Origin: Balneolales bacterium
GTDB lineage: Bacteria; Bacteroidota; Rhodothermia; Balneolales; Cyclonatronaceae
NCBI GenBank assembly: GCA_020832405.1
Contig: JAFIET010000039.1
Span: forward strand, 1 to 36,179
Length of the DNA: 36,179 bases
Reading direction: 5' to 3'
Position 1 is the stretch's first letter. Every line of letters starts with the position of its first letter. The notes under the pieces are model-generated. The model saw nothing but the letters and a program-made list of their open reading frames with translations. It was not told where the DNA came from and did no database searches. A program made the translations under genes and the position numbers. Positions 1 to 36,179 of this stretch are shown here, in pieces.

Positions 1-2
1 GC

Positions 3-296
3 CTTGAGGGCACCGGCATAGACGAGCTGAAGCGCATGATGAAGGATGCCGTGCTGGAAAACCGCGACATCGATACTTCGGGCCTGCTCGTGACCTCGAG
101 CCGCCATCGGGATGCCCTCGAAAAAACGCGGCGGCACGTGCACACAGCCCTCAAAGGGCTGGACACCGGGCTTACCGGCGATTTGCTCTCCATCGACCTG
201 CGCACGGCGCTTCATGAGCTGGGAACCATCACCGGGGAAATCACCACCGAAGATCTGCTGGATTCCATTTTCTCGCGCTTCTGTATCGGAAAGTGA
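3..296 (+). CDS. mnmE: tRNA modification GTPase MnmE, C-terminal part (5' end outside window)
   Basis: The reading frame is open from the window edge and encodes the last 97 residues, so the true start lies upstream. The protein ends in the C-x-G-K motif (FCIGK), the hallmark C-terminus of MnmE whose cysteine is needed for activity. It is preceded by the helical tail typical of the family (a '[18 protein letters not shown]' stretch and '[15 protein letters not shown]'). MnmE with MnmG installs the (carboxymethyl)aminomethyl group on U34 of certain tRNAs in the cytoplasm. The G domain should lie mostly outside the window; only the stretch after it (GIDELK and onward) is visible. Identification is firm despite truncation. 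Confidence 0.95.
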
Positions 297-426
297 CCCG
301 GCGCAAACCGGAATCTGCTGAGAGGTATTTGAAGGCCGGAAGCCCATCACCCGAAAAAACTCAAGACCGCACAGCAAAACAAAACGCAGCATTTTTGAAC
401 GACCTAATACTTTTGATTTTCCTTCA

Positions 427-1464
427 ATGAGAGCTTACGACGAACAGGCGCTGGTGAGCGGCATCCGCAGCGGAAACCGGCGGGCACTGGCACGGGCCAT
501 CACCCTGGCGGAAAGCACCCGGGCCGCCGATATGGAGCTGGCGCAGCGTCTGCTGCAGCAGCTCATGCCGTACACGGGCAGCTCGGTGAGGCTGGGCATT
601 ACCGGTGTGCCCGGGGTGGGCAAAAGCACCTTTATCGAAGCCTTCGGCCTTAATGTGGCCGCGCAGGGCAAACGCGTGGCGGTACTCGCCGTAGATCCGA
701 GCAGCCCCTACACCGGCGGCAGCATTCTGGGCGACAAAACCCGCATGACCGAACTCAGCCGTCTGGAAGAAGTTTTTATCCGGCCCTCCCCTACCGGCGG
801 CACGCTTGGCGGGGTGAGCCGCAAAACACGGGAAAGCATTCTGCTGTGTGAGGCGGCCGGCTACGATGTGGTGATTGTGGAAACTGTGGGCGTGGGGCAG
901 AGCGAATACGAAGTGGCTTCTATGGTTGATTTTTTCCTGATGCTGATGCTGCCCAATGCCGGCGACTCCCTGCAGGGTATCAAGCGCGGTATTATGGAAC
1001 TGGCGGATCTCATCCTGGTGAACAAAGCCGATGCCGGTTTCGAAAAGCGGGCCGATGCCGCCCGGCGCGAGTACCTGAACGCCCTGCACCTGCTGCGGCC
1101 CAAATACCCGGGCTACACAACTGAAGTAAAGCTTTGCAGCGCCCTCTATAACAACGGCGTTGCGGATGCCTGGGAACACGTGCTGGCCTATCTGGAGCGT
1201 ATGCGTGCTGACGGACACTTCGCCCGAAACCGAAACCGGCAGCTCATACACTGGACCCGCCGCCTCACCGAAGAACTTTTGCTCGCCCGGCTTTGGGAGA
1301 GCCCGGCGGTAAAAAAAAGCTGGGATGAGGAAACCGGCCGCATCCGCAGCGGGCATACCACGCCGGTACTTGCGGGTCAGGCACTTATCGAAGTCTTCCG
1401 GCAAAACAGCAGTGCGGAGCAGCCGTTATCACCGCAGGCAAATACAACTAAGGCCGCTGATTAA
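427..1464 (+). CDS. meaB: Methylmalonyl-CoA mutase-associated GTPase MeaB (ArgK family)
   Basis: 345 residues, normal for the family. Visible motifs: P-loop GVPGVGKST (about 60-68), the 'VDPSSPYTGGSILGDKTRM' switch region (about 89-107), VETVGVGQSE (151-160) and the G4 motif NKAD (199-202). MeaB is a G3E-class GTPase that guards adenosylcobalamin-dependent methylmalonyl-CoA mutase and gates cofactor loading. The mutase itself is not in the window. The ATG at 427 has no purine-rich ribosome site, as is usual in this phylum. A TAnnTTTG-type -7 box (TACTTTTG, 408-415) lies so close that transcription would be nearly leaderless; I see no good -33 partner. The following acyl-CoA dehydrogenase fits a branched-chain or propionate context. 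Confidence 0.95.
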   Translation: MRAYDEQALVSGIRSGNRRALARAITLAESTRAADMELAQRLLQQLMPYTGSSVRLGITGVPGVGKSTFIEAFGLNVAAQGKRVAVLAVDPSSPYTGGSILGDKTRMTELSRLEEVFIRPSPTGGTLGGVSRKTRESILLCEAAGYDVVIVETVGVGQSEYEVASMVDFFLMLMLPNAGDSLQGIKRGIMELADLILVNKADAGFEKRADAARREYLNALHLLRPKYPGYTTEVKLCSALYNNGVADAWEHVLAYLERMRADGHFARNRNRQLIHWTRRLTEELLLARLWESPAVKKSWDEETGRIRSGHTTPVLAGQALIEVFRQNSSAEQPLSPQANTTKAAD

Positions 1465-1591
1465 GGATTGCAAAACGGGCTGGAAGGGCTTTTTTGGGCA
1501 TTTTAATAGCGGTATATTGGGAATTATTGAATTTAAGCTTGCTGTAGCACTCACATTCAATCAACAAAATCATCATCATTAATTTAATCTC

Positions 1592-2758
1592 ATGGAAACA
1601 GCAGCAGATCTCAGTTTTAAACCCCTTACCCATTTCACGGAAGATGAGCAGATGCTGCGCGACGCGGCAGCCGAATTTGCCAAAACCGCGGTGCTTCCGC
1701 TGGTTCACAAAATGGACGAAGAAGCCAAACTTGACCCCGAACTGGTGAAGCAGTTTTTTGAGATGGGGCTGATGGGCATTGAAGTTCCGGAAAAATACCA
1801 AGGGGGCGGCGGCTCTTTTTTTATGTCGATTCTGGCCATCGAAGAAATCGCCAAAGTTGATGCTTCCACCTCCGTTTTTATGGATGTGCAGAACACCCTC
1901 GTTAACAACGCTTTCCTGAATTTCGCCGACGACTACCTCAAGGAAACCTACCTGCCGCGGCTCGCGACCGATACCGTTGGCGCCTATGCCCTTTCTGAGG
2001 CCGGCTCCGGCAGCGATGCCTTCAGCCTGAAAACACGCGCCGAAAAGAAAGGCGACGAATACATCCTTAACGGCAACAAACTCTGGATCACCAACGGCAA
2101 TGAAGCAGATATTTTTCTGGTATTTGCCAACATCAATCCGGAAGCCGGTTACCGCGGCATTACCGGCTTTGTGGTTGAGCGCGGATTTGAAGGATTTTCG
2201 GTCGGCAAGAAAGAAGACAAGCTCGGCATCCGGGCGAGCTCCACAACGGAACTGATTCTCGAAGACTGCCGCGTGCCGGCCAAAAATGTAATCGGGGAAT
2301 TGGGCAAAGGCTACAAAATCGCCATCGAGACCCTGAACGAAGGCCGCATCGGCATCGGCGCGCAGATGATCGGCATTGCACAGGGTGCTTTTAACGCAGC
2401 CGTTGCCTACTCCAAAGAGCGCAAGCAGTTTGGCAAGGCTATCAGCGAGTTTCAGGGACTGCAGTTTCAGCTCGCGAAAATGGCCACCGAAATTGAGATG
2501 GCCCGCCTGCTCGTGTACAATGCCGCGCGCCTGAAAATGGCTGGTCAGCCCTTCCTCAAAGAAGCGGCCATGTGTAAGTATTACGCCTCCGAAGTTGCCG
2601 AGCGCGTTTCTTCACAGAGCATCGAAGTATTCGGCGGCTACGGGTTCGTGAAAGAATATCCGGTCGAGAAATTCTTCCGCGATTCCAAAATCGGCAAGAT
2701 TTACGAAGGTACCTCCAACATGCAGCTTCAAACCATCGCCAAGCTGATTCTTTCCTGA
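1592..2758 (+). CDS. Acyl-CoA dehydrogenase, short/branched-chain-like
   Basis: 388 residues, the usual length of a soluble FAD-dependent acyl-CoA dehydrogenase. Visible signatures: ALSEAGSGSDAF (FAD/substrate-binding motif near 132-143), WITNG, the arginine-rich segment 'KERKQFGKAISEFQGLQF', FGGYGF, and the catalytic glutamate E372 in IYEGTSNMQLQTIAK. The C-terminus and the SEAGSGSDAFSLKTRA stretch resemble short/branched-chain (2-methylbutyryl-CoA) dehydrogenases more than medium-chain ones; substrate assignment from sequence alone is an inference. It would pass electrons to electron-transfer flavoprotein. It follows meaB by 127 bp, with a possible weak promoter between (TATATTGG at about 1512), so co-transcription is not certain. 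A strong terminator follows at 2799. Confidence 0.92.
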   Translation: METAADLSFKPLTHFTEDEQMLRDAAAEFAKTAVLPLVHKMDEEAKLDPELVKQFFEMGLMGIEVPEKYQGGGGSFFMSILAIEEIAKVDASTSVFMDVQNTLVNNAFLNFADDYLKETYLPRLATDTVGAYALSEAGSGSDAFSLKTRAEKKGDEYILNGNKLWITNGNEADIFLVFANINPEAGYRGITGFVVERGFEGFSVGKKEDKLGIRASSTTELILEDCRVPAKNVIGELGKGYKIAIETLNEGRIGIGAQMIGIAQGAFNAAVAYSKERKQFGKAISEFQGLQFQLAKMATEIEMARLLVYNAARLKMAGQPFLKEAAMCKYYASEVAERVSSQSIEVFGGYGFVKEYPVEKFFRDSKIGKIYEGTSNMQLQTIAKLILS

Positions 2759-2798
2759 AAAGCTGTGCCGCAAACCGGCCGCTTAAAGCCATCATGAT

Positions 2799-2832
2799 AA
2801 AAGCCGGTCGCCTTGGGGTGACCGGCTTTTTT
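2799..2832 (+). terminator. Rho-independent terminator of the acyl-CoA dehydrogenase
   Basis: Left arm AAAAGCCGGTC (2799-2809) pairs with GACCGGCTTTT (2820-2830), with a 10-base loop and a T run. It ends the meaB/acyl-CoA dehydrogenase transcript and isolates the repeat array that follows. Confidence 0.85.
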
Positions 2833-2847
2833 GTTTTCAGGAAATAC

Positions 2848-3016
2848 TATTCACCAAAAACATAGTTTTTTGATGAATGTACTCACCGAAAAAGTTAATA
2901 TTTGGTGAATAGAACCTGATATTCAGTAACATCCCATTCACAAACCCTGCATACGGCCTCTCTGCCTGACTGTTTTTGGGATGCGCTTCTCGCCCAAATA
3001 CGTTCTGCGGATTACT
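2848..3016. repeat. Tandem repeat copy 1 (169 bp), with nested inverted repeats
   Basis: First full copy of a 169-bp direct repeat. It opens with a 64-bp block bounded by a perfect 11-bp inverted repeat, TATTCACCAAA (2848-2858) and TTTGGTGAATA (2901-2911). Inside is a second, weaker inverted pair around TTTTTTGATGAA and TCACCGAAAAA. The remaining 105 bp carry no gene. By eye about 11 of 169 positions differ from copy 2, roughly 93% identity. Confidence 0.95.
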
Positions 3017-3185
3017 TATTCACCAAAAACATAGTTTTTTGGTGAATGTACTCACCTAAAAAGTTAATATTTGGTGAATAGAACCTGATATTCAGTAACA
3101 TTTCATTCACAAACCCAGCATACGACCTCTCTGCCTGACTGTTTTTGGGATGCGCTTCTCGCACGAATACGTTCTGCGAATTATC
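3017..3185. repeat. Tandem repeat copy 2 (169 bp), most symmetric copy
   Basis: Second full copy in exact register with copy 1. The outer inverted repeat is TATTCACCAAA (3017-3027) and TTTGGTGAATA (3070-3080). The inner pair is better preserved here: TTTTTTGGTGA against TCACCTAAAAA with one mismatch. The block thus contains four GGTGA-type half-sites in alternating orientation. Confidence 0.95.
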
Positions 3186-3254
3186 TATTCACCAAAAACA
3201 TAGTTTTTTAGTGAGTGTATTCCCTAAAAAAGTCTATATTTGGTGAATAGAGTC
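3186..3254. repeat. Tandem repeat copy 3, partial, next to the DUF4143 gene
   Basis: Only the palindromic block is kept: TATTCACCAAA (3186-3196) and TTTGGTGAATA (3239-3249), with the same 53-bp spacing between arm starts as in the other copies. The inner half-sites have decayed (AGTGAG, TTCCCT). Similarity stops shortly after the right arm, about 50 bp before the ATPase start. Confidence 0.9.
3204..3249 (+). promoter_or_regulatory. Putative promoter/operator of the DUF4143 ATPase
   Basis: Copy 3 contains TATATTTG (3235-3242), an exact match to the Bacteroidota -7 consensus TAnnTTTG, and it overlaps the right operator arm TTTGGTGAATA (3239-3249). A T-rich -33-like segment (TTTTTTAG, 3204-3211) sits upstream at slightly long spacing. 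Copies 1 and 2 have TTTTTTGG or its near equivalent and TAATATTTG at the same places. Transcription would start near 3249, giving a leader of about 50 nt. Function is inferred from the overlap; no direct evidence. Confidence 0.4.
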
Positions 3255-3300
3255 TGGCATCCGCCAAATGTCCACCTGAACCTGTTTTATCCGCAGCCAG

Positions 3301-4425
3301 ATGATTGACCGTACTTTAAGCGAGCGCATCACCAAAACCCTCTTTGGCGGTAAGGCCGTTATTGTGCTGGGTGCGCGGCAAACGGGCAAAACGACCCTGC
3401 TGAAATCGATTACGGAGCAGCAGCCGAACCGCATGCAGCTCAACTGCGACGAGCCCATTGTGCGGACACAGCTGCAGGATGCCAACCTTTCAGACCTTCG
3501 AAACATCATCGGCGATACGCGCCTGCTGTTTATCGATGAGGCGCAGCGCGTGAAAAACATCGGCCTCACCCTCAAGCTCATCACAGATAACTTCCGGGAG
3601 GTGCAGCTGCTGGTGAGCGGCTCATCGGCGCTCGACCTCGCAAGTGAGTTTAAGGAGTCGCTTGCAGGCCGCAAGCGCGATTACACGCTTTACCCCGTGA
3701 GCTGGCAGGAGTTTTCGGCACATGCCGGCTTTCTGCAGGCCAAGTCGCAGCTGGAAAGCCGCATCCTGTACGGGATGTATCCGGAGGTGATTACCACCCC
3801 CGGCGATGAGGAAGAGCTGCTGTACGAACTCATCGACAGCTACCTCTACAAAGATCTGCTGAGCTTTGAGGGTGTCCGCAAACCGGATTTGCTGAGCAAA
3901 CTGGTGCAGGCCCTTGCGCTGCAGATCGGGAGTGAAGTTTCCTACAACGAGCTCGCACAGATTGTCGGGGTTGATAAAAACACCATTTCGAGCTACATCG
4001 ACCTGCTGGAAAAAACCTTCGTAGTGTTCCGGCTGCCTGCCTACAGCACCAATGCGCGGAATGAAATCAGCCGGTCGAGGAAAATCTACTTTTTTGATAC
4101 CGGCATCCGGAATGCGGTTATTGGCAACTTCAACCCGCTCACGCTGCGCACCGATACCGGGGCGCTGTGGGAGAACTTTCTGATTGCCGAGCGCATGAAA
4201 ATGCTGGGCAACAACCGCATCCGTGCGGGCATGCACTTCTGGCGCTCGGTTACCCAAACCGAGGTGGATTATGTGGAAGTCCGGGCCGGACAAATCCGGG
4301 CGTTCGAGTTTAAATGGAATCCGAAAGCCAAAAAGACCAAACCCCGTGCCTTCCTAAACAGCTACGATGCGGAGCTTACGTTTATCGATCGCGACACCTT
4401 CACCGCTTTTGTACTCCCTGAATAG
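3301..4425 (+). CDS. AAA-family ATP-binding protein with DUF4143 domain
   Basis: 374 residues. The N-terminal ATPase core has Walker A GARQTGKTT (24-32), Walker B LLFIDE (75-80) and the sensor-like SGSSALDL (about 106-113). A winged-helix-like segment follows (YNELAQIVGVDKNTISSYID, about 217-236), then the DUF4143 C-terminal domain with YFFDTGIRNAV, ALWENFLIAE, EVDYVE and AFEFKWN; the last E/VD/FK pattern looks like a PD-(D/E)xK nuclease-fold core. These proteins are widespread, often multicopy, and their biochemical role is not established; some are discussed as mobile or toxin-antitoxin related. It lies directly downstream of the 169-bp repeat array and 6 bp before the next gene, with which it is probably co-transcribed. 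Confidence 0.92.
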   Translation: MIDRTLSERITKTLFGGKAVIVLGARQTGKTTLLKSITEQQPNRMQLNCDEPIVRTQLQDANLSDLRNIIGDTRLLFIDEAQRVKNIGLTLKLITDNFREVQLLVSGSSALDLASEFKESLAGRKRDYTLYPVSWQEFSAHAGFLQAKSQLESRILYGMYPEVITTPGDEEELLYELIDSYLYKDLLSFEGVRKPDLLSKLVQALALQIGSEVSYNELAQIVGVDKNTISSYIDLLEKTFVVFRLPAYSTNARNEISRSRKIYFFDTGIRNAVIGNFNPLTLRTDTGALWENFLIAERMKMLGNNRIRAGMHFWRSVTQTEVDYVEVRAGQIRAFEFKWNPKAKKTKPRAFLNSYDAELTFIDRDTFTAFVLPE

Positions 4426-4431
4426 GCAGCC

Positions 4432-5670
4432 ATGAATCCTGATGAAACACGCACCGAACATCCGCTGAGCAGGCACCCGGAATGGACCAGCGTACTCGAT
4501 GAGGCACCTCTGCCCGATCCCGCTGAGTTTGCCATCCGCGGCCGTTCTGCGTGGGGCGACCTCACCCCGGCCATAGCCGAGCAGCTGTTCTGCTACCGCA
4601 AGGCGGAGAAAAAACTGGCGGGCTTTCATCAGCGGGGCTGGCTGTACCGCAGGCTTTCGCTTGAGCAGTGCAGCGGTACTGCGGCGGCGGCGTACAAGGC
4701 CGGGCTGTTTTCGGGCCGGCTTTGCGTGGACCTCACCGGCGGGCTTGGCATCGACAGCCTGGCCTTTGCCGACCGTTTTGAGCAGGTTCACCATGTGGAA
4801 GCCATGCCGGAAATCAGTGCGATGGCCCGGCACAATCACCGGATTTCGGGCAAGGGACACATCACCCATTACACCCAAACCGCGGAGGATTACCTGCATG
4901 CCTTCAGGGGGCAGGCCGACCTCATCTACGCCGATCCCTCCCGGCGCGACGAGCAGGGGCGCGTGTTCCGGCTGGCGGACTGCCTGCCCGATATCCCGGC
5001 GCTGCTGCCGGTCCTAAGGGAGAAGGCACGAAATGTGCTCATCAAGCTGTCGCCGCTGTACGACCTCGTGCAGCTGCTGCGCGAACTGCCCGATACCGAG
5101 TTTGTGCAGGTCGTTTCCCTGCGCGGGGAGGTGAAGGAAATTCTGGCAGGATGGGGCACGGAGCAGAAACCGGAACCGGCTAAAGCCGCAGCAGTGAGCG
5201 CGGTGCTGCTCGATGATGACGGGAAGGTTCGGCATCAGTTCCGCAAGGCCATGCCCGGCACGGTGATTCCGGAGGTTTCGGGTGATGCGCTTCGTGCCGG
5301 TGATCTGCTGCTGCTGCCCGATCCGGCTGTCGGCAAGGCCGGCGCAACCGAAACCGTAGCACAGCAGCTCGGGCTGAAGCGGCTAAGTCCGGCAACTGAC
5401 CTGCTTTCGGCGGATGCCGGATTTGTTCCGGAAGCTTTCCCCGGACGGGCCTTCCGGCTTCTGGAACTGCTGCCCTTCCACAACAAAAAGCTCAAAAAAG
5501 AACTTGCCGCCCGCAAGCTGCAGCGGGTGCATGTGTACCGGCGCGGTTTCCCGCTGGAAGTGAGCGCACTGCGCAGCAGGCTGAACCTCAGCATGGGCGA
5601 TGAGGGCCATCTTATTTTTTTTACCGACCGGGATCATCAGAAATGGTGCGCAAGCTGCCGGCTGCTTTAA
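4432..5670 (+). CDS. Class I SAM-dependent methyltransferase with THUMP-like C-terminal domain
   Basis: 412 residues. After an N-terminal helical part, the SAM-binding motif I is VDLTGGLGID (99-108), followed by an acidic residue in HHVEAMPE (motif II) and a DPSRR motif (YADPSRR, 166-172), the DPxRR catalytic-loop signature of this family. The C-terminal third, including VYRRGFPLEVSALRSRLNL, matches the THUMP-like domain seen in these proteins, which suggests an RNA substrate (probably tRNA or rRNA). The exact target is unknown. It starts 6 bp after the DUF4143 gene, so translational coupling is likely, though the two have no known functional link. Confidence 0.88.
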   Translation: MNPDETRTEHPLSRHPEWTSVLDEAPLPDPAEFAIRGRSAWGDLTPAIAEQLFCYRKAEKKLAGFHQRGWLYRRLSLEQCSGTAAAAYKAGLFSGRLCVDLTGGLGIDSLAFADRFEQVHHVEAMPEISAMARHNHRISGKGHITHYTQTAEDYLHAFRGQADLIYADPSRRDEQGRVFRLADCLPDIPALLPVLREKARNVLIKLSPLYDLVQLLRELPDTEFVQVVSLRGEVKEILAGWGTEQKPEPAKAAAVSAVLLDDDGKVRHQFRKAMPGTVIPEVSGDALRAGDLLLLPDPAVGKAGATETVAQQLGLKRLSPATDLLSADAGFVPEAFPGRAFRLLELLPFHNKKLKKELAARKLQRVHVYRRGFPLEVSALRSRLNLSMGDEGHLIFFTDRDHQKWCASCRLL

Positions 5671-5778
5671 GCGCAAACTCTTCGTGAGGGCAGGCCTGCT
5701 CCCCTTTTATAGCTAAGGCAGGTGTGCCCTGCATTTTGTATATTGTGCGGCTAACTCAAAACCGATACCAATACCTGT

Positions 5779-6135
5779 ATGATTTATACTGAAAAGACTT
5801 TTTTCCTGTGCCGGATCCCCCTGAGTGCCGAGGGCATGCAGGATGTGGAAGTGCTCACCAAAGCCGTAAACATCGAAGATTTCCCGCGTGTATTTTCTGA
5901 CTATGAAGAAAAGAGAGCGCACGCCTTCAACGACGACGGCCTTTTCAGCGTAATCCGCGCGGACGAACTCTTCACTATTGTGCGCACTTCAAGCGAGAAG
6001 ATGGCCCGGGAAATGGCTTTTGATGAAAGCCGCTCTTACCTCATTACCAACCTGCAGCACCGCGTGATGCAGGGCAAAGATGCCGAAGCAGCTGCCATCC
6101 TCCGGAAAGTGCACGAAGTCGAAACCAGCATTTAA
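5779..6135 (+). CDS. Conserved-looking small hypothetical protein
   Basis: 118 residues, not recognised. It has no signal peptide or membrane segment. Mixed alpha/beta composition: a strand-rich start (YTEKTFFLCRIPL), a central acidic stretch and a helical end (EAAAILRKVHEVE). An AT-rich region precedes it, and the ATG at 5779 is the first in frame. It is followed after 42 bp by the TPR protein on the same strand, so the two may form an operon. Composition is like that of the neighbours and the frame shows normal third-position GC bias, which supports a real gene. Confidence 0.7.
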   Translation: MIYTEKTFFLCRIPLSAEGMQDVEVLTKAVNIEDFPRVFSDYEEKRAHAFNDDGLFSVIRADELFTIVRTSSEKMAREMAFDESRSYLITNLQHRVMQGKDAEAAAILRKVHEVETSI

Positions 6136-6177
6136 CCGCAGCGCCTGCAGTACAGGCGGTGTTATCACACGACAGAT

Positions 6178-6723
6178 ATGTCTGAACTCAAAAACCGGCT
6201 GCTGATTCTTTCTGAAGAAATTGTTGCCCACTCCGACCGGCTCGATGAAATCGAGTTTGAGGAGCAGAGCAGCGAGCGGTTTGAAATTTTTCGCAAACTC
6301 AGATCCGTTGGCGACGAGCTACTGGAGCTCAGCGAGCAGGCAGACCCTGCCCCCGACGATTTTGCTTTTGCGCAGTTTGCGCTTGGTTCGGTCTGTGCGC
6401 TGCTCGGGTATCACGAAAAAGCCGAAGCGGCCTACGATACCGCCCTCGAACACTGGCCCGACCATGTGGGCATTCTGAATGAAGCGACCGATGTGCTTGT
6501 GGAGCTCGGCAAGTTTCCGAAAGCCAAATCTTTTATACAGCGCAGCATTAAACACGGGGGCGAAACGCCGGATATTCTGTACAACCTGGCGTCTGTTACC
6601 GCACACATGGGAGATACGGCTGAGGCGCGCATCATCCTGATTAACACCCTTGCGAAGTTCCCGCACGATGCCGGCTGCAAAGCGCTGCTTCAGGAACTCG
6701 ACAAAGCTTCTTCTGCCAGCTAA
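6178..6723 (+). CDS. Tetratricopeptide-repeat (TPR) protein
   Basis: 181 residues, no signal peptide. The first 60 residues are a charged helical segment. From about 62 onward three TPR-like helical hairpins can be read: FAFAQFALGSVCALLGYHEKA, then VGILNEATDVLVELGKFPKA, then PDILYNLASVTAHMGDTAEA, each with the small and aromatic pattern of TPRs. Such repeats mediate protein-protein contact; the partner is unknown. It is likely cytoplasmic and co-transcribed with the preceding 118-residue protein and the pseudouridine synthase that starts 41 bp later. Confidence 0.8.
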   Translation: MSELKNRLLILSEEIVAHSDRLDEIEFEEQSSERFEIFRKLRSVGDELLELSEQADPAPDDFAFAQFALGSVCALLGYHEKAEAAYDTALEHWPDHVGILNEATDVLVELGKFPKAKSFIQRSIKHGGETPDILYNLASVTAHMGDTAEARIILINTLAKFPHDAGCKALLQELDKASSAS

Positions 6724-6764
6724 GGCACATCCATCCTTCCTTTTTCCGCACAATCGTTTCATCT

Positions 6765-7454
6765 ATGCCTAAACCCAAAAGCTTCCGCTACACCGTGCTC
6801 TTCGAAGATGCGCATCTGATGGCGATTGACAAACCCGCCGGTCTGCTCACGGTGCCCATCCCCGATATGCCATCTGTAAACCTGCAGCTAATGGTGCAGC
6901 AGGATTTCGGCAAGCGGGTGAGACCCGTGCACCGGATTGACCGCTACACCTCCGGCATCGTGGTTTTTTCCAAAACGGGCCGGGTGCATCATCAGCTGGT
7001 GAAGCAGTTCCGCAACCGCGAGCCGCGGCGGGTTTATCAGGCACTGGTGCGGGGCAGGGTGATGCCGGAGTCGGGCACACTGGTGCATCACCTGAAGCTC
7101 ATCAAAACAGGGTTCCGCAATATCATAGTGGGTGAAGACAATCCGGAAGGCACACGGGCAGAGCTCAAATATCAGGTAATTGAGCAGTACGCCAAAGCTG
7201 CGCTGCTGCGGGTTGAGCTGGTTACCGGCCTGAAAAATCAGATTCGTGTTCAGCTAAGCGAAGCGGGTTACCCGCTTATCGGCGACCGGCACTACAGCCC
7301 CGGCGAAGAAGACGAAAAATGGATTAACCGACAGGCCCTGCACGCCGCCGAGCTAAGCGTGATTCACCCCGTGAATCAAAAAAAACTCACTTTTAAAAGT
7401 CCGCTTGCTCCGGATCTGAAAAAGCTCATACAGCATTACAAAACTATGAAATAG
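6765..7454 (+). CDS. RluA-family pseudouridine synthase
   Basis: 229 residues. The catalytic motif HRIDRYTSG (56-64) contains the invariant aspartate D59 that attacks the target uridine. Also visible are the family's 'DKPAGLLTVP' start region (22-31) and the substrate-loop strands 'RVELVTGLKNQIRVQLSEAGYPLIGDRHY'. There is no N-terminal S4 domain, so it is of the short RluA/RluE-like type. It isomerises uridine to pseudouridine in rRNA or tRNA; the exact site cannot be told. It is the last gene of the plus-strand run; the next gene is convergent. Confidence 0.9.
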   Translation: MPKPKSFRYTVLFEDAHLMAIDKPAGLLTVPIPDMPSVNLQLMVQQDFGKRVRPVHRIDRYTSGIVVFSKTGRVHHQLVKQFRNREPRRVYQALVRGRVMPESGTLVHHLKLIKTGFRNIIVGEDNPEGTRAELKYQVIEQYAKAALLRVELVTGLKNQIRVQLSEAGYPLIGDRHYSPGEEDEKWINRQALHAAELSVIHPVNQKKLTFKSPLAPDLKKLIQHYKTMK

Positions 7455-7521
7455 GGCTAATCCTGGGTCGGAAATACAGCGGAAGGCCTGCATCGCGGGG
7501 GATGAGATCAGTACCGCAGTT

Positions 7522-8286
7522 TCATTGATTTTTTTCGGCGAGTATAATCATACGGGGAAGTGCTTCATTACTTACATCGTACGGCTGCCCGTCGTAGGTG
7601 CCATAAACCCGGGAAACCCGGAGTCCGAACCCGGCAAGCTCGTCTTCAAACCAGCTTAGCCCGTACAGCTTTACCTGCTCGGCAAACTCCTGCACTACGC
7701 CTGTTTCCCGGTTCCGGAAGTGCATGTTTTTGATAACGATGTTATTTTCGATCCTCCTTGAAATGTGCAGATCGTAGCTTTCAAGCTGCTTCTCTTCAGA
7801 ACTGATGAGGCCATTACAAACACAGGCCGAGTTCAGGTAATCTATCACAAGCGCCCCCGCGTGCGCCACGGCGTCGCACATATTTTTGAGGATGGCGCTG
7901 TTGGCTTCATCCTGCGTCATATAGCCGAAACTGGTAAACAGGTTCACCACGAGCGGCCACTGAGCCGGCAGTTTTTCGCGCATATCGTGCGTGCGGAAGC
8001 TCAGGGGCAGCTCAGGAAACTTTTCAGCAGCGATACGTCCGGCCTTTCGGATGGCATTTTCTGAAAGATCAACCCCGGTTACCGAATACCCAAGCTGAGC
8101 AAGATTAAAGCTGTGCCTGCCCCGTCCGCAGGCGATATCAATCAACTCATTGTATTGCTGAGACGGGTAATGCTTGGCGATAAGATCAGCGAGTTTCTTT
8201 GCCTCGGCATAATCGCGGTGTGCGTACAGGGCTTCATATAGCGGCGTATCGAACCAGGTTTCGAACCAGTGCTGTTTTGAATCCAA
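7522..8286 (-). CDS. Class I SAM-dependent methyltransferase
   Basis: 254 residues. Motif I is LIDIACGRGRHS (48-59) and the following acidic loop is GVDLSENAI (71-79). The N-terminus HWFETWFDTPLYEALYAHRD is the conserved opening of a Bacteroidota methyltransferase family. The start is a TTG on the minus strand at 8286: no in-frame ATG lies between the upstream stop and the conserved N-terminus, and the nearest ATG upstream is out of frame. The substrate is unknown; small-molecule or ubiquinone-like targets are possible. It is convergent with the pseudouridine synthase. Confidence 0.85.
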   Translation of the reverse strand: MDSKQHWFETWFDTPLYEALYAHRDYAEAKKLADLIAKHYPSQQYNELIDIACGRGRHSFNLAQLGYSVTGVDLSENAIRKAGRIAAEKFPELPLSFRTHDMREKLPAQWPLVVNLFTSFGYMTQDEANSAILKNMCDAVAHAGALVIDYLNSACVCNGLISSEEKQLESYDLHISRRIENNIVIKNMHFRNRETGVVQEFAEQVKLYGLSWFEDELAGFGLRVSRVYGTYDGQPYDVSNEALPRMIILAEKNQ

Positions 8287-8903
8287 AGTTAATCCTTCAT
8301 TTGGGCAAACCGACGGAAGTTTCGGTAATGCAGTGAGATTACAAACTTAACCAAGTGCATAAGATAGCATAAACGGGTTCACAGAAACACCCAAATAAAC
8401 AGATTAGTATTCCGCTTTTCCATCTGTAGCAAAGCTTTGGCCACAATAGTTTTTCATTTAATAATGAAAGATACTTCGAAAAATTTAAGCGTTTTTCTCG
8501 TGTATTTAAATATGATAATCTAAATTGAATAGTGGATTTAGAGATATCCCTGCCTAAGCCAAAAGCTGATTTTGTGCATATCTGTATCAGACTTTTTTCA
8601 GGAGAATGGCAAATCAAAAATCAATCTTTCGGATAATTACGGCAAAGTTAACACTGTTACGGGTGTCGGTTTTTTGATAATTAAGTTTATATTAAATCCT
8701 TAAGCAAAAGCGCTTCCAACATGCTCCGGCCCATACTAAATAAACAACGGGGCAAAAAAATTGCGGCCTTTTGACTAATAGCTGTTTTGTGGGAGGTATG
8801 ATACAGGGACTCATGCAACAGAACACTACCCGAATGCTGCTCACCACTTAACAGGCCTGTCAGACTGTTATAAATTGAACTAACCACTCACAATTACATC
8901 CTT
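8287..8903. other. AT-rich intergenic region, divergent promoters
   Basis: 617 bp between the minus-strand methyltransferase and the plus-strand TBDR. It is clearly more AT-rich than its flanks. Short open frames inside have no recognisable protein features. I see no tRNA or terminator. It must hold promoters for both flanking genes, but no convincing -33/-7 pair stands out. A stretch CAGACTGTTATAAAT near 8861-8876 weakly resembles the boxes upstream of the FecA-like receptor. Confidence 0.6.
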
Positions 8904-11753
8904 ATGAACAAGTTTACTACAATTCTGTTTGTGTCTATGCTGCTGTTTGCTGTACAGGCGCTTACACCCCACCAAGCTGCTGCACAGTCGGTAACGGTTG
9001 AAGGTACCGTTGTTGATGCACGCAACGGCGAGCCTTTAATAGGGGCCAACGTAGTCGTTCGCGGTACTGTTGCCGGGGTAGCGACAGACATTAACGGCCG
9101 ATTTTCCTTAACTACGAATCAGTCACTGCCTTTTGTGCTGAGGGTTACAAGTGTCGGATACTCAAGTGCTGAAATCACGGTTTCAAATGAACAGCTAACC
9201 GGGCTTACTATTCGCCTGCAGGAGCAGGCCTTCTTTGGTTCTGAAGTTGTGCTGTCTGCTTCCCGTGTAGAACAAAGTGTGCTTCAGTCGCCGGTATCTA
9301 TCGAACGCATGGATATTATCGCCATCCGTGAAACGGCTGCACCGAACTTCTACGACGCCCTTGCAAACCTCAAAGGTGTTGATATGTCGGCTCAAAGCTT
9401 AACATTCCGCTCCGTTAACACCCGCGGTTTTGCAGCTAACGGTAACACACGTTTCGTTCAGCTAATTGACGGCATCGACAATCAGGCGCCGGGCCTCAAC
9501 TTTCCGGTTGGTAACGTTGTAGGTATTTCGGAGCTTGACCTTGAGAGTGTGGAGCTGATTCCGGGTGTGGCTTCTGCCCTTTACGGTCCCAATGCCATCA
9601 ACGGTATTCTGCTGCTTAACAGCAAAAGCCCCTTCGACTATCCGGGACTTTCTGTAAGCATTAAAACCGGTATTAATCACCTTGACGGCCGTGATGATGA
9701 CCCGTCTCTTTATCAGGATTACTCGATCCGGTATGCGCAGCGCATCAACGACCGCTTTGCTTACAAGGCTAATTTTTCGTACCTGCGCGCAAGCGATTTT
9801 ATCGGCGTTGATTTCCGTGATCAGGGGCCGGCTACTTTTGGTGCTGTAGAGCGGGGTGAGACCTCAGCCAATGGCAATCGCGTGTATAACGGCGTGAACG
9901 TGTACGGTCAGCCGCTGCTCACCATTGGAAACATTGCTGACGGACTTATTGCGGGCGGCAACACTGCAATTGCCGGAATCCGCAGCCTGCTGCCCGACGG
10001 GGAGCTGGGCGCCTTCACCCCTACCGGATACACTGAATCTGAATTTGTTGATAACCTCACTGAATCTCTGAAATTCGGGGGTGCTGTTCACTACCGCATC
10101 AGCGATAATCTCGAGGGTCTTGCGCAGTTCAACTACGGGCAAGGCAGCACAGTTTACACAGCCAATGACCGTTTCGTACTCAACAACTTTTCGATATGGA
10201 CCGGTAAAGTAGAGCTTCGTAACCCCAATTTCTTCCTTCGTGCATATACTACTCAGGAAGATTCAGGTGATACTTTTGCAGCCAACACGCTCGCATCTCT
10301 GATTAACGTCGAAACCTTTGTACCAGCCTACTTCCAGGCTTTCGCCGGAGCGCGCACACAGGGTGCAACCGTTGAGCAGGCGCATCAGATTGCGCGTCAG
10401 GCCGGTGAAGCCGCTCAGCCCCGTCCCGGATCAGCTGATTTCCAGGAGCGCTACGACCGTATCCGCAGCATTCCGATTTCTGAAGGCGGTGCGAAATTTC
10501 TTGACAATTCCGGCCTGTACCATGTGGAAGGCCTTTACAATTTCTCAGAGTTTATCGATCCTGACCTTGTAGAAGTAATCGTTGGCGGTAATTTCCGCCG
10601 TTTCGCACTGAACTCACGGGGTACCCTTTTTGCACTTCAGGACAACGGCGATGAGTTTACGATGGATGAGTTTGGTTTCTACACACAGCTTTCCAAATCG
10701 TTTATGGACGGCCGCCTGAACATGCAGGGATCTCTGCGGTACGACAAAAATGAAAACTTCGAGGGGCAGCTGTCACCCCGTATTTCTGCTGTGTATGAAG
10801 TCGTGCCAAACCACAACCTGCGTCTTTCTTATCAGCAGGGTTTCCGCATCCCGACTACACAAGATCAGTTTATCGATCTCGACGTAGTTACCCGCCGCCT
10901 TGTTGGTGCAAACCCAACCCTGGTTAACCGCTATAATTTCGAAACAAACACCGTTTACCGTACCGAATCGGTTGAAGCCGCCCGCCTTGCACTCGCTTCC
11001 GGTCGTGACGCTGCTTTTGCCCGCTCAAGATTAGTGGCAGTTGAGTTTGATGAATTCAAAACTGAGAAAGTAGGTACCATTGAAATAGGCTACAAAGGTC
11101 TGTTCGGTAACCGCCTGTTTGTTGATGCCTACTACTACTACAGCGAGTACACCGATTTTCTTGCTGAAATTGATTTCACCCAAGGTATTCCTAACGGCCT
11201 GAGAGAAATGCCTGATTTCAGCACCTTTGATCCGAATACTGCTGCCGGTCAGGATGCCATCATCAATCAAACCGTTCGCACACAGCGTTTCGGCTTTGAT
11301 GTGAACGCAGATGGTGTTGTTAAAGCACACGGCTTTGCCGTAGGTGCTGATTATGCGCTTGGCCGCGGCTATACCGTTGGCGGTAACCTCACCTACAACG
11401 AGCTGATTTCAGCCAAACGCCTCGAAGAGCAAGGGTTCAGTGCCGGGTTTAATACACCAAAATGGCGCTATAACCTTTCGTTTCGCAACCGTAACGTAGG
11501 CAACAATGTTGGCTTCAACATCGCATGGCGCTGGCAGGATGCTTTTGTTTGGGATTCAGCAATTGGCGAAGGCGTAATTCCTGCTTTTGGCACCCTCGAC
11601 GCACAGGTAAGTTACCGCATCCCCAACATGAGCACCATTGTGAAGCTCAGCGGAAGCAACATACTAAACGAGCGATACACTACCTCTTTTGCCAACCCTT
11701 CAATGGGAGCAATTTACATGGTTACCTTCACCTTCGATCAATTCCTGAACTAA
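8904..11753 (+). CDS. TonB-dependent receptor with carboxypeptidase-regulatory-like domain (partner of GDSL lipoprotein)
   Basis: 949 residues. Signal peptide 1-28 (ending QAAAQ), then a CarboxypepD_reg-like domain (VEGTVVDARNGEPLIGANVV through FSLTTN, about 31-110). The plug domain follows (SRVEQSVLQSPVSIERMD, NTRGFAANGNTRFVQLIDG, ASALYGPNAINGILLLNSKS). A 22-strand type outer-membrane barrel makes up the rest and ends in the aromatic strand MVTFTFDQFLN. It lacks the SusC signature seen in the 22.9-kb gene. It should import a ligand across the outer membrane using TonB energy. The neighbour 18 bp downstream is a lipoprotein esterase rather than SusD, so the ligand may be an ester or acyl-containing molecule (inference). 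Confidence 0.92.
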   Translation: MNKFTTILFVSMLLFAVQALTPHQAAAQSVTVEGTVVDARNGEPLIGANVVVRGTVAGVATDINGRFSLTTNQSLPFVLRVTSVGYSSAEITVSNEQLTGLTIRLQEQAFFGSEVVLSASRVEQSVLQSPVSIERMDIIAIRETAAPNFYDALANLKGVDMSAQSLTFRSVNTRGFAANGNTRFVQLIDGIDNQAPGLNFPVGNVVGISELDLESVELIPGVASALYGPNAINGILLLNSKSPFDYPGLSVSIKTGINHLDGRDDDPSLYQDYSIRYAQRINDRFAYKANFSYLRASDFIGVDFRDQGPATFGAVERGETSANGNRVYNGVNVYGQPLLTIGNIADGLIAGGNTAIAGIRSLLPDGELGAFTPTGYTESEFVDNLTESLKFGGAVHYRISDNLEGLAQFNYGQGSTVYTANDRFVLNNFSIWTGKVELRNPNFFLRAYTTQEDSGDTFAANTLASLINVETFVPAYFQAFAGARTQGATVEQAHQIARQAGEAAQPRPGSADFQERYDRIRSIPISEGGAKFLDNSGLYHVEGLYNFSEFIDPDLVEVIVGGNFRRFALNSRGTLFALQDNGDEFTMDEFGFYTQLSKSFMDGRLNMQGSLRYDKNENFEGQLSPRISAVYEVVPNHNLRLSYQQGFRIPTTQDQFIDLDVVTRRLVGANPTLVNRYNFETNTVYRTESVEAARLALASGRDAAFARSRLVAVEFDEFKTEKVGTIEIGYKGLFGNRLFVDAYYYYSEYTDFLAEIDFTQGIPNGLREMPDFSTFDPNTAAGQDAIINQTVRTQRFGFDVNADGVVKAHGFAVGADYALGRGYTVGGNLTYNELISAKRLEEQGFSAGFNTPKWRYNLSFRNRNVGNNVGFNIAWRWQDAFVWDSAIGEGVIPAFGTLDAQVSYRIPNMSTIVKLSGSNILNERYTTSFANPSMGAIYMVTFTFDQFLN

Positions 11754-11771
11754 TAATTTCCGACGATTATC

Positions 11772-13457
11772 ATGAAAATTATTTCCAAATCTCTAATAGC
11801 GCTGCTTTTTGCAGCATTGGTTCTGTTTGGATGCGATGGTGCGGAAGACTCCCTCGTAAACAGCAGATTAAATGACAACCCGGTACCTGACTTCTCCTTC
11901 GATGCCAACCCGGGCACAGCCGATTTCAGTAAAACCGTGAACATCGGTAACTCACTTACCGCCGGTTTTATGGATGGTGCCCTATATGATCTTGGTCAGC
12001 AGAACTCCATCGGCGTAATGCTCAACCGTCAGCTTCAGTCCGTGGGTGCGCAGCAGCAGTTTAATCAGCCTGATATTAATTCCGCCAACGGGTTCAATGC
12101 CAGTGCTTCCAACCCCGGTGCCGGCGTCATTTTAGGCCGTTTTAAGCTTGACCCTACTATTCCCGGACCTTCACCGCTGGTTCAGGGTGAATTGCCCGGT
12201 GAATTTCAGGGCGACCGCGCTGCGATCCATAACTTTGGCGTGCCAGGCATTCAGGTAGGTCAGCTCCTCACACCTGCAACGGGAACACCGGGCGCACCGG
12301 GCTTCAACCCCTTCTACGCCCGCTTTGCATCCAACCCGGGTACATCAACTATTTTAGGTGATGTGATTGCTGCGCAGCCGACCTTCTTCACCCTTTGGAT
12401 TGGAAACAATGATGTGCTTGGCTACGCCCTCAGTGGTGCAACCAATCCCGGTGTTTTTACTTCAGTTGCTGATTTTCAGGAGCGTTTTGGTGCTACTGTT
12501 AATACACTGATGGCAAATACGCAGGCTAAAGGGCTTGTTGCCGATATCCCGAGCATTCTTGCAATTCCCCTTTTCCGGGCGGTACCTTACAATGCTGTAC
12601 CGCTCGATCAGGCAACTGCTGATCAGCTCAACGCTGCATTTGCCGCTCTGAACGGATTCTACGCAGCCATTGCAGCCAATCCGCTCGTGCCGTTTACCGA
12701 AGCCGACCGCGTGCAGCGTTCTGTATCGTTTCAGGCCGGCGCCAACCCGGTGCTTGTACATGATCCGGGACTGGAAGATCTTACTCCTATCCTGGATTTG
12801 CTCCAGAGCATTGGTCAGATCAGTGCCGCTGAACGTGCCGCTTTGCAGCCTTACGTTCAGGCGCGTCAGCTTACTGTTAATTCGCAAACCGGACCCGAGC
12901 TGTTGCTGCTTTCAGCTGCTACGCAAATTGGCACACTTGCCGACCCGAGCAACCCGCTCTCGCAAATTGGCATCGTAGTACCGCTTCCGGCTCAGTTTCA
13001 CCTAACGGCAGCGGACATTGTGGAAATCGAAACCCGCCGGCAAACTTTCAACGGCATCATGCAGCAAACGGTAAATGCTGTTAATCAGGCCGCCGGTGAA
13101 ACACGCCTTGCGTTCTACAATACGAATGCAGCCGGCTCATCTTTCACAAACCTTTGGGGACTCGACGGCAGTCAGGTCGGGATCAACATCGGACCGCAGC
13201 GCCTGATGCCTGACTTCTCTCCTGCGGGCGTTTTCTCAACCGATGGCGTTCACCCGAACAGCCGCGGAAATGCACTTGTGGTTAACGACATGATCAGAAC
13301 CATCGAACAAGCTTTTGGGGCTTCCATCCCGAGGTTGAGTGCTTCTGAGATTTTGGGCCTTCCCTCTGTACAGCTTTGTGCAGGCGACTGCGTAAGTGAT
13401 GCCGCCGGACGCCCCGCTGATTACAACCCGGCTAAACTGTTTATCACCCTCGATTAA
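11772..13457 (+). CDS. GDSL/SGNH-family hydrolase lipoprotein
   Basis: 561 residues. A lipoprotein signal peptide ends in the lipobox LFGC with Cys21, which predicts membrane anchoring, probably at the outer membrane or cell surface. SGNH blocks are readable: block I GNSLTAG with nucleophile S61, a block II-like NFGVPGIQ with glycine, block III GNND (211-214) with the oxyanion-hole asparagine, and block V DGVHPN with D491 and H494. About 270 residues are inserted between blocks III and V, so the protein is much larger than simple GDSL esterases. It shares an operon with the upstream TBDR and is followed by a strong terminator. The likely role is hydrolysis of ester-linked ligands before import; the substrate is unknown. 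Confidence 0.88.
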   Translation: MKIISKSLIALLFAALVLFGCDGAEDSLVNSRLNDNPVPDFSFDANPGTADFSKTVNIGNSLTAGFMDGALYDLGQQNSIGVMLNRQLQSVGAQQQFNQPDINSANGFNASASNPGAGVILGRFKLDPTIPGPSPLVQGELPGEFQGDRAAIHNFGVPGIQVGQLLTPATGTPGAPGFNPFYARFASNPGTSTILGDVIAAQPTFFTLWIGNNDVLGYALSGATNPGVFTSVADFQERFGATVNTLMANTQAKGLVADIPSILAIPLFRAVPYNAVPLDQATADQLNAAFAALNGFYAAIAANPLVPFTEADRVQRSVSFQAGANPVLVHDPGLEDLTPILDLLQSIGQISAAERAALQPYVQARQLTVNSQTGPELLLLSAATQIGTLADPSNPLSQIGIVVPLPAQFHLTAADIVEIETRRQTFNGIMQQTVNAVNQAAGETRLAFYNTNAAGSSFTNLWGLDGSQVGINIGPQRLMPDFSPAGVFSTDGVHPNSRGNALVVNDMIRTIEQAFGASIPRLSASEILGLPSVQLCAGDCVSDAAGRPADYNPAKLFITLD

Positions 13458-13481
13458 TTGGCACTAAGCTTTCATTAAAGC

Positions 13482-13518
13482 AAAAAAAAGCTGCCGGCGA
13501 ACGCCGGCAGCTTTTTTT
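13482..13518. terminator. Terminator after the TBDR/GDSL operon
   Basis: Perfect stem CTGCCGGCG (13491-13499) and CGCCGGCAG (13502-13510) with a 2-base loop, extended by an A run on the left and a T run on the right, so it can work in both directions. It is followed by about 200 bp without a gene, up to the terminator of the convergent receptor gene. Confidence 0.9.
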
Positions 13519-13716
13519 ATGGCATATCATTCACTTCAGCATACATCCGGCTGAGTAAGCACGCTCGTTTTACAGATTCGGTTGGTTCCGGTTGTATTCC
13601 GGATCAATAGTTTGCCCTGCGGCTCACATTATTTTCTAAAGATCCGGACATCATCATCATTTTGTGAGGACGCATCCTTCCTGAGCAGATGCTCTTATCT
13701 TCAAAACCCTTAAAAC

Positions 13717-13746
13717 AAAAGGCAGGAGCGTCAACCCCTGCCTTTT
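13717..13746 (-). terminator. Terminator of the FecA-like receptor gene
   Basis: AAAAGGCAGG (13717-13726) pairs with CCTGCCTTTT (13737-13746). Read on the minus strand, the stem is followed by TTTTGTTTT, consistent with termination of the receptor gene whose stop codon lies about 75 bp away. The 13519-13821 interval otherwise holds nothing I recognise. Confidence 0.75.
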
Positions 13747-13821
13747 CTGTTGAGATATTTGTTCTTGTAAAGACTGAAACTCATGGTCATTCCGGGACCA
13801 TGCTGCACGTCGGTTATGTTT

Positions 13822-16233
13822 TTAAAACCTGATATCCACGCCGGCTGTAACGAAGCGTGGCAGACCTACGCGGATTCCCTGCGGCCGGCGTGATACGATG
13901 TAGCGTTCATCCAGCAGGTTTTTCACTGAAACATTAACCGTTGCATTGCTGAACTGCGGAATCACATAGGTTGCACGGCCATCAAGTACGAAGTACGCAG
14001 GGATAGCGCCGCCGCGACCATCAAGTGTACCTTCCTCACGGTTCAGCACATCACCATACTGCTTGCCGATGTAGGTACCGATGAGGCTTAAACCAAGACC
14101 AAATGGCGTACCAATACCCAGCTCGGTGTTAACCAGCCACTCCGGAGCGTAGGGTACTGAGTTTCCTTTAACGTTCACAGCTTCGCCGCCGCTATTTACA
14201 AAGCGGTCACTGCTGAATTCAGCCTGTACCCATGTAGCGGTTGTGTTGAGCTCAACAAGCCAGCTCGTATTCAGCAGCTGCTGAAAGTTGAGGCCAAGGG
14301 TTGTTTCCACACCAAGGTGCTCGGTTTCGCCACCATTGGTAAGGCTTGCCCCGGGTGCGCCTGAACCTCCGGCCGCTTCAGCTACCGGTATAATCTGATT
14401 GGTGAAGTTCATGTAAAAACCAGTTAGCTCAACAAACAGGCCGGGGTAGAGTTGTGCACGTGTTCCTGCTTCGAAATTCCAGCTTGTTTCGGCATCCAGC
14501 TCTTCACTTACTCCCAGCGCGCTGATAGCGTCTTTCACGCGTGGCGGACCAAAACCGCGGTGTACCCCACCGTACATGGCAACCCCATCGCGCAGCTGAT
14601 AGTTAAATCCGACTCCGGGAATAAATTCTACCAAATCATCAGATCGCATTACCGTTTGCTCTGCGTTACCCAGGCGGCGGATATCACGAGAGTAATCAAA
14701 ATATTCGACCCGTAAACCCGGTGTAACAGAGAATGCATCGGTAAGGTTGAAGCGGTTTTGAAAGAATGCGCTAACAGCATGACCTGTACGGATTTCATCA
14801 TCGCGCAGCAGGCCTGACTGCGGGCTGTTTATGGTTCCGTCAACCCGCTGTTCAAAAGCCCGCTCGTACAGATACCGCATGCCTGCATCAAATTCATTGG
14901 TGATGCCGCCAAACACATAGTTTACTGACAGTCTTGGTTCTATTCCGAACACCTCAAACTGACGGTTCCTGTTTCCGGTTGTATTTCTGAAGAATAGTGC
15001 TCCTCCTGCAACGGAATCATCACCAATAATCCGGGCGTAATCCCGGTTGGGGTTAAAGGTTGTGTCGAAATCCTGCCGGCTCCAGTTCCGTGTTGTGGTG
15101 TAACCATAGGCCGTAGTACGCAGGGTTACATTTTCATTCATAAAGAAATCGTGGGTAACACTTGCTGAGTAGCGGCGGATATCGAGAATATCATCAGGGG
15201 CAAGGTGGGTGAAATCCAGCAATCCGCCGTCGTACATGGCCTGCGTAAGGCCGACATAGGTGGAATTTGAGGTTTCATCGTAGAAACCGAGCTTCACACC
15301 AACAACCGAACGGTCGCCGAGCACAAGCTTGAGTTTACTGCTCAGATCGTGCACCCCAAAATTAAGCAGGCCCACTTCATCACCCTGACGTCTCAGATAG
15401 TTTACCTGCACACCGGTATTTCCGACAGTATTGCCATAAGACAGCCGGCTTGTGAAAAACCCCCCTTCACCGCCGCGCAGATGAATGGTTGCGGTTGGTA
15501 CCGGTGGCGGATCAGCCGTGATGAAATTCACAACACCGCCAAAAGTTTGCGGACCAAACAGGATTGATCCGCTGCCTTTCACAACTTCGACCCCTGCCAT
15601 GCGATCCATTGACGGCGTATAATACATTTCAGGTTCCCCATAAGGCGCAAGTGCAACCGGGATACCATCCTCGAGCATTAGTACTGAGCGGCTTTTGCTC
15701 GGGTCGAGGCCACGTACACCAATATTTGCCCTTAGGCCCAGGCCCTCTTCTTCTACTGCGTGAATGCCGGGGATGCGCCTGAATACTTCATGCCCGCTAA
15801 CCGGGGCAATTTGAGTGATTTGCTGTTCTGTAACAACCGATGCTGAGCCTGGCACACGTTCGAGGCGTTCAGGCTGCTGGCCGATTAGCGTAATTCCGGG
15901 CATATCAAATATGCGAGAGAGCACAAAATTAACCACGGTTTCCTGACCCGGCTGAACGGTTACCGTTCGTTCTTCCGCTTTGAAACCAACGTAGCTCGCT
16001 ACAACAGTTACCTGACCGGCCGGCACCTGCTCAAGTAAATATCTGCCCTGTATATTTGTTGACGTTCCTGAATCGGTACCTTTAACAAGGATGTTAACGC
16101 CAATGAGTGTCTCTCCGGAACCGGAGGTAACCGTACCGCTTACCATACCGGTCTGCTGTGCAAGCGCTGAGAGCGGCAGGCAAAGAAAGCTTAGAAATAA
16201 AAGTATCAGCAAAGAGGTGTATCGAATATTCAT
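13822..16233 (-). CDS. FecA-like TonB-dependent receptor
   Basis: 803 residues. Signal peptide ends LSALA (1-25); a CarboxypepD_reg-like domain follows (MVSGTVTSGSGETLIGVNIL to about 110). The plug then reads VPGSASVVTEQQI, GVRGLDPSKSRSVLMLEDG, ALAPYGEPEMYY and VEVVKGSGSILFGPQTFGG, closely matching ferric-citrate (FecA-type) receptors. The barrel ends PRFVTAGVDIRF. Iron-chelate uptake is the best guess; the exact ligand is unproven. The gene is monocistronic and divergent from protoporphyrinogen oxidase. A possible promoter on the minus strand (-33 TTG at 16330-16328 and AATCTTTG 18 bp further) lies just inside the 23-bp boxes described separately. Confidence 0.92.
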   Translation of the reverse strand: MNIRYTSLLILLFLSFLCLPLSALAQQTGMVSGTVTSGSGETLIGVNILVKGTDSGTSTNIQGRYLLEQVPAGQVTVVASYVGFKAEERTVTVQPGQETVVNFVLSRIFDMPGITLIGQQPERLERVPGSASVVTEQQITQIAPVSGHEVFRRIPGIHAVEEEGLGLRANIGVRGLDPSKSRSVLMLEDGIPVALAPYGEPEMYYTPSMDRMAGVEVVKGSGSILFGPQTFGGVVNFITADPPPVPTATIHLRGGEGGFFTSRLSYGNTVGNTGVQVNYLRRQGDEVGLLNFGVHDLSSKLKLVLGDRSVVGVKLGFYDETSNSTYVGLTQAMYDGGLLDFTHLAPDDILDIRRYSASVTHDFFMNENVTLRTTAYGYTTTRNWSRQDFDTTFNPNRDYARIIGDDSVAGGALFFRNTTGNRNRQFEVFGIEPRLSVNYVFGGITNEFDAGMRYLYERAFEQRVDGTINSPQSGLLRDDEIRTGHAVSAFFQNRFNLTDAFSVTPGLRVEYFDYSRDIRRLGNAEQTVMRSDDLVEFIPGVGFNYQLRDGVAMYGGVHRGFGPPRVKDAISALGVSEELDAETSWNFEAGTRAQLYPGLFVELTGFYMNFTNQIIPVAEAAGGSGAPGASLTNGGETEHLGVETTLGLNFQQLLNTSWLVELNTTATWVQAEFSSDRFVNSGGEAVNVKGNSVPYAPEWLVNTELGIGTPFGLGLSLIGTYIGKQYGDVLNREEGTLDGRGGAIPAYFVLDGRATYVIPQFSNATVNVSVKNLLDERYIVSRRPQGIRVGLPRFVTAGVDIRF

Positions 16234-16337
16234 GATGTCTTACATGTAAATAATAGTTGAGGTGACATGTCTGTTCAGGACAAACCGGCTTTCAGGCCAT
16301 ACAAAGATTTTCTAAAACAGCCGGGATCAACACAGCC

Positions 16338-16360
16338 TTAAATAGACTGAATAAAAATAG
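16338..16360 (-). promoter_or_regulatory. Candidate iron-responsive box 1
   Basis: The 23-bp element TTAAATAGACTGAATAAAAATAG sits immediately upstream of the presumed -33 box of the FecA-like gene. It matches the reverse complement of box 2 at 18 of 23 positions, including an uninterrupted TAGACTG and TAAAAATA. The AT-rich, roughly palindromic form and the location suggest a Fur/DtxR-type metal regulator site; this is inference. Confidence 0.45.
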
Positions 16361-16385
16361 AGAGAGGTATGACCATGATGCAAAT

Positions 16386-16408
16386 TTATTTTTAAGCAGT
16401 CTAAATAA
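16386..16408 (+). promoter_or_regulatory. Candidate iron-responsive box 2 (inverted copy)
   Basis: The second 23-bp element lies in inverted orientation relative to box 1, 25 bp away; its reverse complement starts TTATTTAGACTG and ends TTAAAAATAA, and is itself roughly palindromic. The centre-to-centre distance of 48 bp is close to a whole number of helical turns, so the two could be bound on similar faces. Confidence 0.45.
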
Positions 16409-16438
16409 GCGCACAATAACTCAAACACATAATTATCA

Positions 16439-16483
16439 ATTAGATAAGATGCAATCATCTTATTAATCTAATTTTTATATTTG
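16439..16483 (+). promoter_or_regulatory. Bulged palindrome overlapping the protoporphyrinogen oxidase promoter
   Basis: Left arm ATTAGATAAGATG (16439-16451) pairs with CATCTTATTAATCTAAT (16456-16472), whose complement is identical except for a 4-base insertion. It occupies the -33 region directly ahead of TATATTTG (16476-16483), an exact TAnnTTTG -7 box. Transcription would start near 16490, about 25 nt before the ATG. The arrangement fits a repressor site; the regulator is unknown. Confidence 0.5.
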
Positions 16484-16515
16484 AATTTACTCTTTCAATT
16501 AAGGAATCTCATTTC

Positions 16516-17907
16516 ATGCAACAGAGCTGCAATATCATTATAGCAGGAGCCGGGATTACCGGCCTCACCGCCGGGTATGAACTCATAAAAAAGGAACCCA
16601 AAACCTTCGTTTTATTTGACGGACAGCGCCCCGGAGGCGCCCTCTCTACCGTGCACCAGGATGGTTGGACGCTCGAAACCGGTCCGAACACCATCGTGTT
16701 AACCAACACTTACCTCACAGCTTTGATCAGCGAGCTCGGTCTCGAAGCCGAAACCCTTTCAGCCGACCGTGTTTCTGGCAACCGTTTCATCGTGCGTAAC
16801 AAAAAACTGATTCCGCTACCCGGCAGCCCCGGTGCCTTCCTTAAAACTCCGCTATTCAGCTTACGTGCCAAACTCCGGCTTTTCGCTGAACCTTTCATTA
16901 AAAGAGGCACAGATAAAGATGAATCCCTTGCTGACTTTGTACGCCGCAGGCTCGGTGAAGAGTTTCTTACCTACGCCATAAACCCGTTTGTAGCCGGCGT
17001 GTATGCCGGAAACCCCGAAAATCTTTCGGCACGGATGGCATTCCCCATGCTGAAAGTTTTGGAGCAGAAGTATGGCTCCCTTATAAAAGGTCAGTTTAGA
17101 ATTAAACCTGAAGACCGTAAACCCGGCGACCTGCCCCGTGCCGAAGCTCCCATGGTGACTTTCGGGCAGGGGAACCAGACCCTGACCGACCGGCTCGCTA
17201 AAAAGCTTGGCAGCTCGATGAAACCCGGCAGCCGCATCACCCGCATCACCAAAAAAGAAAAAAAAACCGGTGAAATCAGCTACAGCATTGAAACAGAAAC
17301 CGGCGATTCTTTCATCACCAATTCTCTTATTCTCACCCTTCCGCTTCATGTGCTGAAGGGCATCCGCTGGACCGGCTTCGGTGATCTGAGTCCCGACAAA
17401 ATGCTGCCTGAAGTAACCTATCCGCCTCTTAGCGTGGTACACCTCGGGTTTCGCCGGGAGGATGTTGCCCATCCGCTTGATGGATTTGGCATGCTGATTC
17501 CGGCGGCCGAAAAGATGCAGATACTCGGCTGCCTGTTCAACAGCAGCCTGTTTCCGGGCCGTACCCCTGATGACAGCAATTTTGTGCTCCTCACCTGTTT
17601 CATCGGCGGCAGCCGGAATCCTGATTTCGCAATGGAAGATGAAGGAGATGTTTACCGGCGCGTTCTCGAAGATACCAGCACGCTGCTTGGCACCAAAGGA
17701 GAGCCCGTACTGAAACGCATCACCCGATGGCCAAAAGCCATCCCGCAGTATAGCGTAGCCTACCAGCAGGTATATGATGCCCTTGCCGAAATGGAGAAAG
17801 CGCATAGCGGGCTTCATTTTCTCGGAAATTTCCGAAACGGCATTGCCGTGCCCGACTGTGTGCGAAATGCCGTTCGCTTTGCGGAGGGCCTGAACCCATC
17901 ACCCTAA
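16516..17907 (+). CDS. hemY: Oxygen-dependent protoporphyrinogen oxidase (HemY type)
   Basis: 463 residues. FAD-binding dinucleotide fold at the N-terminus: IIAGAGITGLTAGYEL with G11/G13/G16, followed by PGGALSTVHQDGWTLETGPN, the glycine-rich GG motif typical of the family. The C-terminus, LHFLGNFRNGIAVPDCVRNA, is the second FAD-contact motif. The enzyme oxidises protoporphyrinogen IX (or coproporphyrinogen III in coproporphyrin-dependent organisms; the distinction cannot be made here) in heme synthesis, usually as a peripheral membrane protein. No other heme gene is adjacent; instead it is divergent from the FecA-like receptor, linking it to iron uptake. Confidence 0.9.
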   Translation: MQQSCNIIIAGAGITGLTAGYELIKKEPKTFVLFDGQRPGGALSTVHQDGWTLETGPNTIVLTNTYLTALISELGLEAETLSADRVSGNRFIVRNKKLIPLPGSPGAFLKTPLFSLRAKLRLFAEPFIKRGTDKDESLADFVRRRLGEEFLTYAINPFVAGVYAGNPENLSARMAFPMLKVLEQKYGSLIKGQFRIKPEDRKPGDLPRAEAPMVTFGQGNQTLTDRLAKKLGSSMKPGSRITRITKKEKKTGEISYSIETETGDSFITNSLILTLPLHVLKGIRWTGFGDLSPDKMLPEVTYPPLSVVHLGFRREDVAHPLDGFGMLIPAAEKMQILGCLFNSSLFPGRTPDDSNFVLLTCFIGGSRNPDFAMEDEGDVYRRVLEDTSTLLGTKGEPVLKRITRWPKAIPQYSVAYQQVYDALAEMEKAHSGLHFLGNFRNGIAVPDCVRNAVRFAEGLNPSP

Positions 17908-17945
17908 AAAATGAGAGCCGGCACTGTTAACAGCACCGGCTCTTT
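17908..17945. terminator. Bidirectional terminator between convergent genes
   Basis: AGAGCCGG (17914-17921) pairs with CCGGCTCT (17936-17943); the loop contains the palindrome CTGTTAACAG, which can extend the stem. T runs occur on both outer sides, so it can end both hemY and the convergent metallophosphoesterase gene. Confidence 0.8.
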
Positions 17946-17966
17946 CCCGGAATTCAGATTTCAGGC

Positions 17967-19313
17967 TCAGGCATTCATTACTACAGAACCAGCGAGTTCA
18001 GGATTTGAAGTGAAGGTAAGCTCTGTAATTTCGGGCCTAACCAAACGAATGGGTGCCCCGACCAGCCCGACCCCTACGTTTACGTACAGATGCCGGTTCT
18101 CTTTCTGATAGTGACCGCGCGAGTAGGGGTGGAACCAATCGATGGGGTAGAGCTCCAGCCCGGCGATGTTGAAACCGATTTGTCCGCCGTGGGTATGGCC
18201 ACTGAGTGTAAGATTAATATCATTTACCCGGGCATCATCAAACATATGCGGACGGTGTGAGAGCAGAATTTTAAAACTTTCAGGATCAACACCCTGCACA
18301 GCGCGGTCGAGGTCTGCGAAATCACGGCCAACTTCACCGGCATCATCAATTCCGATGAAGGTCAGCTTCTCCCCGTTAATACGCAACTCTCGATTTCCGT
18401 TTTGGAGCATGATGATTGGTTTTTCTGCAAGGGCCCCGATCAGGGCGTCGGCAGAAGCGTAGTGGTCATGATTACCGGGGCAGCCAAACACGCCGAAGTC
18501 TGTTTTCAGCATGGAAATGCTATCCCTGATATTGGGGATTTCATTCACATTGGTATCCACAAAATCACCGGTGATGGCTACGAGGTTTGGGTTCCGGCTG
18601 TTAATGATCTCGTAAATCTCTTCAATCTGTTGCTTGTTCATAAAAATTCCGGAATGGATATCGCTAATATGAACCAGCTTTAAGCCCTCAAGACCCGACG
18701 GCAGCTCCGGAAAATAAAGGGTGTTTTTCGTGATAACGTAATTCCGGTGCGTTGCAGCTGAGAGTCCGGTTGTAATGAGCAGCGGTGCCCCGAAAGCTGC
18801 TGCACCGGCTGTGCGGATGAATGCGCGGCGGCTGATTCCAGCTGATTCAGAAAACCCTTCATCTGATGCCCGCGCGATCGCTGCTTTCACAGCTGATTCC
18901 TCCGGTAACTGCAAGGCAGCCGCTTGACTTTTATCCGTTGCAGCTGTAGCTCCCAAAAAAAATCTGATATAGCTGCCCACATTCTTCACACCCCGCCACG
19001 CATAAAACAAGCTGCTGAGAACAAACAACATGAAAATAATGGCGAAATAAAGCCCGCCGGGATAAACCATGAACTTTTGCAGAAACACCGAATCATGAAG
19101 CGCGGTGTAGGGAATAATGAAGCGCGGGTAAAAAAGCAGGTTTCCGGCTATTAGAACGATATAACCAGCCCAAAGAAATCTCTTTTGTACTTTAGGAGAC
19201 GCAAAACTATAGGTAAACCAGCGCTTGTAAAGCTGAAAAACAACATACTGCATACCGCCGAAAACGACGAGCATCATGGTGTAGAAAACCAGAAAAAGCA
19301 AAAAGTTATCCAT
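17967..19313 (-). CDS. Membrane-anchored metallophosphoesterase with internal Tat-like motif
   Basis: 448 residues. Three hydrophobic segments lie near the N-terminus (about 4-28, 45-66 and 82-104), then a soluble linker, then SRRAFIR (161-167), a strong match to the twin-arginine consensus, followed by a fourth hydrophobic stretch (168-187). The catalytic domain has all calcineurin-like metal ligands: DIH (D218, H220), GD (D250), GNHD (N281, H282), H353 and GHTH (H373, H375). It resembles YkuE/YaeI-type phosphoesterases. The catalytic domain would lie outside the cytoplasmic membrane. The substrate is unknown; lipid or nucleotide phosphoesters are both possible. The gene is downstream of metK on the same strand but behind metK's terminator. 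Confidence 0.88.
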   Translation of the reverse strand: MDNFLLFLVFYTMMLVVFGGMQYVVFQLYKRWFTYSFASPKVQKRFLWAGYIVLIAGNLLFYPRFIIPYTALHDSVFLQKFMVYPGGLYFAIIFMLFVLSSLFYAWRGVKNVGSYIRFFLGATAATDKSQAAALQLPEESAVKAAIARASDEGFSESAGISRRAFIRTAGAAAFGAPLLITTGLSAATHRNYVITKNTLYFPELPSGLEGLKLVHISDIHSGIFMNKQQIEEIYEIINSRNPNLVAITGDFVDTNVNEIPNIRDSISMLKTDFGVFGCPGNHDHYASADALIGALAEKPIIMLQNGNRELRINGEKLTFIGIDDAGEVGRDFADLDRAVQGVDPESFKILLSHRPHMFDDARVNDINLTLSGHTHGGQIGFNIAGLELYPIDWFHPYSRGHYQKENRHLYVNVGVGLVGAPIRLVRPEITELTFTSNPELAGSVVMNA

Positions 19314-19411
19314 GTGAAATCAAAACCTGACCGGCCCGGAACAATTTGAGAGAATAAATCAGAACTATGCAAACATTAGCTCAGGCGGTTTATTGCAGAG
19401 CCTTGTTGTAA

Positions 19412-19465
19412 TAAAAAACCCGCATGAATTAAACATAACCATAGGTTATGCCATTCCATGCGGGT
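19412..19465 (-). terminator. Terminator of metK with a nested hairpin
   Basis: Outer stem ACCCGCATG (19418-19426) and CATGCGGGT (19457-19465). Between them is a second perfect stem, CATAACC (19434-19440) and GGTTATG (19444-19450). On the minus strand the outer stem is followed by TTTTTTAT. It lies 54 bp past the metK stop. Confidence 0.8.
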
Positions 19466-19518
19466 ATGAAGGGCTTTTGCCGGGTTAAGATCGCGGGCAG
19501 CGTTTTGCAGACCGCAAC

Positions 19519-20667
<1,149 letters not shown>

Positions 20668-20711
20668 GTATAATCTCGATAGGGATAGAGTAGTTTCAAC
20701 TAATGCGGTGC

Positions 20712-20745
20712 CAAAAATAAGGATTTTCAGTTACTAATTTTGCAA
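20712..20745 (-). promoter_or_regulatory. Putative metK promoter
   Basis: On the minus strand TATTTTTG (20719-20712) matches the TAnnTTTG -7 box, and a TTG (20745-20743) lies 23 bp upstream as a possible -33 element, at the long end of usual spacing. Predicted leader about 40 nt. Confidence 0.4.
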
Positions 20746-20819
20746 GCCTTTGTACTGAACTTTTTTTCTGCTATCATTACACAATGTACCTATATTAAAA
20801 AAAATTGAGCCCTTTGTGT

Positions 20820-21062
20820 ATGAATTTCGAACTTATTGTTACAGCAGTAGCCGTAACAGCGCCCGTTTTGCTATTTTTTTTATTCATCCGGAAAATCCGT
20901 TTCCTTACCATTCCGCGCTCGTTCAAGTGCTTCCGCGCAATCCGTTGTGAAACGACGCGCGTGAGCCGGAGCAGGGTTCTCCGTTTTTTTGATTATATCC
21001 TGCCTACCAAGCGCTACTACTGCAAAACCTGCAACCAGACCTTCACCCGGATAGTGCCCTGA
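20820..21062 (+). CDS. Small membrane protein with a C-terminal zinc-knuckle-like end
   Basis: 80 residues from the ATG at 20820; a TTG 15 bp upstream is possible but less likely. One hydrophobic segment at about residues 4-25 is followed by a basic region and the ending RYYCKTCNQTFTRIVP with a CxxC. The layout (Cys pair, Ser/Arg-rich link, hydrophobic turn, then Y-x-C-x-x-C-x-x-x-F) matches a common bacterial zinc-ribbon pattern, but the first pair is spaced CFRAIRC rather than CxxC, so metal binding may be altered. Function unknown. It is divergent from metK and followed by a terminator at 21159. Confidence 0.6.
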   Translation: MNFELIVTAVAVTAPVLLFFLFIRKIRFLTIPRSFKCFRAIRCETTRVSRSRVLRFFDYILPTKRYYCKTCNQTFTRIVP

Positions 21063-21158
21063 AAGGCGCACAAGCACCTTCGTACACAAGGCTTCCAAAG
21101 CAAAACTTCTGCAGATCTTCAGGATCTGTTAAGCCGCATCTGCTTTATTTTGAAGCAC

Positions 21159-21200
21159 AAAAAAGGGCTGCCGCAACATAATTTACGGACAGCCCTTTTT
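21159..21200. terminator. Bidirectional terminator
   Basis: AAAAAAGGGCTG (21159-21170) pairs with CAGCCCTTTTT (21190-21200), with a partly paired inner loop (CCG/CGG). It separates the small zinc-knuckle gene from the convergent T9SS cargo gene. Confidence 0.85.
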
Positions 21201-21222
21201 AAAACAGGTATATCAGAAATAA

Positions 21223-22146
21223 TTACTTAATAAGAGTCAGTTTTCTGGTTTGCACCTGATTGCCAACCTGCAAACGGTACAGATAAACACCGCTTGAGAG
21301 ATCTGAGGCGTTAAACACAGCTGTATGAGCACCGGCTGAAAGGGTTTCATTAACCAAAACCGATACGCGCTGACCAAGCATATCAAAAACTTCCAGCTGC
21401 GCGTGTGCGCTGTACGGAAGCGAGAATTCGATATTGGTAGTAGGGTTAAACGGGTTCGGGTAGTTCTGCATCAGCTGAATATCGCGGGGGATGTCTGCAT
21501 AGCGCTCAGTGCTTGTGGAAGTACCATTATCGAACACGAAGTCATCAAGGTACCAGGTGAAGTTATCACCGGCATCGCCGGCACCGCCTTCAAGGTCCAT
21601 AATGATAACTACCTTGTCGTAAGGTGTGTTGCGGTCTATTCCGCTTAAATCCCATTCCAGCTGCACCCACTCATTTGCTCTTGGAATCGGAACAAGGAGA
21701 TCACCTGTAGTGATGTCGTTAAATTCTCTCATTTCGAGTTTCAGCAATGCATTGATACCAGCTCTTGGCGACCAGACTTTCAGACGAAATACGGCTTCAT
21801 CCGTGATCTCAAAAGGGCCATCTGTCAGATAGAAAAAACCAGCCCATGGCTGACCACCCTCACCTGCACCACCTTTTTTGTACTCAATAACAAACTCAGT
21901 TGTGTTTAAACCGGTACGGTCAGGATTCTCTAATCTGATAAGACCTGCACCATCAAACGGAAACATAGTAAATCCGTCCCAGTCGATATCATCTGTATCC
22001 ACATTAAATACAAATGGCAGATTCGGCAGATCGCCTTCATCATCCGGAGGAAGGATACCCTGCGCAGATACAGAAACTGCTGCAAAAATTATCAGCAGCA
22101 CTCCAAGACCCAATGCGTTTTTAATAGTCGTAAACATATGAATCAT
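21223..22146 (-). CDS. T9SS-sorted secreted protein with a jelly-roll-like domain
   Basis: 307 residues. A signal peptide (about 1-29, ending SVSAQ) is followed by a domain of about 170 residues rich in aromatic and acidic positions (FNVDTDDIDWDGF, FRLKVWSPR, WVQLEWDLSGID, WYLDDFVFDN) that looks like a carbohydrate-binding-type beta sandwich. The last 85 residues are a type IX secretion sorting domain: LMQNYPNPFNPTTNIEFSL, then GQRVSVLVNETLSAG and SGVYLYRLQ, ending in a basic KLTLIK. There is no catalytic motif. ATGs at 22146 and 22137 are both possible starts. It is divergent from susC, suggesting a surface ligand-binding helper for that system (inference). Confidence 0.82.
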   Translation of the reverse strand: MIHMFTTIKNALGLGVLLIIFAAVSVSAQGILPPDDEGDLPNLPFVFNVDTDDIDWDGFTMFPFDGAGLIRLENPDRTGLNTTEFVIEYKKGGAGEGGQPWAGFFYLTDGPFEITDEAVFRLKVWSPRAGINALLKLEMREFNDITTGDLLVPIPRANEWVQLEWDLSGIDRNTPYDKVVIIMDLEGGAGDAGDNFTWYLDDFVFDNGTSTSTERYADIPRDIQLMQNYPNPFNPTTNIEFSLPYSAHAQLEVFDMLGQRVSVLVNETLSAGAHTAVFNASDLSSGVYLYRLQVGNQVQTRKLTLIK

Positions 22147-22913
22147 ATTAAATTTTAAGAAGTTATTTTTACTTATTTATTCAACTATTGCTCGCGAGTA
22201 AGGCGTGAATATTTTTCATCCATTACTGCAAATAATTTGCTCAAAATTATGCAAACACGCAACCGTTTTCCGTACCGTTTTTATCAAAAGGACGGCCCCC
22301 TTTCCCCTGTTTTTGCCGACAACTATTTTGTTCCGGCCCGGCATATCCCGCACATACCTAAACCACCCGATACAGCTTGTTTCAGCAAACTATCACCATT
22401 CCAATTAATACAGACGACACTAAACAACTGATTTTGAATTAAATACCCTTATCCAGAGAAACCACCCCTTACCCAAACAGAAAAAGCCCGCCATAACCCA
22501 CTGTGTTCTGATTTCCACAAGTGTGAATATTAATACCGAATATTTGGAAATTAATCCCACCTATTGTGCAAATTCTGTGGTATTTCAAACCCATTTCGTC
22601 TATCTTAAAATCGCAATCATTTAATGTGGTGACTATACTTTCCTGCATTCCGATTCATATGCAGCAACTCTTTGAAAATGAGAAGCTTGAAATGCAGCCG
22701 TAATCCGCTGAAAAGTTATAAGTGAAAGAATACCGCAAATGTTTGTACTGCCGCTGCTTTCCAGAATAGGAAAGCGGTTTTCAAAGGCATCTGCTGTAAA
22801 TGATGCCCTAATATAATGTATGTGATTTGTCGGGACAGACAGGCTGCCTGCCACAGCATGAGCCCTACCCCCCCCGGATCAAAATCAAAAACCCATGTAA
22901 CCAATGTGACAAT
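22147..22913. other. Long intergenic region ahead of susC
   Basis: 767 bp between the divergent T9SS gene and susC. It is AT-rich and has no convincing gene; the short frames here overlap one another and lack any known motif. Two local features: an 8-bp palindrome CTCGCGAG (22191-22198) and a run of eight C (22868-22875) 38 bp before the susC start. The susC frame stays open through the C run back to a TTG at 22827. A regulatory role for the region is likely, but I cannot name an operator. Confidence 0.6.
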
Positions 22914-25900
22914 ATGGCCAACTTAAAATTATTTACAATACTATTACTCGGGCTGCTGTATCTGCCTTCAGCGCTTTACGGGCAAACCGTAACAGGTACT
23001 GTTGTTGACGCAGCTAACAACGAGCCGCTGATTGGTGTCAATATTATTTTGCAAGGCACCGCAATTGGCACTACCACAGATTTTGACGGGAATTTCTCGT
23101 TAAATGTTCCCGACCTGCAGGGCGTACTTGTTTTCAGGTATATCGGCTTTGTAACACAGGAAATCCGCCTTGATGGGCGCACAGAGCTCAATATCCGCAT
23201 GAGGGAAGATACTTTCATGGGCAGTGAGCTTGTTGTAGTTGCATACGGCATTCAGCAGAGAAGCCTTGTTACAGGCGCTATTTCGAGGATAGAATCAGCA
23301 CAGATTCAGCAGGCTGCACCGCTTCGCGTGGAGCAGGCCCTGCAGGGGCGTACTGCCGGCGTTCTGGTAATGCAGAATTCGGGTCAGCCCGGTTCCGGTG
23401 CTACTGTCCGGATACGCGGTATCGGCACAACCGGTGATGCTGAGCCGCTTTATGTGGTCGACGGCATGCCCGTTACAGGAATCGATTTCCTCAACCCTGC
23501 TGATATCTCCTCTATCGAGGTGCTTAAAGATGCTTCAGCTACCGCCATCTACGGCGCAAGGGGTGCTAACGGTGTTGTGATGATTACCACCAAATCGGGC
23601 CGCCCGGGCGATATTCAGGTTTCATACAATGCTTATGTCGGGTTCCAAAACCCGTGGAGGCAAACCGACCTGCTAAATGCGCCTGACTACATGATGATCA
23701 TGAATGAGAGCTATGCCAACGACAACCGCACCATTCCGTTTCCTGATATCGATGAGCGCATTCAGTCCATCGGAAACGGTACCAACTGGCAGGATGAAGT
23801 TTTCTTCTATAACGCTCCCCTCACCAATCACAGCCTTTCTTTTGCCGGCGGCAGCGGAAACTCTACCTATGTTTCCTCCTTCTCTTACCGGCAGCAGGAT
23901 GGTATTGTGGCCCGGGGCGCATCCAATTATGAGCGTTTCACGGCGCGCCTGAACTCCGACCATACCGCAGGCCGCCTCAATTACGGCAGCCGGATTAACT
24001 ACACCCGCAAAACCGCACGGGGTATCGATCCCAACGAAGAGTTCGGCGGGGTAATGTCGCGGGTAGCCAACATCGACCCGGTTACACCGGTGCGCAATGA
24101 GGACGGCTCTTTTGCGCAGTCTCCTTTTGCTTCTCAGGAAGTAGTTAACCCGGTCGCAGCCATCGATATCATCAACTCCCGCAATCAGGAAGATAAGTTC
24201 GTGGGCGGTGTTTACGGCCGTTTCAGGCTGATGGATAACCTCTTCATCCGCTCCTCGTTCGATGTTGATATGGCTTTTATCAACAACCGCGCTTTTACGC
24301 CGGAATTTGATCTGGGCGGCAACGTAGCCAACTCCACGACCATCGCCTTTCAGGAGCAAGTTCGTTTTATGACCTGGCAGACAAGCCATGTGCTTCAGTT
24401 CGACAACAGCTTCGGCAATCACGAATACAGCGCCATAGCCGGTTTTGAGCTGCTCGACCGCAGAACCGAGTTCCTCGGCGGTACCCGCTCCGATCTGAGC
24501 ATGCCTTCATTCACGCACGCATGGCTTTCCACGGGTATCGACCCCGACAGCCAAACCAACTACGGCGGCCTCGCCCTGGAGTCGCTGGCATCATACTTCA
24601 CCCGCGTGAATTACAATTATGCCGGCAAATATATCCTGGAAGGGGTCTTTCGTATGGACGGTTCCTCCAAGTTCGGCCCCGACAACCGCTGGGCTACATT
24701 CCCTGCCTTTTCTCTGGGATGGGTTATTTCCCGCGAAAACTTCATGTCTGAGTTCAGAAACCTGAGCGAGCTCCGGCTTCGCGGGGGCTGGGGCCAAAAC
24801 GGAAGTGACAACATTGGTCAGTTCGGGTTCACCCCACTCATCACAACACATGCTGGTTATGGTTTCGGAGCTGATCCGACGGTTGTAACCGGTGCCTACC
24901 CCGGCCGCATCGCCAATACCAACCTGAAGTGGGAAACCTCAGAGCAGTTGAGCGTTGGTCTTGAAGCTGCATTCTACGATTTCAAGTACTTCATCAATCT
25001 TGATTTTTATCAGAAACAAACAAAAGGCCTGCTGCTTTCAGCGCCCATCCCGGCCTTTATCGGCAACGCAGCGCCCATCGTTAACGGCGGTACCGTTCGC
25101 AACACCGGCTTCGAACTCGAAGCAGGCGTTCGTGATATCGTAGGCAACCTTAACTACGACCTTACCCTAACCGGTACCTATAACGTCAACGAAATAACCG
25201 CTATCAGCAATGAGGAAGGCCGCCTTTTCGGTGCTAACGTTTCTACATCAATGAACAGCGTTGCCATGGCGCAGGTCGGCTTCCCGATCGCGTTCTTCTG
25301 GGGCTTTCAGACAGCCGGTATTTTCCAGAGCGAAGAAGATGTGCTGAACCATGTGAATGAAGACGGCGTGCTCATTCAACCCAATGCCCGGCCCGGCGAT
25401 CTGATTTTTGTAGATCAGAACGGCGATGGTCAGATTACGGATGAAGACCGTGTTAAAATCGGCAACCCTTATCCCGATTTCACCCTCGGTTTCAACATCA
25501 ACCTCGGCTGGAAAAACTGGGATCTGAACATGTTCATCTATGGTGCTTTTGGTCAGGATATTTTCACAGGCGGTACCCGCCGGCATGACCTGAACATGCC
25601 AAACTGGAAAGCCTCTGTTCTCGACCGCTGGACTCCCGAAAACACCAATACCTCGCACCCGCGGGTTACGATTAACGACCCCAACGGCAACTTCTCGCGC
25701 CCGTCTGACTTCTTCATCGAAGACGGTTCGTTCGTTCGCCTGCGTAATGCCGCTGTGGGATACACCCTGCCCGGCGAGTGGGTTAACCGGATTGGTGCAC
25801 GGCGCATGCGTGTTTATGCGGCAGCTCAAAACCTGTTCACGATTACAGGCTACTCAGGGCACGATCCTGAAATCGGATCCCGCGGCGCGCTTGATGTCGG

Positions 25901-25964
25901 CATCGACCGCAACATCTACCCGCAGGCCCGCACCTACATGTTCGGCGTAAACCTTGATTTTTAA
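22914..25964 (+). CDS. SusC/RagA-family TonB-linked outer-membrane receptor
   Basis: 1016 residues from the ATG at 22914, chosen because a typical signal peptide begins there (LKLFTILLLGLLYLPSALYG); the frame extends upstream to a TTG without signal-like sequence. A CarboxypepD_reg-like domain (TVTGTVVDAANNEPLIGVNI, about 25-110) is followed by the SusC signature and plug: VVVAYGIQQRSLVTGAIS, VRIRGIGTT, PLYVVDGMP, IEVLKDASATAIYGARGANG. The barrel ends TYMFGVNLDF. With the SusD lipoprotein 11 bp downstream it forms an outer-membrane 'pedal-bin' importer for glycans or peptides. No glycosidase or peptidase lies nearby, so the substrate is open. Confidence 0.95.
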   Translation: MANLKLFTILLLGLLYLPSALYGQTVTGTVVDAANNEPLIGVNIILQGTAIGTTTDFDGNFSLNVPDLQGVLVFRYIGFVTQEIRLDGRTELNIRMREDTFMGSELVVVAYGIQQRSLVTGAISRIESAQIQQAAPLRVEQALQGRTAGVLVMQNSGQPGSGATVRIRGIGTTGDAEPLYVVDGMPVTGIDFLNPADISSIEVLKDASATAIYGARGANGVVMITTKSGRPGDIQVSYNAYVGFQNPWRQTDLLNAPDYMMIMNESYANDNRTIPFPDIDERIQSIGNGTNWQDEVFFYNAPLTNHSLSFAGGSGNSTYVSSFSYRQQDGIVARGASNYERFTARLNSDHTAGRLNYGSRINYTRKTARGIDPNEEFGGVMSRVANIDPVTPVRNEDGSFAQSPFASQEVVNPVAAIDIINSRNQEDKFVGGVYGRFRLMDNLFIRSSFDVDMAFINNRAFTPEFDLGGNVANSTTIAFQEQVRFMTWQTSHVLQFDNSFGNHEYSAIAGFELLDRRTEFLGGTRSDLSMPSFTHAWLSTGIDPDSQTNYGGLALESLASYFTRVNYNYAGKYILEGVFRMDGSSKFGPDNRWATFPAFSLGWVISRENFMSEFRNLSELRLRGGWGQNGSDNIGQFGFTPLITTHAGYGFGADPTVVTGAYPGRIANTNLKWETSEQLSVGLEAAFYDFKYFINLDFYQKQTKGLLLSAPIPAFIGNAAPIVNGGTVRNTGFELEAGVRDIVGNLNYDLTLTGTYNVNEITAISNEEGRLFGANVSTSMNSVAMAQVGFPIAFFWGFQTAGIFQSEEDVLNHVNEDGVLIQPNARPGDLIFVDQNGDGQITDEDRVKIGNPYPDFTLGFNINLGWKNWDLNMFIYGAFGQDIFTGGTRRHDLNMPNWKASVLDRWTPENTNTSHPRVTINDPNGNFSRPSDFFIEDGSFVRLRNAAVGYTLPGEWVNRIGARRMRVYAAAQNLFTITGYSGHDPEIGSRGALDVGIDRNIYPQARTYMFGVNLDF

Positions 25965-25975
25965 ACTGAATCACC

Positions 25976-27526
25976 ATGAAAAAATTAATTGCAGTTATTC
26001 TCCTTTTCTCACTTCCGTTTCTGGCTTCAGGGTGTATGGACGGCTTTCTGAGCCACGAGCCGCCTGTTGACCGGGTTCAGGATAATTTTTACCAGACTGA
26101 GGCTGATGCCGAGCAGGCCCTGTTCGCCATCTATGAAACCCTCACCTTTTCGCACGGAAGGGCTAACGACGGATTTCATCCCTTCGACCTGATTTCAAAC
26201 ATCCTTTCGGATGATGCCTACGCCGGCGGTTCCGGTACCGGCGATCAGCCCGAGCTGCTTGAATTCAATGCCCATAACATTTCCGTTAACAACGGCAAGG
26301 CCCTGGGCCTGTGGTCAGACCGCTTCACCGGTGTTTACCGGGCGAACCTGCTGATCAAATACATCAACGAAATCAACTTCCGCGATGAGGAAACCAGAGC
26401 CTATTTCGAAGCTGAAGCCCGCTTCCTGAGAGCCTATCACTACTTCGATCTCGTTCGCTTTTTCGGAAACGTCCCCCTGTTTACGCGTCCGCTCGTAGCG
26501 GCCGATATCCGGGTGCAGCAGGCTGATCCGGGCGAGGTTTACGAATTCATTGCCAGCGAACTTGCCGAAATCATCCCCATGCTGCGGGAAACCATCCCTG
26601 CCGATCAGCTGGGCCGGGTTTCCAAATGGACCGCTCAGGCCATGCTTGCACGCGTGTTTCTCTACCACCGCGACTACGCGCAGCCCGTGTTTGGCGCGCC
26701 GGCACTGTCTGTTACCGAAGCGGAAGTAATTGCCCACCTTGAAGATGTAATCAACAACAGTGGCCATGTGCTGCTTCCTAACTTTTCTTCTCTCTGGGGC
26801 AAAAGCGGCAACAATAATAACGAAGCCCTGTTTTCCGTGCAGCACATTACCAACACCTTTGGCGACTGGGGCTTCCTGAACGGCTCCATCGGAAACTGGG
26901 CCACAACCATGAGCGGCCTCCGCGGCGTTGGCTTTCACCCTGTGTATGCGCAGGGCTGGTCGTTTCAGCCGGTAACGGCTGACCTGAGCAACGCTTTCGA
27001 CCGTGCCAACGACAGCCGCTACTTTGTGAGCATTCTCGACCCGGTTGCGGAAAATGTGAATCATGCGGCCGGTCAGATGTTTCAGTGGCAGGGGTACGCC
27101 TTCAAGAAGTTCTACCCCCGCCGCCCAGATACCCCTGCTTTTAACACAGAGTTTAACTGGCCCTACAACCGGCCCGTCGTCCGCTTTTCGGATGTACTGC
27201 TGATGGCGGCTGAGCTTGGTGCCCCGAATGCGCAGCAGTATTTCGATCAGGTACGGCAGCGTGCGTACGGCGCCAACTTTGTGTCCATCCCCGCTACCCG
27301 CGAAAACATCATGAACGAGCGGCGCCTTGAGTTCGCCGGCGAAGGCCACCGTTACTGGGATCTGCTCCGCATGGGCCTCAATGTAGCCGCTGAGCGGATT
27401 AACGCACAGGCGCAGGCCCCTGAAATTCCGATTAATTTCAGAACCGAGCGCCTCGGGCTTCTCCCGATTCCGCAGTCTGAAATCAACCTTTCAGACAACA
27501 CCCTGCGTCAGAACCCGGGCTACTAA
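25976..27526 (+). CDS. SusD/RagB-family substrate-binding lipoprotein
   Basis: 516 residues. The lipobox LASGC gives Cys20 as the lipidated residue. Family signatures: FYQTEADAEQALFAIYE near the N-terminus, AEARFLRAYHYFDLVRFFGN with PLFTRPL (about 140-165), TPR-like helices, and the C-terminal MNERRLEFAGEGHRYWDLLRMGL. SusD forms the lid over the SusC channel and binds the ligand at the cell surface. It starts 11 bp after susC, so the two are co-translated. Two hairpins follow the stop, the second a clear terminator. Confidence 0.95.
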   Translation: MKKLIAVILLFSLPFLASGCMDGFLSHEPPVDRVQDNFYQTEADAEQALFAIYETLTFSHGRANDGFHPFDLISNILSDDAYAGGSGTGDQPELLEFNAHNISVNNGKALGLWSDRFTGVYRANLLIKYINEINFRDEETRAYFEAEARFLRAYHYFDLVRFFGNVPLFTRPLVAADIRVQQADPGEVYEFIASELAEIIPMLRETIPADQLGRVSKWTAQAMLARVFLYHRDYAQPVFGAPALSVTEAEVIAHLEDVINNSGHVLLPNFSSLWGKSGNNNNEALFSVQHITNTFGDWGFLNGSIGNWATTMSGLRGVGFHPVYAQGWSFQPVTADLSNAFDRANDSRYFVSILDPVAENVNHAAGQMFQWQGYAFKKFYPRRPDTPAFNTEFNWPYNRPVVRFSDVLLMAAELGAPNAQQYFDQVRQRAYGANFVSIPATRENIMNERRLEFAGEGHRYWDLLRMGLNVAAERINAQAQAPEIPINFRTERLGLLPIPQSEINLSDNTLRQNPGY

Positions 27527-27565
27527 TCTGCCCGGAAACACATCCCCCCTTAACATAAAACCAGA

Positions 27566-27600
27566 GGCAGCGCGGCTCAGCACAGGCTGAGAAAGCTGCC
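27566..27600 (+). other. Two-part hairpin downstream of susD
   Basis: GGCAGC (27566-27571) pairs with GCTGCC (27595-27600), and inside it CTCAGC (27576-27581) pairs with GCTGAG (27586-27591). It has no T run, so it is not itself a terminator; it may protect the 3' end of the susCD mRNA. Confidence 0.5.
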
Positions 27601-27614
27601 CCGGTTTCCAAACT

Positions 27615-27664
27615 AAAACGGCAGCCCCCTGAAGGAATCCATCCTTCGGAGCTGCCGTTTTTTT
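27615..27664 (+). terminator. Terminator of the susC-susD operon
   Basis: AAAACGGCAGC (27615-27625) pairs with GCTGCCGTTTT, followed by more T (to 27664); an inner stem GAAGGA/TCCTTC fills the loop. Confidence 0.88.
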
Positions 27665-27710
27665 ATAGGGTGATGGGCTTCCGGGCCTTATGAAAGCTCA
27701 GCGCCCGGCT

Positions 27711-28721
27711 TCACCCGAATAAATCCGTGCCGCTTTCGCGTTTCACCCCGAGGTACTCAAACGCCTTTTGCGTGGCAACACGCCCTTTCGGGGTACGCTG
27801 CAGGAAGCCCTCCTGAATCAGGAAAGGCTCGTAAACTTCTTCTATCGTGCCCTTTTCTTCGTTCACGGCAACGGCGAGGGTGCCGAGCCCCACGGCTTTG
27901 CCCTTGTAAAGCTCGGTAAGCACGTTGAGGATGCGGATATCCATGTCGTCGAGACCGTTGGAGTCCACATCGAGGGCGTTCAGGGCGCGGTCGGCGAGCA
28001 CGTCAGTGATTTCGCCCGTGCCTTCCACTTCGGCAAAGTCGCGGGTGCGGCGCACGAGGCGGTTCACAATACGGGGCGTGCCCCGGCTTCGGCGGGCAAT
28101 TTCGTAGGAGCCTTTGTCGCTCAGGCCGATATTCAGGATGGAAGCCGTGCGGCGCGCGATCAGCTGCAGCAGCTCGGTGTCGTAGTAGTCGAGGCGCAGA
28201 TCGATGCCGAAACGGGCGCGCAGGGGCGCCGTGAGCAGCCCTTTCCGCGTAGTGGCGCCAACCAGGGTGAAGCGCTTCAGCTCGATCTGCACGCTCCGGG
28301 CGTTGGGGCCGCTGTCGATAACAATATCGATCTTGAAATCTTCCATGGCCGAGTACAGGTACTCCTCCACAATGGGGTTGAGCCGGTGGATTTCATCGAT
28401 GAAGAGCACATCACCCTCTTCCAGATTCGTGAGCAGCCCGGCAAGGTCGCCCGGTTTTTCGAGCACCGGCCCGATGGTCGGCCGCATGTTCACGCCCATC
28501 TCGTTGGCAATTACAGTGGCAAGGGTCGTTTTGCCCAGGCCCGGCGGACCCGACAGCAGCACGTGATCCAGCGGCTCGCCCCTCATGCGCGCGGCTTTGA
28601 TGAAAACCGAGAGGTTGTCGATAATTTTCTGCTGCCCGATAAACTCGCTGAGCCGCAGCGGCCGCAGGCTTTGCTCGAAGGAGGGTTCCCGGAGTTCTGC
28701 GTTGAGGTTTGGATTTGCCAC
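27711..28721 (-). CDS. ruvB: Holliday junction branch-migration ATPase RuvB
   Basis: 336 residues, standard length. Walker A GPPGLGKT (58-65), Walker B with DEIHRL (about 109-114), sensor motif GATTRKG, the arginine-finger region LRARFG, and the C-terminal winged helix ([19 protein letters not shown]). RuvB hexamers drive branch migration of Holliday junctions with RuvA in recombinational repair. ruvA and ruvC are not in the window. The ABC-F gene lies 108 bp upstream on the same strand. Confidence 0.97.
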
Positions 28722-28829
28722 TATGCTGTTCTTTTTAGGTGATGGATGATGCCGGAGCCTTTGCCGGCCTTCCGTCTTTCATGAAAATACGCGGGTGCAG
28801 CGGATTTCGCCAATCCGGCAATCCGCCAA

Positions 28830-30737
28830 TCAGCCGGCCCGCTCGGCGAGCTCAAGCCACTCAAGCTCCAGCGCGTCGAGCTGTTCCCCGGTTTCCGCGT
28901 ACTGCTCCGCAAGCCGGGTGATGTGCTCCGGGCTGAGCCCCGTCTGATTCATTTCGGCTTCCAGCTTTTCGCGGGCCGCCGTAAGTTTTTCAATTTCCGT
29001 TTCGAGCTTTTCGTACCGCTTGCGCTCTTTAAAACTCAGGCTCTTTTGCCCCGCCGGCTGCGCACCGGCCTGCTTCGTATCAGCCGCCCGCTGCGCCTTT
29101 TCCCGCTCAGCCGATTTGCGCTCGCGGGCCGCTGCTTCGAGGGCATCCTGCTCCGCCCGGTATTCGAGCCAGCTGCCGTTAAAGTCCCGGATTTTGCCGT
29201 TTCCTTCGAACACAAAAAAGTGTTCCACCAGCTTATCCATGAAAAACCGGTCGTGGGAAACGATGATTAGGCATCCCTTAAAATCCATCAGAAATTCTTC
29301 CAGCCGGTTCAGGGTGATGAGATCGAGGTCGTTGGTGGGCTCATCGAGAATCAGAAAATTGGGATTTTTGATGAGCACCATCATCAGGGCGAGCCGGCGG
29401 CGCTCTCCGCCGCTGAGCTTGCCCACCGGCGTGTACTGCATCTTTCCCGGAAACATAAAATGCTCCAGAAACTGCGAGGCCGAAATCCGGTTGCCGTCGG
29501 CCAGTTCGATGTACTCAGCCACATCCTTAATTACATCAATCACCCGCTGCTCTTCATTGAATTCCACCACCCGCTGCCGGTAGTGACCGTACACCAGGGT
29601 TGTGCCGCTGTCGAGGGTTCCCGAATCTACGGGTTCATCACCCGTGAGGATATTGAGGAAGGTGCTCTTGCCCACACCGTTGCGCCCGATAATGCCGATG
29701 CGCTCGCCCCGCTGAAATTCGTAGCTGAAATCATCCATAATCACCGTGTCGCCGAAGCGCTTGCTCACTTTTTCCAGCTCGAGGATTTTGCCGCCCATGC
29801 GGGTCATACTCACCTCAAGGCGCAGCTGACTCTCCTCGGTTTTCTGCTTCGCTTTTTTCTCGGTCTCATAAAAGGCCGAAATGCGTGATTTCGACTTGGT
29901 GGTGCGGGCTTTGGGCGAGCGGCGCATCCAGTCAAGCTCTTTCTTCAGCAGCTGACCCGCCTTTCCGATTTCGACCTGCTCCACTTCCTGCCGCTCGGCT
30001 TTTTTCTCGAGGTAGTAAGAGTAGTTGCCCTTATGATGGTACAGCTTGCCGCCGTCGATCTCGATGATGTGGGTACAGATGCGGTCGAGGAAGTAGCGGT
30101 CGTGCGTGATCATCAGCAGGGTGATGTTGCTTTTGATGAGCCAGGCTTCGAGCCACTCAATCATTTCCACATCAAGGTGGTTGGTGGGCTCATCGAGCAG
30201 GAGCAGATCCGGGTTTTCGAGCAGGGCAAAGGCCAGGGCCACCCGCTTGCGCTCCCCGCCGGAAAGCGTGCCGATAGACTGATCGAGCTGCGTAACGCCG
30301 AGTTTGCTGAGGATGCTTTCCATGCGCTGCTCGTAATCCCAGGCACCGGCGGCCTCCATGGCAGCGAGGGCAGCGTCAAACTCCTGCTGCGTTTCATCCG
30401 AATAATGATCGGTCTGCGCCTGCACGGCTTTTTCGTAGCGCTGAATAAGCGCCGCGGTTTCGGAACCCGCCCGGCCGATGTAGGCCCGTATGCTGAGGGC
30501 ATTGTCGAGCTCAGGCTCCTGCTCCAGCCAGGCCATACGGATGCCGTTGCGCACCATCACCTCACCCCCGTCGGGGCTTTCTTTACCGGCAACAACCTTC
30601 AGCAGGGTCGATTTCCCCGTGCCGTTCGGGGCTACAAGCGCGGTTTTATCGCCCCGCGACAGGCCAAAGGTGATGCCGCTGAACAGCGGCTTGATGCCGA
30701 AACTTTTGGAGAGGTTCTCAACCGTGAGGTAGGTCAT
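28830..30737 (-). CDS. uup: ABC-F family ATPase (Uup-like)
   Basis: 635 residues from the ATG at 30737, chosen because MTYLTVENLSKSFG is the normal start of the first ABC domain; the frame continues upstream about 92 codons with no plausible protein content. Two ABC cassettes are present: Walker A APNGTGKST (36-44) with LSGGERKRVALA and LLLLDEPTNHLD, then IIGRNGVGKST with LSGGERRRLALM and LILDEPTNDLD. A linker with KARTTKSKSR separates them, and a C-terminal coiled coil (LSFKERKRYEKLETEIEKL) is typical of Uup. There are no membrane segments. ABC-F proteins act on ribosomes; Uup is linked to genome stability and ribosome assembly. Its link to the adjacent ruvB is only suggestive. Confidence 0.88.
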   Translation of the reverse strand: MTYLTVENLSKSFGIKPLFSGITFGLSRGDKTALVAPNGTGKSTLLKVVAGKESPDGGEVMVRNGIRMAWLEQEPELDNALSIRAYIGRAGSETAALIQRYEKAVQAQTDHYSDETQQEFDAALAAMEAAGAWDYEQRMESILSKLGVTQLDQSIGTLSGGERKRVALAFALLENPDLLLLDEPTNHLDVEMIEWLEAWLIKSNITLLMITHDRYFLDRICTHIIEIDGGKLYHHKGNYSYYLEKKAERQEVEQVEIGKAGQLLKKELDWMRRSPKARTTKSKSRISAFYETEKKAKQKTEESQLRLEVSMTRMGGKILELEKVSKRFGDTVIMDDFSYEFQRGERIGIIGRNGVGKSTFLNILTGDEPVDSGTLDSGTTLVYGHYRQRVVEFNEEQRVIDVIKDVAEYIELADGNRISASQFLEHFMFPGKMQYTPVGKLSGGERRRLALMMVLIKNPNFLILDEPTNDLDLITLNRLEEFLMDFKGCLIIVSHDRFFMDKLVEHFFVFEGNGKIRDFNGSWLEYRAEQDALEAAARERKSAEREKAQRAADTKQAGAQPAGQKSLSFKERKRYEKLETEIEKLTAAREKLEAEMNQTGLSPEHITRLAEQYAETGEQLDALELEWLELAERAG

Positions 30738-31119
30738 GATGAAATTTTTTGAAAGAAAATGCGGTATTTGCCTGAGCCGCGCAAGATACGGCGTTTTGAG
30801 GGAATTCGGGTGATGCGGTACCGGGCCTGATCCGGGAATACAGCGGGGATGAAAGCCCGGCTGCGGCCCCGTGGACTCCATAAATTCCACACACATGCTA
30901 AAACCCTGAACGCGATGAGCAGGCCGTTCTTTAGCCCTGGCTATCAGGAGCAGGTAAGGGCAAAGATCACAATCCCTGCAAATCCGGCCGGATCCGGAAA
31001 ATCTGCGGGCCATGAGCGCGTACGTGGCGAAGGAGATCCCTCAAAAACAAAACCCCCGCCGGTATCACCAGCGGGGGTCTTTAGGATTTATTTTAAAACA
31101 AAAGTTTGATTGCGTTCGC
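30738..31119. other. Intergenic region between the ABC-F and CotH genes
   Basis: 382 bp. It holds the ABC-F promoter region and, at 31043-31078, the terminator of the CotH gene. Open frames on both strands across it lack motifs and one runs through the terminator, so I do not call a gene. Confidence 0.6.
31043..31078 (-). terminator. Terminator of the CotH-kinase gene
   Basis: ACCCCCGC (31052-31059) pairs with GCGGGGGT (31071-31078). On the minus strand the stem is followed by TTTTGTTTTTG. It lies about 40 bp after the CotH stop. Confidence 0.85.
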
Positions 31120-33993
31120 TTAGCGCAGCAGCATCATTTTTCCGGTGAGCTGCACGGGTGATGCTGTGCCGTTTGTGCGCAGGCGGTACAGGTACAGGCC
31201 CGAAGCCAGCCCGCGGGCATCAAAGGCAATGGTGTGCGTGCCCGCCTGATGGCTTCCGTTTGCAAGAACTGCTACCCGCTGACCGGTCACGTTAAACACT
31301 TCCAGCACGATATCGGCCTGCACCGGAAGGTCGAAGGTGATATTGGTGGTGGGGTTGAACGGGTTCGGATAATTTTGGTGAAGCATGAATTGCTGCGGCA
31401 GATTGCTGAGCTCCTCACCGGGTACGGACACAAAAGCTTCGGTGCGGACAAGGATGTTATCGAGACGAAGCTCAGCGCGCGGACCGTTGCTGCCGTCAAC
31501 ATGGTAGTACTTCCATCGCAGCTGCAGGTAGGGAACGCCGGCGGCTTCGTCGGGCAGGCGGATATCGCTGAAGTGTGTTTCATGCCCGCTGGTAGTGTTG
31601 CGCAGGTACTCTACGGGTTCGCCGCTGCTGTCGGTTACATCGGTGAAGGCTACCTGATTTCCGACACGGTATTGCAGGCGGATGGCGTATTCCCGGGAAT
31701 TGGGGGTAACCGTTCCGGCGGTGAAGTTAACGAAAACTTCTTCTGTTGCCCGGGTATCGAGGGCAAGCACCGCAGCTCCCAGATCGCGGCTCCGGCCCGT
31801 GTTGATGAAGGATATGCCGTCTTCACCGAGCGCGTTTATCCGCGTGCGTCGGGTGAGTGCATACGGAAAACCCAAGGAAGCCGCATCATCTTCGTGGTAT
31901 TCATCTTCGGTGATGAAGTAAGGGTCCGTCATTTCGTCAGCAAGCCCGGGATCAGTGAGGCGGGTTTGCTGAAACACCATATTGCCCGGGAAGGTAAGCT
32001 CAGGCTGTTCCGGTCCCCAGAAATCGAAGAGGTAATCGCCTGTGCTGAGGTCGTGCGCAACCGGGTTCATGTCATCACCTTCGAACGGTTCGAAGACGAA
32101 CACAGCCGTAATGGTTTCGAGCAGGGCCGGATCAACGGTAATAACGGGCTCGCTGCTGTCGTGGCCGAGCCAGCCGTCGAAGCGGTAACCGGCATTGGGG
32201 ATGGCTTCCAGCCGCACCGGCACCCCGGCAAAGTAGGTTGCCTCAAAAGGATAGGGATTGGCTGCTACGCCGTCCGTTTCGGGAGCAAGCCTGATGGAGT
32301 TAAGCTTAATGACACCCGCATTCGGCGCGCTGATATCAGCGGTGAAAGTGGCCAGACCATCGAGATCAAAACGCTCGATAAGCTGATTGCGGATGTTTTC
32401 GGGCCGGGCGGTCATCCAGTTCCTGAAGGAGTTTACGCGATTGTTCCAGCTTGCAGCTGAAGCCGGATACTGCCACCTTGCAACGTGATATGGTATTGCA
32501 TTTTGGATTTTAGCAGCTGACTCATTGATAATTGCATGTGCTGTTTCCGGAACCATGTAAGAATGCATGAAATCAGCATGCCTGTTAATCAGCTCATTCC
32601 TAAATGTTTCGTTCTGAATCAGTTCAAGGAAGATTTCATTATACCATGTATCATTAAACAACCTTGCCAGATTATCATGGGCAGGTGAGTTAAATAAACC
32701 AAAACTTCGGTCCAGATCATTGATGAGCCATCGAAACCGGCCATCATGAACCCCGTCTCCGGGGCGGTATTCATTACGGGTTCGAAATATTCTTTGATTG
32801 GTATGTGGCCAGTCGTTGTTTGAACTGTAAACATTAATCACGATCTGATTGATATAGTTATCTATATCCATCATAGTCATCAGGTCTTCATAATTTTCAG
32901 AAGCCGTCATGTCGTTCTCAGTAACAAAATTCAGCATTGCCACATACGCCAAGTTATCCCCATCATCTGCTGATGGAATCCTGTTAAACGCAAAAGTCAA
33001 ATAATCCAGGCTATCACGGTCAATTTCATACTTTCTTTCAAAATAATGACGGCCGTATCGCTCCCGAATATTATACAAACCCCAAAATTCTCCGTTCACA
33101 AATTTTACTGACGGTCTGTAATCCTGCGTTTCAATATCAAGATTTCTGAAAAACCGCTGTGAAACAGCATCCCGCATAATCAGGCTGTTAAAATCCTGAC
33201 CCGAGTTGCGGATTATCAGCCGGTTAAAGCGCTGCACCGGCTGATCTTCGAAAATCTTATACTCAAAACGGGAGGTGCCGTAATCTGACCTTGAGTAAAT
33301 CCGCACGCTCTTCATCGGGTAGCTTCGTGAAAAATTACCGTGAATACGAATTCCGGCAAATTGATTAAAGCCTAAATCACCTGTTTGCTCGAAAAACTCT
33401 ATGTGCATTTTCCTTTCCCACTCATCGCCGCGCTGAAAGTAATTTCCGCTTGTGCCTTGTCCCGGATTATAATTTGCTCCGGGCACCATTATTCCCCTTT
33501 CATGACCAAAAAGGCTGTCAGGCGGGCTAACAATCGAAAGAACAGGCAGGCCTATATCAAGCACATTTTGCAGACCTATAAAATAACTTCGGAACACCAT
33601 TTCGCTTCGAGCACCGTCATCCGGATTTACGCAAACAGTACCAATCACAGATGCTTTCATCACCTCTTCCGTTGGCGGCAGCCATGCAGGGATACCGGAA
33701 TCCCCGTTATTCTGAGGTATCAGCGAGAAGAAGTTGGGGTCTCCGGCGCGGCTGTCAATCAGTATGGGAGCTGTAAAAAGCTCTGATTCAGGATTGTCAG
33801 GGCCGGGCCATGAGCCGTTAAAGGTAACCCAGGCCTGCGGAAACTCATCGGGGCAGGCGATATTCAAATGGAAGGGTTCGTCATAAAATCCGGCCTGATG
33901 CGAAAAACCGGGAGTCTGGCTGTTAGCCGAAGATCCAAATGACAGTATGGCCAGCAGGCACACCAAGATCAGAGCTGCGAGTTTTTTTTCCAT
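31120..33993 (-). CDS. CotH-kinase-family secreted protein with T9SS sorting domain
   Basis: 957 residues. A signal peptide (about 1-25) is followed by a beta domain of the kind that often precedes CotH (AGFYDEPFHLNIACPDEFPQ). The CotH region follows: GIRIHGNFSRSYPMKSVRIY, NRLIIRNSGQDFNSLIMRDA, KFVNGEFWGLYNIRERY and, further on, RWLINDLDRSFGL, the likely metal-binding/catalytic stretch. Then come an InlB-like repeat (AGYRFDGWLGHDSSEP), a jelly-roll-like domain, and a C-terminal T9SS domain (MLHQNYPNPFNPTTNITFDL to KMMLLR). CotH proteins are atypical protein kinases known from spore coats; secreted bacterial forms are little characterised. The 5' half is visibly more AT-rich than the 3' half. 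Confidence 0.88.
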   Translation of the reverse strand: MEKKLAALILVCLLAILSFGSSANSQTPGFSHQAGFYDEPFHLNIACPDEFPQAWVTFNGSWPGPDNPESELFTAPILIDSRAGDPNFFSLIPQNNGDSGIPAWLPPTEEVMKASVIGTVCVNPDDGARSEMVFRSYFIGLQNVLDIGLPVLSIVSPPDSLFGHERGIMVPGANYNPGQGTSGNYFQRGDEWERKMHIEFFEQTGDLGFNQFAGIRIHGNFSRSYPMKSVRIYSRSDYGTSRFEYKIFEDQPVQRFNRLIIRNSGQDFNSLIMRDAVSQRFFRNLDIETQDYRPSVKFVNGEFWGLYNIRERYGRHYFERKYEIDRDSLDYLTFAFNRIPSADDGDNLAYVAMLNFVTENDMTASENYEDLMTMMDIDNYINQIVINVYSSNNDWPHTNQRIFRTRNEYRPGDGVHDGRFRWLINDLDRSFGLFNSPAHDNLARLFNDTWYNEIFLELIQNETFRNELINRHADFMHSYMVPETAHAIINESAAKIQNAIPYHVARWQYPASAASWNNRVNSFRNWMTARPENIRNQLIERFDLDGLATFTADISAPNAGVIKLNSIRLAPETDGVAANPYPFEATYFAGVPVRLEAIPNAGYRFDGWLGHDSSEPVITVDPALLETITAVFVFEPFEGDDMNPVAHDLSTGDYLFDFWGPEQPELTFPGNMVFQQTRLTDPGLADEMTDPYFITEDEYHEDDAASLGFPYALTRRTRINALGEDGISFINTGRSRDLGAAVLALDTRATEEVFVNFTAGTVTPNSREYAIRLQYRVGNQVAFTDVTDSSGEPVEYLRNTTSGHETHFSDIRLPDEAAGVPYLQLRWKYYHVDGSNGPRAELRLDNILVRTEAFVSVPGEELSNLPQQFMLHQNYPNPFNPTTNITFDLPVQADIVLEVFNVTGQRVAVLANGSHQAGTHTIAFDARGLASGLYLYRLRTNGTASPVQLTGKMMLLR

Positions 33994-34108
33994 ATAAGTG
34001 ACTACTTTTTTTTTAAAAGTTAACTACAAGCATTTCGCGTAAAATAAATAAAAATAAGAACCCGCCTTGTTACACTTCGATGAACTGCCTTTTTCCTTCG
34101 ATAAGCAC

Positions 34109-34145
34109 AAAAAAAACCCGCCGGCGTATTCCACGCCGACGGGTT
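34109..34145 (-). terminator. Terminator of the LruC-domain gene
   Basis: AACCCG-C-CGGCGT (34115-34127) pairs with ACGCCG-A-CGGGTT (34133-34145), with one opposed mismatch. On the minus strand a run of T follows. It ends the LruC gene, whose stop is about 70 bp away. Confidence 0.85.
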
Positions 34146-34213
34146 CGAACTTTAGCTTATAGCTAACCATGATTTAATTTCTTCAGCGCTTCACGCTGTT
34201 TGCCCTGCGATGC

Positions 34214-36064
34214 TTACGGGCGGCGGAACACTTTTTCGTCCAGCAGGTTCTCAGGATTATCCACATACCAGTCAGGGAAGAGCTCGCCGCCGCTTTGCGC
34301 CCATGCGTTGTAGTTTACATAGGCTTCATTTATGGCTACCTGACTCAGCGGGTACACAAAAGGCACCGGGATGTTGATGGCCCAGTTCAGGCCTTCGCGG
34401 CTCGTGTAGAAGACGCCGGCTTCAGGATTTGTGATGTCGCTTGCCTCGCCAAACAGTTCTGTATTTGCCAGTGATGTCGGCGGCATGCCTTTCAGGTGTA
34501 CTTCGTGGCCGCGGCCGCCGAAGGCTTCGCCGTTACGAATACCGTGAATGAAGATGAACGGGTTGTAAGGAGGATTGCCTACCTGTGCGCGGCTCAGCGG
34601 GCTGCTGAAAGTGATGGTTGTTTCGATTACATCGTACTCCGTAAAGCGGCCTGCAAGCACATTTGAGAAGGTCGGCATACTATCTGTTGAGTTATCCCAC
34701 AGGATTACTACTGCGCTGTCCTGATTTGCTTCGGTACCGTTTGCGTTGTTGGTTACCAGGCTGGTGCTGAACCGCTGCCCGTTCACCGAGGCCACCGCAG
34801 ATGAGGCAAATGGGAACTGATACCCGAAACCCGTTCTGAGTACACCACCGATGGCGCGGATTTGGTGCGTCATTTCGATGCGGATAATCTCGTTATTGCT
34901 GTTGGTGATCTCGCGGATGTTGTAGCCGAGCACCAGGTCGTTCATGTCGTAGTCGCCGAAACCGGGCCAGTTGTCTTCGAAGGCCAGGGTACCGAATACG
35001 TTGGCTGCAGGGTAGTGGTTTACAAACTCAGTTTGGTTGCTCGTGCCGCCTGTGGGTGCACATGTTGATGTATCAGTAGCATTTGTGCCTTCAATTACGA
35101 TGTCGTCCAGTGCCCCACGATTACTGCCACCCACTTCAAGGAAGTTCCAGATCAACCGGCGAACGCCTGTCAGCTCAGATGGTATATTTACTGTTGCATC
35201 AATCACCACATCACTTTGATTTGGCGAGTACTCCTGCACGTAAAGCGGGTTAGCTGTATCAACATTTCCGTGAACATCAGTATAATACAGCCCTAAAATT
35301 GACCGGCGGGTATTTGGGTTACCGCTTTGCGTCCATCTGAATGTAATTGTACCGGTACCGTTAAAATCTACCCATGGTGAAGTAATTGAATTTGGAAAAC
35401 TGTTACCATCAGGGTTCTGTGTTCTGAATGCATCGCCATCTATAGATGAACCATTTACCTGACCACCCACGAATACCCAGCAGAGCGCCTCATAAGCGTT
35501 TGTATTACCTAACTCAAAGTCGTTTGTTACCGGAGATCCGGTGTTGTTCAAACCTGCGCCAGCAGCCTCGCCTGTAGTTACAAAACCTTGATCTGTTGGC
35601 GCATCAGATGTGCCGCGAAGCAGACCGGTTTCAGACTGGCTTTCATCGCGCTTGGTTACCACGTTAACCTGAGCTGAATTTCCGGAAAGCTCAACTTTGT
35701 GTGCACTCATCAAACCGTTTGGCAGCGTTGAAAGCACCCAGAGGTCTTCCCGCACATGTCCGCCGATATTGAGGTCAAGGGCACGGCTCTGACCTGCCGT
35801 AAGAGGGGTTTCACGAATGACGTTACCACCCATAAACGGGTGTCCGTCATATACCCGGATTAGTGTGCGTTCTGCTGCAATGTCTGAAGCCCGTACATTT
35901 AGGGTTATATCTTTTGTGGTAGTAAAATTAAAGCCTGCTGGTATATTCAGTTTATCAGATGGTACATCATCAACCGTAGATACCATATCGCAGGAGCTCA
36001 GGAAAAACATACCTGCAAAAAGCAGTGCAAGTCCGGATGTTTTTATATTTATAAAGCTTTTCAT
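34214..36064 (-). CDS. LruC-domain lipoprotein
   Basis: 616 residues. The lipobox LSSC gives Cys25. An N-terminal region of about 150 residues is unrecognised. It is followed by a MAM/jelly-roll-like part (NDFELGNTNAYEALCWVFVG to GALDDIVIEG). The C-terminal 270 residues are the LruC domain: FEDNWPGFGDYDMNDLVLGY with the acidic DYDMND stretch that looks calcium-binding, IRIEMTHQIRAIGG, PFIFIHGIRNGEAFGGRGHEVHL and WAINIPVPFVYPLSQVAINEAY. LruC domains occur in surface or outer-membrane lipoproteins of Bacteroidota and Leptospira; function is unknown. It is monocistronic, with its own terminator, and its promoter lies at or beyond 36065-36179, where I see no clear box. Confidence 0.87.
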   Translation of the reverse strand: MKSFINIKTSGLALLFAGMFFLSSCDMVSTVDDVPSDKLNIPAGFNFTTTKDITLNVRASDIAAERTLIRVYDGHPFMGGNVIRETPLTAGQSRALDLNIGGHVREDLWVLSTLPNGLMSAHKVELSGNSAQVNVVTKRDESQSETGLLRGTSDAPTDQGFVTTGEAAGAGLNNTGSPVTNDFELGNTNAYEALCWVFVGGQVNGSSIDGDAFRTQNPDGNSFPNSITSPWVDFNGTGTITFRWTQSGNPNTRRSILGLYYTDVHGNVDTANPLYVQEYSPNQSDVVIDATVNIPSELTGVRRLIWNFLEVGGSNRGALDDIVIEGTNATDTSTCAPTGGTSNQTEFVNHYPAANVFGTLAFEDNWPGFGDYDMNDLVLGYNIREITNSNNEIIRIEMTHQIRAIGGVLRTGFGYQFPFASSAVASVNGQRFSTSLVTNNANGTEANQDSAVVILWDNSTDSMPTFSNVLAGRFTEYDVIETTITFSSPLSRAQVGNPPYNPFIFIHGIRNGEAFGGRGHEVHLKGMPPTSLANTELFGEASDITNPEAGVFYTSREGLNWAINIPVPFVYPLSQVAINEAYVNYNAWAQSGGELFPDWYVDNPENLLDEKVFRRP

Positions 36065-36179
36065 AATGAGTACCGTGTTGCGCGTGTGGGTTGTTTTATT
36101 AAATCAGGTTTGTTTTTTTTCGAAGCACCTTTATGTATAGGTGTATTTTCTGAATCTAAAGTAAGGGTAAAAACACTGT

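Follow-up and report, generated by a model that had tools for sequence, protein, structure and literature searches.

The inverted repeats that precede an AAA_14-DUF4143 ATPase gene in the 36,179-nt Balneolales contig analyzed here (the window) appear to form an array that serves as the autoregulatory operator of this gene, a reading to which we assign a probability of about 0.8. The encoded protein very probably binds its own array, because the spelling of the half-sites tracks residues 225–227 of its recognition helix. The gene belongs to PDC-S01, a phage-defence candidate of PADLOC that combines AAA_14 (PF13173) with DUF4143 (PF13635), and its role in phage defence is putative. PDC-S01 is reported to rank fourth in frequency among the putative defence systems of prokaryotes (PMC12988326), and this abundant family is still unvalidated in the literature (PMC12988326; PMC13356809).

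The array (2847–3251) has a period of 169 nt with 2.4 copies, 91% matches and 0 indels (TRF), copies 1 and 2 being 93% identical across 169 nt. Its 72-nt blocks start at 2847, 3016 and 3185, the latter two 96% and 85% identical to the first, and the motif TATTCACCAAA-N42-TTTGGTGAATA is matched exactly at three places, each a 64-bp block whose outer arms of 11 bp are perfect (Table 1). Four alternating cores are intact in copy 2 (TCACC at 3020, GGTGA at 3041, TCACC at 3052 and GGTGA at 3073, spaced by 21, 11 and 21 bp), the inner sites of copies 1 and 3 are partly degenerate, and the whole array holds up to 12 half-sites. An initial sequence-only reading of this DNA had described the 169-bp register, the 64-bp blocks, their 11-bp arms and the GGTGA half-sites, all of which were confirmed by TRF and by exact block matches.

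Table 1. Features of the operator array and of the adjoining gene (positions in the window).
Feature	Position	Strand	Details
Terminator-like hairpin of the upstream acyl-CoA dehydrogenase gene; array boundary	2799..2830	+	inverted repeat of 14 bp, 93%, then a T run
Distal operator block 1 (putative)	2848..2911	.	outer arms 2848-2858 and 2901-2911; exact TATTCACCAAA-N42-TTTGGTGAATA
Spacer of the 169-bp unit, 105 bp	2912..3016	.	second copy 3081-3185
Operator block 2 (putative)	3017..3080	.	four intact half-sites; 21/11/21 bp = 32-bp unit
Operator block 3, promoter-proximal (putative)	3186..3249	.	degenerate inner half-sites
TATATTTG, exact TAnnTTTG (-7) box fused with the last operator arm	3235-3242	+	proximal block only
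AAA_14-DUF4143 ATPase, 374 aa, PADLOC PDC-S01	3301..4425	+	PF13173 2.4e-28, PF13635 2e-40
Walker A GARQTGKT, residues 24-31	3370..3393	+	G24, R26, G29, K30 invariant in 82 homologues
Helix-turn-helix of the winged-helix segment	3943..4014	+	helix 215-222, recognition helix 226-238; AlphaFold2 model
Codons D225, K226, N227	3973..3981	+	covary with operator columns 4, 6 and 5, respectively
PD-(D/E)XK-like C-terminal region	4156..4314	+	E297, D323, E336-x-K338; putative assignment from the motif

The perfect, terminal-like inverted arms and the exact block length would also suit a small mobile (MITE-like) repeat inserted three times ahead of the gene, which the same reading had offered as its alternative. 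The genome in which the window is contig 135 (3.96 Mb in 188 contigs; among the genomes collected, the closest relative bears the label Balneolia) carries no dispersed copy of the 64-bp blocks outside the array, and the mobile-repeat explanation is rejected because of this absence. Nor did a genome search reveal a convincing match to the 105-bp spacer elsewhere. The three blocks stand in exact 169-bp register and share the spacer, and therefore point to tandem duplication rather than insertion. Considering also that the architecture follows the gene across phyla while the sequence changes (as described below), we attach practically no weight to a mobile origin. A regulon extending beyond the gene itself was likewise considered and dropped, as a genome-wide search for the convergent dyad, allowing up to 2 mismatches, gave matches in the window array only. 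A looser search with the divergent dyad at 3 mismatches gave 49 scattered matches against 20 in the control, which we read as background.

The 169-bp period is real, but it is not the basic unit of the array; that unit, which the initial reading missed, is 32 bp long and is kept well beyond this genome. For homologues drawn from Bacteroidota and a few further phyla, 169 upstream regions were each compared with 20 shuffles. In the period scan the evidence for 32 bp amounted to 14.7, as compared with at most 2.6 for each of the other even periods from 26 to 38. Dyad-symmetric arrays with this period scored above all 20 shuffles in 141 regions, and a significant 32-bp array was missing in the remaining 28. 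Similarly, 44 out of 49 strong repeats found among 99 homologues had a lag of 32, while 148 control regions upstream of neighbouring ORFs contained just 4 strong repeats. The spelling of the half-sites is gene-specific and their spacing is fixed, as illustrated by TCACCAAA, TCCCCAAA, TCACTAAA, TGACGGAA, TTCCGAGA and TCGAAAAA, among others. The period extends to homologues on Desulfosarcina and Treponema plasmids, but was not found in the distant plasmid members that we tested from proteobacteria and acidobacteria, nor in some of those from Bacteroidota, and we therefore confine the 32-bp claim to the subfamily around the window protein.

Within the genus, a search of relatives of the kind proposed at the outset found the blocks upstream of DUF4143 orthologues. 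In two of these genomes (G003 and G005) the gene occupies the same place, between acyl-CoA dehydrogenase and THUMP-like genes, and has the same half-site in another layout, with one continuous array in G003 and two blocks ~430 bp apart in G005. In a third (G001) the array accompanies the gene even though the stretch examined did not show the flanking genes. Judging by these orthologues, the 169-bp triplication is a local, lineage-specific expansion of a conserved array. Its block 1, just past the acyl-CoA dehydrogenase terminator, lies in the same position as the distal array ends of G003 and G005; distal extra blocks are uncommon among homologues (7/105). The 169-bp unit corresponds to ~16 helical turns and is roughly in helical phase.

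The arrays are placed as expected of an operator: they directly precede the start codon and extend over the -7 box, so that the sites both adjoin the putative regulator gene and overlap its promoter, and their dyad symmetry is in helical phase (32-bp period with half-sites 11 and 21 bp apart). The motif TAnnTTTG, the Bacteroidota -7 box, occurs in 87 of the 136 homologue arrays (10% in shuffles) at a median of 28 nt before the start codon. In the window it is exact and merged with an operator arm in the proximal copy, just as the sequence-only reading had it. That reading had also placed the arms at both -33 and -7; the -7 part stands, and the -33 placement is not supported, no convincing TTTG having been found at the usual ~19-nt spacing. 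As the inverted repeats could fold into hairpins and many homologue arrays reach near the start codon, one might think of an RNA-level element (leader hairpins or an attenuator) in place of a DNA operator. However, in the window the predicted start site falls after the blocks, a search of the window brought no Rfam family to its gathering score, and the repeats covary with helix-turn-helix residues, which makes such an element extremely improbable.

The protein matches the PDC-S01 profile PDLC04789 over residues 1–371 (E=4e-157), which makes it a full-length member of the family; PF13173 and PF13635 both score above cut-off, and its Walker A/B residues R26, G29, K30, D79 and E80 are invariant in 82 homologues. 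The winged-helix domain sits between the ATPase and the PD-(D/E)XK-like domain; in the AlphaFold2 model (mean pLDDT 92.3) its recognition helix 226–238 is the second helix of the helix-turn-helix, and residues 225–227 lie at the N-terminus of this helix. The putative E...D...ExK catalytic residues of the C-terminal domain are conserved in the same 82 homologues (E297, D323 and E336 invariant, K338 in at least 90%), and the model shows a helix followed by three strands, compatible with PD-(D/E)XK, while the leading Foldseek hits are AAA+ proteins. The best fold match is the archaeal AAA+ ATPase SSO1545 (PDB 2FNA; 356 columns, TM 0.55/0.58), with a sequence identity of only 16%, and a PDB sequence search with the window protein returned no homologue. 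The AAA_14-DUF4143 family is common on mobile DNA: homologues were found on 319 plasmid records (H1–H40 and 279 more), 119 of them predicted conjugative, and the viral contigs searched contained no relatives.

The evidence that the protein reads its own array comes from the covariation of the half-site with the recognition helix. In a mutual information analysis with APC correction (136 proteins, effective number 70) the top residue was D225 for operator column 4 (Z 8.7), N227 for column 5 (Z 11.3) and K226 for column 6 (Z 5.9). The same three pairs ranked first among all residues in a co-change test on a tree built without the HTH residues 209–241, with co-changes at 24 of the 37 operator changes for column 5 and residue 227 (p 5e-16), 15 of 25 for column 6 and residue 226 (p 1e-9) and 9 of 20 for column 4 and residue 225 (p 8e-8). 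Disjoint sister pairs gave 3e-7 for N227 and 3e-5 for K226; for column 4, D225 was joint third in this test. The pairings are chemically classical (Asn-A, Lys/His-G and Asp/Glu-C): N227 goes with A in 51 of 52 cases, K227 with C, that is G on the other strand, in 33 of 35 (38 of 40 once H227 is counted along with K227, the C being that of the folded strand), D/E/Q227 with G (C opposite) in 12 of 14, and D225 with C in 93 of 97. For homologues below 55% identity, residue 227 predicts the base of column 5 correctly in 80%, compared with 47% for the majority base and 45% for the nearest homologue; the leave-out prediction for column 6 was no better than the majority.

The half-sites and the promoter arrangement alone would fit an operator of some unrelated host regulator that happens to control PDC-S01 genes. 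Such a regulator is very unlikely, as the three core half-site bases co-change with the gene's own recognition helix above any other residue, and paralogues within the same genome have different sites. The specificity of the operator is instead apparently read by the encoded protein through residues 225–227. Together with the architecture shared across phyla, this covariation gives good support to the original suggestion that a promoter/operator was duplicated and that the winged helix of the DUF4143 protein reads it.

The genome of the window has 16 DUF4143 genes, and 14 of them are preceded by significant inverted repeats within 150 nt (p up to 0.033), all of different sequence. The operator cores of same-genome paralogues are less alike than those of identity-matched pairs from different genomes (1.74 vs 2.19 of 5 positions, P=0.018, 27 pairs), a modest indication that private operators may insulate paralogues from one another, which would be a plausible selective reason for their divergence.

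Several arrays observed along the way deserve mention. Contigs 41 and 81 of genome G000 (L028/L029 and L030/L034) have same-strand tandem DUF4143 pairs, each member with a different inverted-repeat array. Another paralogue (L032 / L225, G000 contig 158; L201, G005) has very long palindromes (GACTGAATTAACGTAAATTGCGTCAGTTAACTGACGC...), and L032 has a strong further block >165 nt upstream. In G018 contig 244 (L234:1994-2036) a GGTGA-type array follows a degenerate C-terminal DUF4143 remnant, and the gene that it would serve is absent. In G031 contig 33 (L233:2286-2347) a degenerate GGTGA-type array, which may be a relic or else mark a second target, lies upstream of an aldo/keto reductase-like gene, with no DUF4143 gene in the 4.5 kb read.

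In the mechanism that we propose, the winged helix would bind inverted GGTGA/TCACC half-sites whose spacing alternates between 11 and 21 bp; with a repeat of 32 bp, or three turns, all half-sites would share the same face of the DNA. Protein bound over the -7 box would keep its own gene from being transcribed, so that the level of the protein would be set by its self-occupancy, and an event engaging the ATPase may release this repression. Because each paralogue would pair a private half-site spelling with recognition-helix residues to match, the paralogues would not regulate one another. In the window strain, the tandem triplication of the conserved block as 169-bp units would have added upstream binding sites. 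Autorepression is the most likely output, because the array sits over the promoter.

On the other hand, the protein may bind its array mainly for another purpose, with transcription being secondary, the array acting as a loading or recognition site of an AAA+/nuclease protein (e.g. a site in cis for assembling filaments, for self-marking, for excluding incoming copies or for maintaining an element). The same covariation evidence applies to this possibility, and the conserved PD-(D/E)XK-like residues, the presence of DNA-loading ATPases (Cdc6/ORC, RuvB, MuB/TnsC) among the closest folds, a number of half-sites beyond the needs of simple repression and the plasmid homologues are all in its favor. 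The arrays nevertheless adjoin the start codon and run across the -7 box, where an operator would be expected, and the genome has no sites elsewhere, so that a primary loading function seems unlikely to us.

The autoregulatory operator that we favor has a parallel in the AbiEi antitoxin (PMC7319586), an autoregulated repressor that likewise combines a DNA-binding domain with inverted repeats in its own promoter and likely self-repression. Unlike in AbiEi, the DNA-binding domain of the window protein is combined with an AAA+ ATPase and a PD-(D/E)XK-like domain, the array is phased at 32 bp, and the half-site spelling of PDC-S01 diverges between paralogues around a fixed architecture. Immunity-type repressors of temperate phages also comprise many relatives with private, apparently non-cross-reacting operators. 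The likeness is one of logic only, as they are not homologous and the window system is without a lysogeny module. The logic by which a protein regulates its own gene through a private operator is known; what is new, to the extent that we could establish, is its combination with an AAA+/PD-(D/E)XK-like protein, with an array of fixed 32-bp phasing and with a recognition code that can be read. No description of a PDC-S01 operator, DNA target or recognition code was found in the openly licensed literature, an absence that is not proof.

A more speculative extension, to which we give a rather low chance, is that PDC-S01 proteins are mutually orthogonal, self-recognizing AAA+/nuclease units whose array is both operator and identity tag, used to sense or exclude DNA of the same spelling. 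If true, this would explain their rapid diversification and the many paralogues per genome. For PDC-S01, the array supplies a candidate DNA target together with a recognition code at the level of single bases and a prediction of the regulatory circuit. In most relatives within the subfamily the operator follows directly from the upstream sequence, which offers a ready set of predicted, naturally orthogonal regulator-operator pairs. One of the commonest uncharacterized families among the phage-defence candidates thereby receives a first hint as to which DNA it targets.
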